64,000 bases of DNA from Hymenobacter yonginensis (GTDB taxonomy: Bacteria > Bacteroidota > Bacteroidia > Cytophagales > Hymenobacteraceae): contig NZ_CP115396.1 in NCBI RefSeq assembly GCF_027625995.1, positions 4,526,501 to 4,590,500 of the forward strand. The letters are read 5' to 3'. Position numbers and translations under genes: made by a program. Below the pieces are notes generated by a model. The model saw only the letters and a program-made list of their open reading frames with translations. It was not told the origin of the DNA and did no database searches. Shown piece after piece: positions 1 to 64,000 of the stretch; positions within the stretch are counted from its first letter, which is position 1, and the number at the start of each line of letters is the position of its first letter.

Positions 1-292
1 TGCCGGGGCAGCCGGCTTCCGAAATCACGCCCGCATCCTGGCCGGCGCGCACGGGCTGCAGCGCCGCCTGAATCTGGGCCTCGGTGCTGTCTTTGTCGAT
101 GACGCTTACCTGCAGCTCCTCGATGATGTGCTGCGGGGCCACGCTCTTAATAAAGCGCCGCGCCGTCCGGGCGTTTTCCACCAGAAAGCAGCGCAGCGCC
201 GCCACCTGCGTGGCCACCTGCGGCGGTAGCACCTGCGCGGCCGTGTCGTCGGCCAGAATGGTGGGAATAAGGTACAGCGTGCCGGTTTTCAA
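1..292 (-). CDS. RsmI-like SAM-dependent methyltransferase (5' part, runs off the left edge)
   Basis: About 97 residues are visible, starting LKTGTLYLIPTILADD. The later segment DAGVISEAGCPG resembles the glycine-rich SAM-binding loop of the tetrapyrrole methylase fold (RsmI, 16S rRNA ribose methylation, is the usual bacterial member). No ATG is available: a TAA lies seven codons upstream in frame at 314-316, so TTG at 292 is the only reasonable start. The catalytic C-terminal half is outside the window, so rRNA specificity is inferred. It is the last gene of a leftward run with the hydrolase and kinase genes, separated from them by a period-8 inverted repeat. Confidence 0.72.
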   Translation of the reverse strand, partial: MKTGTLYLIPTILADDTAAQVLPPQVATQVAALRCFLVENARTARRFIKSVAPQHIIEELQVSVIDKDSTEAQIQAALQPVRAGQDAGVISEAGCPG

Positions 293-304
293 GGGCGTGT
301 GGTA

Positions 305-394
305 GTTAAATGGTTAAATTGTTGGGTGGTTGAATGGCTAAATGGTTGAATTGCCGAATGGGTATGAACAACCATTCAGCAATTCAACCATTTA
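305..394. repeat. Period-8 inverted repeat (family A, copy 1)
   Basis: The gap between two leftward genes is made of degenerate 8-base units (ttaaatgg, ttaaattg, ttgggtgg, ttgaatgg, ctaaatgg, ttgaattg, ccgaatgg). It then turns over into the complementary series (aaccattc, agcaattc, aaccattt). The right edge runs into the stop codon of the hydrolase. Related copies lie at 9180, 42362 and 63905. Confidence 0.8.
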
Positions 395-1168
395 GGCACC
401 AATGAAAGCGGCTACCAGCCCGAATACTTCTTCCGGCTTTTCGGCGTGCACCCAGTGGCCGGCGTCCAGCACGGTTTCCACCTGCGAGTTCGGAAACAGG
501 GCCGGGATGCCGTGCAGCTTGTCGTCGGGGGAAATGTAGTCGGACTTGCCGCCGCGGATGAACAGCGCGGGTTTCAGGAAGGGCTGCGGCGCGCTGATTT
601 CGGCCCCAATGGCGGCCATGTGCTGCGTGAGGGCCGGCAGGTTTTGCCGCCAGGCAAAGGCGTTGTCTTCCTGACGGTAGAGGTTTTTGAGCAGAAACTG
701 GCGCACGTCGGGCCAGCGAATGTGCTGAGCCAGGGCCTCATCGGCCTGCTGGCGGTTTTCTAGGCTAGCCAGCGGCACGGCATTCAGGCCCGCCACGATG
801 TCGTCCTGGTGGGCCATGTCGGAGAGGCGCGGGGCAATGTCGACCACGATAAGCCGGGCCAGGCGGTCGGGGTGGTCGAGGGCGAAGCGCATGGCCACTT
901 TACCACCCATGCTGTGGCCCATCAGGGTAGTATCAGGGCCGAGGCCGAGGTGGTCGAACAGCGCCGACACGTCCTGGCTCATCAGGTCGTAGCTGTGCTC
1001 GGGGCTATGAAACGAGCGGCCGTGGTTGCGCAGGTCCACGCTGATGACGCGGTGGCCGGCGTCGGCCCAGCGGCGGGCCAGCGTCTGCCAGTTGTCGAGG
1101 GTGCCAAACAGGCCGTGGAGAATAACCAGCGGCGTACCCTGGCCTTGTTCGCGGAAATGAAGCAGCAT
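392..1168 (-). CDS. Alpha/beta-fold hydrolase, YbfF-like esterase
   Basis: A 258-residue cytoplasmic serine hydrolase. The oxyanion segment LHGLFGTLDNW lies near residue 18, the nucleophile elbow GHSMGG places Ser at 86, and the C-terminal DAGHWVHAEKP supplies the catalytic His. This layout and the length match the YbfF/acyl-ester hydrolase group. The start at 1168 (MLLHFREQGQG) fits the family better than an ATG eight codons upstream. It lies 60 bp downstream of the histidine kinase gene on the same strand and may be co-transcribed with it. The natural substrate cannot be read from the sequence. Confidence 0.82.
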   Translation of the reverse strand: MLLHFREQGQGTPLVILHGLFGTLDNWQTLARRWADAGHRVISVDLRNHGRSFHSPEHSYDLMSQDVSALFDHLGLGPDTTLMGHSMGGKVAMRFALDHPDRLARLIVVDIAPRLSDMAHQDDIVAGLNAVPLASLENRQQADEALAQHIRWPDVRQFLLKNLYRQEDNAFAWRQNLPALTQHMAAIGAEISAPQPFLKPALFIRGGKSDYISPDDKLHGIPALFPNSQVETVLDAGHWVHAEKPEEVFGLVAAFIGA

Positions 1169-1228
1169 AGCGGAAACGGTAGGAGTCCGCAAAGGTCGGG
1201 AGTGGGCGCCACATGTGCGCGGCGGCGG

Positions 1229-3187
1229 CTAGGCGGCCGGGCGGGCCGGCAGCCGGATCTGCACCAGCGTGCCCTGGCCCAAGGTACTTTCGACGGTGAG
1301 CGTGCCATGCAGGCGCTCCACAAACGCCCGGCACAGCGGCAGCCCAAGGCCCGTGCCCGAGCGGGAGTTGTTGGAGGCCGATACCATCATGGGCGAGCTG
1401 GCACTGTCGCGCAGCAGGGCGTCGAGCTGCTCGGCGGGCATCCCGCGGCCGGAGTCGGCCACGCTGAGCAGCACATTGTGGTCGGGGGTGGCGGCTGCAT
1501 CCAGCTGAATGTGGCCGCCGCTGGGCGTGAACTTCAGGGCGTTGCCCACCAGATTGCGCAGGATGGTGCGCGTCATGTTCAGATCCGACCACACCTGCAG
1601 GCCAGGTACCTCCGAGGCCGTTAGGCGGATCTGCTTGGCCTCGGCTGTGGTGCGGTACAGCTCCTCGATTTCGGCAAACAACTCATCCACCGAAAGCCAT
1701 TCGGGCTGGCTGACCAGCTCGCCGGTCTGGCTGACGGCCCAGCTCAGCAGGTTGTCGAGCAGGCTGTTGAGGCTGTTGGCCGACTGCCGCACCAGCGTCG
1801 GCAGGCGGCGTAATCCATTCTCGTCGCCCTTGCGCAGATAAAACTCAATCAGCTCGGTTACGCCCACAAACGACGTAACGGGGCCGCGCAAATCGTGCGC
1901 TACTACGGCGTAGAGGCGGTCTTTGGAGGCGGCTACTTCGCGCAGCTCGCGGGTGGCCTGGTGCAGCGCCACGTTGTTGGCGGCCAGAGCGGCCCGGCTT
2001 TGGCGCAGCTTCAAGTACAGAAAAAACACCCCGCCCAGGCCCAGCACCAACGCGCCTACCACCGCCCACAGCTCTTGGTTGCGCAGGTTCTGCAGCTCGC
2101 CCTGCTGCGTGAGCAGCCTGATCTGGTGCTCCTTGCCCTGGGTTTCGTAGCGGGTCTGCAGGGCGGCCAGGGTTTGCAGGCGCGAGCGGCTGTTGAGCGA
2201 GTCGTTGAGGTCCCGGAAACGGTTTTGCCATTCAAACGCCTGCTCATACTGGTGGCGGCTGGCGTTGATTTCGGCCATCAGGTTGTAGCCATCCAGAATG
2301 CGTTCCTGCGAGGCGGTCTGCCGGGCTAGGCGCATGGCGCGGCGGGTGAGGGTTTCGGCCTCGTCGAACTGGTCTTTCAGCAGCAGCACAATGGCCAGCA
2401 TTTCCAGGTGGCCGGCCTCGATACGGTAGCTGCGCAGGGGCTCTACCAGCGTAATGGCTTCGCGCAGCAGGCCCTCGGCCAGATCGAGCTGGTTCTGCTG
2501 GTAGTAGTGCGTGCCCAGGTGCGCCAGGTACAGCGACTCGCCAGCCTTATCGCCGTTGGCGCGGGCTAGCTGCAGGGCCCGGCGCGTGTACAGCAGCGCC
2601 TGCGAGTAGCGGCCCAGGTAGGAGTAGAGGTTGCCCAGATTGCCGAACAGCATGAGCTGGGTGCGCGTCTTCACGCCTTTGCTGTAGACTTTCTCCAGCG
2701 CCCACTGATAGTTGCGCAGGGCATTCAGGGTGTCGTTGCGCTCGTGGTGGATGCCGCCGATACCGGTGTAGGCCCGCACAATACCGTCGGTGTCGCGCAG
2801 GCGCCGTGCCAGCGTGAGGGCCTGCTGCTGCAGGCGCAGCGCGTGCGGCCCGTCGGAGAGGTTGGCGTAGCAACTGCTCAGGTTAAGCAGGGCGTGCAGC
2901 TGGCCGGGCTGGTCGCGGAGGGTGGTGGCCAGGGCTACGGCCTGTTCGCCGTAGCGCAGCGCTCTGGTCGGGTCGGAGTCGTGCAGCTCGTAGCAGAGCG
3001 CGGCCAACAGCCGGATGCGGCCGGTATCGGGCGGCTGCACTACCAGGCGGCGGAGCAAAGTGGCTTCCGCTGAGCTCGGAGGTGCTTCGGCCGCCCACCC
3101 TGCGGCAGGCACCCCAAGACAAATCAGGAGCAGAAGACACGATGAGAAAAGCCGAATCACGACGAAATACAAAAATACTGTCAGCAA
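1229..3187 (-). CDS. Tetratricopeptide-repeat sensor histidine kinase
   Basis: A 652-residue membrane kinase. An N-terminal signal peptide is followed by a periplasmic array of TPR helices (about residues 40-340), a coiled segment, and one membrane helix near 372-394. The HisKA phospho-acceptor is in VVAHDLRGP (His431). The HATPase domain carries an N-box with Asn549, DSGRGMP and GTGLGLPLC. Such TPR kinases are common in Bacteroidota, and no response regulator is adjacent. The ATG at 3187 gives a signal peptide interrupted by Arg. A GTG at 3160 would give the cleaner MIRLFSSCLLLLICLG, and a TATTTTTG box at 3177-3170 lies just before it, so the true start may be 3160. Confidence 0.87.
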   Translation of the reverse strand: MLTVFLYFVVIRLFSSCLLLLICLGVPAAGWAAEAPPSSAEATLLRRLVVQPPDTGRIRLLAALCYELHDSDPTRALRYGEQAVALATTLRDQPGQLHALLNLSSCYANLSDGPHALRLQQQALTLARRLRDTDGIVRAYTGIGGIHHERNDTLNALRNYQWALEKVYSKGVKTRTQLMLFGNLGNLYSYLGRYSQALLYTRRALQLARANGDKAGESLYLAHLGTHYYQQNQLDLAEGLLREAITLVEPLRSYRIEAGHLEMLAIVLLLKDQFDEAETLTRRAMRLARQTASQERILDGYNLMAEINASRHQYEQAFEWQNRFRDLNDSLNSRSRLQTLAALQTRYETQGKEHQIRLLTQQGELQNLRNQELWAVVGALVLGLGGVFFLYLKLRQSRAALAANNVALHQATRELREVAASKDRLYAVVAHDLRGPVTSFVGVTELIEFYLRKGDENGLRRLPTLVRQSANSLNSLLDNLLSWAVSQTGELVSQPEWLSVDELFAEIEELYRTTAEAKQIRLTASEVPGLQVWSDLNMTRTILRNLVGNALKFTPSGGHIQLDAAATPDHNVLLSVADSGRGMPAEQLDALLRDSASSPMMVSASNNSRSGTGLGLPLCRAFVERLHGTLTVESTLGQGTLVQIRLPARPAA

Positions 3188-3339
3188 ATATAGCTATTGA
3201 AAAACAATAGCCACGAAATCGTTTCCTGAGCAGAGGGGTAAAATACTGGATATACGCTTAAATAAAAGCTAATTATGGTAGTTTAGGACTTTTTTAAGGG
3301 TGAATCTTATAAAGCTCTGTTTCCGGGGCGTGCAATTCT

Positions 3340-3939
3340 TTATCGTTGGATTATACAAAACCACTTATCCCGGGTGCGGAAGTTGGTATTGCGCAAAAAG
3401 GCCGCCAAGGGGGCCAGTTTTAGCATCAGCGAGGAGAGCGTGAGCACCTGCCCGCTCCGCAGATGCAGCTGCAGGTATTCGTAATTGCTCCAGAACAGCC
3501 GCTGGGAGCTACAACGTACGTACTCCACCTGCAGTATGTCGGCGCGCTCGAACGGGATGCGCTGGCCGTGCTCGTATACTTCTAGCTGATTGTGCTTGGG
3601 CTCGAAAACCAGGGCCGTGGCGTGGTTGCGCAGGTAGTAGTGCAGGTGCAGCAACAGCGCTGGCGTGGCAAAGCCCAGTACCAGCGCCGAAAATACCAGC
3701 AGCAGCACCAACTCGAAGCCCGACAGAGTGCCCGCAAACAGGAAGGAGGCCAGAAATGGCAGCCCCATGCTCAGGCATAGCAGCGGCCAGAACAGCAGCG
3801 CCAGCTGCCGCCCAAACGTGACCTGATACGTGGCGCGCTTGGTGCCAAACAGCCCGGTAACCACGCGCAGACCCACGAGCAGCAACAGCAGGGCCCCGCC
3901 AAATTCCAGCAGGGGCCGCAGCAGCGAAATGGTTTTCAT
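3340..3939 (-). CDS. Membrane protein of unknown function, PH-like C-terminal part
   Basis: 199 residues. Three or so hydrophobic helices fill residues 8-110. A soluble tail follows (LVFEPKHNQLEVYEHGQRI, ILQVEYVRC, LRSGQVLTLSSLML) that reads like the beta-sandwich of bacterial PH-domain membrane proteins. It starts 6 bp after the selD stop on the same strand, so it is probably the last gene of the mnmH-selD transcript, although no functional link to selenium is evident. I do not recognise a named family. Confidence 0.7.
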   Translation of the reverse strand: MKTISLLRPLLEFGGALLLLLVGLRVVTGLFGTKRATYQVTFGRQLALLFWPLLCLSMGLPFLASFLFAGTLSGFELVLLLVFSALVLGFATPALLLHLHYYLRNHATALVFEPKHNQLEVYEHGQRIPFERADILQVEYVRCSSQRLFWSNYEYLQLHLRSGQVLTLSSLMLKLAPLAAFLRNTNFRTRDKWFCIIQR

Positions 3940-3945
3940 ACAGTG

Positions 3946-4986
3946 TTACCGAACCTGAATCCAGGGCTCGTCGGCCGTGTGGGCGCGCAGGGTGCCAAAC
4001 GGCTGCAGCGCCAGTCCGTGCTGCCCGAACACGGCTTCCACCTTGGCGCGGCCGGCTGGGTCAACGCACACCAGCAGGCCGCCCGAGGTTTGCGGGTCGC
4101 AGAGCCAGGCGCGCTGCTCGTCGGTGACGGGGCCGATTTTGTGGCCGTAGGAGTCCCAGTTGCGCACGGTGCCGCCCGGAATGGACTTCTGGGCGTAATA
4201 CTCGGCTGCCTCTGGCAACAGCGGCACTTTGCTGAACTCGATTTCGGCCGTCAGACCGCTGCCTTCGCACACTTCGGCCAAGTGGCCCAGCAGCCCGAAG
4301 CCCGTCACGTCGGTCATGGCGCGTACGGCTTCTAGCCGGCCCAGCTCCTGCCCGATTTTGTTGAGCTGCATCATGCTGCGGGGCGCAATCTGCTCGTGCT
4401 CGGGGCGCAGAATGCCGCGCTTCTGGGCCGTGGTGAGCATGCCCACGCCCAGCGGCTTAGTCAGGTACAGCTCGCAGCCGGCGGTGGCAGTGTCGTTTTG
4501 CTTAAGGTTTTTGATGTCGAGCAGACCCGTGACGGCCAGCCCGAAGATGGGCTCCGGCGAGTCGATGCTGTGGCCGCCGGCCAGCGGGATACCGGCTTCG
4601 GCGCAGATGCTGCGGCTGCCTTCAATCACGCGGCGGGCCACTTCCGGCGCCAGCTTGTCGATGGGCCAGCCCAGCACGGCAATGGCCATGACGGGCCGCC
4701 CGCCCATGGCGTACACGTCGCTGATGGCGTTGGCCGAAGCAATACGCCCGAAGTCGTAGGCATCGTCCACGATGGGCATGAAGAAGTCGGTGGTGCTGAT
4801 GATGGCCTGCCCGCCGCCGATGTCGTACACGGCCGCGTCGTCGCGAGAGGAGTTGCCGACGAGCAGCTGCGCATCGTGCGGCTGCGGGATGCTGGTGTGC
4901 AGAATCTGGTCGAGGACTTTGGGCGCGATTTTGCAGCCGCAGCCGGCGCCGTGGCTGTATTGGGTGAGGCGAATCTGGTCGGACAT
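3946..4986 (-). CDS. selD: Selenide, water dikinase
   Basis: 346 residues. It makes selenophosphate from selenide and ATP. The N-terminal catalytic segment SHGAGCGCK has Cys16, Cys18 and Lys19, matching the essential Cys/Lys pair of E. coli SelD. The nucleophile position is Cys here, not selenocysteine. The AIRS-fold sequences [24 protein letters not shown] and [10 protein letters not shown] follow. The start at 4986 ([13 protein letters not shown]) is chosen because the 35 residues before it are unlike the family. It lies 67 bp downstream of mnmH, so selenophosphate is presumably made for tRNA 2-selenouridine. Confidence 0.96.
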
Positions 4987-5053
4987 ATCGTTGGAGAGTG
5001 GTTGCGCGCAGTGTACCGTGGAAAAACGGCCACCGCGAAGCACTACGTGAAAA

Positions 5054-6067
5054 TTACAGGGAAGAAGCGGCCCGCAGCACCAGCTCGGCATTTACGGCCG
5101 GGTCGCAGGTGTCAGAAGGGACGCGGAGCGGGTTGCGCGGGCCGATGCCGTGAGTGTACGTTTTGTCATAATAGTCGAGCACAAGGCTGACCATCTTTTC
5201 CATGTCGTCTTCGGCAATGGCGGCCAGTGCCTCTTTGGTGGCCAGGCCGCCCAGCCGCTTACGGATGCGCAGAATGGAGGTGGCCAGCGCGCCGGCGTCT
5301 TCGCGGCCATACTCCGCAGCCAGCTTCTGCACCCGCACGGCTCTTGGGATTTCCAGCAGTACCAGCGGTGCGGCCTGCATCTGGGCAAAGAAGGGCGGCG
5401 GCACGTGCACGCTGCCGATAGTGCGGCTCTCGTCTTCCACCCACACCGGCGCACTGACGGGCAAATCCACCAGCAGCCAAGCAAGCTCGTTCTCGAACTG
5501 CTCCTGCGTGGGCTGAGCCGGCTGGCCGATGCTGCCAAAGGCCGAGCCTTTGTGGTGGGCCAGGCCTTCGAGGTCGAGCAGGGGCTGCTGACGGCGGGCC
5601 AGCTCGTGCAGCACGTCGGTTTTGCCGGAGCCGGTGAGGCCGCCCAGCACCAGCAGCGGCCGGGGCTGCGCAAACTCGGCCAGCGCGAAGTGGCGGTAGT
5701 CTTTGTAGCCTTTGTTGAGGAGCTGCACCTGGAAGCCGGCCAGCTCCAGCAGCCACTGCACGGCTCCGCTGCGCATGCCACCGCGCCAGCAATGCACCCG
5801 CACCTGCTTGGCCGGGGCCAGCTTCTGGGCCAGCTGCACCATGCGGCTCATCTTGGGCCCAAACATATCCAGGCCCATCAGCACCGCTTTGTCGGGGTTT
5901 ACCTGCTTGTAGGTGGTGCCGATGCGGGCCCGCTCCTCATCCGAAAACAGCGGAAAGCTCACGGCCCCCGGAATGTGGCCCTGCGCATATTCCAGCGGGG
6001 CCCGCACGTCCAGCAAGGGAATATCGGGAGAGGTGTGCAGGAAGTCCTGAAGGGAAAGACGCGGCAT
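5054..6067 (-). CDS. mnmH: tRNA 2-selenouridine synthase
   Basis: 337 residues. It converts 2-thiouridine to 2-selenouridine at the tRNA wobble position using selenophosphate. A rhodanese domain carries the catalytic Cys93 in [10 protein letters not shown], followed by a P-loop domain with GGLTGSGKT (residues 142-150), the standard SelU/MnmH architecture. It is directly upstream of selD on the same strand. The start codon coincides with the edge of an inverted repeat, so any promoter lies in or beyond that repeat, or transcription continues from pdxJ. Confidence 0.95.
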
Positions 6068-6175
6068 GTAGCATAGGCTTCAGCCTGTGCCGCCAACCAG
6101 ACGAGGCAGCGAGGGCGAAGCGTGAAATGAAAAATAGGAAAGCGGCGGGCGGCACAGGCTAACGCCTATGCTACA
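6067..6175. repeat. Long inverted repeat, TGTAGCATAGGC family (family D, copy 1)
   Basis: The left arm begins tgtagcataggcttcagcct and the right arm ends aggctaacgcctatgctaca. Both are about 28 bp and nearly complementary, around a roughly 55-bp centre. The element fills the whole space between the pdxJ stop and the mnmH start. Relatives lie at 41421 (left arm only) and 51506. Confidence 0.85.
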
Positions 6176-6889
6176 CTACGCCAATTGCCGCCGATACAGC
6201 TGAATCGTGTTTTCCAGACCCAGGTACAGCGCGTCGCACACCAGCGCGTGCCCGATACTTACTTCAGCTAGGCCCGGCAGGTTTTGCTTGAGGTAGGCCA
6301 GGTTGTCGAGGTCGAGGTCGTGGCCGGCGTTGAGGCCCAGGCCGAGCTGCTGGGCCATTTCGGCGGCGGCGCGGTAGGGCCGCAGGGCGGCTTCCCGGTC
6401 GTGGTGGTAGAGGCGGGCGTAATCTTCGGTGTAGAGCTCAATCCGGTCGGTGCCGGTAGCCACGGCAGCCTTCACCATCTCGGGGCTGGGGTCGAGGAAA
6501 ATGCTCACGCGGCAGCCCAGCGCTTTCAGCTCCTGCACCACGCCAATCAGGAAAATCTGGTGCTGCACCGTGTCCCAGCCGGCGTTGGAGGTAATAGCAT
6601 CAGGCGCATCGGGCACCAGTGTCACCTGCTCGGGGCGCACCTCGCGCACCAAGTCCAGAAAGTCCGGGGTGGGGTTGCCTTCCACGTTCAGCTCGGTCGT
6701 GACGATGGCCTTCAGGTCGCGCACGTCCTGGTAGCGGATGTGGCGCTCGTCGGGGCGGGGGTGCACCGTAATGCCCTGTGCGCCGAACCGCTCACAGTCG
6801 CGGGCCACCTGCAGCAGGTCGGGGCGGTTGTGGCCGCGGGCGTTCCGCAGGGTGGCTATTTTGTTGATATTTACGCTGAGCTTGGTCAT
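6176..6889 (-). CDS. pdxJ: Pyridoxine 5'-phosphate synthase
   Basis: 237 residues, the normal PdxJ length. It condenses 1-deoxyxylulose 5-phosphate with 3-amino-1-hydroxyacetone phosphate in the last step of DXP-dependent vitamin B6 synthesis. The diagnostic runs are [16 protein letters not shown] at the N-terminus, [40 protein letters not shown] and [13 protein letters not shown]. It has its own promoter box 38 bp upstream and may be transcribed on into mnmH and selD through the intervening repeat. Confidence 0.96.
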
Positions 6890-6926
6890 GCTGATCGGCT
6901 GGCTTGGGGGTGGGAAGGCAGAAAGT

Positions 6927-6934
6927 CAAAGATA
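6927..6934 (-). promoter_or_regulatory. Bacteroidota-type -7 box for pdxJ
   Basis: Reading leftward, TATCTTTG matches TAnnTTTG exactly, 38 bp before the pdxJ ATG. No clear TTG at the -33 position. Confidence 0.5.
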
Positions 6935-6971
6935 CACCCCCAAACCGCGTACTCCTTTTTCTGTTGCCGCC

Positions 6972-7997
6972 ATGGCCCAATCCACTACCGTTAGTTTCCG
7001 GCCCGCGCTGCTGTTTGGCGGTCTGCTGCTGCTGGCGCTGCTGATCGAGTACACCATTATTCAGCAGCCCGCTTTCCGGCTGCGGCCCGAGCTGCCGGCG
7101 GCCGTTGCGCTGGATCTGCTGGTGGGGATTCCGCTGCTGTTTTACGGGCTGGTGGTGCGCCGCTACCGGCTGCCCGCTACCACGGTCGGGGCCGTGTTCA
7201 GCGCCATGCTGGCCGTGGGCTTCTGGCTGGTGCCGGCAGGCCAACAGCAGTACCTGCAGTGGGGCCGCCACCTGCTGGTGCTGCCCGAAGGCCTGGCCGT
7301 GGTGATGATGGCCGTCAATATCCGCCGCCTCCTGCGGGCCTACATCCACGCCACCCAGTACAGCGCCGACATCGTGGAAAACCTGCACGCGGCCTTCACG
7401 GCGGTGTTTCGGCGGGCGTGGGCGCCGCTGGTGTCCGAGCTGGCCATGTTCCGGTACGCGCTGCTGAGCTGGCGCGCCCGGCCCGAAGTAGGGCCGGGGC
7501 AGCAGGCGTTCAGCACCAGCCGCGAGTCGGGCTTCCGGGCGCTGCTCCTGACGGTAATGGGTGTATCGGTGGTGGAAATGGTGGTGGCGCACCTGCTGCT
7601 GAGCCGCTGGAATGCCACGGCGGCTCTGGTGGCGCTGCTGCTGAGTGCCTACACGCTGCTGTTTCTGCTGGCCCACCTGCGGGCCGTGCCGCTGCGTCCG
7701 GTGCTGCTGGATGGCCGCCGCCTTATCGTCCGGACGGGCTTTATGTGGCGGCTGGAAGTGCCGGCCGAAGCCGTGCTGCGGCTGCAGTTGCTCTCGGATA
7801 CGCCCGCACCACGGCGGCATCTGCTCAACCTCGCCAAGCCGCTGCTGACCGCGCCCAACGTGCTGCTCACCTTCAGCCAGCCCGTAGCAGTGGCGGGCCT
7901 GTATGGGCTGCGGCGCACCGTGTGGCAGGTAGCGCTGTATGTAGATGACCGGGCGGCGTTTGCGCGGCAGTTGCAGGCTGCCACCCGCGCCGATTAG
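6972..7997 (+). CDS. Multi-pass membrane protein of unknown function
   Basis: 341 residues, starting MAQSTTVSFRPALLFGG. There are about six hydrophobic helices: two near the N-terminus, two around 90-120, and a further pair near 190-240. A soluble C-terminal segment (LDGRRLIVRTGFMWRLEVP, then LLTFSQPVAVAGLYGLRR) resembles a beta-rich PH-type tail. It is transcribed divergently from pdxJ. The ATG at 6972 is chosen because the open frame upstream runs antisense through pdxJ. No family recognised. Confidence 0.68.
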   Translation: MAQSTTVSFRPALLFGGLLLLALLIEYTIIQQPAFRLRPELPAAVALDLLVGIPLLFYGLVVRRYRLPATTVGAVFSAMLAVGFWLVPAGQQQYLQWGRHLLVLPEGLAVVMMAVNIRRLLRAYIHATQYSADIVENLHAAFTAVFRRAWAPLVSELAMFRYALLSWRARPEVGPGQQAFSTSRESGFRALLLTVMGVSVVEMVVAHLLLSRWNATAALVALLLSAYTLLFLLAHLRAVPLRPVLLDGRRLIVRTGFMWRLEVPAEAVLRLQLLSDTPAPRRHLLNLAKPLLTAPNVLLTFSQPVAVAGLYGLRRTVWQVALYVDDRAAFARQLQAATRAD

Positions 7998-8056
7998 CCG
8001 TATACGCTCCGGCTAGCGCCAAAAACCGTAATCTTGCACCTCATTTCCCCTGAACT

Positions 8057-8521
8057 ATGGCTCTCAAAGAAACCATCGACGCCGACATCAAAAAGGCCAT
8101 GTTGGCCAAAGATAAAGTCCGTCTGACCACGCTGCGCAGCATCAAGTCGCAGATTCTGCTGGCCGAAACCGCCGAAGGCCAGCACGGCGCGGCCCTCACG
8201 CCCGACGCCGAAATCAAGCTCCTGACCAAGCAGGCCAAGCAGCGCCGCGAAGCCGCCGATACCTATAACAAGCAGTTCCGCTCCGACCTCGAAGAAGTGG
8301 AGCTCAACGAGCTGGCCATCATCGAGGAATACCTGCCCCAGCAGCTCACCGAAGCTGATATCGTGGAGCGCATCGTGGGCATCATCCAGCGCGTAGGCGC
8401 CACCGGCCCTTCCGACCTGGGCAAGGTGATGGGCGTAGCCGCCCGCGAGCTGGCCGGCCAGGCCGACGGCCGCGTGATTTCGCAGGTGGTTAGCAACCTG
8501 CTGAATAACACGAACTTGTAG
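8057..8521 (+). CDS. YqeY-family protein (GatB/YqeY domain)
   Basis: 154 residues of alpha-helical sequence. MALKETIDADIKKAMLAKD opens it and LRSIKSQI, RREAADTYNKQ, EEYLPQQLTEADI and GPSDLGKVMGV follow, the hallmark order of YqeY. The domain is shared with the C-terminus of the GatB amidotransferase subunit and is thought to bind tRNA, but the free-standing protein has no settled role. A near-consensus box TAATCTTG lies about 20 bp upstream. The gene is followed at once by a family C inverted repeat that may end transcription. Confidence 0.9.
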   Translation: MALKETIDADIKKAMLAKDKVRLTTLRSIKSQILLAETAEGQHGAALTPDAEIKLLTKQAKQRREAADTYNKQFRSDLEEVELNELAIIEEYLPQQLTEADIVERIVGIIQRVGATGPSDLGKVMGVAARELAGQADGRVISQVVSNLLNNTNL

Positions 8522-8533
8522 TAGAACAATCGG

Positions 8534-8638
8534 AAAATACTGTTATCCTGAGCTTGCGAAGGACCTTGCCACGGTTGATGCTGACATTATTGTGCTGCCG
8601 TAATAAGGTCCTTCGCAAGCTCAGGATGACAGTATTTC
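8534..8638. repeat. Long inverted repeat, TCATCCTGAGC family (family C, copy 1)
   Basis: The arms run from 8534 to about 8567 and from about 8605 to 8638, complementary over more than 30 bp. The pairing includes the flanking aaatactg/cagtattt. The core arm unit is atcctgagcttgcgaaggac. It could also act as a terminator for yqeY. Copies at 51608 and 55558 share the arm core but have a different loop. Confidence 0.88.
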
Positions 8639-8657
8639 CTCTAAGCCTCCTTCAACA

Positions 8658-9179
8658 ATGTCCGCTTTCGATATTCTGCTGCTGATTCCGCTGGCGGTGG
8701 GGGCCGTGAAAGGCTTCCGGCGGGGGCTGGTGCTGGAAGTGGCGTCGTTGCTGGCCTTTGTGCTGGGGGCCATCGGCGGGCTGGTGCTGCTCAACGACGC
8801 CATTCCGCTGGTGCGGCACTACGTGGGGGAGGCCTTCGGGCTGCTGCCCCTGGTGTCGTTTATACTGGTGTTCGTGGCCATTGTGTGGGGCGTGCACCTG
8901 CTGGGCGGCTTCATCAAGAAAGCCGTGCACCTCACCCCGCTGGGCGTGCTCGACAACCTGGGCGGCGGGCTGGCCGGCGTGCTGAAGTGGGTGCTGGCCC
9001 TGAGTTTGCTGCTGCACGGCATCGGTATGGCCGGTCTGCAGCTGATTTCGCCCACGCTCGTGGCCGACTCGCAGGTCCTGCCGGTGGTGCGCCAGGCTAC
9101 GCCGTTTGCGCTGGAAATCGTGGGGTTCGTAATGCCCTTCGCCAGCACGCTGCTCGATAAGCTGAAAACGGTGTTTTAA
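8658..9179 (+). CDS. CvpA-family membrane protein
   Basis: 173 residues with four predicted membrane helices. It opens FDILLLIPLAVGAVKGFRRG, the typical CvpA/colicin V production protein signature (helix, then KGFRRG), and later has GVLDNLGGGLAGVLKWVL. Members are inner-membrane proteins linked in E. coli to colicin V export and envelope integrity. The exact role here is unknown. A period-8 inverted repeat starts immediately after the stop codon. Confidence 0.87.
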   Translation: MSAFDILLLIPLAVGAVKGFRRGLVLEVASLLAFVLGAIGGLVLLNDAIPLVRHYVGEAFGLLPLVSFILVFVAIVWGVHLLGGFIKKAVHLTPLGVLDNLGGGLAGVLKWVLALSLLLHGIGMAGLQLISPTLVADSQVLPVVRQATPFALEIVGFVMPFASTLLDKLKTVF

Positions 9180-9306
9180 ATGGTTGTATGGCTGCATTGT
9201 TGAATGGCTGAGTGGATGCAGTGCTGAGCAGGCCCGTAACGGGATGTTTCTGAAACAGCCGCTCAGCCCTCCAAAAATTCAGCCATCAAACCAGTCAATC
9301 ATTCCC
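9180..9306. repeat. Period-8 inverted repeat (family A, copy 2)
   Basis: Left arm in 8-base steps: aatggttg, tatggctg, cattgttg, aatggctg, agtggatg. Right arm: attcagcc, atcaaacc, agtcaatc, attccca. It occupies all of the space between cvpA and the amidotransferase gene. Confidence 0.78.
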
Positions 9307-9308
9307 AT

Positions 9309-9926
9309 ATGCGCCTGCTGCTGCTCGACAACTTCGACTCGTTCACCTACAACCTGCTGGACTACTTTCGGCAGCTGGGGTGCGAGGTGGAGGTGGTGCG
9401 CAACGACGTGCCGGCAGCCGCCCTGCAGGAGCGGCAGTTTGATGCGCTGGTGTTGTCGCCGGGGCCGGGCACGCCGGCGGCGGCCGGCAATATGCCGGCC
9501 GTGCTGGCGCATTGGCACCAGCGTGTGCCTATCCTGGGCGTGTGTCTGGGGCATCAGGCGCTGGGCGAATTTTTCGGGGCCACGCTCGGCCGCGCCGTGC
9601 GGCCCATGCACGGCAAAGTCACGGAGCTGAACGTGGATACCACCGATCCGCTGTTTCGGGAGCTGCCGGCCCGGCTGCCCGTCACGCGCTACCACTCGCT
9701 GATAGTGAAGGACCTGCCCGCCACGCTCCGCCCGCTGGCCCACACCGCCGACGAGCACCACGAAATCATGGCCCTGCGCCATACCACGCTGCCGCTGGTG
9801 GGCGTTCAGTTTCACCCCGAAGCGCTGCTGACCCCGCACGGGCTGGCCATGCTGCGCAATTGGGTTCGGTATTGTATCATTGTAGAAGAGGGCCGGCCGG
9901 CTGTTGCCGGGCCGCCTGTCGCCTGA
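9309..9926 (+). CDS. pabA: Anthranilate / aminodeoxychorismate synthase component II (glutamine amidotransferase)
   Basis: 205 residues. A class I amidotransferase that hydrolyses glutamine and passes ammonia to a chorismate-using partner (TrpE or PabB). LLLDNFDSFTYNLLDYF opens the protein, the nucleophile Cys79 lies in GVCLGHQ, and the rest of the triad is His169/Glu171 in VQFHPEALLT. No component I gene is adjacent, so tryptophan versus folate use cannot be decided and the protein may serve both. Its stop is 4 bp before the next gene. Confidence 0.93.
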   Translation: MRLLLLDNFDSFTYNLLDYFRQLGCEVEVVRNDVPAAALQERQFDALVLSPGPGTPAAAGNMPAVLAHWHQRVPILGVCLGHQALGEFFGATLGRAVRPMHGKVTELNVDTTDPLFRELPARLPVTRYHSLIVKDLPATLRPLAHTADEHHEIMALRHTTLPLVGVQFHPEALLTPHGLAMLRNWVRYCIIVEEGRPAVAGPPVA

Positions 9927-9930
9927 GCAC

Positions 9931-10707
9931 ATGGAATTGCAGATCAAACAACGCGGAGAGTTTCAGTACGTGGATGAAGGCACCGGCCCGGTGCTGCTGT
10001 TGCTGCATGGCCTTTTCGGCGCCCTCAGCAACTGGCACGACGTCGTGTCGGAGTTCCGCCAGGATTACCGGGTGATTATTCCGTTGCTGCCCATCTACGA
10101 AATGCCCCTGACCCAGGCCGGCGTGCCCGGCCTGGTGAAATACGTGGAAACCTTCGTGCACACGATGGGCCTGTCCGAGGCCTGCACCGTGCTGGGCAAC
10201 TCGCTGGGCGGCCACGTAGGGCTGGAATACACGCTGCGTAACCCCGGCCGCGTGGCGCGGCTGGTACTCACGGGCAGCAGCGGCCTCTTCGAGGATGGCA
10301 TGGGCGGCTCGTTTCCGAAGCGCGGCAACTACGGCTACGTGCAGGAACGGGTGGCCTACACCTTCTACGACCCCGCCGTGGCCACTCGCGAGCTGGTGGA
10401 CGAGGTGTTCAACGTCACCAATTCCAACGCCAAATGCCTGCGCATCATCAGCATTGCCCGCTCGGCGCAGCGCCACAATATCGGCAAGGAGCTAAGCAAG
10501 ATTGCCGTGCCCACGCTGCTGGTCTGGGGCCTCAACGATACCATCACGCCGCCGCTGGTAGCGCATGATTTCAACCGCCTCATCCGCAATTCCGAGCTGC
10601 GCTTCCTCGACCACTGCGGCCACGCCCCGATGATGGAGCGCCCGCGCGAATTCAACGTGCTGCTCCGCCAGTTCCTGCAACGGACTGCGCTGGTAGCCGT
10701 TTCGTAG
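9931..10707 (+). CDS. Alpha/beta-fold hydrolase
   Basis: 258 residues. It has the oxyanion segment LLLHGLFGALSNWHD, a nucleophile elbow GNSLGG (Ser91), a likely catalytic Asp in LLVWGLNDTITPP, and the His in DHCGHAPMMERP, so the triad is complete. The start at 9931 (MELQIKQRGEF) follows the pabA stop by 4 bp, suggesting one transcript. Substrate unknown. It is only distantly similar to the YbfF-like protein at 392-1168. Confidence 0.85.
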   Translation: MELQIKQRGEFQYVDEGTGPVLLLLHGLFGALSNWHDVVSEFRQDYRVIIPLLPIYEMPLTQAGVPGLVKYVETFVHTMGLSEACTVLGNSLGGHVGLEYTLRNPGRVARLVLTGSSGLFEDGMGGSFPKRGNYGYVQERVAYTFYDPAVATRELVDEVFNVTNSNAKCLRIISIARSAQRHNIGKELSKIAVPTLLVWGLNDTITPPLVAHDFNRLIRNSELRFLDHCGHAPMMERPREFNVLLRQFLQRTALVAVS

Positions 10708-10921
10708 CGGGCCGCCGGTAGCGGTTAGCACAGTTGTTGCGGGTCCTGCGGAACTGGCCTGATAGCCGGGCTGCAGGCTGCGTAAAACTTTTTGTCGTAC
10801 AAGGCGCTTCCTACAGGCCAACGCGGCCCGCTTTTCGTACCTTATTTGCCAACTCGGGCTCTGTGGGGCTGCCAGCCGCGCAGATCCGGCCGCTGCTCCT
10901 CACTTTTCCTCACCTCCGCCG

Positions 10922-11608
10922 ATGCATTCCATGATTGCTGAAGAACTGCTCAACCAGATGATTCCGCCCCTCAAGGTGTCGGATACTGTGGGCAAAGCGG
11001 CCAAGTGGCTGGAGGAATTCCACGTCGGCCAATTGCCTGTCCTCGACGACCGCCAGTACCGGGGCCTGGTCACGGAAGCCGACCTGCTCGACTACGAGCT
11101 TGCCGATAACAGCGGGCAGCTGCTGGCCGGCCTGCCCCTGGGCTACGCCGATGTGCACGTGCAGTCTGACCAGCACTTCTACAGCATCATGGAAGTAGCC
11201 ATCCAGAACAAGGTGCAGCTGGTGCCGGTGCTGAACAAGGAGCGCGAGTACGTGGGCGTGGTAACAATAAGTGACACGCTGGCTGCTTTCGGCCAGCCGC
11301 CTATCGCGGCCGGCCAGGGCGCCGTGCTGGTACTCTCAATGGAGGAGCGGGACTACTCCTTGTCCACCATCAGCCGCTATATCGAGGAAAACGGCTCCAA
11401 GGTGCTGAGTGCACACGTCGCGCAGGACGAGCATGATCCGTACCGCATCCGCCTCACCATCAAAGTAAACACGCCCAGCCTGACGAGAATTGTCGCCACG
11501 CTGGAGCGTTTCGGCTATGCCATCACGGCCCAGTTCAGTGGAGTGGGCGAGCTGGGGGAAAACGAGCAGGAGCGCTACGACGCGCTGCTCAAGTACCTGA
11601 GTCTGTAA
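10922..11608 (+). CDS. CBS-domain pair protein with ACT-like C-terminus
   Basis: 228 residues. Two CBS motifs fill residues 4-120 (MIPPLKVSDTVGKAAKWL, GLVTEADLLDYE, then YSIMEVAIQNKVQLVPVL, YVGVVTISDTLAAF). An ACT-like beta-alpha-beta tail follows (VLVLSMEERDYSLSTISRYI, YRIRLTIKVNTPSLTRIVATL). Proteins of this type sense adenosyl or other small ligands, but the ligand here is unknown. Met4 is an alternative start. The gene opens the run to nadK and bamA. The 214 bp before it show no gene, only a weak TACCTTATTTG box near 10848. Confidence 0.85.
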   Translation: MHSMIAEELLNQMIPPLKVSDTVGKAAKWLEEFHVGQLPVLDDRQYRGLVTEADLLDYELADNSGQLLAGLPLGYADVHVQSDQHFYSIMEVAIQNKVQLVPVLNKEREYVGVVTISDTLAAFGQPPIAAGQGAVLVLSMEERDYSLSTISRYIEENGSKVLSAHVAQDEHDPYRIRLTIKVNTPSLTRIVATLERFGYAITAQFSGVGELGENEQERYDALLKYLSL

Positions 11609-11619
11609 GGGCCGATCGG

Positions 11620-13095
11620 GTGAAAAAAAAGTACTGCTGGTGGCTGATGCTTCTGGTGCTGTGCGTAGTGCGGCCAGTTTTGTCGTGTTCCCAGCCGGCT
11701 TTGGTCGCCGGGCAATTCGCGCTGGATTCTGCGCGCCGTAGCGCGCCGGATAGCCTGTTGCGGGCACAGTGCCCCAACTATCCAGTGCTCCGCGTGGCTT
11801 CCCTGCTGTTTGTCGGCAACGATGTCACGAAGGAGCAGGTGCTGCGGGCCGAGCTGGATTTCCGCGAGGGCGACACGCTTAGTGCGGCCAACCTGAGCCG
11901 CCGCCTGGAGGCCAACCGCCGGCGGCTGTTCAACCTGCAGCTGTTTCACCAGGTGCTGGTGCAGCTGGCGTGCCGCAACGGCGAGCTCACCGTACTCTTC
12001 AGCGTGCAGGAGCGCTGGTACACCTTCCCCATTCCCATCTTCTCGCTGGCCGACCGCAACCTGCGCGCCTGGGCCGACCGCCCCGATAAGTGGCGCCGCG
12101 TCGACTACGGCCTGCACATCACCCGGCGCAATTTCCGGGGCCGCAACGAGGAGCTGATTGGCAATCTGCAGCTGGGCTTCAACCGCAAATATGAGCTGTT
12201 CTACGAAGCCCCAGGCTACGGCCCCCGGCGCCGCATCGGGGTAGGGGCCGGGCTGTCGTTCTACCGGGCCCGGGCCTTGGATTACGCTACGCAGCAGGAC
12301 CGGCTGGTCACTTTTCGGCCGATTAACGGCGACCCTATCAGCCGCACCTACGCCACCGTAGGCCTGCGCTGGCGGCGCACGGTGCAGGCGCTGGCCGCCT
12401 TCGACGTGAGCTTTCATCAGGAGCAGATTTCCGATTCCGTCAACCTGCTGAACTCAGACTATTTTCTGGGCCGAACCCGGCGTCAGTTTCTGGATGCCGG
12501 CTTATCCGCTGTACTCAACCAGCGCAACACGTTTGCCTATCCGCTCACCGGGCGCTACGCCCGGGCCAGCATCGTCTACCGCCACTTCCTGACGCCCGGC
12601 GCTCCTCCTCAAGTGCTAGTGCGGGGGCGATACGCCCGGTACGTGGCGCTTGGCGGCCCCTTCTACTACAGTGCCGCAGCGCAGGGGCAAATGCGGTTCA
12701 GCCGCCGCCTCAGCTACGCCGACAACCGCGCCCTGGGCTACGAGTCGCTTGTGCGGGGCTACGACCCCTACGTAATCGATGGCCGCCATTACGCCCTGCT
12801 GCAGCAAGGCGTAAGCTACCGGCTCTTCGACGCGGGCAAGCTGCAGCTGCAGCCGCTGGACAACCCAAAAATTAATACCATTCCGTTGGTGCTCTATTTA
12901 AATACCTTTGCCGATGCCGGTTATGTAGGCGCGAACACCAGGGGCTTGCCCAATGAGCTGCCCGGGCGTCTGCTGGCATCAGTCGGGGTGGGCCTGCACC
13001 TTGTTACCTACTACGACCGGGTATTCACCTTGGAATACGCGCGTACCCTGCGGGGGCAGGGCGGGTTCTTTTTCCGCTCCGAATTTCCCATCTGA
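11620..13095 (+). CDS. Outer-membrane POTRA/beta-barrel protein (BamA/TamA-like, short)
   Basis: 491 residues with a signal peptide. A single POTRA-like unit (VASLLFVGNDVTKEQVLRAE, NLQLFHQVLVQL, LTVLFSVQERWYTFPIP) precedes a long beta-strand region with alternating aromatic residues and a terminal strand ending FFFRSEFPI. This is the plan of the D15/BamA superfamily, much reduced from BamA itself. It starts with GTG at 11620, 11 bp after the CBS gene. The role (barrel assembly or secretion) is inferred from fold only. Confidence 0.75.
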   Translation: MKKKYCWWLMLLVLCVVRPVLSCSQPALVAGQFALDSARRSAPDSLLRAQCPNYPVLRVASLLFVGNDVTKEQVLRAELDFREGDTLSAANLSRRLEANRRRLFNLQLFHQVLVQLACRNGELTVLFSVQERWYTFPIPIFSLADRNLRAWADRPDKWRRVDYGLHITRRNFRGRNEELIGNLQLGFNRKYELFYEAPGYGPRRRIGVGAGLSFYRARALDYATQQDRLVTFRPINGDPISRTYATVGLRWRRTVQALAAFDVSFHQEQISDSVNLLNSDYFLGRTRRQFLDAGLSAVLNQRNTFAYPLTGRYARASIVYRHFLTPGAPPQVLVRGRYARYVALGGPFYYSAAAQGQMRFSRRLSYADNRALGYESLVRGYDPYVIDGRHYALLQQGVSYRLFDAGKLQLQPLDNPKINTIPLVLYLNTFADAGYVGANTRGLPNELPGRLLASVGVGLHLVTYYDRVFTLEYARTLRGQGGFFFRSEFPI

Positions 13096-13130
13096 CCTTA
13101 TTCTCCGCTTCGGCGGATGCTGCCACACCT

Positions 13131-14024
13131 ATGAAAATCGCCATTCTCGGAAAGCCTTTCCAAGATGATAACCTGTCTTTCGTGCAAGGTCTGCTTGATA
13201 ACCTAAGCAATCGGCAAACCGAGATTATCATTGCCGAACCGTTCTACGAGTACCTCCACCCCCGCCTGCAGCTGCCTGAAGGCACCCAAACCTTCCAGCG
13301 TGGCGATGCGCTGCTTGGCGTCCAGTTTGTGCTCAGCATCGGGGGCGACGGCACGCTGCTGGACACGGTAACCTACGTGGGTAGTGCACAGATTCCGATT
13401 TTAGGCATCCATACCGGCCGGCTCGGGTTTCTGGCCACCATCACCCCCGACCAGATTACGCAGGCTCTGGATGCGCTTTTTAAAGGGCACTTCGTGATTG
13501 AGGAGCGCAGCCTGATTAGGGTGGATACCGATCCGGAGGCGTTCGGAGGCATCAATTTTGGCCTCAACGAGTTCAGCATCCTGAAGCGCGACACCTCTTC
13601 CATGATTGTGGTGCACACCTATATCGATGGAGAATACCTGAATTCCTACTGGGCCGATGGGCTGATAGTGGCCACGCCCACGGGCTCTACCGGCTACTCG
13701 CTCAGCTGTGGCGGGCCGGTTATGCTACCTCAAACAAACAATTTTATCATTGCTCCCGTATGTCCGCACAACCTCAATGTGCGACCCCTCATCGTCTCAG
13801 ACCGCAGCGTGATTTCCTTCGAAATAGAAGGCCGGAGCAACCAGTTCCTGCTTTCTCTCGATTCGCGCTCAGTAGCCGTAGACGCCGGAATTCAGATTGC
13901 GGTTCGTCGGGAAAATTTCACAGTTCGCCTAGTAAAACTCAATCATGTTAACTTCCTGAGTACCTTGCGGAGTAAATTGAATTGGGGCCTTGACCGGCGT
14001 AACCCGTCCGGAATCCCAGTATAG
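13131..14024 (+). CDS. nadK: NAD kinase
   Basis: 297 residues. It phosphorylates NAD to NADP. The catalytic GGDG motif is at residues 71-74 (Asp73) in LSIGGDGTLLDTV, the NE motif at 146-147 in FGLNEFSILKR, and the glycine-rich segment is ATPTGSTGYSLSCGGP. Length and order match bacterial NadK. It follows the mini-barrel gene by 35 bp and is probably co-transcribed with it. The next gene has its own promoter. Confidence 0.95.
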   Translation: MKIAILGKPFQDDNLSFVQGLLDNLSNRQTEIIIAEPFYEYLHPRLQLPEGTQTFQRGDALLGVQFVLSIGGDGTLLDTVTYVGSAQIPILGIHTGRLGFLATITPDQITQALDALFKGHFVIEERSLIRVDTDPEAFGGINFGLNEFSILKRDTSSMIVVHTYIDGEYLNSYWADGLIVATPTGSTGYSLSCGGPVMLPQTNNFIIAPVCPHNLNVRPLIVSDRSVISFEIEGRSNQFLLSLDSRSVAVDAGIQIAVRRENFTVRLVKLNHVNFLSTLRSKLNWGLDRRNPSGIPV

Positions 14025-14071
14025 TGGAAGTGCTTTTTTTGCCATAAGTTTTTTAAGTTCCCTTCCTCTCT

Positions 14072-14079
14072 TAATTTTG
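14072..14079 (+). promoter_or_regulatory. Bacteroidota-type -7 box for the first DUF6089-like gene
   Basis: TAATTTTG matches TAnnTTTG exactly, 75 bp before the ATG, in an AT-rich stretch between nadK and the outer-membrane gene. It fits the separate, strong expression suggested by that gene's codon choice. Confidence 0.5.
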
Positions 14080-14154
14080 TCGCTGAGTGCGCCTGTCTCG
14101 TTTTCAGCACATTCGCTCATCAAACCCGTTGATATCCCTAAACCATTGCTCCAT

Positions 14155-15051
14155 ATGAAGCAGATCTTCACCTACACTCTGGCGCTGGCTTCTGTCCTGT
14201 CGCTGGTAGCCTCCGAGGCTAGCGCACAGCAGTTCAGCAAGCGAAAGCAGTACAATTCGGTGGGCGTTAGCGTCAACGCAATGAACTACTTCGGCGACAT
14301 CACGCCGAAACCTAGCATTCCCAGCCTGCGTTTCGGAGCGACCCGTCCTAACATTGGAGTGAACTTCACGCACCGCTTTACGCCCCGTATTTCGGCTCGC
14401 GCTGCTCTGGCCTATGGTCGTATCACCGGCGACGATACCAAAGCAGCCGACAAGAACGATCAGGACGCGAAGTACCGCTACAACCGCAACATGAGCTTCC
14501 GCAATGATCTGGCGGAAATCTCCGTTGTTGGTATCTTCGACTTGATTCCAAACCGGAACACCTACATCAAGCGTCCTGACCTGGTACCTTACGTATTCGG
14601 TGGTATTGCTGCTTACTCGGGCAACCCTAAGGGCCTCGTAGGCGATAATGCTCCAAGCAGCCTGTCTAAAGGTTCGTACGTTGCGTTGCAGCCACTCAAA
14701 ACCGAAGGTGTCGACTACAACAAAGCCGGCATTGCCATACCTTTCGGCGGTGGTGTTCGTTACAAGGTGAACAAGAGCTTCGACGTAGGTCTGGAAGTAG
14801 GTTTCCGCAAAACGTTCAACGACTACCTCGATGACGTAAGCACGAACTACATCAGCCAAGCCAGCCTTTCTTCCGATGCAGCCAAGTATTTTGGTGGCGG
14901 CAACGTACTGGTTGTCGGCGGTGAATTCCCTAACTTCAACGCGCCAGGCAGCCAGCGTGGCAAGTCTGACGAGGACGACTGGTACGTTACGACCGGTCTT
15001 ACCGTAAACTACATCCTGGCTCCGAAAGTGAAGAGCCCGAAATTCCGCTAG
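14155..15051 (+). CDS. Outer-membrane beta-barrel protein, DUF6089-like
   Basis: 298 residues. A signal peptide ends SEASAQQ. The mature part is rich in short amphipathic strands (YNSVGVSVNAMNYFGDI, VPYVFGGIAAYSG, FGGGVRYKVNKSFDVGLE). It ends with a DDWYVTTGLTVNYIL strand, as in Bacteroidota DUF6089 proteins encoded near uppS and bamA. The codons (many GCT, CGT, GGT) differ from most neighbours and suggest high expression. The start at 14155 is fixed by the signal peptide. Function unknown; probably a structural envelope protein. Confidence 0.8.
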   Translation: MKQIFTYTLALASVLSLVASEASAQQFSKRKQYNSVGVSVNAMNYFGDITPKPSIPSLRFGATRPNIGVNFTHRFTPRISARAALAYGRITGDDTKAADKNDQDAKYRYNRNMSFRNDLAEISVVGIFDLIPNRNTYIKRPDLVPYVFGGIAAYSGNPKGLVGDNAPSSLSKGSYVALQPLKTEGVDYNKAGIAIPFGGGVRYKVNKSFDVGLEVGFRKTFNDYLDDVSTNYISQASLSSDAAKYFGGGNVLVVGGEFPNFNAPGSQRGKSDEDDWYVTTGLTVNYILAPKVKSPKFR

Positions 15052-15090
15052 TCAGCAGCCGCTGGCTAGTTTCATCCATAGCCAGTCGTA

Positions 15091-15855
15091 ATGACCAAAG
15101 CGAATCTCATCAAAGCACTCCTTGTCTGCTCCGTGCAGGTAGGGAGTGTTTTTTTTGCCCAAAAGGCCACAGCTCAATACACCAGTGAAGTAGGAGTAGG
15201 CCTCGGGGGCCTGAGCTACCGCGGAGAACTTTCTCCTGGCTACCAGTTCAAGAATAATCGACCGGCCCTGACGGCTTTTTATCGCAAGGATATTTCGGCG
15301 CCTATCACGTTGCGTGGTGGGCTGATGGCGGGTCTGCTACGTGCTGATGACGGCAACGTGCAGGGCTTCAACGGGGCCGTGCCTCCGCTTGCTGCCTATC
15401 GCCAGGCTAACATGAAAGGCAGCCTTTACGAGGCTTCCGCGATAGTGGAATACAACTTCTTCAATTATCATTATCGCAAGGCTAAGGTGCATTTCACGCC
15501 TTATGTTTTCATTGGGCTGGCCGGATTTGTGGCCAACACTACCACCGCCACAGGTAACGCCGGCTTGCCTGCACTTGATAAGAAAGGCGCTATGCTAGGA
15601 CTGGCTGTGCCGGCTGGCTTCGGGTTGAAATACGCCGTTTCCACCCATTGGAACTTGGGTTTGGAAGCAGGAGCGCGCAAAGCCTTCACCGACCAGATCG
15701 ACCATATAGATGGCAAGACGGGCGGGCAGAATGACCGGGTAGGCAATCCGAATGACCAGGATTGGTACTTCTACAATGGGCTGAGCATTTCCTATACCTT
15801 CTATAAGATCAACTGCCCACCGCACTACAAAGACAATCCGAAGCTGCTGCGCTAG
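15091..15855 (+). CDS. Outer-membrane beta-barrel protein, DUF6089-like (second copy)
   Basis: 254 residues with a signal peptide ending KATAQY. It has the same plan as the preceding protein: VGLGGLSYRGELSPGYQ near the start, VPAGFGLKYAVSTHWNLGLE before the end, and a terminal DQDWYFYNGLSISYTF strand. It lies 39 bp downstream and is likely co-transcribed. The two are diverged paralogues. Role unknown. Confidence 0.8.
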   Translation: MTKANLIKALLVCSVQVGSVFFAQKATAQYTSEVGVGLGGLSYRGELSPGYQFKNNRPALTAFYRKDISAPITLRGGLMAGLLRADDGNVQGFNGAVPPLAAYRQANMKGSLYEASAIVEYNFFNYHYRKAKVHFTPYVFIGLAGFVANTTTATGNAGLPALDKKGAMLGLAVPAGFGLKYAVSTHWNLGLEAGARKAFTDQIDHIDGKTGGQNDRVGNPNDQDWYFYNGLSISYTFYKINCPPHYKDNPKLLR

Positions 15856-15927
15856 CAGATTGCGGGCGGAAAAGAGACGAATGCAACCATTTACGTACCT
15901 TGCAGCCTCTTTACGCAAAAAGCAGCA

Positions 15928-16674
15928 ATGGCCGTCCGGTCCGAAATTGACCCCCAGAATATTCCCGCCCACGTTGCCGTAATCATGGACGGTAACGGCC
16001 GATGGGCCAAGCAGAAGGGCGGCCTCCGCATCTTCGGGCACCAGAGTGCCATTACGGCCGTGCGCGACACAGTGGAAGGCGCCGCCGAAATGGGCGTGCG
16101 CTTTCTGACGCTCTACGCCTTTTCCACGGAAAACTGGTCTCGGCCAGCCTATGAGGTGACGGCGCTGATGCAGCTGCTGGTGCACACCATCCGGCAGGAA
16201 ACCCCCACGCTGCTGAAGAACAGCATCCGTCTGCAGGCTATCGGGCAGATTGAAAACCTGCCAGCCTCCTGCCAGCGGGAACTGGCCGAAGCCATTGAAA
16301 TCACCAAGGCGGGCACCCGCATGACGCTGGTGCTGGCCCTGAGCTACAGTGGCCGGTGGGACCTGACTCAGGCCGCTAAGCGCATGGCCACCGACGTAGC
16401 AGCCGGGAAACTCCGGGCGGAAGACGTACAGGAAAACACCATTACTCAATACCTGGCTACTGCCGGTATTCCAGACCCCGAATTGCTGATCAGAACCAGC
16501 GGGGAGCAGCGGATCAGTAATTTCCTGCTGTGGCAGCTGGCTTATACCGAGTTATATATTACTGATCTGCTGTGGCCGGATTTTCGCCGGACGCACTTTG
16601 AAGAGGCAGTCCGGGCGTATCAGCGTCGGGAACGGCGTTTTGGGAAGACAAGTGAGCAGCTCACCGTTTCGTAA
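15928..16674 (+). CDS. uppS: Isoprenyl transferase (undecaprenyl diphosphate synthase)
   Basis: 248 residues. It makes the C55 lipid carrier precursor for peptidoglycan and other envelope glycans. Motifs in order: HVAVIMDGNGRWAKQ with the catalytic Asp21, GHQSAI, TLYAFSTENWSRP, ELLIRTSGEQRISNFLLWQ and YTELYITDLLWPDF. It lies 15 bp upstream of bamA. A TACCTTG box near 15897 may add a promoter. Confidence 0.96.
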   Translation: MAVRSEIDPQNIPAHVAVIMDGNGRWAKQKGGLRIFGHQSAITAVRDTVEGAAEMGVRFLTLYAFSTENWSRPAYEVTALMQLLVHTIRQETPTLLKNSIRLQAIGQIENLPASCQRELAEAIEITKAGTRMTLVLALSYSGRWDLTQAAKRMATDVAAGKLRAEDVQENTITQYLATAGIPDPELLIRTSGEQRISNFLLWQLAYTELYITDLLWPDFRRTHFEEAVRAYQRRERRFGKTSEQLTVS

Positions 16675-16689
16675 GGTTTCGACGACAGA

Positions 16690-19215
16690 ATGAATTTTTC
16701 TTTGCACACAGTGGGCCGGGTTGCGGCCGTAGTACTGACTCTGGGCGTCGGGTTTCCGATAGCCGGTATGGCGCAGGTTGCGCCTGCGGCTGCCGGAGAA
16801 GAGCCGAAACGGTATGAGTTAGGCGGCATTACCATTAGCGGGGCCCGCTACCTGGATGCTAATACGCTGATTGGCCTTACTGGTTTGCGCGTAGGCGACC
16901 CTATTTCGGTGCCGGGCGAAGAAATTGGCAAAGCCATCCGCAAGCTTTGGGACCAGGGCATTCTGGGCGACGTTAGTGTGTCGATTGCGCGCACTGAAGG
17001 CAACCGCATCTTCCTGGACTTCAATCTGAAGGAACGCCCGCGGCTGTCGAAGTTCGAGTTCGTCGGCATCAGCAAGAGCCAGGCCGACGACCTGGGGAAA
17101 AAGATCAAGCTGATCCGGGGTAAGGTAGTGACGGATGCTCTGCTGAGTAACACGCGCACCCAGGTCCGGAAGTTTTATACCAACAAAGGCTTCCTCGACG
17201 CCAAAGTTAACATCACGCAGCAGCCGGACTCGAGCCTGTCGAACAGTGTGGTGCTGAAGATCAACGTAGACAAAGGCGGCAAGATCAAGGTGCGCGACAT
17301 TGCTTTTGAAGGCAATGAGGCGTTCAAAGACAGCAAGCTGAAAGGCAAGCTCAAGAAAACCAAAGAGAAGAAGTTTCCTAAAATTCTCAACTCCGGTAAG
17401 TTTCAGCGCTTGGAGTTCGATGAGGACAAGAAGAAGCTGATTGAGTTCTACAACGCCGAAGGCTACCGCGACGCCATTGTGGTGTCGGATACCCTGATCC
17501 GGACGGAGGACGGGTTGGCGCTGCGCATCAAGCTGGACGAAGGCCCGAAGTACTACTTCCGCAACATCAGCTGGGCTGGCAACTACCTCTACGACGACAA
17601 AACGCTGGCTTCGGTGCTGGGTATTAAGGAGGGTAGTGTGTACAGCAAGGAGACGCTGGATAAGCGCCTCAACTACAACCCTACGGGCCAGGATATTACG
17701 TCGCTCTACATGAACGATGGCTACCTGTTCTTCTCCATTGACCCGGTGGAAACCAAAGTGGAAGGCGACTCGATTGATATCGAGATGCGCATCACGGAGG
17801 GTGTGCAGGCCCGCATCAAGGACGTGAACATTGCCGGCAACACCAAGACGTCGGACCATGTGCTGCGCCGCGAACTGCGCACGCTGCCTGGCGACAAGTT
17901 CAACCGGGAGCTGCTGATTCGCTCGCAGCGCGAAATAGCCACGCTGGGCTACTTCGACCCCGAAAAAGTAGGCATCAACCCGGTGCCAAACCCGGCTGAT
18001 GGCACCGTAGACATCAACTACACGGTGGTGGAAAAGCCGTCGGACCAGATTACGCTGTCGGGCGGCTGGGGTGGCTACGCGGGCTTTATCGGGACCGTGG
18101 GCTTGGTGTTCAACAACTTCTCGCTGCGCAAAGCCAACGATTTCCGCAACTGGACGCCTGTGCCGGCCGGCGACGGCCAGCGGTTGGCTCTGAACGTGCA
18201 GGCCAACGGCACGCAGTACCAGGCCTATTCGTTCTCGTTCACGGAGCCGTGGCTGGGTGGCCGCAAGCCCAACTCGCTGTCGTTTAGCCTCAACAAGAGC
18301 ATTCAGCGGGTAGGTCAGGCTTTTGACGCTAACAATGAGCAGTCGATTAAGGTGAACAGCGCCTCGCTGAGCCTGGGCCGCCGCCTGCGCTGGCCTGATG
18401 ACTACTTCACGCTCAGCAATTCGCTGTCAGTGAGCCAGTACAAGCTGAGAAACTATCCGTTTATTCAGGCTTTCGCTGATGGTAACGGCACGGCCAACAA
18501 CATCACGCTGAACACCACTTTGTCGCGCAACAGCATCGACAACCCGACCTACACGCGTCGAGGCTCGTCGCTGGCGCTGAGTGTGAACCTGACCCCACCA
18601 TACTCGGTGTTCAAAGGCTCGCACCCGAACGTGAACGAGTGGGTGGAATTCCACAAATGGATGCTGGATGCCTCATGGTTTACGCCGATTGTGGGCAAGC
18701 TGGTGCTCAACACCCGCGCCCACTTCGGCTTCATCGGCACCTACAACAGCTCCCGGGCCATCGGGCCGTTTGAGCGCTTCAAGCTGGGCGGCTCTGGCTT
18801 GGCAGCCGGTGGCAGCAGCAACTTCTTGGTGGGTACCGAATACATCGGCCTGCGTGGCTACGCCGACCCACAGGACCCCAACGCCATTCCAACGGCCCGC
18901 CAGAACGATAACGGCGGCGTGGTGTACAATAAGTTTGTGATGGAGATGCGTTATCCGGTGTCGCTGAACCCCGCGGCTACGGTATACATCCTGAGTTTCG
19001 CGGAAGCCGGCAACTCTTTCAACAGCTACACCGACTACAATCCATATAAATTGTATCGTTCGGCTGGTTTTGGCGCCCGAATCTTCATGTCGGCATTTGG
19101 TTTGCTGGGCTTCGACTACGGCCGGGCGTTCGACCTGATTCCGCGTACGAGCGGGACGCAGACGGCGCAGGACCGCAACCAATTCCACTTCATCATCGGC
19201 CAGCAGATCCGCTAA
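16690..19215 (+). CDS. bamA: Outer membrane protein assembly factor BamA
   Basis: 841 residues. The central component that folds barrel proteins into the outer membrane. A signal peptide is followed by POTRA repeats to about residue 430 (for example GITISGARYLDANTL, DIAFEGNEAFKDSKLK, DVNIAGNTKTSDHVLRREL). The C-terminal barrel has GGWGGYAGFIGTVGLVFNNF and a region near FKLGGSGLAAGG that should include the lid-loop motif. It is encoded between uppS and two Skp-like chaperones, the expected neighbours. Confidence 0.94.
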   Translation: MNFSLHTVGRVAAVVLTLGVGFPIAGMAQVAPAAAGEEPKRYELGGITISGARYLDANTLIGLTGLRVGDPISVPGEEIGKAIRKLWDQGILGDVSVSIARTEGNRIFLDFNLKERPRLSKFEFVGISKSQADDLGKKIKLIRGKVVTDALLSNTRTQVRKFYTNKGFLDAKVNITQQPDSSLSNSVVLKINVDKGGKIKVRDIAFEGNEAFKDSKLKGKLKKTKEKKFPKILNSGKFQRLEFDEDKKKLIEFYNAEGYRDAIVVSDTLIRTEDGLALRIKLDEGPKYYFRNISWAGNYLYDDKTLASVLGIKEGSVYSKETLDKRLNYNPTGQDITSLYMNDGYLFFSIDPVETKVEGDSIDIEMRITEGVQARIKDVNIAGNTKTSDHVLRRELRTLPGDKFNRELLIRSQREIATLGYFDPEKVGINPVPNPADGTVDINYTVVEKPSDQITLSGGWGGYAGFIGTVGLVFNNFSLRKANDFRNWTPVPAGDGQRLALNVQANGTQYQAYSFSFTEPWLGGRKPNSLSFSLNKSIQRVGQAFDANNEQSIKVNSASLSLGRRLRWPDDYFTLSNSLSVSQYKLRNYPFIQAFADGNGTANNITLNTTLSRNSIDNPTYTRRGSSLALSVNLTPPYSVFKGSHPNVNEWVEFHKWMLDASWFTPIVGKLVLNTRAHFGFIGTYNSSRAIGPFERFKLGGSGLAAGGSSNFLVGTEYIGLRGYADPQDPNAIPTARQNDNGGVVYNKFVMEMRYPVSLNPAATVYILSFAEAGNSFNSYTDYNPYKLYRSAGFGARIFMSAFGLLGFDYGRAFDLIPRTSGTQTAQDRNQFHFIIGQQIR

Positions 19216-19253
19216 TACGGGCGGGAGCTGGCCAGTCATTCGATTCGTTAGGT

Positions 19254-19928
19254 ATGAAAAAGCTGCTCTCCGCGCTGGCTGCTACGCTGGTGCTGCTGTG
19301 TGCCACCGGCACCACGGTTTCCGCTCAGAAATTCGGCTACGTCGATTCTGAGTTTATTATGGGCAAGATGCCAGCGTACGCGCAGGCCCAAACCGAAATC
19401 AACACACTGTCGGGCAACTGGCAGAAGGAAATCGAGGCCCAGAAGAAAGACCTCGACAAGCTTTACCGCACCTACCAGGCCGAGGAAGTGCTGCTGACCG
19501 AACCGATGAAGAAAAAGCGGCAGGACGAGATTTTGAAGAAGGAGCAGGACATCAAAACCTACCAGAACCGCATCTTCGGCTACGAAGGCCAGCTGTTCAA
19601 GAAGCGGCAGGAGCTGACCAAGCCGGTGCAGGACCAGGTGTTTGAGGCCATCGAGAAAGTGGCCAAGAAAAAGCAGCTGGCCATTGTATTTGACAAATCC
19701 GGCGACCTGACCATGCTCTACACCAACCCGGTGCACGACTACACGGAATTTGTACTGGAGGAATTGGGTTTGGCTAGTGAAGACCGCAACCAGACGCCGC
19801 AGCGGGGCGCCGTGAAAACGGTAGCCACGCCGCAGACGCCCGCTGGCGACGAGGCCGAAGCCGACACCGAGAAGCCGGCCGCCAAGCCCGCTACCCGCCC
19901 GGCGCGTCCGGCCGGCCGAAAAAACTAA
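19254..19928 (+). CDS. OmpH/Skp-family periplasmic chaperone
   Basis: 224 residues. A signal peptide ends TVSAQK, then FGYVDSEFIMGKMPAYAQAQ, the usual OmpH opening. A long charged coiled coil (residues 45-130, rich in K, E, Q) and the closing beta segment LAIVFDKSGDLTMLYTNP follow, then a Pro/Ala/Lys tail. Skp trimers hold unfolded outer-membrane proteins on the way to BamA. It lies 38 bp after bamA. Confidence 0.9.
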   Translation: MKKLLSALAATLVLLCATGTTVSAQKFGYVDSEFIMGKMPAYAQAQTEINTLSGNWQKEIEAQKKDLDKLYRTYQAEEVLLTEPMKKKRQDEILKKEQDIKTYQNRIFGYEGQLFKKRQELTKPVQDQVFEAIEKVAKKKQLAIVFDKSGDLTMLYTNPVHDYTEFVLEELGLASEDRNQTPQRGAVKTVATPQTPAGDEAEADTEKPAAKPATRPARPAGRKN

Positions 19929-19965
19929 CTTTGTACTTCAAACAACCTCAGACGTTTCTCTTTTG

Positions 19966-20619
19966 ATGACCACCATGAACCTATTCCGCGTTGCGTTGGC
20001 TGCGGCCGCCCTTACTTTCACTTCGGCCAGCGCTGCCCTGGCGCAGGCGCCTGCCACCACGGCAGCCACCAGCGGCCCGCTGAAAATCGGTTATACCAGC
20101 GTGGAGTACGTGCTGAGCCAGATGCCCGAGAGCCGCCAGATCGAGTCGGACCTGAAAGCCTTCAGCACCCAGCTCGAAAACCAGCTGAAAAGCAAATACC
20201 AGGAGTACCAGACCAAAGCCGAAGCCTACCAGAAAGGTGGCGCGGCTATGGCCGAAGCCGTGCGCGCCGACAAAGAGAAGGAGCTGACCAACCTGCAGCA
20301 GTCCATCCAGGAGTTCCAGCGCAGCGCCGACCAGAGCCTGCAGCAGAAGCAGCAAACCCTGCTGAAGCCCGCCCTCGACAAGCTTCAGAAGACCATTGAC
20401 GTGGTGGCCGAAGAAAACGGCTATACCTACGTGCTGAACTCGGACGGTGCCAGCCCAGTGCTGTTGCACGGCCCGAAGGAAGGCGATATTTCGGATCTGG
20501 TGCTGAAGAAAATGGGCGTAACGCCCGGCGCTGCCCCGGCTGCTCCTAAAGCTGCTGCCCCAGCTGCCGCTCCGGCCACGCCGGCTGCATCCAAGACCAA
20601 AACCAAAACGAAGAAATAA
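19966..20619 (+). CDS. OmpH/Skp-family periplasmic chaperone (second copy)
   Basis: 217 residues with a signal peptide ending AALAQ. The mature protein opens LKIGYTSVEYVLSQMPESRQ, has a coiled coil to about residue 145, a VVAEENGYTYVLNSDGA closing strand, and an Ala/Pro/Lys tail. It is paralogous to the preceding gene and 37 bp downstream. The ATG at 19975 (MNLFRVAL) is an equally good start. A TAACTTTG box overlaps the stop of the first chaperone (19926-19933). A strong terminator follows the gene. Confidence 0.9.
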   Translation: MTTMNLFRVALAAAALTFTSASAALAQAPATTAATSGPLKIGYTSVEYVLSQMPESRQIESDLKAFSTQLENQLKSKYQEYQTKAEAYQKGGAAMAEAVRADKEKELTNLQQSIQEFQRSADQSLQQKQQTLLKPALDKLQKTIDVVAEENGYTYVLNSDGASPVLLHGPKEGDISDLVLKKMGVTPGAAPAAPKAAAPAAAPATPAASKTKTKTKK

Positions 20620-20645
20620 GGTCGTTACCGCCTTATCTGTCTAGC

Positions 20646-20684
20646 AACGAAGCCGGAGCCGCTGTGCTCCGGCTTCGTTGTTTA
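20646..20684 (+). terminator. Intrinsic terminator after the bamA-ompH run
   Basis: A 14-bp stem, aacgaagccggagc paired with gctccggcttcgtt, closes a six-base loop and is followed by gttta. It separates the chaperone gene from rluD. Confidence 0.8.
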
Positions 20685-20714
20685 TAGAGGGGCTACAGGC
20701 CCTTCCCGTACCTT

Positions 20715-21806
20715 ATGAATACCCCCGACGCAACCGACGACGATTTCGTAACCCCCTTGCCGCTGCTGTCCGCTCCCGAAGAAGTGGAGGACAACGTAGC
20801 TGAAGAGGGCGAAGACGAATTGTACGAGCACCACCGCATTCATGCCGATAAGCGGCAGGAGCTGATCCGGCTGGACAAGTTTCTGCTCAACCGCCTGCAG
20901 AATGCTTCCCGCACCAAAATCCAGAACGCCATCAAGGCCGAGGCGGTGCAGGTGAACGAGCGGGCCGTGAAGTCCAACTACCGCGTGAAGCCCGGCGACG
21001 TGATTACCATCACGCTGCCCGAGCCCCCGCGCGAAGTAGGCGTGCAGCCCGAGGAAATGGACTTGGACATTCGCTACGAAGACGAGTCGTTGCTGATGGT
21101 GAACAAGCCGGCGGGCATGGTAGTGCACCCGGCGTTCGGGCACTGGTGCGGTACGCTGGTAAATGGGCTATCGTATCACCTCAACAACCTGCCCACCGGC
21201 CGCAACGGCGACATCCGTCCCGGCCTGATTCACCGCATCGACAAGGACACGTCGGGCCTGCTGGTCATCGGCAAGACGGAATGGGCTATGACGCACCTCT
21301 CGCAGCAGTTCTTCCACCACACCATCGAGCGCACTTACCTAGCCTTGGTATGGGGTATTCCGAAGGAAACGGAGGGCACCATCAGCACCAACATCGGGCG
21401 CAGCCTGAAAGACCGCAAGGTGCAGACCGTATTCCCGCTCGGCGACGAGCACGGCAAGCACGCCGTAACGCACTACAAGGTGCTCCAGACCTTCGGCCAC
21501 GTGGCCCTGGTGCAGTGCAACCTCGAAACCGGCCGCACTCACCAGATTCGGGTGCACATGAAGCACATCGGCCACCCGCTGTTCTCGGATGCTACGTATG
21601 GCGGCACCAAAGTGCTGTACGGGCAGCGCACGGGGGCCTACAAGGCCTTTGTGGAAAAGGCGTTTGAGCTGATGCCGCGCCAGGCATTGCACGCCAAATC
21701 CCTGGGATTCGTGCACCCGGTTACGGGCGAGCAGATGCAGTTCGAGGCCGAGCTGCCTGCTGATTTCACGGCGTTGCTGGAGCATTGGGCCGGCTTCGAG
21801 AAATAG
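20715..21806 (+). CDS. RluA-family pseudouridine synthase (RluD-like)
   Basis: 363 residues. An acidic N-terminal tail (1-45) precedes an S4 RNA-binding domain (RLDKFLLNRLQNASRTKIQ, about 51-110). The catalytic domain has LLMVNKPAGMVVHPAFGH, the active-site Asp176 in HRIDKDTSGLLVIGKT, and TGRTHQIRVHMKHIGHP. The layout matches RluD, which modifies 23S rRNA helix 69, but the exact uridines cannot be told from sequence alone. The ATG directly overlaps a TACCTTATG element, so the annotated N-terminus may be too long. Confidence 0.92.
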   Translation: MNTPDATDDDFVTPLPLLSAPEEVEDNVAEEGEDELYEHHRIHADKRQELIRLDKFLLNRLQNASRTKIQNAIKAEAVQVNERAVKSNYRVKPGDVITITLPEPPREVGVQPEEMDLDIRYEDESLLMVNKPAGMVVHPAFGHWCGTLVNGLSYHLNNLPTGRNGDIRPGLIHRIDKDTSGLLVIGKTEWAMTHLSQQFFHHTIERTYLALVWGIPKETEGTISTNIGRSLKDRKVQTVFPLGDEHGKHAVTHYKVLQTFGHVALVQCNLETGRTHQIRVHMKHIGHPLFSDATYGGTKVLYGQRTGAYKAFVEKAFELMPRQALHAKSLGFVHPVTGEQMQFEAELPADFTALLEHWAGFEK

Positions 21807-21831
21807 CGCTTGTCAGCCCATATCAAGCAAC

Positions 21832-21867
21832 AAAAAAAGGCCCGATACCTACGTAGCGGGCCTTTTC
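21832..21867. terminator. Bidirectional terminator between convergent genes
   Basis: A 10-bp stem aaaaggcccg / cgggcctttt with A-rich and T-rich flanks serves rluD on the plus strand and the TPR gene on the minus strand. Confidence 0.85.
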
Positions 21868-21883
21868 TATGCGGAGCGAAGTA

Positions 21884-23494
21884 TTACTTCTTCTTAGGAG
21901 CAGCCTTGGCCGGAGCCTTGGCGGGGGCCTGCATCGACTTGATTACCGAATTGGCATTCTCGTTGGCAGGGTCCAGCGCCAGCACTTCCTTGTAGTAAGG
22001 AGCAGCAGCCGCTTTGTCGCCTTTCTGGTAGTAGTAGTAGCCGAGGTAGCTGTTGGCTTCTACCAGACCGTCCTTGTATTTGGTCGGGTCGGTCTTGGCC
22101 ATCTCAATGTACTTCTCGTAGTGCGGCTTGGCCAAACCCTGCTTGGACTCGGGGTCCATGTAGTAGTTGGCTTTGGCGCGCATCAGGTAGCCAGGCACGT
22201 ACGTTGGGCGAGCCACCAGAACCGCGTTGTAGAGGCTGTCGGCCTTGTCGTACTGCTTGTTGCCACCGTAAGCCACGGCCAGACGGATCTGGTCGGTAAG
22301 CTCTGGCGTACCGTCAGCTTTCATCTTGGCCTGGTAAGCCTTGATGGCAGCAGGGTAGTTTTTGGCGAGCATGTAGCTGGCAGCCAGCTCATTTTGCAGT
22401 TCAGCAGCCTTCTTGGGGTCGGCGGCAATGGCTTTCTGGATGGCAGCCGTGCCTTCATCGGAGCGACCAGCTTTCGAAAGCATCTTACCGTAGTACACGT
22501 AGTCTTCGGTGATGAGCTTGTCGGCAGGCTGCACCTTCATGTATGTTTCCATAGCCGTCAGTGCCTCGGCGTTCTTGCCGGTTTCAAACAGCGAGTAGGC
22601 CTTCAGACGGTTCATGGTCACGTTCTGCGGGTCACGGGCCAATACCTTGTCCACTTCCACCAGCGCCTCGGGGTACTTCTTGGTCAGGAACAGGAACGAA
22701 GCATACTTCGCGTCGGTGCCCGGCGACTTCTCAGCTACTCCCTGATACTTCTGGAAGGTCGAAAGAGCATCGTCGTACTTACCGGCGTAGAAATAGGTTT
22801 CAGCCAGGGCATTATAGGCAGGAGCGTAGTTAGCGTCGATGCTGATGGCCTGCTCGAAAGCCGTCCGGGCATCGTTATAGTTGCGCGAACGTACGTTCAG
22901 CTCACCTTTGCGGTAGCTGGCCTGGGCGCTTTTCGGGTCGGCCAGCAAGGCGCGCTCGTAGCTGTTCATGGCTTCGCCGCCACCGCTTTCCGACTTGGCG
23001 TAGATGTCGCCACGGGCAATCATCAGAGCCGCGTCGTCCTTGTTTTTGTTGAGCTTGTGGGCGGCGTCAACGTAGGCCAAGCCTTTCGACGCGTCCTTCA
23101 GATCCGACTCGCCGTAAGCCTGCGCAATCATCGTGTACACCTTGGCATCTTTGCCTTTGCTGGCTTTCACCGCATTGTCAAATTGCACCTGGGCTTCAGC
23201 GGCTTTGCCCTGTGCCAATGCGGCACGGCCAGCAGCCACCATGGTCATGGGGTTCTTGGGGTCGAGGCTGATGCGGTTGAAATAGTAAGCAGCCGAGTCA
23301 GGCATGTCGCGCATCTGATACAGGCGGCCCAGCTCGAACGAAGATTCGGCCGATTGGCCCTGACGCAACAAGGCGGCCCGGGCTTCACTATAACGCTCCA
23401 GTTCGATAGATTTCTGAGGAGTCTGAGCAAAAGCGGCAGAGCCGGAAACTGACAAGGCAACGAGGAACGAAAGATTCCAGGGCTTGAAGTTCAT
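21884..23494 (-). CDS. Secreted tetratricopeptide-repeat protein
   Basis: 536 residues. A signal peptide ends SAAFAQ. About ten or more TPR units follow (for example ARAALLRQGQSAESSFELGR, AYNALAETYFYAGKYDDALS, GYYYYQKGDKAAAAPYYKEV). A short basic tail KAPAKAAPKKK ends it. It is probably periplasmic, acting as a scaffold. It is the last gene of the leftward run after the PstS-like gene (51-bp gap). Frequent GCT and GGT codons suggest good expression. The start at 23494 (MNFKPW) is chosen over an ATG two codons upstream. Confidence 0.87.
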   Translation of the reverse strand: MNFKPWNLSFLVALSVSGSAAFAQTPQKSIELERYSEARAALLRQGQSAESSFELGRLYQMRDMPDSAAYYFNRISLDPKNPMTMVAAGRAALAQGKAAEAQVQFDNAVKASKGKDAKVYTMIAQAYGESDLKDASKGLAYVDAAHKLNKNKDDAALMIARGDIYAKSESGGGEAMNSYERALLADPKSAQASYRKGELNVRSRNYNDARTAFEQAISIDANYAPAYNALAETYFYAGKYDDALSTFQKYQGVAEKSPGTDAKYASFLFLTKKYPEALVEVDKVLARDPQNVTMNRLKAYSLFETGKNAEALTAMETYMKVQPADKLITEDYVYYGKMLSKAGRSDEGTAAIQKAIAADPKKAAELQNELAASYMLAKNYPAAIKAYQAKMKADGTPELTDQIRLAVAYGGNKQYDKADSLYNAVLVARPTYVPGYLMRAKANYYMDPESKQGLAKPHYEKYIEMAKTDPTKYKDGLVEANSYLGYYYYQKGDKAAAAPYYKEVLALDPANENANSVIKSMQAPAKAPAKAAPKKK

Positions 23495-23545
23495 GAGCAT
23501 AGGGTTGGTGAAAAAAGGTGTGTTGCTGTGGAAGAAAGAGGCAGA

Positions 23546-24514
23546 CTACTTCTTGATCGTGACAATGCGGGTCTGCCCGGTGGCAGGCATCATGCCTGAC
23601 TTGAGCACGATCAGCTGCCCTTTGGTACCTGCTACAAAGGATGCAAAACCGGTGCCAAGTCCGGCCCGCCCTTCGCGGCTGATGATGTAGACTTCACGCC
23701 GGAGCGGGTAGGTTTTCAGGGCCAGATATGCCTGGTACGGCTGCAGATAGTCTTCTTCAGATTTGGGGCTGGCTGAGCGGCTGATGCCTGCTACCCGTAC
23801 CTGCTTCAAAAACCGCTGCACCGCCGCGTCGTCCCGGTCACTGATCCAGTTGGCACCTACAATGCCAATAGCGTTTGGATGAGTAGCAACGTAATCGAGC
23901 AGCGCCGGGTTCGATTTTGCGGCGAATACCTGCTTGGTGAGGGCCGCACCCCGCGTGATGGAGTCCTGCACGTAGCGGGTGGTGCTGGAGCGGTTGGCAT
24001 CAAACACCACATTGATCTGGTCGAGCTTGCTCTTGCCGCTGATCTGCTTCCAGCTGCTGGTCTGCCCCGTGAAGATAGCCTTAAGCTGGGCCATCGTCAG
24101 CAGAGAATCAGGGTTAGACGGATGCAGAATGATGGCCAAGCCATCGGTGGCAATCTTGGTGGTGCGTGGAAACAGCTTTTGCTTCTCCAGATCCGCCTGC
24201 TCCTCGGTAGTTAGGGGCCGCGAAAGCACTACCGCCCGCACCTTGCCCGTGAGCAGATCGTTGGCTACGTAGTCCTCGGCCTTATACGCCGCGTCGATGT
24301 GGGCGTAGGTGTAGAGCTTCTGAAACGTATCAACCTGTGACTTCACGATAGGAGCGAAGGTTTCGTCCACGCTGATCTGGATGCGGCCGCTGGTGGCCGT
24401 ATCATCGTTCGGGCCCGTGTTGGCATTGGGATTCTGGTTGCAGCCGGCCAGCAGCAGGGCGCTTGCGGCCAGCGGCAGGCCCAGGCGCTGCAGATTAACG
24501 AATGGTACGGTCAT
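23546..24514 (-). CDS. PstS-like substrate-binding lipoprotein
   Basis: 322 residues. The lipoprotein signal has ALLLAGC. The mature part follows the PBP-like fold of phosphate-binding PstS (ISVDETFAPIVKSQVDTFQ, LTMAQLKAIFTGQTSSWKQI, NRSSTTRYVQDSI, NAIGIVGANWISD). No pstCAB transporter genes are nearby. Instead it sits between a small membrane protein, whose end it overlaps by 20 bp, and a TPR protein, downstream of the TonB-ExbBD operon. The ligand may be phosphate or something else. Start by the lipobox. Confidence 0.86.
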   Translation of the reverse strand: MTVPFVNLQRLGLPLAASALLLAGCNQNPNANTGPNDDTATSGRIQISVDETFAPIVKSQVDTFQKLYTYAHIDAAYKAEDYVANDLLTGKVRAVVLSRPLTTEEQADLEKQKLFPRTTKIATDGLAIILHPSNPDSLLTMAQLKAIFTGQTSSWKQISGKSKLDQINVVFDANRSSTTRYVQDSITRGAALTKQVFAAKSNPALLDYVATHPNAIGIVGANWISDRDDAAVQRFLKQVRVAGISRSASPKSEEDYLQPYQAYLALKTYPLRREVYIISREGRAGLGTGFASFVAGTKGQLIVLKSGMMPATGQTRIVTIKK

Positions 24515-24752
24515 GCTTGGAAGTCTGAAAATGTTCCCGGTAGATGCGGACAAATCTAATGATTCCATACAGCACGAATACACCCCCCAGAATCCGCCGA
24601 ACAGTGGGCGTCAGATTGAGCGCAATAGGTGCCACCCAGAGGCAAATGCCCAGCCCGATGTAGATGATAGTCATCAGCAGCAGGAAGTACCGTAGCAGCA
24701 GCTTGGGCGCCGTCTGGTTGAGTCGTTCTTCGGTGGTGGGTCGGTTGATCAT
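24495..24752 (-). CDS. Small two-helix membrane protein
   Basis: 85 residues. Two hydrophobic helices (LLRYFLLLMTIIYIGLGICL and ILGGVFVLYGIIRFVRIY) are joined by VAPIALNLTPTVRR. The start at 24752 (MINRPTTEERLNQ) is chosen because the open frame upstream runs through a terminator. Its 3' end overlaps the PstS-like gene by 20 bp, indicating translational coupling. It is the first gene of this three-gene unit. Function unknown. Confidence 0.75.
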   Translation of the reverse strand: MINRPTTEERLNQTAPKLLLRYFLLLMTIIYIGLGICLWVAPIALNLTPTVRRILGGVFVLYGIIRFVRIYREHFQTSKHDRTIR

Positions 24753-24851
24753 GCTTGCCAGCCCGGTGAAAATGCCGGACGCATCTATAACATTTTTTTT
24801 TCCGGCACTGGTTCGCCTAAACGAAAAGAGCACCGGGTTATTGCCACAAAA

Positions 24852-24900
24852 AAAGTCAAAAATCAGCCGGTTTAACGTAAACCGGCTGATTTTTGACTTT
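24852..24900. terminator. Bidirectional terminator, perfect 22-bp stem
   Basis: The left arm (24852-24873, ending cagccggttt) is perfectly complementary to the right arm (24879-24900) around the loop aacgt, with A-tract and T-tract flanks. It ends the tonB transcript on the minus strand and separates it from the PstS-like unit. Confidence 0.93.
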
Positions 24901-24958
24901 CTAAAAATCAATTCAGCGTAACTGACTGATAATTAGCGCCCGCGAATATTGCCTGCTA

Positions 24959-25795
24959 CTATTCATAGCGGAAGGTAATCGGCAGCGTGTAGCGCACCGC
25001 TACCGAGCGGTTGTTCTGCTGGCCCGGCACCCAGGCCGGCATGTTCTTCACCACGCGGGTGGCCTCCTCGTCGGTGCCGTAGCCCAGGCCTTTCAGCACC
25101 TGCACGTCGGCAATGTCGCCGCTGGCCAGCACCGTGAAGGAGATGAAGACCCGGCCATCCACGTTGTTGCGCAGGGCCTGGGGCGGGTAGCGCAGGTTTT
25201 TCTGCATGTAGCGCATCAGGGCTTCCTGGCCGCCCACAAACTGCGGCATCACCTCCGCCGTGATAAACGGCTTGGGCGGGCCCGTCGTCTTGGTCGAGCC
25301 GGAGTCCTTGGTGCCGGTAGGGCTGCCAATGAGGCTGCCGGTTTCGGAGCCGGCAATGGCCACCGGACCCGTTGGGCCCACCTCATCCACCACCGGGCCG
25401 ACTTCCTTAATCTCGGGCTTGGCGATTTCCGGCTTTGCCAGCTCGTCCTTCACCACCTTGGTAGGCGTGGTAGCCTGCGGAGGCCTGACCGTGACGGCCA
25501 CTTGCTTGACGGGTTCCACCTCGCGATGTTCAATTACAGGCGGATCAATCAGTACTACGCCTGGGTCCGGCAATACAAAGACATCCGGAGCTACCACCAT
25601 CGGCGGAAACAGGTAGCGGAATGCCAGCGGCGAGCTGATGAAGAGCAAGCTCAGCACAATGGCCGTGGCGGAAGCCCGGGCCAGGTGTTGGTTGTAGAGG
25701 CGCCGGAGCAGGAAGGCGCCGTACGCCTTGTTGCGCCCTTCGAAGACCATGTCATCGAGAGTGGCGGTTCGCAGATCGAGGGTGCTGTTGGTCAT
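24959..25795 (-). CDS. Energy transducer TonB (second copy)
   Basis: 278 residues. The N-terminus TLDDMVFEGRNKAYGAFLLR is followed by one membrane helix (about 38-60), a Pro/Val-rich periplasmic linker, and the TonB C-terminal domain (MPQFVGGQEALMRYMQKNLR, YPPQALRNNVDGRVFISFTV). It couples proton-motive force from ExbB-ExbD to outer-membrane TonB-dependent receptors. It is the terminal gene of the operon. The linker is poorer in proline than that of its paralogue, suggesting different receptor partners. Confidence 0.93.
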   Translation of the reverse strand: MTNSTLDLRTATLDDMVFEGRNKAYGAFLLRRLYNQHLARASATAIVLSLLFISSPLAFRYLFPPMVVAPDVFVLPDPGVVLIDPPVIEHREVEPVKQVAVTVRPPQATTPTKVVKDELAKPEIAKPEIKEVGPVVDEVGPTGPVAIAGSETGSLIGSPTGTKDSGSTKTTGPPKPFITAEVMPQFVGGQEALMRYMQKNLRYPPQALRNNVDGRVFISFTVLASGDIADVQVLKGLGYGTDEEATRVVKNMPAWVPGQQNNRSVAVRYTLPITFRYE

Positions 25796-25942
25796 GGGGC
25801 ATAAGGGCTAAAGGTGAAACGGATACACGCAGCGCACTCCCAAACCCGGCTTCCCACTTCCCACATCCACTTATTCCGCCTGGCTTTCAGGGGTATAACG
25901 CATGCCTGATTCCATATAGTATGCAAGCCGTATATATTTTTT

Positions 25943-25985
25943 GCAAAAAAAAGTCCCGTACCCGGCCTTAGCCAGATGCGGGACT
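25943..25985 (-). terminator. Terminator after the first tonB gene
   Basis: The stem agtccc g / c gggact (25952-25958 and 25979-25985) encloses a 20-base loop and is followed, reading leftward, by eight T residues. Transcription into the second tonB may be partial. No gene in 25796-26021. Confidence 0.65.
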
Positions 25986-26021
25986 CTTACGTGAGCCTGA
26001 CCGAAGTCAAACGCGGTATGC

Positions 26022-26849
26022 TTACTTGATAGCGAAGGTCACCGGTACGGTGTAGGATACGCTCACGGCACGGCCGTTCTGCTTACCTGGTGCAAACTTC
26101 GGCAGGGTTTTGATTACGCGGCTAGCTTCTTCGTCGCAGCCGGCGCCAATACCCTTCTGAACCTTCACATCCGACACCTGGCCATCCGGACCAACTACGA
26201 AAGCAATAAATACTTTGCCTTCTACCTGGTTGCGCAGAGCCAGCGCTGGATACTTAATGTTCTTGCCAATGTATTGCAGCAAAGCTTCCTGTCCACCAGG
26301 GAATACGGGCATTTGCTCCACGTACTGGTAAACTTTCTGCTCCACTACCTCTTCCACCACTTTGTTGCCTTCACCTTCCAGCCCGTTCAGGTCGATTGGG
26401 TTGTCGGTGTTGCCTTTTACCGTGACGGTCGAGACTACCTTGTCTTCCAGTTCCTTCTGATCTGGAATCTCCTCCTGCTTCTGTACTTCCTCATCTTTCT
26501 TCACGACCGGAGGCGTGAATTTGATTGTAGAAAGCTTCGGCGGTGGCGGTGGTGGCGCCTCCGGTGGCGGTGGCGGTGGCGGTGGTTTGGTCTGGTCCAA
26601 TGGAGGGGCATCCATCAGGACGTTTTCCTTCAGCATCTTGTCTTCTTCCACTACCGTGTTATCGCTGAAGATCCGCGCAATCAGCGGGAAGCTTACGAGC
26701 AGGGCAAAGAAGGCAACTGCGATGAGAAGGGCGCGCGTGACGTGCTTGCTGTACAAGCGCCGCAGCACATACGCTCCGTAGGCCTTGTTACGGCCTTCGA
26801 ATACGATGTCGTTGAGGCTTGCCCGCGCTATTTGAGCGTTATCCATCAT
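26022..26849 (-). CDS. Energy transducer TonB (first copy)
   Basis: 275 residues. The N-terminal SLNDIVFEGRNKAYGAYVLR is nearly identical in plan to the neighbouring TonB. A membrane helix follows, then a linker with two runs of seven and six prolines, then the C-terminal domain (MPVFPGGQEALLQYIGKNIK, YPALALRNQVEGKVFIAFVV). The first ATG shares ATGA with the exbD stop, a sign of coupled translation. The codons suggest high expression. Confidence 0.94.
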   Translation of the reverse strand: MMDNAQIARASLNDIVFEGRNKAYGAYVLRRLYSKHVTRALLIAVAFFALLVSFPLIARIFSDNTVVEEDKMLKENVLMDAPPLDQTKPPPPPPPPEAPPPPPPKLSTIKFTPPVVKKDEEVQKQEEIPDQKELEDKVVSTVTVKGNTDNPIDLNGLEGEGNKVVEEVVEQKVYQYVEQMPVFPGGQEALLQYIGKNIKYPALALRNQVEGKVFIAFVVGPDGQVSDVKVQKGIGAGCDEEASRVIKTLPKFAPGKQNGRAVSVSYTVPVTFAIK

Positions 26850-27364
26850 AGCCCGGAGGTTTTAATGAGGTCTAAGTCAGCCTGCGAAATGTCTACCAAC
26901 GCATATTTCTTCTGGTCGGTTATGTTCATCTCATCCAAGATGTCTACCATGTTCTGGTAGTTGGACTTATCGTCCGGCTTGATGAGTACCACCAGATCCG
27001 GATTCCGACGACGGGCCAGCAGCTCCTTACGGATGCCGTCGGCCGAGTAGTTGGTGAGTTTCAGCTCGGGCTTCACGTCGTCGGCCAGCAGGCCGTCGTA
27101 GAAGTACACCTTATTGGCCTCACCCATCAGAATCGTGAAAGCATTGGATGCCTTGATCTGGGATTGTTCTTCAGGATTTTTCTCCTTAACCGGCATCGTC
27201 AGCTGCATCACGTTCGGCTTATTGAACGTCGTGGTCAGCATAAAGAAGGTCAGAAGCAGGAAGGCCAAGTCCACCATCGGTGTCATGTCGATTTTGGTCG
27301 ACATTTTTTTAGCCCGCTTCTTTCCTCCTTTACCGGAGTCGGCTTGTTGTTGTATTTCTGCCAT
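26846..27364 (-). CDS. Biopolymer transporter ExbD (second in the operon)
   Basis: 172 residues. A cytoplasmic basic N-terminus leads to TKIDMTPMVDLAFLLLTFFM, where the Asp of MVDLAF is the protonatable residue of ExbD/TolR. A periplasmic domain with LLARRRNPDLVVLIKPDDKS follows. It lies 12 bp after the other exbD and overlaps the tonB start by 4 bp. Two non-identical ExbD subunits in tandem are usual in this phylum and may form a mixed dimer in the ExbB pentamer. Confidence 0.94.
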   Translation of the reverse strand: MAEIQQQADSGKGGKKRAKKMSTKIDMTPMVDLAFLLLTFFMLTTTFNKPNVMQLTMPVKEKNPEEQSQIKASNAFTILMGEANKVYFYDGLLADDVKPELKLTNYSADGIRKELLARRRNPDLVVLIKPDDKSNYQNMVDILDEMNITDQKKYALVDISQADLDLIKTSGL

Positions 27365-27376
27365 GTCGCTGCTGGT

Positions 27377-28000
27377 TTAACGGCTCACTACCGGCTTGTT
27401 CTCCAAATCGGTAACGAGGTTGAAACGGTTGATGTTCTTGTTTTGCATCAGCTGGATGACACGCTTCACTGTAGCAACGTCCGCGTTGTTGTCGCCTTTG
27501 ATGGCGATGAACGTGGGTTTGCCCACAGCTTCCTGGTTGGCCTTACGGGCTTCCATCACCCAGTCCATCAGCTGCACCGTATCGGTAACAGACAACAGGC
27601 CGGGCTGCTTCACTTCTTTGCGCGCTTCAGTAGACATGCTCAGGAGTGAGCCAAGCTGCTGAATCGGCACGCCAAAGCTGTTGAGGCCACCAAAGGCTTT
27701 CTTCTGCTTGTCGGTGAAGGTGACGCCGTATTTGGCAGCCATCTTATCGAGCAGTACCGGGCGGGCTTTGTCGCTTTCCAGACCGAAGAAGACGCGCTTG
27801 TCTTTGTCGATCAGGAGGCGGATTACATTGCTCTCCGGCAGTTTGAAGTCAGAAGTAGAAGAAGGCGTGTCAACCACCACCACTTCCTCCGGGGAGAACT
27901 TGGTGGTCAGCATGAAGAATGTCACCAGCAGGAAGGCCAGATCCACCATCGGGGTCATATCCAGCGAAGGGCCGGTTCTATGAGGCTTTACTTTACCCAT
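27377..28000 (-). CDS. Biopolymer transporter ExbD (first in the operon)
   Basis: 207 residues. SLDMTPMVDLAFLLVTFFML forms the membrane helix with the conserved Asp, followed by a longer periplasmic part than its partner (residues 50-200, with PTFIAIKGDNNADVATVKRV). It starts 65 bp after the exbB stop. It differs from the following ExbD by an insert of about 35 residues in the middle. Confidence 0.94.
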   Translation of the reverse strand: MGKVKPHRTGPSLDMTPMVDLAFLLVTFFMLTTKFSPEEVVVVDTPSSTSDFKLPESNVIRLLIDKDKRVFFGLESDKARPVLLDKMAAKYGVTFTDKQKKAFGGLNSFGVPIQQLGSLLSMSTEARKEVKQPGLLSVTDTVQLMDWVMEARKANQEAVGKPTFIAIKGDNNADVATVKRVIQLMQNKNINRFNLVTDLENKPVVSR

Positions 28001-28065
28001 TTCGTGCGTGGTTGAGAATATTCAGAGAAACGAAAAGTACTTGCTGCTATTGCGTTAACCGCAAC

Positions 28066-28944
28066 TTAGGCCGAGTAAGTTTCCGTTGGCTTCTCACCGT
28101 GCTGAGCGGCGAAGGTCTGAATGATGCTGAAACCAGCTTCGTCGATGCTGTAGGTCAGCTCGTCAATCTTGCTGGTGAAGTAGTTGTAGGCGATAATGGC
28201 GATGGCCGAGCCGGCGATACCAATAGCCGTGTTGATCAGTGCTTCCGAGATACCTTCAGCCAGGGCTACTGCATCGGGGTTACCAGCTTGTGCCAGAGCC
28301 GAGAAGGCCTTGATCATACCGAATACCGTACCCAGCAGACCTACCAGCGTCGATACCGAAGCAATGGTGGAGAGGATAACGAGGTTTTTCTCCAGCATGG
28401 GCAGCTCCAGAGTCGTCGACTCTTCGATTTCCTTCTGGATAGCCAGGATCTTCTGGTCTTTGTCGAGGCCACGCTCGCGGGCCATCTCTTGGTACTTCAG
28501 CAGGCCCGACTTCACTACGGCGGCTACCGAACCTTTCTGCTGGTCGCAGGCGGCGATGGCACCAGTGATGTCGTTCACGTTCAGTTTCTGACGTACGGTC
28601 CGTACGAACGACTCAACACCTTTCGAGCCTTTGGCTTTGCTGATGGTCAGGAAACGCTCGATCGAGAAGGTCAGTACGAGCAGGAAAAGCGTCATCAGGA
28701 TCGGTACGATCACACCGCCTTTGTATACCGTGCCGAGGTAATTGCCGGGCAGGGCTGCATTGGCGTTGTCATTACCCACAAAGTTGCCGGGGTTACCCAA
28801 CACGAAGTTGAAGATGATAATGCTTACAACGAAGGCCAGCGGAATCACGATGGCGGCAAACGCGGATCCGCCTTTCGCCTCACCCTTGGGCGCGGCAGGA
28901 GCGGCAGGCCGCACGTTCTTGTTCAGGGCATTCTTTTGTTCCAT
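28066..28944 (-). CDS. MotA/TolQ/ExbB-family proton channel
   Basis: 292 residues. An Ala/Pro-rich N-terminus and a first helix near 30-50 precede a second helix (GVIVPILMTLFLLVLTF) and a cytoplasmic loop. The paired helices of the channel are IASVSTLVGLLGTVFGMIKA and ISEALINTAIGIAGSAIAII. These are ExbB hallmarks. It is the first gene of the exbB-exbD-exbD-tonB-tonB operon, preceded by a leader of about 170 bases. Codons favour GCT, GGT and CGT. Confidence 0.94.
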   Translation of the reverse strand: MEQKNALNKNVRPAAPAAPKGEAKGGSAFAAIVIPLAFVVSIIIFNFVLGNPGNFVGNDNANAALPGNYLGTVYKGGVIVPILMTLFLLVLTFSIERFLTISKAKGSKGVESFVRTVRQKLNVNDITGAIAACDQQKGSVAAVVKSGLLKYQEMARERGLDKDQKILAIQKEIEESTTLELPMLEKNLVILSTIASVSTLVGLLGTVFGMIKAFSALAQAGNPDAVALAEGISEALINTAIGIAGSAIAIIAYNYFTSKIDELTYSIDEAGFSIIQTFAAQHGEKPTETYSA

Positions 28945-29117
28945 TGTTCCGGAGAATTAGGGGTGTTGGTGGTGAAAGGTAAACTGGGTAAACTGGGTAA
29001 ATGAACGATGAACAGGCCTAAATACAGCGGTGCCCCGCTCACCCGCACGCTTTGCCGGGGCAAAAAACGTGGGTCTGCTCGTGTGCGGGGCCCATCCGAA
29101 ATTCGGTCTATCCTTGG

Positions 29118-29125
29118 CAAACCTA
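29118..29125 (-). promoter_or_regulatory. Bacteroidota-type -7 box for the exbB operon
   Basis: Leftward TAGGTTTG matches TAnnTTTG, about 174 bp before the exbB ATG. The leader would contain a possible hairpin (tgccccg / cggggca) and a short direct repeat (aaactgggt, three copies near 28981-29000). Confidence 0.45.
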
Positions 29126-29199
29126 ATTAAAAAATCGGAGTGTCGCCAAATGAAATCGGGGTTTAAACGCTTTAAAGCAGGTCAAAACCCGAAAAAAGG

Positions 29200-30039
29200 C
29201 TATTTCGTGGGCGAGTTCTGGCTGGGAGGAAGCGCCTGTTGTTTGGCTTCTTCCCAATACACGTCCATTTGGGCAAGACTCAGATCGGCGAGGCGCTGGC
29301 CATTGCGGGCCGCCTGGGTTTCCAGGTGTTGAAAGCGGTGAATGAATTTGCGGTTGGTGCGTTCGAGGGCTTCTTCCGGGTTGATGCCGGCATGGCGGGC
29401 AAAGTTGATAAGCGAAAACAGCAAGTCACCAAATTCGGCGGCAGCCCGCTCAGGGTTGATGGCAGCCGGATCGGCGTGCGCAAATTCATCTTTGAACTCA
29501 CCCAGCTCCTCCTGCACTTTCTCCCACACCTGCTCAGGCTTCTCCCAATCGAATCCTGCTCCGCGCGCTTTTTCCTGGATACGCATTGCCTTTACCAGCG
29601 CCGGCAGTGAGGTAGGTACGCCGCCAAGCACCGACGTGTTGCCTTTTTCCTGGAGTTTGAGCTGCTCCCAGTTCTTTTTAACCTCTTCTTCCGTGTCGGC
29701 CTGGGCGTTGCCGTAGATGTGCGGGTGCCGAAAAATCAGCTTTTCACACTGGGCATTCAGCACGTCGGCAATATCGAAGTGGCCGGTTTCGGAGGCTATT
29801 TTGGCGTAGAAGATAAGGTGCAGAAACACGTCGCCCAGCTCTTTTTTCAGGTCGGGCAGGTCGTTGCGGATGATGGCGTCGCTGAGCTCGTAGGTTTCCT
29901 CAATGGTCAGGTGGCGCAGGCTTTCCAGCGTCTGTTTCCGGTCCCAGGGGCATTCGGCGCGCAGGCGCTCCAGTACGTCGAGCAGGCGGCCGAAGGCGGC
30001 CAGCTGGGCCGGGCGGCGGTCGGGAGAAGTGGTTTCCAT
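29200..30039 (-). CDS. mazG: Nucleoside triphosphate pyrophosphohydrolase MazG
   Basis: 279 residues with two MazG helical domains. The first has the metal-binding pattern CPWDRKQTLESLRHLTIEETYELSD... KKELGDVFLHLIFYA, with EExxE and ExxD intact. The second has EELGEFKDE and EFGDLLFSLINFAR. It hydrolyses NTPs to NMP and pyrophosphate, a house-cleaning activity. The start at 30039 (METTSPDRR) is supported by a TATCTTTG box only 6 bp upstream, which would make the mRNA nearly leaderless. Confidence 0.93.
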   Translation of the reverse strand: METTSPDRRPAQLAAFGRLLDVLERLRAECPWDRKQTLESLRHLTIEETYELSDAIIRNDLPDLKKELGDVFLHLIFYAKIASETGHFDIADVLNAQCEKLIFRHPHIYGNAQADTEEEVKKNWEQLKLQEKGNTSVLGGVPTSLPALVKAMRIQEKARGAGFDWEKPEQVWEKVQEELGEFKDEFAHADPAAINPERAAAEFGDLLFSLINFARHAGINPEEALERTNRKFIHRFQHLETQAARNGQRLADLSLAQMDVYWEEAKQQALPPSQNSPTK

Positions 30040-30044
30040 TATTC

Positions 30045-30052
30045 CAAAGATA
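30045..30052 (-). promoter_or_regulatory. Bacteroidota-type -7 box for mazG
   Basis: Leftward TATCTTTG matches the consensus. The distance to the ATG (about 6 bp) implies a leaderless or near-leaderless transcript. Confidence 0.45.
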
Positions 30053-30172
30053 CACTGCGGGGCCCGCACTCCGGCACACCGGGCGCTGCCGCCAGCCGGG
30101 CCGGCGGGGCCGGCAAGCTCAACTATAGCCGCAGCCGCAGGCAGTAGCGTAGCGAAAGCAGGGGCGTTTGCC

Positions 30173-30180
30173 TACTTTTG
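30173..30180 (+). promoter_or_regulatory. Bacteroidota-type -7 box for glmM
   Basis: TACTTTTG matches TAnnTTTG, 26 bp before the GTG start chosen for glmM. This supports that start over longer frames. Confidence 0.5.
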
Positions 30181-30205
30181 CGTATTCAAAAAACAGACTT
30201 GGCTT

Positions 30206-31594
30206 GTGGCACTAATTAAATCCATTTCGGGCATCCGGGGTACCATCGGCGGCGCTGCCGGCGACGGCCTGACACCTATCGACGTTGTGAAGTACGCCGC
30301 GGCCTTTGGCACGTGGGTACTGGCCAATACGCAAAACAACACCATCATCATTGGCCGCGACGCCCGCATTTCGGGCGAGATGGTGAGCAAGCTGGTGGCG
30401 GCCACGCTGCAGGGCCTGGGCATCAACGTCATCGACCTGGGACTGAGCACCACGCCCACGGTGGAAATGGCGGTGCCGGCCAAAAACGCGGGCGGCGGCA
30501 TCATCCTCACGGCGTCGCACAATCCCAAGCAGTGGAACGCGCTGAAATTGCTCAACAACAAGGGCGAATTCATCTCCGACCAGGAAGGGCAGCAGGTGTT
30601 GGCGCTCGGCGACTCCGAGTCGTTTGACTTTGCGCCCGTGACCAAGCTGGGCCAGTACAGCACCGACGATACGTTCCTGCAGACCCACATCGACGCCATT
30701 CTGGCCCTGCCGCTGGTAGACAAGGCGGCCATCAAGGCCAAGAACTTCCGGGTGGTGGTAGATGCTGTGAACTCCACCGGGGGCTTCGCGGTGCCGATGC
30801 TGCTGGAGCAGCTGGGCGTGGAAATCATTGAGAAGCTGTTCTGCGAGCCCACCGGCGACTTCGCCCACAACCCCGAGCCGCTGCCCGAAAACCTGCGCGA
30901 AATTGCCAAGACGATGGAGAAAGGTTCCTTCGACCTGGGTATTGTGGTGGACCCCGACGTGGACCGCCTGGCGCTGGTGAACGAAGACGGCACCATGTTC
31001 GGCGAGGAGTACACGCTAGTGGCCGTGGCCGACTACGTGCTGCAGCAGAACGGCGGCGGCAACACCGTGAGCAATCTGAGCAGCACCCGCGCCCTGCGCG
31101 ACGTGACCGAGAAGCAGGGCGGCCAGTACGCCGCTGCCGCCGTAGGCGAGGTGAACGTGGTAACCAAGATGAAGGAAACCAACGCCGTCATCGGGGGCGA
31201 GGGCAACGGGGGTATCATCTACCCCGAGCTGCACTACGGCCGCGACTCGCTGGTGGGCATTGCGCTGTTTTTGAGCCATCTGGCCAAAACCGGCCTCACC
31301 ATGACCCGCCTGCGCAACTCGTATCCGAACTACTTCATCTCGAAAAACAAGATCGAGCTGACGCCGGAAATCAACACCGACGAGGTGCTGAAGCAGATGG
31401 CCGCGCGCTACGCCAAGCAGCCCGTAAACACGATAGACGGCGTGAAGATTGAGTTCGACAAGGAGTGGGTGCACCTGCGCAAGTCCAACACCGAGCCTAT
31501 CATCCGGATCTACGCTGAGTCGGAGTCCAACGCCACGGCCGACCATCTGGCTAACAAGATCATCGGCGACATTCGGGAAATTATCAGCAAGTAA
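30206..31594 (+). CDS. glmM: Phosphoglucosamine mutase
   Basis: 462 residues. It interconverts glucosamine 6- and 1-phosphate on the way to UDP-GlcNAc for peptidoglycan and lipid A. The active-site serine is Ser104 in LTASHNPKQWN. The metal loop is DPDVDR with Asp249, 251 and 253, and the sugar loop is GGEGNGGIIYPELH. The GTG start at 30206 (MALIKSISGIRGTIGG) follows a promoter box and matches the family N-terminus. The mutase family is certain; GlcN specificity is by usual assignment in this phylum. Confidence 0.92.
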   Translation: MALIKSISGIRGTIGGAAGDGLTPIDVVKYAAAFGTWVLANTQNNTIIIGRDARISGEMVSKLVAATLQGLGINVIDLGLSTTPTVEMAVPAKNAGGGIILTASHNPKQWNALKLLNNKGEFISDQEGQQVLALGDSESFDFAPVTKLGQYSTDDTFLQTHIDAILALPLVDKAAIKAKNFRVVVDAVNSTGGFAVPMLLEQLGVEIIEKLFCEPTGDFAHNPEPLPENLREIAKTMEKGSFDLGIVVDPDVDRLALVNEDGTMFGEEYTLVAVADYVLQQNGGGNTVSNLSSTRALRDVTEKQGGQYAAAAVGEVNVVTKMKETNAVIGGEGNGGIIYPELHYGRDSLVGIALFLSHLAKTGLTMTRLRNSYPNYFISKNKIELTPEINTDEVLKQMAARYAKQPVNTIDGVKIEFDKEWVHLRKSNTEPIIRIYAESESNATADHLANKIIGDIREIISK

Positions 31595-31620
31595 TTTTCG
31601 GAAGGGAGCTACCCGATAGA

Positions 31621-31677
31621 AGAGGGGTGATTTTTGCCGGGCGGACCGCTGCCGGGGCAAAAGTCACCCCTCTTTGC
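31621..31677 (+). terminator. Terminator after glmM
   Basis: Arms agaggggtgatttttgcc and ggcaaaagtcacccctct pair with one G-T or mismatch around a GC-rich loop, followed by ttgctg. It ends the glmM transcript before the desulfurase promoter. Confidence 0.7.
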
Positions 31678-31721
31678 TGCGGTATGTGGCGGGGCAGAAA
31701 AGCCAGCCCGGCGGAATCCCT

Positions 31722-31729
31722 TATTTTTG
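31722..31729 (+). promoter_or_regulatory. Bacteroidota-type -7 box for the desulfurase gene
   Basis: TATTTTTG matches TAnnTTTG, 33 bp before the ATG. Confidence 0.5.
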
Positions 31730-31762
31730 TGGCCGTTGCTTTCATTTATTTCGTTGCCGCCC

Positions 31763-32911
31763 ATGACTGTTTACTTCGATAACGCCGCTACTACGCCTCT
31801 GGACCCGGAAGTGCTGGACGCCATGCTGCCGTTTTTGCGGGACCATTTTGGAAACCCCAGCAGCATTCATGGGCACGGGCGGCAGGTGCGGGCGGCAATT
31901 GAGAATGCGCGCAAAACGGTGGCTCACCTGATTAATGCCGCGCCTGCCGAAATCGTGTTTACCTCGTGCGGGACGGAAGCCGACAACTACGCTGCCTTCG
32001 GGAGCGTGCGGACGCTAGGCCTGAAGCACATGATTACGTCGCGGCTGGAGCACCACGCGGTGCTGCACACTACGCAGGCCCTGGAAAAGGCCGGCGACGC
32101 CACCCTGAGCTATCTGCAGCACGATGCGCAGGGGCGCTTCGATCTGGCGCAGCTGGAAGAGCTACTGGCCACCAATCCCCGCTCGTTTGTGAGCTTGATG
32201 CACGCCAACAACGAAATCGGCAACCTCAACGACATTGTGGCCATCGGCGACATCTGCGCCCGCTACGACGCCGTGTTTCACACGGACACGGTGCAGACCA
32301 TGGGCCACTACAAGCACGACGTGCAGCAGCTGAAAACCCACTTCCTGGTGGGCTCGGCGCATAAATTCCACGGGCCGAAAGGCGTGGGCTTCCTGTACCG
32401 CCGCTCGGGCCAGACCATGGACGCCCTGATTCATGGCGGCTCGCAGGAGCGCAACCAGCGCGCCGGTACCGAAAACGTGTACGGCATCGTAGGGCTGGCC
32501 AAAGCGCTGGAAATAGCCTACCGCGGCATGGCCGACCACCAGCGCCACATTCAGGGCCTGAAAGACCGGTTCATTGAGAAGCTGCAGGCCGAAATTGAGG
32601 GCGTGGCGTTCAACGGCACCTCCGCCGAAGCCGACCAAAGCCTCTATACGGTGCTGAGCGTGAGCTTGCCGCCGTCGGCGATGAACGAGATGCTGCTGTT
32701 CAACCTCGATATCAACCGCATTTCGGTGTCCGGGGGCTCGGCCTGTACCAGCGGCGCCAATGCCGGCTCGCACGTGCTCAATGCTCTGAACTGCGACCCG
32801 GACCGCGGCACCATCCGCTTCTCCATGAGCAAGTACAACACCGAAGCCGAGGTAGACTACGCTGTGGAGCAACTGGCCAAAATGTATCGCCGGGAGCCGC
32901 TGAAAGTGTAG
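31763..32911 (+). CDS. Cysteine desulfurase (NifS/IscS family)
   Basis: 382 residues. A PLP enzyme that removes sulfur from cysteine for Fe-S clusters and thiolated tRNA. MTVYFDNAATTPLDPEVLDA opens it, with Lys201 in the PLP motif SAHKFHGPKG, Asp175 in HTDTVQ, and catalytic Cys327 in GSACTSGA. Class I/NifS-like by the short active-site loop. The ATG at 31763 is fixed by the family N-terminus. No iscU or suf genes adjoin it. Confidence 0.94.
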   Translation: MTVYFDNAATTPLDPEVLDAMLPFLRDHFGNPSSIHGHGRQVRAAIENARKTVAHLINAAPAEIVFTSCGTEADNYAAFGSVRTLGLKHMITSRLEHHAVLHTTQALEKAGDATLSYLQHDAQGRFDLAQLEELLATNPRSFVSLMHANNEIGNLNDIVAIGDICARYDAVFHTDTVQTMGHYKHDVQQLKTHFLVGSAHKFHGPKGVGFLYRRSGQTMDALIHGGSQERNQRAGTENVYGIVGLAKALEIAYRGMADHQRHIQGLKDRFIEKLQAEIEGVAFNGTSAEADQSLYTVLSVSLPPSAMNEMLLFNLDINRISVSGGSACTSGANAGSHVLNALNCDPDRGTIRFSMSKYNTEAEVDYAVEQLAKMYRREPLKV

Positions 32912-32934
32912 TAGCAAGAAGTGCCTGACGTATG

Positions 32935-32972
32935 AAAAAGCCGCCGATGCATCTGCAACGGCGGCTTTTTTG
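32935..32972. terminator. Bidirectional terminator between convergent genes
   Basis: A 12-bp stem aaaaagccgccg / cggcggcttttt with a 12-base loop and T tract serves the desulfurase gene and the opposing membrane-protein operon. Confidence 0.88.
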
Positions 32973-32993
32973 CGCTTGGCGGGCGGCACTAGC

Positions 32994-34190
32994 TCAATAC
33001 GAGCCATCGGCGCCGCCGCCACCGGAGTGGCCCCCGCCAAACTCGAAGCCGGGCGTGGGCGCGGTTGGGGCTTGGGCCGTTTGGGCCACTACCAACGACT
33101 CCAGGTTGAAGGACGTGGGCTGGTCGGCGTCGGCCAGGGCAGTAAGGCCGTGGCGAGCGGGGCGCAGGTAGCGGGCGGCCCATACGGCCAGCACCAGCAG
33201 GAAGGTGCCCGCCAGCACGGCCGCCATTTCGGGGGGCAGCACCGAGCGGTAGTAGCGCAGCGTGAACAGCGAAAAGGCCACGGCGGCCAGCCCCGTCAGC
33301 AGCCAGAGGCGGCTGCGTTTGCGCAGGCCCACGGTTATGTAGACCAGCGGAATGATGGCCGTGAACAGGTAAAACAGCGGCGCCAGCGGCACCTGCACCG
33401 ACTGATAGAGGCCACTGATTTCGGCGTTGCCTTCGCGCACCACGTAGTAGTTGCCGGCTAGGTAGAAGGTTGCCAGCGCAAGCACTTCCAGCACAATCAG
33501 GCAAGCGCGGTAATACAGATAATCGGGCCGCTGGCGCCAGCGCTGCAAGATCTGGTAGACGGCAACCGCCATTAGCATAAGCGCGAAAGGCAGCAGCAAA
33601 CGCCCAATAGACAGTTGCAGCAGCCAGTTGGCCAATAGCGCCAGCAGAACCAGGTAGGTAGCTGCTGCCACCAGCCGGTCGGCGTAGCGCAGGGTAGCCA
33701 GTAGCAGCAGACCCAGCATCGGTAATAGCAGCAGCGCGTAGTGAGGACTACCAAAACCCGACGCGTAGGTGGTGCCTGAAGGCAGCAGGTGGTCGGCCGC
33801 CTCGGCCAGCAGCAGCGCCAGCACGAATAACCCGATGTACAGCAGCGCGCTGTCGGTGCCGGAACGGTAGTGCCGAAACTCGCGGATAATTACTTCCTGC
33901 GTGCCCAGACAGCCCAGTGCCACCGCCCAACCCAGCAGCCGGAAATCTTCGAGCCGCGCTGCTGCTCCGAATAAGGCCAGAAACGCCGCCGCGCCGGCCA
34001 CGCCCACGCATGTAAACAGCACCAGCCCGATGCGCAGCAGCAGCCCTGGCCGGTAGAAGTCGGGCTGGTAAGCGGCTCTGATGGCCTGATACTGAGCGTC
34101 GGTGAGCAGCTGGCGCCGAAACCAGCGGGGGGCGGCGGCCTCCATAGCTTCCTGCGTGGTCCACAACAACGGATAAGCTTTCACCTTCAT
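32994..34190 (-). CDS. Multi-pass membrane protein (DUF2157/DUF4401-like)
   Basis: 398 residues with about ten hydrophobic helices between residues 50 and 355. The C-terminal tail is glycine-rich and ends FEFGGGHSGGGGADGSY. The N-terminal soluble part reads RWFRRQLLTDAQYQAIRAAY, typical of DUF2157-type proteins. The start shares ATGA with the stop of the upstream gene, so the two are translationally coupled. Family assignment is by pattern only and the function is unknown. Confidence 0.72.
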   Translation of the reverse strand: MKVKAYPLLWTTQEAMEAAAPRWFRRQLLTDAQYQAIRAAYQPDFYRPGLLLRIGLVLFTCVGVAGAAAFLALFGAAARLEDFRLLGWAVALGCLGTQEVIIREFRHYRSGTDSALLYIGLFVLALLLAEAADHLLPSGTTYASGFGSPHYALLLLPMLGLLLLATLRYADRLVAAATYLVLLALLANWLLQLSIGRLLLPFALMLMAVAVYQILQRWRQRPDYLYYRACLIVLEVLALATFYLAGNYYVVREGNAEISGLYQSVQVPLAPLFYLFTAIIPLVYITVGLRKRSRLWLLTGLAAVAFSLFTLRYYRSVLPPEMAAVLAGTFLLVLAVWAARYLRPARHGLTALADADQPTSFNLESLVVAQTAQAPTAPTPGFEFGGGHSGGGGADGSY

Positions 34191-35176
34191 ACCCGACGGA
34201 GAAATTCTTTGCTGCGCATAAACAGTAGGATAACGCCTGCTGTCGATAGCATAAAGTAAAACGAAACCAGCAGCCCGCCCTCGTCGCCATTGCTAAAATC
34301 AAGTAGCCGGATAAACGAGTAAGTCAGGGCGATGTAGCCGTACACTGTCCCCATCAGCAGAAACAGATACGACCGGGTATGCCGAGCATACCAGACCAGG
34401 CCGGCGCTCATCAGCAGCACCAGTAGCACGGCCACCCACTTGGGCAGCCAGGGCTGCGGGTAGTAGTTGAAGAGGACGGCGGTGGCCGCCAGCAGCGCCA
34501 CGTTGGCCCCCAGCGAGATATACGTGAAGGCGAAGTGCGGCTTGCGCCGGGTAAACTCGGCGTACAGGCCTGCCCCCGTCAGGGCCAGACCCAACAGCAC
34601 GCCCGCTATGCCCAGCCGCGAAGTGAACAGGGCGTTGGCCGTGAATACCGACAGCGGCGCCACGCTCACGCCCACCCACGCGCCCAGCGCCGTGAGGCCC
34701 ATGGCCAGCACGCCCCGGTGGTCGAGGCGGTAAGCCAGGGCCAGAAACAGCACGGCGGGCAGCAGCGTGGCCAGCCCGTAGCGGCTGCCAAATACGCTGA
34801 ATACTGTCTGTACGTAGGTTTCTAGGGCCAGAAACAGCAGGCAGCCCAGCAGCAGCGCGTAGTCGGGCACGAAGCTGGGGATATTGGCCTGGCCCCACGT
34901 AAATGGCTGCCGGTGCCGCCAGGCATAGCCGAAGCTGGCCAGCATCAGCAGCGCCATTGCCCCGATAACCGCGCCATGCCCGATATCGTCGAGGTGCTGA
35001 TAGAGCAGTGTGCCCAGCCCGCCGGTAAGCAGCATAATGCCCAAATACAGCGCTGCCCGCAGCTCTTGGTGCAGCGACATGGGCCGGGTGCGTTCATCGT
35101 CGGCAATGGCTTGGGTCTGGGCGGGCGGCAGCAGGCCCCGCGCCTGCAAATCGGCCAGAAGGTGAGAGGTGCGCAT
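34187..35176 (-). CDS. Multi-pass membrane protein (DUF2157-like)
   Basis: 329 residues. A short N-terminal helix bundle (HLLADLQARGLLPPAQTQAI) resembles the DUF2157 soluble region, followed by nine or so membrane helices. The 4-bp overlap with the next gene suggests a two-subunit membrane complex. It is transcribed divergently from the gene at 35292. Function unknown. Confidence 0.72.
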   Translation of the reverse strand: MRTSHLLADLQARGLLPPAQTQAIADDERTRPMSLHQELRAALYLGIMLLTGGLGTLLYQHLDDIGHGAVIGAMALLMLASFGYAWRHRQPFTWGQANIPSFVPDYALLLGCLLFLALETYVQTVFSVFGSRYGLATLLPAVLFLALAYRLDHRGVLAMGLTALGAWVGVSVAPLSVFTANALFTSRLGIAGVLLGLALTGAGLYAEFTRRKPHFAFTYISLGANVALLAATAVLFNYYPQPWLPKWVAVLLVLLMSAGLVWYARHTRSYLFLLMGTVYGYIALTYSFIRLLDFSNGDEGGLLVSFYFMLSTAGVILLFMRSKEFLRRV

Positions 35177-35291
35177 AAGCCGGGTAGGGGAGAGGTACGC
35201 AGCGAATGTAGCAGAATGCCCGAAACCCGGTTACGCATCGTATTTTGGCTGGCATCCGTATGGAATGCCCATACCCCCAGCCCGCTACCTT

Positions 35292-35948
35292 ATGGCCGAC
35301 ATCAACATTCAGCGCAAGAAAAACTCTCCTAGCCCCTGGCTACTCATCCTGCTGGTGCTGGCCGTAGTAGGGGCCGCCGCCTGGTTTCTGTTCCGCTCCG
35401 ATACGCCGGCTTCCACCGAGCCGGTAGCCTCGCCCACCGCCGAGCCGGCCCCTACCCGCACGGATAGCACCGCCGGCGCCGAAACCGGCCCGCGCCCCAA
35501 TGATGCTGCCGTAGCCGACATGGCGCCCGAAGCCGCGCCTGTTACGCCGGAAGTGCTGGCCGCCTTTGCCCGCACCGACGCCACCCAACCCACCTACGCC
35601 CTGGAAGGCCTGCGCCTGCTCACGGCCGCGCTGGTAGACCTAGCCGACCGCGACGACCTGCGGACGGCCGCCATCAGCGAGAAGCGCGACAACCTGACCA
35701 GCGCTACTGCCCGCCTCGATGAGCCCAACGCCAGCCTGCGCCCCGGCTTCGTGGCCGCCACCGGCCTCATGCAGGCCATGCAGCAGCAGGCCTACCCCGG
35801 CCAGGAAGCTGCCGTAGCCGACCTCATCACCCGGGCCACCCAGCTTTCCGGCCGCAACGCCACCGCCCTCGACCATCAGCAGCTGCAGGAGTTCTTCACC
35901 CGCGCCGCCAGTCTGGTGCGCATCCTCAGCTCGTCGGCTACCGTGTAG
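35292..35948 (+). CDS. Single-pass anchored helical protein of unknown function
   Basis: 218 residues. A short cytoplasmic N-terminus leads to one membrane helix (SPWLLILLVLAVVGAAAWFL). A Pro/Ala/Thr-rich linker (about 40-90) and an alpha-helical domain (ALEGLRLLTAALVDLADRDD and onward) follow. The ATG at 35292 overlaps a TACCTTATG element. It is followed 40 bp later by a PRC-barrel gene on the same strand. No family recognised. Confidence 0.68.
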   Translation: MADINIQRKKNSPSPWLLILLVLAVVGAAAWFLFRSDTPASTEPVASPTAEPAPTRTDSTAGAETGPRPNDAAVADMAPEAAPVTPEVLAAFARTDATQPTYALEGLRLLTAALVDLADRDDLRTAAISEKRDNLTSATARLDEPNASLRPGFVAATGLMQAMQQQAYPGQEAAVADLITRATQLSGRNATALDHQQLQEFFTRAASLVRILSSSATV

Positions 35949-35988
35949 GCGGGCCGCCTGTTTTCTTCTTCTAATCCGCCTTTTTCCT

Positions 35989-36501
35989 GTGGAACCAACG
36001 CCTATTCCATCCGCCCAGGGCATGCACCTGCGCCGCCTCCGCGACCTGACCGAGTACGAAGTAGCCGACGGCAACCCCGACGTGCGCGGCTGGGCAGTGC
36101 GCGGCGGCGACGGCCGGCAGTTCGGCACCGTTGCCGAGTTGATTGTGGAAGAACAAACCCTGAAAGTGCGCTACCTCGATGTAGAACTGGACGCTGCCCT
36201 GCGCATAAACGAGCAGGAGCGGCACATTCTGGTGCCCATTGGGGTGGCGGCGCTTGACGAGGACGGCGACAACCTCTTCGTGCCTTCCCTCACCCTGGAC
36301 TCGGTGCTGGACTACCCGCCCTACCAGGAGTTCCAGATCAGCCGCGAATACGAGCAGGCCATGCTGCGCGCCCTGCGTCTGCAGCTCCCCGAAAACACCA
36401 CCGATACCTTCTACGAGCAGCCCTCCTTCGACGAGCAAAGCTTCTACGGAGCCCGCCGCCCCACCGACACGCCGACCACCTTCCGGCGCAGGTTGGAGTA
36501 G
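35989..36501 (+). CDS. PRC-barrel domain protein
   Basis: 170 residues. LRRLRDLTEYEVADGNPDVRGW leads into a photosynthetic-reaction-centre-type beta barrel (VRGGDGRQFGTVAELIVEEQ, VRYLDVELDAAL, ILVPIGVAALDEDGDNLFVP). An acidic/aromatic tail ends it. Such soluble proteins often respond to stress or bind RNA, but no specific role is evident. GTG at 35989 is the long start; ATG at 36022 (MHLRRLRDL) is an alternative. Confidence 0.8.
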   Translation: MEPTPIPSAQGMHLRRLRDLTEYEVADGNPDVRGWAVRGGDGRQFGTVAELIVEEQTLKVRYLDVELDAALRINEQERHILVPIGVAALDEDGDNLFVPSLTLDSVLDYPPYQEFQISREYEQAMLRALRLQLPENTTDTFYEQPSFDEQSFYGARRPTDTPTTFRRRLE

Positions 36502-36510
36502 AAACAATAC

Positions 36511-36601
36511 AGCCCGTCATGCAGAGCGGAGCGAAGCATCTCGTCAGTGTAGTAATTCACCACCCTAGCGAAATGCTTCGCTCCGCTCTGCATGACGGGC
36601 T
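36511..36601. repeat. Long inverted repeat, GTCATGCAGAGC family (family C', copy 1)
   Basis: Arms at 36511-36543 and 36569-36601 pair over about 33 bp, with core gtcatgcagagcggagcgaa. It lies between convergent genes (PRC-barrel and hemH) and may terminate both. Confidence 0.88.
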
Positions 36602-36620
36602 ATTTAGTCTGTTCTGCGCT

Positions 36621-37661
36621 TTAGTTGCGCTGAATCATGCCGGCCACGGCGTCCACCCACTGCGGGTGGGTGTTCAGGCTGGGTACCAGCTGCCAGTGCT
36701 TTCCACCGGCTTCCTCAAACATCTCCTTGAATTCCTCGCCCACTTCAATCGTGGTTTCCAGGCAGTCGGCCACGAAGGCGGGGGAGAAGGCCAGCACGCT
36801 GTTGATGCCTTTGGCTGGATATTCCTTGATAACCTCGTCGGTGTAAGGCTGCAGCCACGGGTCGCGGAGGCGGCTTTGCAGGCGGCTCTGGAAGGTGGTG
36901 GTGTACTGCTCCGGCGTCAGGCCCAGGGCCTTGCCCAGCTGCCGTGAGGTTTCAAAGCACTGCGCACGGTAGCAGTAGCGGTTGTTTTTGTTGTAGCTGG
37001 CGCAGCAGCTACCCAGCTTGCAGTGGCCATTGAGGCTGCCCTTGAGCACGTGCCGCTCCGGAATGCCGTGGTAGCTGAATACCACGTGGTCGTAGTCGTG
37101 CTTTTCCATCTCGGCTTTGCCCAGGGTGGCAAACGTCTCAATAAAGCCCGGCTCGTCCACAAAGTTGCTGATGAAGCTGATGCTGGGCACCACCCACCAC
37201 TTGCTCACAATCTCCATCACCTTTTCCTGCACCGAGCCCGTGCTGGCCGAGGCATACTGCGGAAACAGCGGCAGCACAATAATGCGCTCCACGGCCGCGT
37301 CGCGCAGTTCTTCCAGCGCCTTCTCAATGCTGGGGTTCTGGTAGCGCATCCCGAAGGCCACGAGGTAGTCTTTGCCCAGCTTCTCCTGCACCAGCTTCTG
37401 CAGATCGAGGCCGTGGAAGAGCAGCGGCGAGCCCCGGTCGGTCCAGAGCTGCTGGTAGATTTTGGCCGACTTGGGCGCCCGCAGCGGCACCACCAGCCCC
37501 CGGAACAGCGGGTAGCGGATGGCGGCCGGCATGTCTACCACGCGGCCATCTGTCAGAAACTCATTGAGGTAGCGGCGCACGTCGCCGGTCTGGGGCGAGT
37601 CGGGCGTGCCGAGGTTGACGAGCAGGACGCCGATGCGGCCTTTGTTAGGGGAGGAGGGCAT
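36621..37661 (-). CDS. hemH: Ferrochelatase
   Basis: 346 residues. It inserts Fe(II) into protoporphyrin IX in the last step of heme synthesis. Family signatures are GVLLVNLGTPDSPQTGDVRR at the N-terminus, the catalytic His198 in VVFSYHGIPERH, and Glu302 in AFVADCLETTIEVG. A cluster of five cysteines (214, 219, 220, 230, 235) follows the His motif and could hold a metal centre. The start at 37661 (MPSSPNKGRIG) is chosen because the long frame upstream runs through a repeat. Confidence 0.95.
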   Translation of the reverse strand: MPSSPNKGRIGVLLVNLGTPDSPQTGDVRRYLNEFLTDGRVVDMPAAIRYPLFRGLVVPLRAPKSAKIYQQLWTDRGSPLLFHGLDLQKLVQEKLGKDYLVAFGMRYQNPSIEKALEELRDAAVERIIVLPLFPQYASASTGSVQEKVMEIVSKWWVVPSISFISNFVDEPGFIETFATLGKAEMEKHDYDHVVFSYHGIPERHVLKGSLNGHCKLGSCCASYNKNNRYCYRAQCFETSRQLGKALGLTPEQYTTTFQSRLQSRLRDPWLQPYTDEVIKEYPAKGINSVLAFSPAFVADCLETTIEVGEEFKEMFEEAGGKHWQLVPSLNTHPQWVDAVAGMIQRN

Positions 37662-37670
37662 ATAGAGAGC

Positions 37671-37794
37671 GTGTAACGCGAAGCGGCGCTCCGCGGCTGG
37701 CCGGGGCTGGGCGGCCGGTTTGTAGGCTTGACGTAGGAGTGCGCCTTCTGCAAAGGTCGCACAACCAGACGCGAAGTAAAACTTCGCGTTACAA
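37671..37794. repeat. Inverted repeat, GTAACGCGAAG family (family E)
   Basis: The outer arms tgtaacgcgaag (37672-37683) and cttcgcgttaca (37782-37793) are perfect complements. A second palindrome, cgcgaagtaaaacttcgcg, lies inside the right arm. It sits between the hemH start and the era promoter, on the divergent side of both. Confidence 0.75.
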
Positions 37795-37835
37795 GCAATG
37801 TTTCGGCAGGCAGGGGCCGGGCCGCCGAAAACCCG

Positions 37836-37843
37836 TACCTTTG
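37836..37843 (+). promoter_or_regulatory. Bacteroidota-type -7 box for era
   Basis: TACCTTTG followed by C, an exact TAnnTTTG match 24 bp before the GTG start of era. Confidence 0.6.
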
Positions 37844-37866
37844 CAGGCCAAATTTCAGACCCTGAA

Positions 37867-38763
37867 GTGAATACCGACCCCAAACCGCACCGCGCTGGCT
37901 TCGTGAGCATCATCGGCAAGCCCAACGTGGGCAAGTCCACGCTCATGAACGCCCTGATGGGCGAACGGCTCAGCATCGTAACTAGCAAAGCCCAGACCAC
38001 GCGCCACCGTATTCTGGGCATCCTCAACGGCGAGGATTTCCAGCTGGTGTACTCCGATACGCCCGGCATCATCCAGCCCAAATACGAACTGCACAACGCC
38101 ATGATGTCGTTTGTGTACTCGTCCCTGGAAGATGCCGACGTGATTCTGTTCGTGACGGATATCTACGAAAAGCACGACGAAGAGCCCGTAGTAGAGCGCC
38201 TGCGCAAGATGGTGGACACGCCCATTCTGCTGCTCGTCAACAAAATCGACCAGGCCGACCAGGCCGAGGTGGAAGCCAAGGTGGAGTACTGGCGCGAGCA
38301 CCTGCCCAATGCGGCCCGCGTGCTGCCCATTTCGGCGCTGGAGAAGTTCGGGACCGGCGAGCTGCTGGATCTAGTGCTCGGCTACCTGCCCGTGCACCCG
38401 CCCTACTACCCCAAAGACGAGCTGACCGACAAGCCCGAGCGGTTTTTTGCGGCCGAGATGATCCGCGAGAAAATCTTCAAACTCTACAAGAAAGAGGTTC
38501 CGTACAGCTGCGAGGTGGAAATTGAGGAGTTCAAGGAAGACGAAGACATCATCCGGATGCGCTCCGTGATTTACGTGGAGCGTGCCAGCCAGAAAGGCAT
38601 CATCATTGGTCAGCAGGGCACGGCCCTCAAGAAAGTAGGCACTTGGGCCCGAGAGGAAATGGAGAAGTTCTTCCAGAAAAAAGTGTTCCTCGAAATTTAC
38701 GTCAAGGTGAACGAGAACTGGCGCACCGACCCGAAGGCCCTGAGCCGTTTCGGCTACCAATAA
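37867..38763 (+). CDS. era: GTPase Era
   Basis: 298 residues. It binds the 3' end of 16S rRNA in small-subunit assembly. The GTPase motifs are GKPNVGKST (17-25), DTPGI and NKID, and the C-terminal KH domain has GIIIGQQGTALKKVG. GTG at 37867 (MNTDPKPHRAGF) follows the promoter box and gives the usual Era length. An ATG at 37798 lies upstream of the promoter and is rejected. Confidence 0.95.
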   Translation: MNTDPKPHRAGFVSIIGKPNVGKSTLMNALMGERLSIVTSKAQTTRHRILGILNGEDFQLVYSDTPGIIQPKYELHNAMMSFVYSSLEDADVILFVTDIYEKHDEEPVVERLRKMVDTPILLLVNKIDQADQAEVEAKVEYWREHLPNAARVLPISALEKFGTGELLDLVLGYLPVHPPYYPKDELTDKPERFFAAEMIREKIFKLYKKEVPYSCEVEIEEFKEDEDIIRMRSVIYVERASQKGIIIGQQGTALKKVGTWAREEMEKFFQKKVFLEIYVKVNENWRTDPKALSRFGYQ

Positions 38764-38770
38764 CGACAAT

Positions 38771-38872
38771 AGAACGTCATGCAGAGCCGCAGGCGAAGCA
38801 TCTCGCTAGTGTGGAAATCTCTCCTAGTTAGCACACTAGCGAGATTCCTCGCTCCGCTCGGAATGACGTTCT
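38771..38872. repeat. Long inverted repeat with unlike arms (family C', copy 2)
   Basis: The left arm (38771-38813) reads agaacgtcatgcagagccgc and onward. The right arm (38832-38872) ends gctcggaatgacgttct. The inner parts (gctagtgtg/cacactagc) pair perfectly, but the cores belong to two subtypes (gcagagc versus the complement of tccgagc). Confidence 0.8.
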
Positions 38873-38891
38873 TCTACCCAACGTCAGTATG

Positions 38892-38922
38892 CGAGATTCA
38901 CCGCTCGGAATGACGTTCTAAT
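38892..38922. repeat. Solitary extra right arm of family C'
   Basis: cgagattcaccgctcggaat and the following gacgttct repeat the right arm of the preceding element with a small deletion. The rest of 38923-38998 shows no gene. Confidence 0.6.
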
Positions 38923-38998
38923 ACTTCCGACCTCACATTCACTTAACTACTCCGGGCACTGCCGAACTTGGTCGGGCCGGCGGCTGGAGTCAGACAAT

Positions 38999-40321
38999 AT
39001 GAAAAACACCATTGCCATTGTGGGCCGCCCGAACGTGGGCAAATCCACCCTGTTCAATCGCCTCGTGGGCCAGCGCAAGGCCATCATGGACGACGAAAGC
39101 GGCGTTACGCGTGACCGGCACTACGGCTACGGCGACTGGACCGGCAAGTATTACACCGTGATTGACACGGGTGGCTACGTGCACAACTCCGACGATATCT
39201 TCGAAGGCGAAATCAACAAGCAGGTGAAGCTGGCCATCGACGAGGCCGACGTGGTGCTGTTCATGGTAGACGCCATGGCCGGCGTGCATAGCCTCGACGA
39301 GGAGTTTGCCAACGTGCTGCGCCGCTACCAGGGCAAAAAGCCCATCTATATCGTCGCCAACAAGGCCGATACCAACTCCCGCATCCACTCCTCCGGCGAG
39401 TTCTACGCTCTGGGCGTGGGCGACGGCGAAATCTTCCCGATTTCCTCGGCCAGCGGCTCCGGCACCGGCGATTTGCTGGATGCCGTCATCAGCCACTTCG
39501 AGGAAGAGGGCGTGGAAGAGCCCGATCTGGGCATTCCAAAAATTGCTGTGGTGGGCCGCCCCAACGTGGGCAAGTCCAGCTTCGTGAACCTGCTGCTGGG
39601 CACCGAGCGCAGCATCGTGACGGACATTGCCGGTACCACCCGCGACTCCATCCAGGCGCGCTACAACGCCTTCGGCCACGAGTTCATGCTGGTGGATACC
39701 GCCGGCCTGCGCCGCAAAACCAAGGTGCACGAAGACGTGGAGTTTTACTCCGTGCTGCGCTCCATCCGGGCGCTGGAAGAAGCCGACGTGTGTGTGGTGA
39801 TGCTGGACGCCACCCGCGGCATTGAGGCCCAGGACGTGAACATCATCGGCTTGGCCGACAAGAACCGCAAGGGCATCGTGATTCTGGTGAACAAGTGGGA
39901 CCTGATCGAGAACAAGGAAACCAACACGGCCAAGGAGTTCGAGCAAAAGATCTACGAGAAGATTGCCCCAATTTCCTACCCGCCCATCATCTTCACGTCG
40001 GTGCTCACCAAGCAGCGCGTGCACAAGGCCATCGAAACGGCCATTGATGTGTATGGCAACAAGCGCCGCAAGATCCCGACTTCGGAGCTGAACGAAACCA
40101 TGCTCAAAGAAATCGAGAAGTACCCGCCGCCCATCCAGAAGGGCAAAACGGTGCGCATCAAATACGCCACGCAGCTCCCCACGCACAACCCGGTATTCGC
40201 GTTCTTCTGCAACCTGCCGCAGTACGTGAAAGAGAGCTACACCCGCTACCTCGAAAACCGCATGCGCGAGCATTTCGATTTCACGGGTGTGCCAATCGGC
40301 ATCGTGTTCCGCAAAAAGTAG
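38999..40321 (+). CDS. der: GTPase Der (EngA)
   Basis: 440 residues. A double GTPase needed for large ribosomal subunit assembly. Two G domains in tandem carry VGRPNVGKST (8-17) and VGRPNVGKSS (185-194), with DTGGY and DTAGLRRK as G3. The C-terminal KH-like domain ends FDFTGVPIGIVFRKK. It is separated from era by repeats and has no obvious promoter box. Confidence 0.96.
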   Translation: MKNTIAIVGRPNVGKSTLFNRLVGQRKAIMDDESGVTRDRHYGYGDWTGKYYTVIDTGGYVHNSDDIFEGEINKQVKLAIDEADVVLFMVDAMAGVHSLDEEFANVLRRYQGKKPIYIVANKADTNSRIHSSGEFYALGVGDGEIFPISSASGSGTGDLLDAVISHFEEEGVEEPDLGIPKIAVVGRPNVGKSSFVNLLLGTERSIVTDIAGTTRDSIQARYNAFGHEFMLVDTAGLRRKTKVHEDVEFYSVLRSIRALEEADVCVVMLDATRGIEAQDVNIIGLADKNRKGIVILVNKWDLIENKETNTAKEFEQKIYEKIAPISYPPIIFTSVLTKQRVHKAIETAIDVYGNKRRKIPTSELNETMLKEIEKYPPPIQKGKTVRIKYATQLPTHNPVFAFFCNLPQYVKESYTRYLENRMREHFDFTGVPIGIVFRKK

Positions 40322-40330
40322 CCGGTAGCC

Positions 40331-40363
40331 GGGGGCTGGAAAAAATATTTTTCAGGCCCCGGG
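40331..40363 (+). terminator. Likely terminator after der
   Basis: gggggctggaaaaa pairs imperfectly with tttttcaggccccg. The GC-rich base and A/T top are less canonical than the other terminators here. Confidence 0.45.
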
Positions 40364-40472
40364 TTACCTTCTGCCAGACCGGGTATAAAGCCCCGAAACC
40401 AGCCGGTAGCCTTCGGGTGCCGGCGGATTTCAACCCAAAAAGACTTTCCAAATTTCCTCAACAACCCCCATC

Positions 40473-40742
40473 ATGAAAAAAGTACTGTTCCTCGCCCTGG
40501 CCGCTGCTTCGTTCACCTTCGCTTCGTGCGACAGCCAGAAAGAAAACAACATGGAGCAAGCTGCTGACAACGTAGAAGCTGCTGGCGAAGAGAAAGCCGA
40601 CGCTATGGAAGCTGCTGGCAACGAAGCTGGTGCTGACTCGGTAGAAAACGCTACCGAAGCTAAAGCTGATGCTATGGAAGATGCTGCTGACGCTCTGCCA
40701 AGCCAGGCTACCCCAGCTCCTGCTACGACTCCTGCCCAGTAA
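40473..40742 (+). CDS. Small Ala/Glu-rich repetitive lipoprotein
   Basis: 89 residues. The lipoprotein signal MKKVLFLALAAASFTFASC is followed by an acidic helical segment with two units, EKADAMEAAG and AKADAMEDAA. The tail SQATPAPATTPAQ is rich in Pro, Ala and Thr. GCT, GAA and GTA codons dominate, unlike the GCC/GTG style of neighbours, suggesting a very abundant product. A strong terminator follows, so it is an independent unit. Function unknown. Confidence 0.82.
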   Translation: MKKVLFLALAAASFTFASCDSQKENNMEQAADNVEAAGEEKADAMEAAGNEAGADSVENATEAKADAMEDAADALPSQATPAPATTPAQ

Positions 40743-40770
40743 TTACGGCAGCGTCTAGGACGCAAAAAAA

Positions 40771-40804
40771 AGAGGCTCTCCGCACGCGGAGAGCCTCTTT
40801 TTTT
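40771..40804. terminator. Bidirectional terminator, 12-bp GC-rich stem
   Basis: agaggctctccg / cggagagcctct around cacg, with eight A before and seven T after. It serves the small lipoprotein and the convergent gene at 40843. Confidence 0.93.
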
Positions 40805-40842
40805 ATGCTCAATGTTGAAGAGAAGAAAACGAGCTTACGGTA

Positions 40843-41409
40843 TTAGCCCAGCCGGCGCTGCAGCATGCTGTCGACTACCTCAAACAGCCGCCGGGGCTCG
40901 TAGGTGCGCCAGGGCAGCTCGTCGAGCTGGCCGCCGAAGTTTACGTAGTTGTCGATGTTGTACTGGCGCATTTCGCGCACCACGTGCTCCTGGAAGTTTA
41001 CGGCCGCAATCCAGCCGTCTTCCACGTCTTCAAACCACTCTTCGTAGTAATCGTCTTCGGAGCCGTGAAAGTTGAAGACGTTTTCGCCGATGAGGATGAA
41101 TTTGCGGATGCCCTCGTGCGTCATCAGGTCGATGATGTTGCGCTTGAGGTGCATGATGTCGTTTTCGATGGCGTCGTTCCACTCGCCGATCAGCTCGATG
41201 ATGCCGATGCCCTCGTCGTAATCCACGAACAGGATTTTCAGAAACAGCGTCTCCGAATCCAGGCTGTCCCACTGCGGATGAATGTAGTAACCGTAGATGG
41301 TATTGACGTAGCTGTCGAGGCTGTTTTCGGCTTCGTAAAGCGGGGAGCGGGGGTCTTCGGAGGCGGTATACTGGTCTAGCCAGGCGTAGTGTGGCTCAAG
41401 GGTGTGCAT
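40843..41409 (-). CDS. Acidic cytoplasmic protein of unknown function
   Basis: 188 residues, no signal or membrane segment, strongly acidic. It has a clear globular alternation (LFLKILFVDYDEGIGIIELI, IRKFILIGENVFNFHGSEDD, GWIAAVNFQEHVVREMRQYN). Cytophagales genomes probably carry homologues, but I recognise no domain. A family D half-repeat lies just upstream of its start. Confidence 0.72.
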   Translation of the reverse strand: MHTLEPHYAWLDQYTASEDPRSPLYEAENSLDSYVNTIYGYYIHPQWDSLDSETLFLKILFVDYDEGIGIIELIGEWNDAIENDIMHLKRNIIDLMTHEGIRKFILIGENVFNFHGSEDDYYEEWFEDVEDGWIAAVNFQEHVVREMRQYNIDNYVNFGGQLDELPWRTYEPRRLFEVVDSMLQRRLG

Positions 41410-41420
41410 AGAAAGGGAAG

Positions 41421-41446
41421 TGTAGCATAGGCTTCAGCCTGTGCCG
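41421..41446. repeat. Solitary arm of the TGTAGCATAGGC family (family D, copy 2)
   Basis: It matches the left arm at 6067 over tgtagcataggcttcagcct and the next six bases. Only a fragment of a right arm (about 41540-41556, acctgtgccgtcgc) can be seen downstream. The rest of 41410-41560 shows no gene. Confidence 0.75.
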
Positions 41447-41560
41447 GGCCTGGTGAATCCCCGCAGGGTGTCTGCTGTACTAACTGTGCCCAAACGCGCA
41501 GGGTTTCCTGCACCGTCACAAAATCCCCCAGCCGACGGCCGACACCTGTGCCGTCGCCAG

Positions 41561-42361
41561 TTAAGCCCGCGCCGCCAGCGCCGCCCGCACGGAGCCGTGC
41601 CGCTGGAGCAGCTCCGCCGCTTCCGGCTGCCCGATCTGCAGCTCGTCCATCAGCATCTTTTCGCCCCGGTCTACCAGCTTGGCGTTGCTGAGCTGCATGT
41701 CCACCATCTTATTGCCTTTCACCCGGCCCAGCCGGATGAATGTGGCCGTGGTGAGCATGTTGAGGGCCAGTTTCTGGCCGGTACCGGCCTTCAGGCGCGT
41801 GCTGCCCGTCACGAACTCCGGGCCCGTCACCACTTCCACCGGAAACTCGGCTACAGCCGCTACCTGGGAACCGGCATTGCACACGATGCAGCCCGTGGCC
41901 AGTCCGTGCTTTCGGGCTTGCTCCAAGCCGCCAATTACGTAGGGCGTGCGGCCGGAAGCGGCAATACCCACCACAATGTCCTTGTCGTTGATGTCGTGGG
42001 CCTGCAGATCCAGCCAGGCCTGCTGCGCGTCATCCTCGGCGTTTTCCACGGCCTTGCGGATGGCTTTGTCGCCGCCCGCAATCAGGCCCACCACCAGCCC
42101 GTGCGGCACGCCAAACGTGGGCGGGCACTCCGAGGCATCCAGCACGCCCAGCCGCCCACTAGTGCCCGCCCCAATGTAGAACAGCCGCCCGCCCGCGCCC
42201 AGCCGGGCCACGGTAGCCTCCACCAGCGCCTCCAGTTGCGGCAGCGCCTTCGCCACCGCCTGCGGCACCGTCTGATCGACGCTGTTCATGCCCGCCAGCA
42301 GCTCCTGCGTGGAAAGGGTTTCCAGATGGTTGAAGAGCGAAGGGCTTTCGGTGGTGCTCAT
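41561..42361 (-). CDS. murQ: N-acetylmuramic acid 6-phosphate etherase
   Basis: 266 residues. It cleaves lactate from MurNAc-6-phosphate during cell-wall recycling. The SIS domain holds GAGTSGRLGVLDASECPPTFG, cut here as GAGTSGRLGVLDASE with the likely catalytic Glu78. IAASGRTPYVIGGL and LKAGTGQKLALNML follow. It is about 30 residues shorter than E. coli MurQ, mostly at the termini. No kinase or transporter gene adjoins. Confidence 0.93.
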   Translation of the reverse strand: MSTTESPSLFNHLETLSTQELLAGMNSVDQTVPQAVAKALPQLEALVEATVARLGAGGRLFYIGAGTSGRLGVLDASECPPTFGVPHGLVVGLIAGGDKAIRKAVENAEDDAQQAWLDLQAHDINDKDIVVGIAASGRTPYVIGGLEQARKHGLATGCIVCNAGSQVAAVAEFPVEVVTGPEFVTGSTRLKAGTGQKLALNMLTTATFIRLGRVKGNKMVDMQLSNAKLVDRGEKMLMDELQIGQPEAAELLQRHGSVRAALAARA

Positions 42362-42538
42362 AAATTAGGTGATGGGGTAATGGGGTGATGAAGGGATGAG
42401 GTAATGAGGTGATGAAGTGATGGGGTGATGAAGTGATGGGGTGATGAAGCAATGGGGGATTAGGTGGTGGGGGGACGAAGCTGCTATAATGGCTCAACTA
42501 CCTCTTCACTCCATCACCTCATTACTTCATCACCTCTT
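42362..42538. repeat. Period-8 inverted repeat (family A, copy 3, longest)
   Basis: The left arm has at least eleven 8-base steps (aggtgatg, gggtaatg, gggtgatg, aagggatg and so on). The right arm has actacctc, ttcactcc, atcacctc, attacttc, atcacctc. It fills the gap between the murQ start and the next gene's stop exactly. The unit (GGGTGATG-like) differs from the TTGAATGG-like unit of the other copies. Confidence 0.85.
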
Positions 42539-42832
42539 TCACACCAACTGCCCGATAACGGAGAATTTATCGAATACGTTGGGCGTGTGGGGCGCGTCTT
42601 GGTCTAGTTCCTTTGTTAGGTCCTGGCCGGCCCAGTGTTCGTAGTGGTTGCCGCGCTTCCAGAGGCGCGAGCGGGTCACGTCGTAGATCAGGCCGCGGTA
42701 GGCCACCCAGATTTCGTCCCGGTCCTGGCCGTTGCGGAGGGCCAGCTGGCCTTTGGTGTACGTGGGCAGGGGTTCGTTTTCCGGTTCCCGTTTTTCGTTG
42801 TTCGGATTACTAGCAAATGTGGGGTTATCCAT
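42539..42832 (-). CDS. Cytochrome b5-like heme-binding domain protein
   Basis: 97 residues. After a polar N-terminus it has the small b5/steroid-binding fold: YTKGQLALRNGQDRDEIWVA, YRGLIYDVTRSRLWKRGNHY and EHWAGQDLTKELD. The His residues of NHYEHWAG are the possible heme or ligand contacts. It lies 36 bp downstream of the arginase-fold gene on the same strand, so a shared transcript is likely. Ligand unproven. Confidence 0.82.
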   Translation of the reverse strand: MDNPTFASNPNNEKREPENEPLPTYTKGQLALRNGQDRDEIWVAYRGLIYDVTRSRLWKRGNHYEHWAGQDLTKELDQDAPHTPNVFDKFSVIGQLV

Positions 42833-42868
42833 GACGCGAACAACAAAAAACGAAGTGCGAAAAACGAA

Positions 42869-44017
42869 TCAGCCCAGCAGCGCCTGCGTCAGAATCCAGC
42901 GGTTGGGCAGGTCACCCTGGGCGGCGCGGAAGTAGTCTTCGTAGCTGCAGGGCACAATGCGCTTGATGTCGCTGTCGGCCATGCTTTCCACCTCCAACCA
43001 CCACTTCTCGGTGTGGCGGCTTTTGTAGAAAACCAGCTTGCCTGGGGTGCCGGGCAGGCCCACGGCGTAGCGCAGGAAGCGGCGGCTCTGGAAGTCGGTT
43101 TCGCGGCGGCGGTGGTAGTATCCTTCCACAAAGTACCACAGCATAGTGGCCAGCGTGGAAGCAGCCAGGCCGTGCAGGTCGTAGTCGGGGCGGTAGCCGT
43201 AGAGGCCGAAGGAGCTGAGCTGGTCGTTGTGGCCGGCGTACCAGGCCAGCTTGGCGGCTTCCTCGTTGGTGAGGCCGAAGGGGTTGGCCGGGTAGTAACC
43301 GGGTGCATCGTTCCAGCGCAGCGCGGCAATGTCGAAGCTCACGAAGTCGGCTTGGCGCAGCAGCGGCTCGGCCTGCCGGATATCGTCGCGCACCTGGCCG
43401 ACGCGCAGGGTTTCGAAGTGCAGCTTTTCCAAGGCTGCCAGCACGTCGGGCGCCACCAGATACTGCTGGTGGGCCAACTGCGCGAAGTTGAACAAGAAGC
43501 TGGGCTCGTGCAGCAGCATGCGGCGCAGGTGGCTTTCTTCGGGCACCGCGCAGTCCTGCTCGGCCATGTCCACGCGTGCGTCCACCGTGGCAAAGCTTAC
43601 GGGGCGGTCCAGGGTTTCGTAGGCCAGAAACTGCCCGTAGTCGAGGTCGTGGGAGCCGCCCAGCAGAATCGGGACGGTGCCGTGCTCGAGCAGCGCCGCG
43701 ATGATTTCGCGCAGGCGCTGGTAGGTGTCTTCCAGCGTGAGGCCAGGCCGCAGGTTGCCCAAATCGACGATGCGAGCCGGGCCGGTGCCTTTCTGCAGCT
43801 GATAGAAGCGCCGCCGCACTTCGTCGGCGCCCTGGGTAGCGGGGGCGCCGGCAGCACTGCCGCGCCACTCGTCCAGGCCAATCAGCGCAAGGTCGGCGGC
43901 CCGCCAGTCCGGGAAAGTATCCAGGAAAGGCGTGGCATACGCGGCCAGAATAGTAGCGCTGACCGAAGAGGGAACAAGCTCTTCGCGGAGCGGATCAAAA
44001 AAGATGGCCAGATTCAT
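42869..44017 (-). CDS. Arginase/formimidoylglutamase-fold protein with altered metal site
   Basis: 382 residues of the ureohydrolase superfamily. GTVPILLGGSHDLDYGQFLA keeps the first metal His (His123). The second motif, normally DAHxD, reads DARVD (146-150, His to Arg). The third, normally SxDxDxxDP, reads SFDIAALRW (Asp231 position is Ala, DP lost). The di-manganese centre therefore cannot be canonical. Bacteroidota members are often labelled formimidoylglutamase, but catalysis of that reaction is doubtful here. No histidine-degradation genes adjoin. Confidence 0.8.
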   Translation of the reverse strand: MNLAIFFDPLREELVPSSVSATILAAYATPFLDTFPDWRAADLALIGLDEWRGSAAGAPATQGADEVRRRFYQLQKGTGPARIVDLGNLRPGLTLEDTYQRLREIIAALLEHGTVPILLGGSHDLDYGQFLAYETLDRPVSFATVDARVDMAEQDCAVPEESHLRRMLLHEPSFLFNFAQLAHQQYLVAPDVLAALEKLHFETLRVGQVRDDIRQAEPLLRQADFVSFDIAALRWNDAPGYYPANPFGLTNEEAAKLAWYAGHNDQLSSFGLYGYRPDYDLHGLAASTLATMLWYFVEGYYHRRRETDFQSRRFLRYAVGLPGTPGKLVFYKSRHTEKWWLEVESMADSDIKRIVPCSYEDYFRAAQGDLPNRWILTQALLG

Positions 44018-44231
44018 CGGGCGCGGGAGGGTGCAGACTCGTACAAAGCTACAGAAATAGCCGCCAAGGGCCTATCATTGGAGGCATAAGGGCATACCGG
44101 AGTTAGGCAATAACCGGAAAAAAGTGCTTATTTAAGCAGCATTTTCGGTATTCCCTGCCTAGCAAGGCAGTATCCGATGCATTGTTGCCTCTTTCTCTAT
44201 TCGACCAACCCCACCAGTGTCCGCTCCCCGC

Positions 44232-46031
44232 ATGGATATCCGCCGTACGTTCGATTTGCTGCCCCAGCTGCAGCAGAAGTATAACAAGCCCGACTGCTTC
44301 GCCCACAAGCTAAACGGCCAGTACACCCCCATCAGCACCGATACCGTCATCGAGAAAGTCAACCAGGTGAGCCTGGGTCTGCGCAGCCTCGGCATCGGCA
44401 AAGACGATAAAGTGGCCATCATTTCGATGAACCGGCCGGAGTGGATGTTTGCCGATTTCGGCATTGCCCAGCTGGGTGCCACCAGCGTGCCCATGTACCC
44501 CAGCATCACGGTGGAAGACTACAAGTATATCTTCACCGATGCCGGCGTAAAGGCCGTTTTCGTGTCGGATAAGAAGCTGTACGACAAGGTGAAGGAAGCC
44601 ACCGAGGGCCTGGATATTCCGGCCCAAAACGTCTTTACCTTCGATGAGGTAGCCGGTGCCCGCCACTTCAACGAGCTACTGGAACTGGGCAAAAAGGGCA
44701 ACCCCGCCGACCTGGAGCCCCTCAAAGCCGCCGTAGAGCCCCACGACCTGCTCACGCTGATTTACACCTCGGGCACCACCGGCCAGCCCAAAGGTGTAAT
44801 GCTGAGCCACAACAACATTCTCAGCAACTGTCGCAACGCTCAGCCCTTCGTGCCCGTCACGGAAAACGACAAGGCCCTGAGCTTCTTGCCGCTCTGCCAT
44901 ATCTTCGAGCGGATGGTGACGCACATCTACCTGCTCAACGGCGTGAGCATCTACTACGCCGAGAGCATGGAAAGCATTGCCGAAAACCTGCGCGAAGTGA
45001 AGCCCGAAATCTTCACCACGGTGCCGCGCCTGCTGGAAAAAGTCTACGACAAGATTGTGGCCAAAGGCCATGAGCAGACCGGCGTCAAGAAAAGCCTGTT
45101 CTTCTGGGCCCTCAACTTGGGCCTGAAGTACGACAACCAGAAGGACGGCGGCTTCCTGTACAACACGCAGCTGGCCCTGGCCAACAAGCTCATCTTCAGC
45201 AAGTGGCGCGAGGCGCTGGGCGGCAACTTGCGCTGCATCGTGAGTGGCGGCGGGGCTTTGCAGCCGCGTTTGGCCCGTGTGTTCTGGGCTGGTGGCATCC
45301 GGGTGATGGAAGGCTACGGCCTCACGGAAACCTCCCCGGTAATTGCCGTGGGCGGCTACGAGCCCGAAAACAACATGATTGGCACCGTGGGTCCCATCAT
45401 CGACAACACCCAGGTGAAATTCGCCCCCGACGGCGAAATCCTCACCAAATCGGAGTCGGTGATGCTGGGCTATTATAACAAGCCCGAGCTGACGGCCAAG
45501 GAGTTCGACGCCGACGGCTGGTTCCACACCGGCGACATCGGCGAGCTGGTGGATGGCAAGTTCCTGAAAATTACGGACCGCAAAAAGGAGATGTTCAAGA
45601 CCTCGGGCGGCAAGTACATTGCCCCGCAGGTGATTGAAGGCAAGCTCAAGGAGTCGCCGTTGGTGGAGCAGTGCATGGTGGTCGGCGACGGCCAGAAGTT
45701 CGCCTCCGCCCTCGTCATTCCCGCCTTCGACGACCTGAAGGGCTGGTGCAAGCGCAACGGCGTGGACTGCAACTGCTCCAACGAGGAGCTGGTGAAGAAC
45801 GAGAAGGTGGTGAAGATGTACAACGAGCTGGTAAACAAGTACAACACCGGCTTCGCGCAGTGGGAGCAAGTGAAGCGCATTGCGCTGCTGCCCCAGCTCT
45901 GGACCGTGGAAACCGGCGAGATGACGCCCACCATGAAGGTGAAGCGCAAAATCATCACCCAGAACAACCAGGAGCTCATCGAGAGCCTGTACCAGAACGC
46001 AGAGAAGCCGGCCGATGCCGGCAGCCACTAA
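44232..46031 (+). CDS. Long-chain acyl-CoA ligase (AMP-forming)
   Basis: 599 residues from the ATG (a GTG five codons upstream at 44217 is also possible). It activates fatty acids to acyl-CoA via acyl-AMP. The AMP-binding P-loop is LIYTSGTTGQPKGVMLSHNN, with later motifs GYGLTETSPVIAVGGYEP and DGWFHTGDIGELVDG, and the C-terminal Lys-containing KRKIITQNNQELI. It is the first gene of the fatty-acid degradation region. No MarR-type box is seen upstream, so it may be controlled separately. A strong terminator follows. Confidence 0.93.
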   Translation: MDIRRTFDLLPQLQQKYNKPDCFAHKLNGQYTPISTDTVIEKVNQVSLGLRSLGIGKDDKVAIISMNRPEWMFADFGIAQLGATSVPMYPSITVEDYKYIFTDAGVKAVFVSDKKLYDKVKEATEGLDIPAQNVFTFDEVAGARHFNELLELGKKGNPADLEPLKAAVEPHDLLTLIYTSGTTGQPKGVMLSHNNILSNCRNAQPFVPVTENDKALSFLPLCHIFERMVTHIYLLNGVSIYYAESMESIAENLREVKPEIFTTVPRLLEKVYDKIVAKGHEQTGVKKSLFFWALNLGLKYDNQKDGGFLYNTQLALANKLIFSKWREALGGNLRCIVSGGGALQPRLARVFWAGGIRVMEGYGLTETSPVIAVGGYEPENNMIGTVGPIIDNTQVKFAPDGEILTKSESVMLGYYNKPELTAKEFDADGWFHTGDIGELVDGKFLKITDRKKEMFKTSGGKYIAPQVIEGKLKESPLVEQCMVVGDGQKFASALVIPAFDDLKGWCKRNGVDCNCSNEELVKNEKVVKMYNELVNKYNTGFAQWEQVKRIALLPQLWTVETGEMTPTMKVKRKIITQNNQELIESLYQNAEKPADAGSH

Positions 46032-46059
46032 GTCCGGCGGCCGCAACTGCCTGGCCCCG

Positions 46060-46097
46060 AACGGCCCGCCTACCGCGTTGCGGTGGGCGGGCCGTTT
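46060..46097 (+). terminator. Terminator after the acyl-CoA ligase gene
   Basis: A 17-bp stem aacggcccgcctaccgc / gcggtgggcgggccgtt with a four-base loop. Almost the same hairpin recurs at 46951. Confidence 0.8.
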
Positions 46098-46166
46098 GCT
46101 TTGGCGGCAATTGGCATGGTGTTAGATAAGCGAAAAATAGTTCCTTAACCTCTCACTTTATTTTTT

Positions 46167-46928
46167 ATGTCGCCCATGTTTCGCCCCCTCGTTACTCTGT
46201 CAGTGCTAGTTATCGGTGGTCTGCTGACTGCCTGCAACAATGAAAAAGAAGTGCCCGCGCCCACCCTCGCGACGCTGACGGGCCAAGTGAGCGTAGTTGA
46301 TGAGCTTGCCCAGCCCACGACGGCCGCGGGCGTCATCGTCACCGTCGGGAGCGGCGCGCAGCAGCGCACGACCACCACGGACGCCACCGGCGCCTACAGG
46401 CTGGCCGATCTGCCCGCGGCCAAGTACACGCTGGTCTTCACCCGCCCCGACGTCGGGACTCTCTATGCGCCGGTAGAGCTAAGCGAGAGGCAGCTCAGCG
46501 CAACGCGCAATGTGGAACTGGGGCAAACGTCCAGCACCCGGGTCAACTCCCTGACGTTTCAGGGCATGAGCACCATCGGCGCATCGCAGGCAGTGGAGCT
46601 GGAAAATAGTGTGACGTATGACGCCCGCCTGTACCCAGACGGCTATTTCGCAAATATGTATTTCGGGGATTCCCCCACCGTTAGCTCTTCCAACTATAAA
46701 ATCAAATTCGGGAGCGGGGCCAACGTCAACCCGGCGCGTTCCGCCTTCTCCGTCAGCTCGCTGCGCGCGGCCGGCTTTGCCAGCGGCACTACCGTATACG
46801 CCATATCCTACGGCGCTGCTAAACGCGACATCCGCTATGAGGCTACAGTGCCAGCCAACGCTCCGAATGGTGTTACGTCCAACCTCAACGTCACGCCTTC
46901 CAACGTCGTGAGCTTCACGATGCCGTAA
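46167..46928 (+). CDS. Lipoprotein with carboxypeptidase-regulatory-like domain
   Basis: 253 residues. The lipobox is GGLLTAC, giving a mature protein from Cys21 or so. Residues 35-115 form a CarboxypepD_reg/Ig-like domain (TLTGQVSVVDELAQPTTAAG, GAYRLADLPAAKYTLVFT). The rest is beta-rich with no recognised family. GTC valine codons are more frequent than in neighbouring genes. It lies between two near-identical terminators and looks like an independent insertion between the ligase and the MarR gene. Confidence 0.78.
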   Translation: MSPMFRPLVTLSVLVIGGLLTACNNEKEVPAPTLATLTGQVSVVDELAQPTTAAGVIVTVGSGAQQRTTTTDATGAYRLADLPAAKYTLVFTRPDVGTLYAPVELSERQLSATRNVELGQTSSTRVNSLTFQGMSTIGASQAVELENSVTYDARLYPDGYFANMYFGDSPTVSSSNYKIKFGSGANVNPARSAFSVSSLRAAGFASGTTVYAISYGAAKRDIRYEATVPANAPNGVTSNLNVTPSNVVSFTMP

Positions 46929-46950
46929 GCCCGGCTGCCGCCGCCCGATC

Positions 46951-46983
46951 CGGCCCGCCTACCGCCCTGCGGTGGGCGGGCCG
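46951..46983 (+). terminator. Terminator after the lipoprotein gene
   Basis: cggcccgcctaccgc / gcggtgggcgggccg with a three-base loop, nearly the same hairpin as at 46060. Confidence 0.78.
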
Positions 46984-47022
46984 CTTGCTGGATAGGGGAG
47001 TGCCAAATTTTTTTGGGTAACT

Positions 47023-47055
47023 TAGTATGCAAGCATAACAGTTTTCTGTATGTTT
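47023..47055 (+). promoter_or_regulatory. Promoter and probable MarR operator of the MarR gene
   Basis: The palindrome TATGCAAGCATA (47027-47038) lies in the -33 region and a TATGTTT box at 47049-47055 is the -7 element. The 33-bp block is 27/33 identical to 51744-51776 before the acyl-CoA dehydrogenase gene. Binding by the MarR protein encoded 23 bp downstream is inferred. Confidence 0.65.
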
Positions 47056-47077
47056 ACCGGACTTGCAGTACCCTCCC

Positions 47078-47554
47078 ATGACTCCCGAAGAAACCGTCGA
47101 TTATAACATCAAGGTTGCTTGGCACGCCATTTCGCGTATGTACAATACGCAGGCCGCCAAGCACGACATCACCACGAGCATTGGCTTCGTGCTGCTGAAT
47201 ATCGACCAGGAAAACGGCACGCCCGCTACCAAAATTGCGCCGCTGCTGGGCCTCGAAACCCGCTCCCTGACGCGCATTCTGCGCTCGATGGAGGAGAAAG
47301 GCCTAATATACAAACAGGCCGACACCCAGGACAAACGCTCGGTGCGCATCTTCCTGACCGAGGAAGGCCTGCGCGGCAAGGAAATTTCCCGCCAGACGGT
47401 GCGCCACTTCAACCTGAAGGTACGCGAGAAAATCCCGCAGAGCGAACTGAACGTGTTCTTTAAGGTAGTAGCCCAGATTACGGGCATGATTGAGGGCAAA
47501 ACGCTCTACGACGACTTCAAACTAAAACCCCTGCGTTCCGAGTCGCCGGCCTAG
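47078..47554 (+). CDS. MarR-family transcriptional regulator
   Basis: 158 residues. Winged helix-turn-helix: helices around SIGFVLLNIDQENGTPATKI and APLLGLETRSLTRILRSMEE (recognition), and the wing GLIYKQADTQDKRSVRIFLT with the conserved DxRS-like DKRSV. Its place before fadB/fadA-type genes and its shared promoter element suggest a repressor of fatty-acid beta-oxidation, possibly released by an acyl-CoA. Start ATG at 47078. A TTG five codons upstream (47063) is less likely. Confidence 0.9.
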   Translation: MTPEETVDYNIKVAWHAISRMYNTQAAKHDITTSIGFVLLNIDQENGTPATKIAPLLGLETRSLTRILRSMEEKGLIYKQADTQDKRSVRIFLTEEGLRGKEISRQTVRHFNLKVREKIPQSELNVFFKVVAQITGMIEGKTLYDDFKLKPLRSESPA

Positions 47555-47560
47555 CCGGGC

Positions 47561-47698
47561 GGTTAGCTATTGGCCCTTGGCTGATAGCTTTCTTGTTTTC
47601 CACCGGTACTGCCCGTGGAAACGTAGAACCAACAACTCGGCATGACGAGTACTTTCAACCAGATGCTGGCGGCTTGTAGCTGACAGCCTAGAGCTTAC
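47561..47698. repeat. Period-7 inverted repeat (family B, copy 1)
   Basis: Left arm steps of 7: ttagcta, ttggccc, ttggctg, atagctt. Right arm: ggcttgt, agctgac, agcctag, agcttac. Between them is a perfect 7-bp hairpin, tttccac/gtggaaa. It fills the space between the MarR gene and the FadB-type gene. Possible effect on their co-transcription is unknown. Confidence 0.65.
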
Positions 47699-47736
47699 AT
47701 ACAACTTATTTCTTCCCACCTCATTCCCCTCCACGA

Positions 47737-50145
47737 ATGAACCGTACCATCAAAAAAGTAGCCGTATTGGGCTCCGGGGTGATGGGCTCGCGCATTGCGT
47801 GCCACTTCGCCAACATCGGTGTGCAGGTACTGCTGCTCGACATTGCGCCCAAGGAGCTGCTGCCCGCCGAGGAGGCCAAAGGCCTGAAGCTGGACAACCC
47901 GGCTGTGAAGAACCGCATCGTGAATGCCTCGCTGCAGGCAGCCGTGGCGGCCAATCCGTCGCCGCTGTACCGCAAGGCCGATGCCGCGCGCATCAAGACC
48001 GGCAACTTCGACGATAACCTCAAGGACATTGCCGGCTGCGACTGGACGATTGAGGTGGTAGTGGAACGTCTCGACATCAAAAAGAGCCTGTTTGAGCGCG
48101 TAGAGCAGTATCGCAAGCCCGGTACGCTCATCACCTCGAACACCTCGGGCATTCCAATTCACATGATGACGGAAGGTCGTTCCGACGACTTCCGCAAGCA
48201 CTTCTGCGGCACGCACTTCTTCAACCCGCCGCGCTACCTGAAGCTGCTCGAAATCATCCCGACGCCGGAAACCGACAAGTCGGTGGTGGACTTCCTGATG
48301 CACTACGGCGACCTGTACCTGGGCAAAACCACGGTACTGGCCAAGGATACCCCGGCCTTCATTGCCAACCGCGTGGGCGTTTTCGCCATCATGGACGTGG
48401 TGCAGGTGATGAGCGAGCTGGGCCTGACGGTGGAGGAAGTGGACAAGCTGACCGGCCCGGTTATCGGCCACGCCAAGTCGGCCACGTTCCGCACCTCCGA
48501 CGTAGTAGGTCTGGATACGATGATCAACGTGGCCAACGGCCTCGCCCAGAATCTGCCCAACGACGAAGCCAAGCACGTGTTCCAGCTGCCCGACTTCATC
48601 AAGAAGATGGCCGAGAACAAGTGGCTGGGCGACAAAACCGCCCAGGGCTTCTACAAGAAAGTGAAGGGCGCCGGCGGTAAGTCGGAAATTCAGGCCCTCG
48701 ACCTGAACACGCTGGAGTACAAGCCCAGCCAGAAGGTGAAGTTTGCCACTCTGGAAGCCACCAAGCCGATTGAGAAGCTGGCGGACCGCTTCAAGGTGCT
48801 GGCCGCCGGCAAAGACAAGGCCGGGGACTTCTACCGCAAGACGTTTGCAGGCCTGTTTGCCTACGTGAGCAACCGGATTCCGGAAATCACCGACTCGCTC
48901 TACAAGATTGACGACGCCCTGCGCGCCGGCTTCGGCTGGGACCTGGGCCCCTTCGAAACCTGGGATGCCCTGGGCGTGCAGAAGGGCCTGGAGCTGGCCA
49001 AGGCCGAAGGTAAAACCGTAGCGCCGTGGGTAGAGGAGATGGTAGCCGCCGGCCACACCGCCTTCTACAAAGTGAGCGAAGCGGGCGTGAAGCAGTTCTA
49101 CGACATCGAGTCGAAGAGCTACCAGGCCATTCCGGGCATGGAGAACTTCATCATTCTGGATAACCTGCGCGCCACGGGCAAAGTGCTGTGGAAAAACGCC
49201 GGGGCCTCGGTGCTCGACATGGGCGACGGTATCCTGAACGTGGAGTTCCACTCGAAGATGAACGCGCTGGGTTCCGACGTCATCCAGGGCCTGCTGAAAG
49301 GTGTGGAGCTGGCTGAAAAGGACTTCCGCGGCCTCGTGGTGGGCAACGACGCGCCGAACTTCTCGGCCGGGGCCAACCTGGGCCTCGTGTACATGTTCGC
49401 GCTGGACCAGGAGTACGACGAACTGAACCTGATGATTGCCCAGTTCCAGCAGGCCATGATGCGGATGCGCTACAGCAGCATTCCGGTGGTGGGCGCGCCC
49501 CACGGCCTGGCCCTGGGCGGCGGCTGCGAGCTGAACCTGCACTGCGACCGGGTGGTGGCAGCGGCCGAAACCTACATGGGCCTCGTGGAATTCGGCGTGG
49601 GCCTGATTCCGGGCGGCGGCGGCACCAAGGAAATGACGTTGCGCACCGCCCTCAAGTACGAGGAAGGCGAGCCGGAGTACAACCTGCTGCGCAATGCCTT
49701 CATGACGGTGAGCACCGCCAAGGTATCCACCTCGGCCCACGAAGCCTTCGACCTGGGCTTCCTGCGCCGCGGCGACGAAGTGGTGGTGAACTCCAACCGC
49801 GTACTGGCCCAGGCCAAAGCCGCCGCCATTGAGCTGGCTGAGGATGGCTACACCCAGCCGCTGCAGAAAACCAATATCAAGGTGCAGGGCAAAGGCGCTC
49901 TGGGCATGTTCCTGACCGGCGTGCACGCCATGAAGGAAGGCCGCTACATCTCCGACCACGACGTGAAAATTGCCAACAAGCTGGCCTACATCATGTGCGG
50001 CGGCGACCTGAGCAGCCCCACCGAGGTATCGGAGCAGTACCTGCTGGACCTGGAGCGCGAAGCCTTCCTCAGCCTCACCGGCGAACGGAAAACGCTGGAG
50101 CGGATTCAGTCGATTCTGACGACCGGCAAACCCTTGAGAAACTAG
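47737..50145 (+). CDS. 3-hydroxyacyl-CoA dehydrogenase / enoyl-CoA hydratase (FadB-type)
   Basis: 802 residues. It performs the hydration and NAD-dependent oxidation steps of beta-oxidation. The dehydrogenase half comes first: KKVAVLGSGVMGSRIACHFA (Rossmann), HFFNPPRYLKLLEIIPTPET and a later GFGWDLGPFETWDALG. The crotonase half is C-terminal, with APNFSAGANLG and GGGCELNLHCDRVV. This order (as in Bacillus FadN) is reversed from E. coli FadB. The thiolase gene follows after a repeat. Confidence 0.93.
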   Translation: MNRTIKKVAVLGSGVMGSRIACHFANIGVQVLLLDIAPKELLPAEEAKGLKLDNPAVKNRIVNASLQAAVAANPSPLYRKADAARIKTGNFDDNLKDIAGCDWTIEVVVERLDIKKSLFERVEQYRKPGTLITSNTSGIPIHMMTEGRSDDFRKHFCGTHFFNPPRYLKLLEIIPTPETDKSVVDFLMHYGDLYLGKTTVLAKDTPAFIANRVGVFAIMDVVQVMSELGLTVEEVDKLTGPVIGHAKSATFRTSDVVGLDTMINVANGLAQNLPNDEAKHVFQLPDFIKKMAENKWLGDKTAQGFYKKVKGAGGKSEIQALDLNTLEYKPSQKVKFATLEATKPIEKLADRFKVLAAGKDKAGDFYRKTFAGLFAYVSNRIPEITDSLYKIDDALRAGFGWDLGPFETWDALGVQKGLELAKAEGKTVAPWVEEMVAAGHTAFYKVSEAGVKQFYDIESKSYQAIPGMENFIILDNLRATGKVLWKNAGASVLDMGDGILNVEFHSKMNALGSDVIQGLLKGVELAEKDFRGLVVGNDAPNFSAGANLGLVYMFALDQEYDELNLMIAQFQQAMMRMRYSSIPVVGAPHGLALGGGCELNLHCDRVVAAAETYMGLVEFGVGLIPGGGGTKEMTLRTALKYEEGEPEYNLLRNAFMTVSTAKVSTSAHEAFDLGFLRRGDEVVVNSNRVLAQAKAAAIELAEDGYTQPLQKTNIKVQGKGALGMFLTGVHAMKEGRYISDHDVKIANKLAYIMCGGDLSSPTEVSEQYLLDLEREAFLSLTGERKTLERIQSILTTGKPLRN

Positions 50146-50156
50146 AGCTAGAAGTT

Positions 50157-50284
50157 AGTTCCCCTCCTTGGAAAGGAGGGGCTAGGGGTGGTTGAATGAC
50201 GCCAGAACAATGCTAGAGCTAACTCTAACTATCGTTCAACCAATCAACCACCCCCAACCCCTCCTTTCCAAGGAGGGGAGCTAG
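50157..50284. repeat. Inverted repeat, CCCCTCCTTGGAAAGGAGGGG family (family G)
   Basis: Each arm is itself a small palindrome (cccctcctt/aaggagggg), followed by gctaggggtggttgaatgac and its complement. The elements at 50157-50200 and 50234-50284 pair. It separates the two beta-oxidation genes. Confidence 0.85.
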
Positions 50285-50323
50285 CCAACCTCTACTTCCC
50301 CACCTTCTCTTAGACTTGAAACC

Positions 50324-51502
50324 ATGAACGCATATATCGTAGCCGGTTACCGTACGGCCGTTGGCAAAGCCAACCGTGGCGGTTTCCGCTTCACCCGCCC
50401 CGATGACCTCGCCGCCGATGTCATCAAGCACCTGGTGGCCTCGGTGCCCCAGCTGGACCCTACCCGCATCGACGACGTGATTGTGGGCAACGCCGTACCG
50501 GAGGCCGAGCAGGGCCTGCAGATGGGCCGCCTGATTTCGTTGCTGGCGCTGCCGATGAACGTGTCGGGCCTCATCGTGAACCGCTACTGCGGTTCTGGTG
50601 TGGAAACCATTGCCATGGCCGCCGGTAAAATTGCGGCCGGCATGGCCGACTGCATCGTGGCCGGTGGTACCGAGAGCATGAGCCTGGTGCCCACCGTGGG
50701 CTGGAAAACCGTGCCCAACTACAACCTGGCCCAGAAGCACCCCGACTACTACCTCGGCATGGGCCTCACCGCCGAAGCCGTGGCCCAGGATTACGGCATC
50801 ACCCGCGAAGACCAGGACCAATTTGCCTACAACTCGCACCAGAAGGCCATCAAAGCCATTCAGGAAGGCAAGTTCAAAGACCAGATTGTGCCCGTGACCG
50901 TGGAGGAAACCTACCTCGACCAGGCCACCGGCAAGAAGAAAAACCGCTCGTTCGTAGTCGATACCGACGAAGGCCCCCGCGCTGATACGTCGATGGAGGC
51001 GCTGGGCAAGCTGCGCCCTGTGTTTGCTGCCAACGGCTCGGTAACGGCCGGTAACTCCTCGCAGACTTCCGACGGTGCTGCTTTCGTCATTGTGATGTCG
51101 GAGCGCATGGTGAAGGAGCTGAACCTGGAGCCGATTGCCCGCATGGTGACCTACGCCACCGAAGGCATCGACCCACGCATCATGGGCATGGGACCCATCA
51201 AGGCCGTGCCGAAGGCGCTGCGCCAGGCCGGCATGAAGCTCCAGGATATCGACCTGTTCGAGCTGAACGAGGCCTTCGCCTCCCAGAGCCTGGCCGTAAT
51301 GCGCGAGCTGGACATGGACCAGAGCAAAGTGAACGTGAATGGCGGTGCCATTGCCCTCGGCCACCCGCTGGGCTGCTCCGGCGCCAAGCTCAGCATCCAG
51401 CTGTTCCACGAGCTGCGCGCCCGGGGCCAGAAGTACGGCATGGTAACCGCCTGCGTAGGCGGCGGCCAGGGCGTAGCCGGCATCTACGAGCTACTGAAGT
51501 AG
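50324..51502 (+). CDS. Acetyl-CoA acyltransferase (thiolase, FadA-type)
   Basis: 392 residues. It cleaves 3-ketoacyl-CoA to acetyl-CoA and a shortened acyl-CoA. Active-site residues are Cys89 in NRYCGSGVE, His347 in GHPLGCSGA and Cys377 in TACVGGGQG. It presumably works with the bifunctional enzyme encoded just upstream. Biosynthetic and degradative thiolases look alike; the context favours degradation. Confidence 0.95.
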
Positions 51503-51505
51503 CAG

Positions 51506-51597
51506 TGTAGCATACGCTTTAGCTTGTGCCGTGGGCGGCCCGGAGCCAAGCTTCGGACGGAAAACTCAGCCGCTCACGGCACAAGCCAAAGTTCCGG
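51506..51597. repeat. Degenerate inverted repeat, TGTAGCATAGGC family (family D, copy 3)
   Basis: The left arm tgtagcatacgctttagctt (51506 onward) is intact. The right arm retains cacggcacaagcc (51575-51587), then decays. It starts four bases after the thiolase stop. Confidence 0.75.
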
Positions 51598-51607
51598 TAA
51601 CTGGTTT

Positions 51608-51692
51608 GTCATCCTGAGCGGAGCGAAGGACCTTATCACGCCAGCGCGAATCGTTACAACGCGATAAGGTCCTTCGCTCCGCTCAGGATGAC
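51608..51692. repeat. Long inverted repeat, TCATCCTGAGC family (family C, copy 2)
   Basis: Arms of 30 bp (51608-51637 and 51663-51692) are perfectly complementary. The unit is gtcatcctgagcggagcgaa plus ggaccttatc. The 25-base loop resembles that of the copy at 55558. Confidence 0.92.
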
Positions 51693-51743
51693 GGACGGTT
51701 GACGAAGATTTCCCCGCTGATCCGGGGTTTTCTTTTCGTGAAC

Positions 51744-51776
51744 TAGTCGGCAAGCATAACAAATTTTTGTATCTTT
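51744..51776 (+). promoter_or_regulatory. Promoter and probable MarR operator of the acyl-CoA dehydrogenase gene
   Basis: It matches 47023-47055 at 27 of 33 positions, including GCAAGCATAACA and the TGTAT-TTT end. TATCTTTC at 51770-51777 is the -7 element. The left half-site is TCGGC rather than TATGC, so the palindrome is weaker than before the MarR gene. The remaining part of 51503-51882 holds two repeats and no gene. Confidence 0.65.
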
Positions 51777-51882
51777 CGGTACGACAAAACAACGGGGCTT
51801 ACTTGCCGGTAAATAGTAGGTAAGCCGAGTAGTTTCTCTTCTTTTTGACTTCGAATTTTCCCACATCAACCCTCACCCGGTC

Positions 51883-53670
51883 ATGGAAGTAACCAACCAA
51901 CTTGTGAAAGGCGGCGAGTTTATCATCAAGGAAACCGACGCCCAGGACGTATTCACGCCCGCCGATTTTTCGGAGGAGCAGAACATGATGCACCAGACCG
52001 CTCTCGACTTCGTGGAGAAGGAGGTGACGCCGCTGCTGGACCGCCTCGATAACCACGAGGAAGGCCTCATGCGCGGCCTGATGGAAAAGGCCGGCGAGCT
52101 GGGCCTGTTCGGCGTGAGCGTACCCGAGCAATATGGCGGACTGGACATGGACTTCCCCACGTCGCTGCGCGTGACGGAGGGTGTGGGTGGTGGCCACTCG
52201 TTCCCGGTGGCCTTCGCGGCCCACACCGGCATTGCCATGCTGCCCATTCTGTACTTCGGCAACGAGGAGCAGAAAGCCAAGTACCTGCCCGGCCTCACCA
52301 ACGGCGAGCTGATGGGTGCCTACTGCCTCACCGAGCCCGGCTCCGGTTCCGACGCTCTGGGCGCAAAAACCAAAGCCATGCCCACCGAGGACGGCGAGCA
52401 TTACGTGCTCAACGGCCAGAAGATGTGGATTACGAACGGTGGTTTCGCCGACGTATTCATCGTGTTTGCTCAGGTGGACGGTGACAAGTTCACCGGCTTC
52501 ATCATCGAGAAAGAAACGCCCGGTCTGAGCCTCGGCAACGAGGAGCACAAAATGGGCATCAAGGGTTCTTCGACCCGCCAGGTGTTCCTGTCCGACGTGA
52601 AAGTGCCGAAATCGGCGGTGCTGGGCGAGATTGGCAAAGGCCACCTCATTGCCTTCAACATCCTGAACATCGGCCGCATCAAGCTGGCCGCGGCTTGCCT
52701 GGGTGCTACCAAAATGGCTTCCACGCTGAGCGTGAAGTACGCCAACGAGCGGGTGCAGTTCAAGCTGCCCATCAGCAAGTTCGGCGCTATCAAGTACAAG
52801 CTGGCCCAGCAGGCCGTGCGTATCTACGCCGTAGAATCGGCTATTTACCGCGCCGGCATGGACATCTACCGCATGGAGCAGGAGCTGCTCGGCAAAGGCC
52901 AGAGCCACAACGAGGCCCTGCTGGGTGCCGCCCGCGAGTTTGCCGTGGAGTGCGCCCTGCTGAAAGTGGAAGGCTCGGAAGTGCTCGACTACGTGGTGGA
53001 CGAAGGTGTGCAGATCTACGGTGGCTACGGCTTCTCGGCCGACTACCCGATGGACCGCGCTTACCGGGATTCGCGCATCAACCGCATCTTCGAGGGCACC
53101 AACGAAATCAACCGCATGCTGCTCGTGGACATGATCCTGAAGAAGGGTCTGAAAGGCGAGCTGGACCTGATGGGCCCGGCCCAGGCCGTGCAGCAGGAGC
53201 TGATGGCTATTCCGGACTTCAACCTGGAAGAAGAAACCGGCCTGTTCGCCGCCGAGAAAAAGACTATTGCCAAGCTGAAGAAGGCCATTCTGATGGTAGC
53301 CGGTACGGCCGTGCAGAAGTACATGAACTCGCTCGCCAAAGAGCAGGAAGTACTGATGAACATTGCCGACATGGCCATCAAGGTGTACACCGCCGAAAGC
53401 ACCCTGCTGCGCGTGGAGAAAGAAGCCGCCGCCAAAGGCGAAGAGGCCGTTTCGACGCAGATCGACATTGCCCGCGTGTACCTCTACGACACCGTGGATC
53501 AGGTAAACAAGTTCGGCAAAGACGCCATCGGCACCATGACCGAGGGCGACGAGCAGCGCCTGCTGGCCATGGGCCTGAAGCGCTTTACCAAAGCCGACCT
53601 CTACAACGCCAAGGAAGCCCGTCGTCGCATCGCCGACAAGCTGATTGCCGCCAACGAGTACGCCTACTAA
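51883..53670 (+). CDS. Acyl-CoA dehydrogenase
   Basis: 595 residues. An FAD enzyme catalysing the first step of beta-oxidation. GAYCLTEPGSGSDALGAKTK and NGQKMWITNGGFADVF are the FAD/substrate segments. The catalytic base is Glu404 in RIFEGTNEINR. A helical C-terminal extension of about 180 residues places it with the VLCAD-like group. It has a separate promoter that shares an operator-like element with the MarR gene. Confidence 0.94.
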   Translation: MEVTNQLVKGGEFIIKETDAQDVFTPADFSEEQNMMHQTALDFVEKEVTPLLDRLDNHEEGLMRGLMEKAGELGLFGVSVPEQYGGLDMDFPTSLRVTEGVGGGHSFPVAFAAHTGIAMLPILYFGNEEQKAKYLPGLTNGELMGAYCLTEPGSGSDALGAKTKAMPTEDGEHYVLNGQKMWITNGGFADVFIVFAQVDGDKFTGFIIEKETPGLSLGNEEHKMGIKGSSTRQVFLSDVKVPKSAVLGEIGKGHLIAFNILNIGRIKLAAACLGATKMASTLSVKYANERVQFKLPISKFGAIKYKLAQQAVRIYAVESAIYRAGMDIYRMEQELLGKGQSHNEALLGAAREFAVECALLKVEGSEVLDYVVDEGVQIYGGYGFSADYPMDRAYRDSRINRIFEGTNEINRMLLVDMILKKGLKGELDLMGPAQAVQQELMAIPDFNLEEETGLFAAEKKTIAKLKKAILMVAGTAVQKYMNSLAKEQEVLMNIADMAIKVYTAESTLLRVEKEAAAKGEEAVSTQIDIARVYLYDTVDQVNKFGKDAIGTMTEGDEQRLLAMGLKRFTKADLYNAKEARRRIADKLIAANEYAY

Positions 53671-53710
53671 ATCACGGATTTAGCCGGATTCATCGGATTT
53701 CACGGATTTT
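53671..53710. repeat. Short tandem CGGATT repeat (family H)
   Basis: Four approximate 10-base units, atcacggatt, tagccggatt, catcggattt, cacggatttt, begin at the base after the acyl-CoA dehydrogenase stop. Confidence 0.7.
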
Positions 53711-53770
53711 GTAGACGGTGCTGGCAGGCGCTTTCTGCGGGTCGTGAAGCCGATGAGAATCTGAGAAACC

Positions 53771-53810
53771 GCAAGCCGCTCCCGTTTCGGGGGCGGCTTG
53801 CTGCGTTTTA
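53771..53810 (+). terminator. Terminator after the acyl-CoA dehydrogenase gene
   Basis: A 13-bp stem gcaagccgctccc / gggggcggcttgc (one G-T pair), loop gtttc, then tgcgtttta. Confidence 0.72.
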
Positions 53811-53864
53811 GTCCGGTTGTCATTCCAACCGAAGGGAGGAATCTGGGTGAAGCTACCCGAACGG

Positions 53865-53964
53865 TGTATAGACGCAATATTTTGCGTCTCATCGTTGAAC
53901 GGTACCGTCAAACGATTGACATAGCAACATCAGCAACGACGAGACGCAAAATGTCGCGTCTCTA
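53865..53964. repeat. Inverted repeat, GAGACGCAAAAT family (family F)
   Basis: Arms at 53865-53896 and 53933-53964 (about 32 bp) pair with several mismatches. The inner unit ttttgcgtctc recurs inverted. A fragment resembling the TCATTCC subtype (ttgtcattccaaccgaaggg) lies at 53817-53836. No gene in 53671-54060. Confidence 0.8.
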
Positions 53965-54060
53965 CCTCGTTCTGGCGGCCTGAAAAACACGACTCAGCAC
54001 AACGCCGACGGCCGGGCTGCCGTTTGCTGATACATCTCCCACCTTCAACTCCCTCCAGCT

Positions 54061-55485
54061 ATGGCTAACGAACAGGTACAGGGTAAAGACTTTTACGAGA
54101 GCGTGCTGCGGTTTTACGACCACGCGGCCAGCTTCTCCAAGCTCGACCCCGGCATCATCGCCCAGATCCGGGCCTGCAACAGCATTTACAAGGTCAACTT
54201 CCCGGTGGAAGTGGATGGCCACGTGCAGGTGTTCGAGGGCATCCGGGTGCAGCACAGCCACCACAAGCTGCCCAGCAAGGGCGGCATCCGCTACAGCGTG
54301 TACGTGGATGAGGAGGAAGTAATGGCCCTGGCAACCCTGATGACCTTCAAGTGTGCCCTGGTGGACGTGCCCTTTGGCGGCGCGAAAGGCGGCGTGAAAA
54401 TCAACCCGCGTACTACGCCCGTCAACATCCTGGAGCGCGTGACGCGGCGCTACGCCACGGAGCTGATCAAAAAGAACCTCATCGGCCCCGGCATGGACGT
54501 GCCGGCCCCCGACTACGGCACCGGCAGCCGCGAAATGGCCTGGATTGCCGATACCTACCAGACCTTCAAATACGGCGACACCAATGCCCTGGGCTGCGTA
54601 ACCGGCAAGCCGGTAGGGCAGGGAGGCATCCGGGGGCGGACCGAGGCCACGGGCCTGGGCGTGTTCTACGGCCTGCGCGAGCTGCTGCTGGATGAGCCGA
54701 TGTTGGCCAAAGTGGGCCTGAGCAGCGGCGTGGCCGGCAAGCGTATCATCGTGCAGGGGCTGGGCAACGTGGGCTACTATGCGGCCAAGTTCTGCCAGGA
54801 AGCCGGCGCCCTTATCATCGGCATTGCCGAGCGGGAAGGCGGCGTATTCAGCGAAGCCGGCCTCGACGTGGAAGCCCTGTTTCAGCACCGTCAACAAACG
54901 GGCTCGGTGCTGGGCTTCGCCGGGGCCGAGGACGTGGCCGAGTCGCTGGATTTGCTGGAGCGGGAATGCGACGTGCTGATTCCGGCCGCCCTGGAAAACC
55001 AGATCCACGAAGGCAATGCCGACCGGATTAAGGCCAAAATCATTGCCGAAGGTGCCAATGGCCCCACCACCCAGGCCGCCGAGAAAATCCTGCTGGCCAA
55101 AGGCGTCATCATCCTGCCCGACCTTTACCTCAACGCCGGCGGCGTAACGGTGTCGTACTTCGAGTGGCTGAAAAACCTATCGAACGTGCGCTTCGGGCGC
55201 ATGGGCAAGCGGGCCGAAGAAGGTGCCATGCGCCGGCTGGTGGAAACCATTGAGCGCACCACCGGTAAAACCATAAGCCCCCAAGAACGCCAGCTCATCG
55301 TGCACGGTGCCGACGAAATCGACCTGGTGCATTCCGGCCTCGAGGACACCATGATTACCGCCTACCAATCCATCCGCAAGGTGATGGACGACGTGCAAGG
55401 CATCACCGACCTGCGCACCGCCGCCTTTTACAGCGCCATCGAGAAAATCGGCGTCAGCTACCAGTCCCTCGGCATCTTCCCGTAA
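54061..55485 (+). CDS. Glu/Leu/Phe/Val dehydrogenase (glutamate dehydrogenase-like)
   Basis: 474 residues. It interconverts an amino acid and its keto acid with NAD(P). The lysines Lys73 (PSKGGIRY), Lys97 (TFKCAL) and Lys109 (PFGGAKGGV) match the substrate-binding set of glutamate dehydrogenases. The Rossmann GLGNVG is at 233-238. Cofactor preference is not clear. It is bounded by a terminator at 55505 and has no recognised promoter box. Confidence 0.94.
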
Positions 55486-55504
55486 GCCAACTGGAATATT
55501 CGCC

Positions 55505-55548
55505 CACAAAAAAGCCGCTTCTGAGCAATCAGAAGCGGCTTTTTTGTG
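55505..55548. terminator. Bidirectional terminator, 20-bp perfect stem
   Basis: cacaaaaaagccgcttctga pairs with its complement around gcaa. A and T tracts on the two sides serve the dehydrogenase gene and the convergent gene at 55656. Confidence 0.93.
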
Positions 55549-55557
55549 CAATAACCT

Positions 55558-55645
55558 TGTCATCCTGAGCGGAGCGAAGGACCTTATCACTACCGCACGA
55601 ACCGTTGCAACGTGATGAGGTCTTTCGCTCCGCTCAGGATGACAG
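55558..55645. repeat. Long inverted repeat, TCATCCTGAGC family (family C, copy 3)
   Basis: The arms run 55558-55590 and 55612-55645. The unit is gtcatcctgagcggagcgaa. The loop (cgcacgaaccgttgcaacg) is close to that of the copy at 51608 (cgcgaatcgttacaacg). Confidence 0.9.
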
Positions 55646-55655
55646 AGGAGAGAGG

Positions 55656-57107
55656 TTACTTCACCACAATCTTATTCAGCATGAGGGCTGCTGATTTTTT
55701 GCTGGGGCGGCTTACGCCGATGAGGGTCTTGGCATCCAGCCAGGCCGTGAAATCTTTCACGTAGGACGGGTTCTGGTCTGAGGCCACGTTCAGACCCAGG
55801 CCTTTCGGCTCCGATACCACGCCCGTCTGCACGTTCACGCGGCGCAGGTACAGGTCCGACTTGCTCTTGAGCTTCTCCCAGGTTACCACCTGCACCTCGG
55901 GCCCAAACACGGCCGCCCGGTAGCCAATGCTGCTGTAGCCTTCGGTGGCGGGGGCCACCTGGTCCTTGCCGATGATGCTGTGCCAGGTGGGCGACTGAAA
56001 CTCGTTGTAGCCGAACAGGTGCAGCTCGCGGGTGTGGCCGGGCGAGTCGTCGCCGCCCTCCTCGTACTTCTTCTCGGCCGCCACCACCAGCTGCTTGTCG
56101 TCGGTGAGGAGCAGGTCGGTGAGATACACGTCTTCCAGACGCTTGGCCGCGCTGCCGTTGGCCTTGTTGACTTCGGCCAGGTACTCGGGCGTGAACTTGA
56201 ACTCGGGCGCGAACTTCATGTCGCCCTCAGCCGAAAAGTCGAACTTCACCACCTTCAGGCTGTGGTACACGCCCGTTTCCCGCTCATTGCAGATGGCGGC
56301 GGCGTACAGCGTGTTATCGGGCAGCAGGCGGAAGCGGGCATCAAACACGTTCACCACCTTGCCCCCAAACACCCCGCCCACGGCCACCGACATCACCTTG
56401 ATGTCCTTGGTATCGTTGCGGTAGCGGCGGACAGCCAGCTTCTTCATCTCGTCGCTCACCAGCATCACGTACTGCGTACCGTCGTTGCCGACGCGCACCG
56501 TGGTGGAAAACAACGCGCCCTGGTCGCTGAAATCGTAGAGGCGGTCTTTAAGCTTGGTGAGCTTTTCGTCGTAGATGCTGGCGTTGATGCTCTTGATCTG
56601 GGTTTCGCGGGTGAGGTAGCGCCACGCCACCAGCTTGGTGCCATCCGGGGAGAAGGCCAGACCGGGGCGCCGGTCGCGGGCGCCGGTTTCGGTGAGCTTC
56701 TTCAGCGGGGCTTTCTGGCCATTACTCAACTCTATAGTCTGGGCCGACAGCGACTGTGCCGCTGCGGTCTTCTGGTAGATAACCACCGTCGCCTGCGAAG
56801 CGCCGCTGGTAAAGCCGTCGACGGCCTGGTCGGCAGTGAGGGGTAGCGAGGTGCTCCAGAGGCGCTTGAGGTCAGCATCGTAGCGCTCCACGGCGTACTC
56901 CGTAGCCGATTTGTGCGCCAGAATCAGGAAGCCCCCAGTGGCAAGGGCCAGGGTTTTTTGCGGGATCCGCTGGGTGTAACGGTCTTCGCTCTGCTCGGGT
57001 AAGTAGCTGAACGCCGCCGACTTTACCTTCTGCGCGTACCCTGTTTCCGGGCGTAGCAGGCTGCTGGCAGCAAGCAGGCTGGTTATCAGCGCGTATTTCA
57101 AATCCAC
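55656..57107 (-). CDS. Secreted protein of unknown function, probable beta-propeller
   Basis: 483 residues with a signal peptide ending TGYAQ. The rest has repeated beta-rich units (TLALATGGFLILAHKS, GLAFSPDGTKLVAWRYLTRE, VRVGNDGTQYVMLVSDEMKK, QLVVAAEKKYEEGGDDSPGH) that suggest a six- or seven-bladed propeller. No named domain. It has its own promoter box 54 bp upstream and lies after a family C repeat on its 3' side. Confidence 0.75.
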   Translation of the reverse strand: MDLKYALITSLLAASSLLRPETGYAQKVKSAAFSYLPEQSEDRYTQRIPQKTLALATGGFLILAHKSATEYAVERYDADLKRLWSTSLPLTADQAVDGFTSGASQATVVIYQKTAAAQSLSAQTIELSNGQKAPLKKLTETGARDRRPGLAFSPDGTKLVAWRYLTRETQIKSINASIYDEKLTKLKDRLYDFSDQGALFSTTVRVGNDGTQYVMLVSDEMKKLAVRRYRNDTKDIKVMSVAVGGVFGGKVVNVFDARFRLLPDNTLYAAAICNERETGVYHSLKVVKFDFSAEGDMKFAPEFKFTPEYLAEVNKANGSAAKRLEDVYLTDLLLTDDKQLVVAAEKKYEEGGDDSPGHTRELHLFGYNEFQSPTWHSIIGKDQVAPATEGYSSIGYRAAVFGPEVQVVTWEKLKSKSDLYLRRVNVQTGVVSEPKGLGLNVASDQNPSYVKDFTAWLDAKTLIGVSRPSKKSAALMLNKIVVK

Positions 57108-57160
57108 GGAAAAGTTGGGTTAAATGAAGAAATGAATGAAAGCCTGAAATATGTACTCTC

Positions 57161-57168
57161 CAAAGGTA
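57161..57168 (-). promoter_or_regulatory. Bacteroidota-type -7 box for the propeller-like gene
   Basis: Leftward TACCTTTG, an exact TAnnTTTG match, 54 bp before the ATG at 57107. Confidence 0.55.
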
Positions 57169-57467
57169 TCCAACTCCAGGCGCATGCCGTACACGCCCCA
57201 CAATCAGAAAAGCAGCCGGCTACCTGATAACGATTTGGTCATGCATCCATAACGCTGAGGTGGTCATTTACCGCACGTTTGTTTGTTTCCTTTGCGGAGT
57301 CGTCGGCCGGATCTTACGGTCGCCGGAAAAAAATAACCAGGTAGCAGAAACAAAAAAATGTGTTACCAGTCATTCACTCAACGGCTTTTAGAAATAACAG
57401 GCTAATTGAATTCTTTGAATATGTGGCAGATACGCGCTGCTGCTTAGCCTAATCGAGAATTTGGCCC

Positions 57468-57475
57468 TAACTTTG
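57468..57475 (+). promoter_or_regulatory. Bacteroidota-type -7 box for the small gene at 57516
   Basis: TAACTTTG, an exact match, 41 bp before the ATG. The 408-bp gap 57108-57515 holds this and the divergent promoter at 57161, is AT-richer than average, and shows no other gene or repeat. Confidence 0.55.
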
Positions 57476-57515
57476 TCACGCCGCGCTCTTACCAGCCGGA
57501 AAGCTACCCGTCAAT

Positions 57516-57752
57516 ATGAAATCTTTACTCCGTTTCTTTCTTCTCTTTGCACTCATCATCATTGGGAAATTTGCCAAAGAGCCCGCCGGCTTCTCTGACC
57601 TGACCAAAGCCATGCAGGCAATGGAAGGGGCTCCTATCAGCCCGGTATTGCTGCTGCAGAAGCCCAATGTCCAGACCGGTTCCCCGGCGGGGGAATTTGA
57701 GCTGTGGCAACCCACTTCCTCGACTGCTAATGCAGCAACCAGCTTTCAATAG
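57516..57752 (+). CDS. Small secreted or membrane-anchored protein of unknown function
   Basis: 78 residues. The first 18 residues, MKSLLRFFLLFALIIIGK, form a signal peptide or anchor. The rest is polar with Pro, Ser and Gln (PAGFSDLTKAMQAMEGAPIS, then VLLLQKPNVQTGSPAGEF). It has a promoter box 41 bp upstream and a terminator 9 bp after the stop, so it is a complete small transcription unit. No family recognised. Confidence 0.7.
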   Translation: MKSLLRFFLLFALIIIGKFAKEPAGFSDLTKAMQAMEGAPISPVLLLQKPNVQTGSPAGEFELWQPTSSTANAATSFQ

Positions 57753-57760
57753 AATTCGGT

Positions 57761-57787
57761 AAGCGACTTCAACAGTCGCTTTTTTTA
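57761..57787 (+). terminator. Terminator after the small gene
   Basis: A short stem agcgact / agtcgct, loop tcaac, followed by seven T. Confidence 0.85.
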
Positions 57788-57815
57788 TGCCCGTGCTGTT
57801 GGTTGTGGCTGCCAG

Positions 57816-59915
57816 CTAGCTGATTCGGCTCCAGTTCACGGCCGTAGCCGGCAGGCTCTCAATGTGGCGGCGGATGGCCTGGTTTTCGGGCTTCACCAAG
57901 TCGGGGTCTTCGGCCAGGATGGCCTGGGCGGCGGCGCGGCTTTCGCTCAGGATGCGGCCGTCTTTGGCCAGATCGGCAATCAGCAGGTCCAGCACACCGC
58001 TCTGCTGGGTGCCCATCAGGTCGCCGGGGCCGCGCAGTTTGAGGTCGATGTCGGCAATTTCGAAGCCGTTGTTGGTGCGCACCATTGTTTCGATGCGGGT
58101 GCGTGAATCCTTGCTGAGCTTGTAGCCACTCATCAGGATGCAGTAGCTCTGGTCGGCACCCCGGCCCACGCGGCCGCGCAGCTGGTGCAGCTGCGAGAGG
58201 CCGAACCGCTCGGTGCTTTCAATCACCATCACGGAGGCGTTGGGCACGTTCACGCCCACCTCAATTACGGTGGTGGCCACCATAATCTGGGTTTCGTTTT
58301 TTACGAACCGCTGCATCTCGGCATCCTTCTCGGCCGCGCTCATGCGGCCGTGCACGATGCTGATCTGGAACTCGGGGAAGGCGCGGGCCACGCTTTCGTA
58401 GCCGTCCATGAGGTCTTTGTAGTCGGCCATGGTTTCGCTTTCCTCGATGAGCGGGTACACGATGTACACCTGCCGGCCCAGCTTGATCTGGTCGCGCAGA
58501 AAACCGAATACCTTGAGGCGGTTGCTGTCGAAGCGGTGCACCGTCACGATGGGCTTGCGGCCGGCTGGCAGCTCATCAATCACCGACACGTCCAGGTCGC
58601 CGTAGAGCGTCATGGCCAGGGTGCGCGGGATGGGCGTGGCCGTCATTACCAGCACGTGCGGAATCACGTGGGGGTTTTTCTGCCAGAGCTTGGAGCGCTG
58701 CGCCACCCCGAAACGGTGCTGCTCATCCATGATGGTGAGGCCCAGGTTCTTGAACTGCACCACGTCTTCGAGCAACGCGTGGGTGCCCACCAGCATGTGC
58801 ATCTCGCCGGAGCGCAGCTGCTCGTGCAGCACGCGCCGCTCGGCGGTGCGGCTGCTGCCCGTGAGCTTCCCGATTTTCAGCCCCAGCAAATCAGCAAAGC
58901 CCTTCAGCCCCACGTAGTGCTGGTCGGCCAGGATTTCGGTGGGCGCCATCAGGCAGCTTTGCGCGCCGTTGTCGGCGGCCATGAGCATGCTGATGAAGGC
59001 CACGATGGTTTTGCCCGAGCCCACGTCGCCCTGCAGTAGCCGGTTCATCTGCTGGCCTGCGCAGAAGTCCTTGTAGATGTCATGGATGACGCGCTTCTGG
59101 GCCCCGGTGAGGTCGAAGGGCATCACGTTCTTGTAGAAATGCACCAGCGTGGGCACCTCTTTGAAGATCTGGCCGGCCAGCGTGACTTTGCGCTGGTCGC
59201 GCTGGCGCAGCAGCTTGAGCTGCACATAAAACAGCTCCTCGAACTTGAGGCGGAAGCGGGCTGTTTGCAACAGCTCGGTGCTCTGCGGAAAGTGAATCTG
59301 CTGGATGGCCGTGGCCTTGTCCATCAGCCCGAACTGCTGAATCAGGGCCGGCGACAGGGTTTCCTGCACGTGGGGCAGGGCAATCTTCAGCAAGTCGGCC
59401 ACCATGCGCATGATGGCCTTGCTATCGACGCGGTGGTAATTCTTGAGCTTCTCGGAGGTGTTGTATACTGGCTGCAGGTAGCTCTGGCCGGCTTTCTGCT
59501 CGGTTATTTCCTCCATCTCCGGGTGCGCCATCTGGGGGCGACCGTTGAACATGGTGGGCTTGCCGAATACGATGTACTCCTGGTGGTTTTTAATCACCTT
59601 TTCCAGGTAGTTCACGCCTTTAAACCACACGAGCTCCAGCTCGCCACTGGCGTCGGCTACTTTGGCTACCATGCGCTTCTTGGGGCCTTCGCCCACCACC
59701 TCGCGGTTGCGCAGAATGCCTTTCACCTGCACAAACGGCAGGTCATCGTGCAGGTCGCAGATGTTATAGAACTGGGTACGGTCGAGGTAGCGGAACGGGT
59801 AGCGCTGGATCAGGTCGCCGTACGTGAACAGGTTCAGTTCCTTTTGCAGCAGCTGGGCCCGTTGCAGGCCCACGCCCCGCAGGTACTCTAGTTTGGTCTG
59901 AAAGAAGTTGGTCAT
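57816..59915 (-). CDS. recG: ATP-dependent DNA helicase RecG
   Basis: 699 residues. It remodels stalled forks and branched DNA. An N-terminal wedge/OB domain (FPFVQVKGILRNREVVG-like region, about 60-150) leads to the helicase core with LLQGDVGSGKT (Lys302), IMDEQHRFG, VMTATPIPRTL and the late QLRGRVGRG motif. The start at 59915 (MTNFFQTKLEYLRG) fits the family. The longer frame reads through a period-7 repeat and is rejected. Confidence 0.95.
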   Translation of the reverse strand: MTNFFQTKLEYLRGVGLQRAQLLQKELNLFTYGDLIQRYPFRYLDRTQFYNICDLHDDLPFVQVKGILRNREVVGEGPKKRMVAKVADASGELELVWFKGVNYLEKVIKNHQEYIVFGKPTMFNGRPQMAHPEMEEITEQKAGQSYLQPVYNTSEKLKNYHRVDSKAIMRMVADLLKIALPHVQETLSPALIQQFGLMDKATAIQQIHFPQSTELLQTARFRLKFEELFYVQLKLLRQRDQRKVTLAGQIFKEVPTLVHFYKNVMPFDLTGAQKRVIHDIYKDFCAGQQMNRLLQGDVGSGKTIVAFISMLMAADNGAQSCLMAPTEILADQHYVGLKGFADLLGLKIGKLTGSSRTAERRVLHEQLRSGEMHMLVGTHALLEDVVQFKNLGLTIMDEQHRFGVAQRSKLWQKNPHVIPHVLVMTATPIPRTLAMTLYGDLDVSVIDELPAGRKPIVTVHRFDSNRLKVFGFLRDQIKLGRQVYIVYPLIEESETMADYKDLMDGYESVARAFPEFQISIVHGRMSAAEKDAEMQRFVKNETQIMVATTVIEVGVNVPNASVMVIESTERFGLSQLHQLRGRVGRGADQSYCILMSGYKLSKDSRTRIETMVRTNNGFEIADIDLKLRGPGDLMGTQQSGVLDLLIADLAKDGRILSESRAAAQAILAEDPDLVKPENQAIRRHIESLPATAVNWSRIS

Positions 59916-59920
59916 AAAAG

Positions 59921-60009
59921 AGCTGCAAGCCACAAGCTGCAAGTCGTAAGCTGCAGGCCACAAGCTTTCAAGATGGGTGCTTGTAGCTTGCCGCTTACGG
60001 TTTGCTGCT
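59921..60009. repeat. Period-7 inverted repeat (family B, copy 2)
   Basis: Left arm in steps of 7: gctgcaa, gccacaa, gctgcaa, gtcgtaa, gctgcag, gccacaa. Right arm: ttgtagc, ttgccgc, ttacggt, ttgctgc. It fills the gap between the gldD stop and the recG start. Confidence 0.78.
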
Positions 60010-60016
60010 AATCAAC

Positions 60017-60613
60017 TCATCGATATTTCAGGGTGTTCAGCAGCTGCACAATGTCTTTCTTCACGTAGTCGATGACGGGGGCCAGTGAGTCGTTGGCGGT
60101 GGCGGTGCGGAAATAGAGCGCGCCCCGGAAGAAGTGGCGGGTGCTGTCGGTGGTGTAGAACTGAAACTGGCTGGGCACCTCGCCCTGCAGCTCGAACACG
60201 GCTACGCGCTGGCCACTCGGCGTTTTGATGATTCTTTCATCAATGGCCGTAGCCTTGATTTCGTGCTTGCTGGTGAGCTTGCGGGCATCCTCCAGTAGCC
60301 GGTTGGTGAGCTGGCGGTTGCCTTTCATGTCGGCGTACGTGATTTGCACGTTGGCCTTTAGCTGCGGGTAGTACACGTTGATCCAGTGCGGCTGCGCCAG
60401 ATACGAGGAGTCGCGCAGCACCTTGGCGTAGCGCGAGTACTGGAACGTGTAGGGGTGGCCCGGCGCCAGCTGCTGGTAGGCGTGCGGCGGCAGGTCGATG
60501 CGGTTGTAGCCTTTGGGCTTGGGCGTGTAGTCGCCGTCGGAGCCGGCGGAGGTGCAGGCCGTGGCCAGCAGACCAAAGGCGCAGGCAGCAAACAGATATC
60601 GTAGGGCAGGCAT
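60017..60613 (-). CDS. gldD: Gliding motility lipoprotein GldD
   Basis: 198 residues. The signal has LLATAC. The mature protein matches GldD by KPKGYNRIDLPPHAYQQL, HPYTFQYSRYAKV, WINVYYPQLKANVQITYAD and HFFRGALYFRTATANDSLAP. GldD is required for gliding in Flavobacterium and is linked to the type IX secretion machinery. The start at 60613 (MPALRYLF) is chosen over an ATG three codons upstream. The usual neighbour gldE is not in this window. Confidence 0.92.
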   Translation of the reverse strand: MPALRYLFAACAFGLLATACTSAGSDGDYTPKPKGYNRIDLPPHAYQQLAPGHPYTFQYSRYAKVLRDSSYLAQPHWINVYYPQLKANVQITYADMKGNRQLTNRLLEDARKLTSKHEIKATAIDERIIKTPSGQRVAVFELQGEVPSQFQFYTTDSTRHFFRGALYFRTATANDSLAPVIDYVKKDIVQLLNTLKYR

Positions 60614-60743
60614 TGGCAGCAATGCAGAGGTATAATTTCAAAGGTAACGCGGAAGCAGCGTTTCCCGGCAGCAACGCCTGCTTTAGTCAGCAGTACCCGC
60701 CGCCAGCGGCGCCCTGGGAGTTGGACGCAGCAACATCGGTAAC

Positions 60744-60777
60744 GCAAAAAGCCCCGGCAATGTGCCAGGGCTTTGCA
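60744..60777 (-). terminator. Terminator after ssb
   Basis: Reading leftward, aaagccctggca / tgccggggcttt pairs with one bulge and ends in five T. It separates ssb from gldD. Confidence 0.75.
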
Positions 60778-60797
60778 GGAAGTCAGTGCCAGCTTCG

Positions 60798-61223
60798 TTA
60801 GAACGGCAGCTGGTCGAGCTCCGGCTCCTGCCGGAACGTCTGAGGGGCTTCGGCAGCCGCTGGGGCGCCGGCGGCAGCCTCCTGGCCATGGGGGCGGCTG
60901 CCGAGCATCGTTATTTCGTCGGCAATGATTTCCGTGATGTACCGGGTCTGGTTGTCCTTGTCCTGGTACTGGCGGGTGCGGATTTTGCCTTCCACGTACA
61001 CCTGCTGGCCTTTCTTGAGGAATTTCTCGGCCATTTCCGCCAGGCCGCGCCAGGCTGCAATGTTGTGCCATTCGGTGCGCTCGATGCGGGTGCCCTGCTT
61101 GTCGCGGTAGTATTCGTTGGTCGCCAGCGTGAAGTTGGCCACGGTGCTGCCGCCTTCTAGGTGCCGCACCTCCGGGTCTTTGCCCAAGTTTCCGATCAGA
61201 ATTACTTTGTTTACTCCAGCCAT
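60798..61223 (-). CDS. ssb: Single-stranded DNA-binding protein
   Basis: 141 residues. OB-fold from VNKVILIGNLGKDPEVRHLE to YITEIIADEITMLGSR, then a short Ala/Pro/Gln linker and an acidic tip ending ELDQLPF, the partner-binding tail. The start at 61223 (MAGVNKVIL) is standard. A near-consensus box TATCTTTA lies about 46 bp upstream. It follows mutY in the conserved mutY-ssb-gld neighbourhood. Confidence 0.95.
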   Translation of the reverse strand: MAGVNKVILIGNLGKDPEVRHLEGGSTVANFTLATNEYYRDKQGTRIERTEWHNIAAWRGLAEMAEKFLKKGQQVYVEGKIRTRQYQDKDNQTRYITEIIADEITMLGSRPHGQEAAAGAPAAAEAPQTFRQEPELDQLPF

Positions 61224-61312
61224 CTTATGGGTAGTTTGAGAGACGTAATAAACTGCTGTATGCAGAGTTAAAGATATAAAATCAGAACGCAAAAACCTAA
61301 TAAAATTAGCCT

Positions 61313-62404
61313 TTATCGAATTGATTTGTTAATGTAATTAGCAATCAGAATAGGCTTCGGCAACTCCTCAGCCTGGCTACGGGAAAACGCACTCAGGCCC
61401 GCTGCCGCCAGCGCCTGCGCGGGTAGCGGCTCCCGCAGCCACACCGGATGGAACTTGGCCTCCACCTTCTGGTGGCTGAGCACATGCCGCAACGCCTGGG
61501 TGGGCTCCTCGGCCCGGCTGGTATCCAGCTGGCCGCCCAGAGCATCCACCGCCGTCAGCAACTCGGTTGCGGACAGCTCGGCCGTGTCGGTTTCCTGCAG
61601 ATGGAAGTCGTAGAGGCCCTCCCAGATATCCTTGGGGCCGCGCTTGCGCATATACACCGTATCAGCGTGGCGCAGCACCAGGTAGTGGAAGTGCCGGGTA
61701 CGGGCCGCTTTAGCCTTGCTCTTTACCGGCAGCTCGCTCACCATGCCGTGCTGAAACGCGAAACACTGGCTCTGCAGCGGGCAGAACAGGCAATCGGGCT
61801 TGGCCGGCGTGCACTGGATGGCCCCGAACTCCATAATGGCCTGGTTGAACTCGGCCGGCTGGTCGGCCGGAATGTGCGTGTCGGCCAGCTGCTGGAACAC
61901 TTTGCGGCTGGCCGGCACCGCAATATCCTGCGTGAGGCCAAACACGCGCGCCAGCACCCGGAACACGTTGCCGTCGAGCACGGCCACTTGCTCATCGAAG
62001 GCAAACGAGGCAATGGCGGCGGCCGTGTACTGCCCCACGCCGCGCAGCTGCAGCAGGCCGGCGTAGGTGGTCGGGAACTGGCCGCCGTACTCGCGCACCA
62101 CCTGCTGGGCGGTATGGTGCATGTTGCGGGCCCGGCTGTAGTAGCCCAGGCCCTGCCAGTGGCGCAGCACCTCATCTTCGGGCGCGGCGGCCAGATCCTG
62201 CACGGTAGGGTAGGAGCTGATGAAGTCCAAGTAGTACGGCAGGCCCTGTTTTACGCGGGTCTGCTGCAGAATTACCTCCGACAGCCAGATGGCGTATGGG
62301 TCGCGGGTGTGGCGCCAGGGCAGGTCGCGGCGGTGGCGCGGGTACCATTCCAAGAGGGCAGCGGCAAAAAAGGTGGGGGCAGTGGCAACAGAATTGTTAG
62401 TCAA
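61313..62404 (-). CDS. mutY: A/G-specific adenine glycosylase
   Basis: 363 residues. It removes adenine opposite 8-oxoguanine. The catalytic Glu43 is in SEVILQQTR, the helix-hairpin-helix is LRGVGQYTAAAI, and Asp144 is in LDGNVFRVLA. A [4Fe-4S] site is C198-X6-C205-X2-C208-X5-C214. A C-terminal NUDIX-like domain checks 8-oxoG. TTG at 62404 is proposed as start because an ATG at 62512 would lie beyond the divergent HU promoter. The family N-terminus (FFAAALLEWYPRHRRDLPWR) begins soon after. Confidence 0.9.
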   Translation of the reverse strand: MTNNSVATAPTFFAAALLEWYPRHRRDLPWRHTRDPYAIWLSEVILQQTRVKQGLPYYLDFISSYPTVQDLAAAPEDEVLRHWQGLGYYSRARNMHHTAQQVVREYGGQFPTTYAGLLQLRGVGQYTAAAIASFAFDEQVAVLDGNVFRVLARVFGLTQDIAVPASRKVFQQLADTHIPADQPAEFNQAIMEFGAIQCTPAKPDCLFCPLQSQCFAFQHGMVSELPVKSKAKAARTRHFHYLVLRHADTVYMRKRGPKDIWEGLYDFHLQETDTAELSATELLTAVDALGGQLDTSRAEEPTQALRHVLSHQKVEAKFHPVWLREPLPAQALAAAGLSAFSRSQAEELPKPILIANYINKSIR

Positions 62405-62466
62405 GTGTTTGAAAGAGAAATACTTGGAAGGATTTAAGAAGGGTCTTTCTATTGCGGGTAAATCTA

Positions 62467-62496
62467 TTGCAAAACCAAAAAAGGGGGCTACCTTTG
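62467..62496 (+). promoter_or_regulatory. Promoter of the HU gene with -33 and -7 elements
   Basis: TTG at 62467-62469 and TACCTTTG at 62489-62496, with 19 bases between, fit the Bacteroidota sigma-ABfr spacing. This is the best-formed promoter in the window. The leader to the GTG start is about 100 bases. Confidence 0.7.
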
Positions 62497-62597
62497 TGGC
62501 CCCAATTCGCAAGCGAACAGCTTACCGGGCAAGGGCTTACGTCCTGAATTGGTTGTTTTGCCCAGCATTCATTTTTCACCCATAGTACCTTACCAGC

Positions 62598-62903
62598 GTG
62601 ACTAAAGCAGAAGTAATCGCCGAAATCGCCGACAAGACCGGCATCGAGAAAGCAGACGTTTCGGCTACCGTGGAAGCCTTCTTCAAAGTCGTGAAGGATT
62701 CGATGGCCGAAGGCAATAACATCTACGTGCGTGGCTTTGGCAGCTTCGTAAACAAAAAGCGCGCGAAGAAAGTCGCTCGTAACATCTCGAAAAATACGTC
62801 GATCATCATCGACGAGCATTTCATCCCGAGCTTCAAGCCGTCGAAAACCTTCATCGGCAAAATCAAGAACAGCAAGAAAATCAAAGAACTGGCCAACGCC
62901 TAA
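62598..62903 (+). CDS. HU-family DNA-binding protein
   Basis: 101 residues. A nucleoid histone-like protein. The N-terminus TKAEVIAEIADKTGIEKADV and the arm region NNIYVRGFGSFVNKKRAKKV are HU signatures. The GTG start at 62598 is supported by the good promoter upstream. Basic C-terminus KIKNSKKIKELANA. A hairpin follows the stop, and the next gene starts right after it. Confidence 0.94.
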   Translation: MTKAEVIAEIADKTGIEKADVSATVEAFFKVVKDSMAEGNNIYVRGFGSFVNKKRAKKVARNISKNTSIIIDEHFIPSFKPSKTFIGKIKNSKKIKELANA

Positions 62904-62937
62904 GGTGTTGATTCAGTTATAACCTACTGCTGGCGGC

Positions 62938-62981
62938 GCCGCGGGGCGTCCGGTAACACGGATGCCCGGCGGCCTGCTTTT
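62938..62981 (+). terminator. Terminator/attenuator between HU and the TPR gene
   Basis: gccgcggggcgtccg pairs with cggatgcccggcggc (two imperfect pairs), loop gtaacac, followed by tgcttttttc. The T tract ends six bases before the next gene's ATG. Confidence 0.75.
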
Positions 62982-62986
62982 TTCGG

Positions 62987-63904
62987 ATGGCTACACGCAC
63001 CTCTTCACATCAACTGATTCTGCTGGCAGTGGCCCTGGCCCTGGTGGCCGGGCTGTTTTTGTTGCCCAAGGTGATTGTAAAGCCCAAGGAAGGCAAAGGC
63101 GAACTGGCTCAGGATGCAGCCCGCACGGCCAACCGTGACAACGGCGCTGCCGCTCCATCTGTCGGCGGCCTCGATGAGCACGGCCACGCGGCCGGCAGCC
63201 ACGATGCCGACGGCGGGGCTACTCCCGAGCAGCCCCACATGACCATTGCACCGGCCCAGCGCCAAGAGCTGAACACGCTGCTGGCCAAGTACCGGACGAC
63301 TGCCGACCCCATGGCCAAGCTACGCGTGGCCTCGGATCTGGCCATCAAGTACAAGGCCGTGGAGAAATTCGACAGCGCCGGCTACTATCTGGAGCAGCTG
63401 GCCCAGGCCCGCCCCGGCGAGCAGGCCTGGCAGCGGGCGGCCGATGCGTACTTCGAAGCGTTTAGCTTTGCCGCTACGCAGGAGCGCCAGAAGCTGCTGG
63501 CGGCCAAGTGCCAGGAGCTCTACGGCAAAGTGTTGAAAAACAACCCGGAGAACCTGGACGCCAAAACCAACCTTGGCATGGCCTTCATGGCCAGCGCCAA
63601 CCCGGTGCAGGGCGTCGTGCTGCTGCGCGAGGTGCTGGCCGCCGATCCGCGCAACGAAAAAGCCATCTACAACCTGGGTTTGCTCTCGATGCAGAGCAAC
63701 CAGTACGAGAAGGCAGTAGAGCGTTTTCGCGAGTTGACCAAGGTAAATCCGTCAAACGTCAACGGACAGTTTTATCTTGGCGTCGCGTTAGCTGAAACTG
63801 GGGCGAAGGAAGAAGCCCGCGCGGCCTTCCAGAAAACCAAAAGCCTGAGCACCGACCCCAGCCTGACGGCCGCGGTTGATGAGCAGCTACAGAAGCTTAA
63901 TTGA
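62987..63904 (+). CDS. Membrane-anchored tetratricopeptide-repeat protein
   Basis: 305 residues. The N-terminal membrane helix ILLAVALALVAGLFLLPKVI is followed by a low-complexity Gly/Ala/His linker. TPR helices (about 95-300) follow, such as LDAKTNLGMAFMASANPVQG and NGQFYLGVALAETGAKEEAR. It lies just after a terminator-like hairpin that is expected to end most HU transcripts. In related genomes a gene at this spot precedes an RNase E/G gene, which would lie beyond the right edge (inference). Confidence 0.82.
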   Translation: MATRTSSHQLILLAVALALVAGLFLLPKVIVKPKEGKGELAQDAARTANRDNGAAAPSVGGLDEHGHAAGSHDADGGATPEQPHMTIAPAQRQELNTLLAKYRTTADPMAKLRVASDLAIKYKAVEKFDSAGYYLEQLAQARPGEQAWQRAADAYFEAFSFAATQERQKLLAAKCQELYGKVLKNNPENLDAKTNLGMAFMASANPVQGVVLLREVLAADPRNEKAIYNLGLLSMQSNQYEKAVERFRELTKVNPSNVNGQFYLGVALAETGAKEEARAAFQKTKSLSTDPSLTAAVDEQLQKLN

Positions 63905-64000
63905 ATGGCTGAATAGTTTGATTGTTAAATGGTTGTTGGTTCTGACAACTCGTTGCCCGGCCAACCATTTAACAATCCAACCATTCAGCCATTAAGAAGG
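63905..64000. repeat. Period-8 inverted repeat (family A, copy 4, reaches the right edge)
   Basis: Left arm: ttgaatgg, ctgaatag, tttgattg, ttaaatgg, ttgttggt. Right arm: ccaaccat, ttaacaat, ccaaccat, tcagccat. It begins at the TPR gene stop codon. Confidence 0.8.

Follow-up and report, generated by a model that had tools for sequence, protein, structure and literature searches.

We present here a comparative analysis of a repeated element in a 64,000-nucleotide stretch of Hymenobacter yonginensis DNA (referred to below as the window), which is very probably the operator of the MarR protein encoded at 47078-47554, a predicted repressor of fatty-acid oxidation genes whose most likely ligand is an acyl-CoA. 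What sequence comparison demonstrates is the predicted operator, how well it is conserved, which genes it adjoins and how it is tied to the MarR gene.

The original prediction had pointed to two copies of the element, TAGTATGCAAGCATAACAGTTTTCTGTATGTTT (47023-47055) and TAGTCGGCAAGCATAACAAATTTTTGTATCTTT (51744-51776), agreeing at 27 of 33 positions, and our recount gave the same figure. The closest match to the marR copy within the window is the one preceding the acyl-CoA dehydrogenase (ACAD) gene, with the runner-up, at 51814, identical at 21/33 positions. Judged by base composition, the number of equally good pairs to be expected is ~0.06 when a single orientation is considered and ~0.13 when both are; taken alone, the 27/33 pair is only weakly significant for a 64-kb window, being suggestive and not compelling. 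The reality of the element was settled by cross-genome comparison. Scanning of the window with a PWM gave scores of 25.3 at 51744 and 25.1 at 47023, while the top score per block-shuffled window (n = 20) ranged from 2.9 to 12.8. Three more sites scored 18.5-19.0, namely 25917 (19.0), 51814 (18.8) and 59552, and when the PWM was built only from marR and ACAD sites of relatives, the matches above 13 were those same five sites and no others. The 59552 site, despite its good score, lies within the recG ORF, in which RecG domains were found, and was taken as a chance match. Likewise, AACTCGGCATGACGAGTA at 47634, in the gap between marR and fadB, reached a PWM score of 8.6, inside the shuffled range, and was not counted as a site; sites above 14 in this gap do exist in two relatives (L145 and L181).

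In each 33-bp copy, positions 1-18 form a dyad of 18 bp with the pattern T(A/G)NT(A/C)(T/G)GC-NN-GC(A/C)(T/G)AN(C/T)A, after which come eight less conserved bases and a TAnnTTT box. This arrangement of dyad, spacer and box corrects the conserved unit as originally described. Coordinates of all features are collected in Table 1; the gene assignments made earlier (MarR, fadB type, fadA-type thiolase and ACAD) proved right by domain and model searches.

Table 1. Predicted regulatory sites and genes of the window
Feature	Position	Strand	Remarks
Operator 1 (predicted) TAGTATGCAAGCATAACA	47023..47040	+	upstream of marR, ~-38 to -21 of predicted start
-7 box TATGTTTA, marR promoter (predicted)	47049..47056	+	TAnnTTT 7-10 bp past operator in 73/80 loci
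marR, MarR-family regulator, 158 aa	47078..47554	+	PF01047
fadB-type 3-hydroxyacyl-CoA dehydrogenase/enoyl-CoA hydratase, 802 aa	47737..50145	+	best model NF052272, 588.8 bits, under cut-off 999
fadA-type thiolase, 392 aa	50324..51502	+	TIGR01930, over cut-off
Operator 2 (predicted) TAGTCGGCAAGCATAACA	51744..51761	+	upstream of ACAD gene, ~-38 to -21
-7 box TATCTTTC, ACAD promoter (predicted)	51770..51777	+	TAnnTTT at equal 8-bp spacing in 26/59 relatives
Operator 3 (predicted) TAGTAGGTAAGCCGAGTA	51814..51831	+	ACAD gene leader, ~+33 to +50; PWM 18.8
ACAD, fadE type, 595 aa	51883..53670	+	NF058590, 850.6 bits vs cut-off 600
Operator 4 (predicted) TAGTATGCAAGCCGTATA (+ strand letters)	25917..25934	-	122 bp ahead of second tonB; PWM 19.0
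Second tonB-type gene, 278 aa, putative regulon member	24959..25795	-	TonB_C

The regulator carries a PF01047 MarR domain (48.8 bits against a cut-off of 24.6), and its Pfam matches are restricted to MarR, winged-helix and SarA/Rot models; no GntR or TetR DNA-binding domain was detected in this Pfam search, which sets the protein apart from the FadR type. Among named NCBIfam MarR-type models (FabT, HpaR, SlyA, OhrR, BilQ and others), 11 families were matched, all below cut-off, the FabT model NF050133 giving 19.7 bits against a required 200. In a profile search of solved structures the best matches were MarR, SarZ, SlyA, OhrR and MgrA, and the same search also returned CouR (6c28) and a 'fatty acid biosynthesis transcriptional regulator' (6jbx).

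The enrichment before fatty-acid genes and in relatives, on which the original prediction had made itself depend, is present: the dyad was found upstream of marR in 80/80 named loci, and a marR/ACAD-derived pattern gave 111 matches in 16 genomes vs 13 for the reversed pattern. At the marR loci, operator columns hold 1.79 bits each vs 0.22 in the 60 bp upstream. The ACAD gene is preceded by a site in all 59 readable Hymenobacter-group loci, and by two in 54 of them, the second lying 67-70 bp downstream of the first. Within 1.12 Mb around the 80 marR genes, PWM matches above 14 numbered 81 before marR, 113 before ACAD and three elsewhere, a result that speaks of specificity only, the PWM having been trained on those very sites. 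Variant operator forms occur in some Hymenobacter relatives. No site was detected before the ACAD genes of Pontibacter, Adhaeribacter and Rufibacter (0/14), nor in two order-level relatives lacking fadB beside marR (L056 and L059).

A survey of the class (119 genomes) showed the strict operator in 38/57 genomes with both fadB and marR vs 3/43 with fadB and no marR, and all three of the latter matches fall inside ORFs; the presence of the site follows that of the MarR gene and not that of fadB. This co-occurrence has a Fisher p of 5.7e-10, which overstates independence, the genomes being related. The strict pattern is missing from 19 of the 57 marR genomes. In 27/119 genomes the centre of the operator falls 19-59 bp ahead of marR. 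As judged by sequence, many families of the class have this same predicted site in front of the same regulator gene. Of 30 distant sites away from marR, 21 adjoin ETF, ACAD, fadB, crotonase, Fe-S, acyl-CoA ligase, phasin/AarF or GMC genes; for the other nine, two of which stand before DUF4442 genes, no clear fatty-acid neighbour was recognized.

Additional putative targets were recognized within the genus. The first PWM was partly trained on fadL, phasin and tonB sites; a PWM rebuilt from marR/ACAD sites alone left the tallies unchanged, with a site before fadL in 29/30, before a phasin-like gene in 27/29 and before the second tonB in 14/30 loci, and no match in equal lengths inside the fadL, phasin and tonB genes. 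Forty extra genus sites (fetched from 47 listed; 11 genomes) comprised ten before fadL and ten before the phasin-like gene, one each in each of 10 genomes, the remainder including three before tonB, three before GMC oxidoreductase, one before etfB and one before an Fe-S gene; for 12/40 no clear fatty-acid neighbour was recognized. The ETF site occurs in just 4/29 Hymenobacter loci, and not in the nearest genome (G001), and ETF was dropped as a general Hymenobacter target. Similarly rejected was the acyl-CoA ligase gene at 44217, upstream in the window, as no operator precedes it; across the 80 loci, matches above 14 are confined to the DNA ahead of marR and ACAD and to three further places. 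A distant genome (L227) does have a site heading an acyl-CoA ligase-marR-fadB run. The regulon as originally drawn, the marR unit plus ACAD, was too small, lacking both the tonB site and the second operator of ACAD.

The operators are placed close to putative promoters of Bacteroidota type, for which PMC6847099 gives TAnnTTTG as the -7 box consensus. Both window boxes lack the final G. The first TAnnTTT follows the operator by 7-10 bp in 73/80 marR loci and by 17-20 bp in 28/29 fadL loci; for ACAD it is found at 8 bp in 26/59, at other distances in 10 and not at all in 23, while no such box was found in the 14 site-bearing tonB loci. The occlusion of the -33 region proposed originally fits marR and ACAD site 1, where the predicted operator spans ~-38 to -21. 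All in all, the sites fall within ~-50 to +50 relative to the predicted starts, which favours repression.

The opposite possibility, that MarR acts as an activator with its operator replacing a poor -33 element (class II activation), is in our opinion unlikely. It is true that marR and ACAD site 1 lack a clear TTTG -33 element and that the operator there has its centre ~17-18 bp ahead of the -7 box; a weak -33 motif, however, is general in F. johnsoniae promoters according to PMC6847099. Moreover, in 25/27 site-bearing phasin-like loci (two have no box) a TAnnTTTG box begins 13-17 nt ahead of the operator, which thus occupies ~+2 to +23, and the second ACAD site is situated at ~+30 to +50. Slightly less probable still is a different regulator, e.g. 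of TetR type, encoded elsewhere and binding the dyad, with marR merely one of its targets: MarR binding is predicted, and palindromes of such length are used by many regulators, yet the site tracks the MarR gene and not fadB, and its position just before marR in 27 genomes is the usual sign of autoregulation. As for mere similarity of core promoters or chance, the 27/33 identity is close to the chance limit in a 64-kb window, but conservation across families, dyad symmetry, enrichment at targets and the location of sites past the -7 box speak against it, and the counts given above (111 vs 13, 1.79 vs 0.22 bits, 38/57 vs 3/43 and the PWM target tallies) rule it out.

According to the preferred reading, repression by MarR, a dimer would occupy the 18-bp dyad and repress the fadB/fadA-linked transcription unit to which marR itself belongs; the Hymenobacter group would have a separate ACAD promoter under the same control. 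RNA polymerase would be blocked at marR and at ACAD site 1, where the operator lies over the -33 region, and ACAD has an additional operator at ~+33 to +50. Other genus targets would be the fadL-GDSL lipase genes and the phasin-like gene, which mostly has an AarF kinase gene next to it, with the second tonB included in part of the genus and ETF and GMC oxidoreductase in some genomes. On arrival of fatty acids, long-chain acyl-CoA would most likely release the repressor. A different signal (free fatty acid, hydroxyacyl- or branched-chain acyl-CoA, redox), compatible with the main reading, has an appreciable though smaller chance: several of the proteins that gave the best profile matches among solved structures (MarR, SarZ, SlyA, OhrR and MgrA) sense oxidants, whereas the targets (uptake, lipase, ACAD, ETF, thiolase) suit acyl-CoA as in FadR systems.

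Fatty-acid degradation is governed by FadR of GntR type in Escherichia and of TetR type in Bacillus and Thermus, and by PsrA in Pseudomonas. As in these systems, a putative repressor is combined with a palindromic operator that stands ahead of genes for uptake and beta-oxidation, and such a shared predicted operator marks a putative fatty-acid degradation regulon of FadR-like kind. Unlike them, the window regulator belongs to the MarR family, and the Hymenobacter regulon adds phasin-like/AarF and tonB targets and has predicted -7 promoters of Bacteroidota type; the window ACAD passes the NCBI Bacillus-type FadE model, similar enzymes thus being placed under an unrelated predicted repressor. 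CouR, the HcaR/BadR types and FabT are repressors of the MarR family whose ligands are of CoA type or acyl-ACP, resembling the present case in family, operator length and position over the core promoter; FabT, however, governs synthesis and not breakdown, and the window MarR is far below its model cut-off. Fer4 and CCG genes lie close together at four targets (L200, L209, L225 and L093; domains scanned on L093, to which the other three were matched by BLAST), resembling EtfD of Mycobacterium tuberculosis, which unites 4Fe-4S and CCG domains and serves ETF and acyl-CoA dehydrogenases (PMC8593149); here the genes are two and separate, the likeness being one of domain content. Our literature search, of partial coverage and hence weak as evidence of absence, found among the titles and abstract openings listed neither a MarR fatty-acid regulon nor any fatty-acid breakdown regulator of Bacteroidota. 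According to PMC9723704, whose main text is without the word MarR, beta-oxidation genes of F. psychrophilum are up with mucus and plasma.

On balance we lean towards the view that one orthologous MarR with one conserved 18-bp operator forms an ancestral master switch of fatty-acid oxidation across Bacteroidia, a counterpart of FadR/PsrA, whose regulon may extend from lipid release and uptake through beta-oxidation, ETF and electron transfer from ETF to quinone to a phasin/AarF module linked with lipids. Individual lineages would have gained or lost parts of it, examples being tonB and the second operator of ACAD in Hymenobacter. The analysis provides a regulator that can be tested, its predicted operator sequence and a list of targets, all transferable to many families of the class, together with function hints for several poorly known genes: the phasin-like/AarF pair, the split Fe-S oxidoreductase, the second TonB and the DUF4442 protein.

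The 33-bp elements at 47023-47055, before marR, and 51744-51776, before the acyl-CoA dehydrogenase (ACAD) gene, agree at 27 of 33 positions, exactly as the original prediction had it, and the shared element is real. In each, an 18-bp dyad (the predicted operator) is separated from a TAnnTTT box by eight bases of lower conservation. Taken by itself the pair is no more than suggestive, since base composition predicts about 0.06 pairs this good across the window when one orientation is counted and 0.13 when both are. Scanning with a position weight matrix (PWM) added two predicted operators, the tonB-side one being set as in three relatives' loci (L087, L095 and L107); a match at 59552 scored well but lies within recG and was rejected.

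Genes and predicted operators around the marR locus and on the tonB side
Feature	Position	Strand	Remark
tonB-side operator (predicted)	25917-25934		between ExbD-TonB cluster and second tonB; PWM scan
FadD-like acyl-CoA ligase gene	44217	+	
lipoprotein-like gene	46167	+	
marR	47078	+	product above Pfam PF01047 cut-off
fadB type	47737	+	
thiolase	50324	+	
second ACAD operator (predicted)	51814-51831		PWM scan of window
ACAD	51883	+	product above NF058590 cut-off (Bacillus-type FadE model)
glutamate dehydrogenase	54061	+	

The window MarR protein (158 residues) touched 11 NCBIfam models and passed none; it is 100% identical to proteins of Hymenobacter rigui and Hymenobacter sp. BT190, and 29% of sampled 31-mers are common to the window and the nearest genome. 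Long inverted repeats, of the GTCATCCTGAGCGGAGCGAAGGACC type and CCCCTCCTTTCCAAGGAGGGG, were found by eye at 51607-51697 (fadA-ACAD gap) and about 50160-50280 (fadB-fadA gap); the former gap measures 153 to 1375 bp among 59 relatives, as though these elements were gained and lost over time. The marR-fadB gap holds a weakly scoring (8.6) near-palindrome, AACTCGGCATGACGAGTA, at 47634-47651, and strong sites in two relatives. One relative's locus (L062, genome G011) gave only partial matches for marR, fadB and ACAD, with marR split in two pieces, probably through assembly frameshifts.

By regular expression the dyad was detected before marR in 28 of 32 relatives' loci; among the four misses, L053 carries a one-base variant and L060 a visibly degenerate copy, and L056 and L059 have neither the dyad before marR nor fadB beside it. 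In all 80 named loci (66 from Hymenobacter or close kin, 14 from Pontibacter, Adhaeribacter or Rufibacter) marR is preceded by the dyad, with a mean information of 1.79 bits per column in the operator against 0.22 in the 60 bp upstream. Of the 66 Hymenobacter-group loci, 59 had readable DNA upstream of ACAD: the PWM finds at least one site in all 59 and two, spaced 67-70 bp, in 54, and the strict pattern finds one in 57 and two in 42. The ACAD site is present in 0 of the 14 other loci. In the 1.12 Mb of DNA flanking these 80 copies of marR, 194 of 197 PWM matches above 14 stand before marR or ACAD, which speaks for specificity only, because the matrix was trained on those same sites.

A search of related genomes shows the site to be enriched: the pattern TRNTMKGCNNGCMKANYA, derived from the marR and ACAD sites, gave 111 matches over 16 genomes of the genus, compared with 13 when it was reversed. 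Among the matches listed were 47 extra sites, of which 40, from 11 genomes, were examined (the other seven belong to G021, with four, and G002, G013 and G016, with one each). Ten are followed by fadL and then a GDSL lipase gene, and ten, in the same ten genomes, by a phasin-like gene, in nine cases with an ABC1/AarF kinase gene next. The fadL assignment comes from a PF03349 scan on L079 and otherwise from clustering, sequence or one of the genus searches; the phasin-like product of L081 scored 26.1 bits against NF047773, under the cut-off of 35. TonB_C and GMC oxidoreductase genes stand behind three sites each, and etfB (L117) and a Fer4-CCG gene pair behind one each; the other 12 sit beside genes with no evident tie to fatty acids or with no assignment. 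With a PWM retrained on marR and ACAD sites only (score >14, at most 250 bp upstream of a gene, 31 genomes searched), sites precede 29 of 30 fadL, 27 of 29 phasin-like and 14 of 30 second tonB genes, counts identical to those of the first PWM; equal lengths within these genes gave zero matches above 14. An etfB site above 14 (first PWM) occurs in four of 29 Hymenobacter loci (L328-L356). A half-degraded operator (TGTTATGCATGCAGCCTT type) is seen in five more, and in the nearest genome, G001, the ETF operator is absent. This pattern amounts to regulon turnover.

In a class-wide sample of 119 Bacteroidia genomes, MarR was called in 57 (E <= 1e-20, a cut-off too strict for more divergent MarR proteins), fadB in 100, and the strict operator TRNTATGCNNGCATANYA in 41, against two for the reversed pattern. 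The operator occurs in 38 of the 57 MarR genomes versus three of 43 with fadB but without MarR (Fisher p 5.7e-10, which overstates independence because genomes are related), and in those three all matches are inside ORFs. Its centre lies 19-59 bp before marR in 27 genomes, one having an extra site at 141 bp. Beyond these, the marR genomes hold 30 sites, and 21 of them adjoin the following genes: ACAD (six, at five loci), etfB-etfA (four), phasin or AarF (four; a short-chain dehydrogenase gene comes first in L202, and only AarF was called in L222), Fer4-CCG (three), and fadB, crotonase, GMC oxidoreductase and acyl-CoA ligase-marR (one each). In L212 and L227 the site touches a called ORF start. 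Two more, in one genus, precede DUF4442 genes (L216:3551-4057 and L218:3558-4064; gap 46 bp), possibly thioesterase-like regulon members. The remaining seven have no clear link or belong to G085; in three of them (L215, L220 and L221, from two other families) the strict operator stands before related proteins of secreted type that have no known role. Across 198 genomes of the phylum MarR was matched in 36, every one within the class. The Fer4-CCG targets make sense in the light of PMC8593149, which shows ETF of another phylum to be served by an Fe-S/CCG protein.

Transcription starts were predicted from the -7 box with the spacing of F. johnsoniae, for which PMC6847099 gives TAnnTTTG at -12 to -5. 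The operator would then cover about -38 to -21 at marR and ACAD site 1, -50 to -30 at fadL (28 of 29 loci), +2 to +23 at the phasin-like gene (25 of 27) and +30 to +50 at ACAD site 2. The ACAD and tonB placements are weaker, because for ACAD the box is found 8 bp from the operator in only 26 of 59 relatives, and for tonB a box is found in 0 of 14 loci. Because some sites lie downstream of the predicted start, repression would be favoured over activation. The operator before marR implies that the gene would be autoregulated, and the target genes suggest a long-chain acyl-CoA as the ligand.

The regulator would work in a similar way to FadR and PsrA, but it belongs to neither, since its DNA-binding domain is of the MarR type. 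As far as our literature searches reach, no description of such a regulon was found; beta-oxidation genes of F. psychrophilum are induced by fish mucus and plasma, and the portion of that report available (PMC9723704) names no regulator for them. A regulatory system of a familiar kind is well supported, and it is apparently undescribed in the literature that our searches covered. The fatty-acid regulon of the original prediction holds in outline and falls short in extent: it is wider and more ancient than was first proposed for the marR and ACAD pair.
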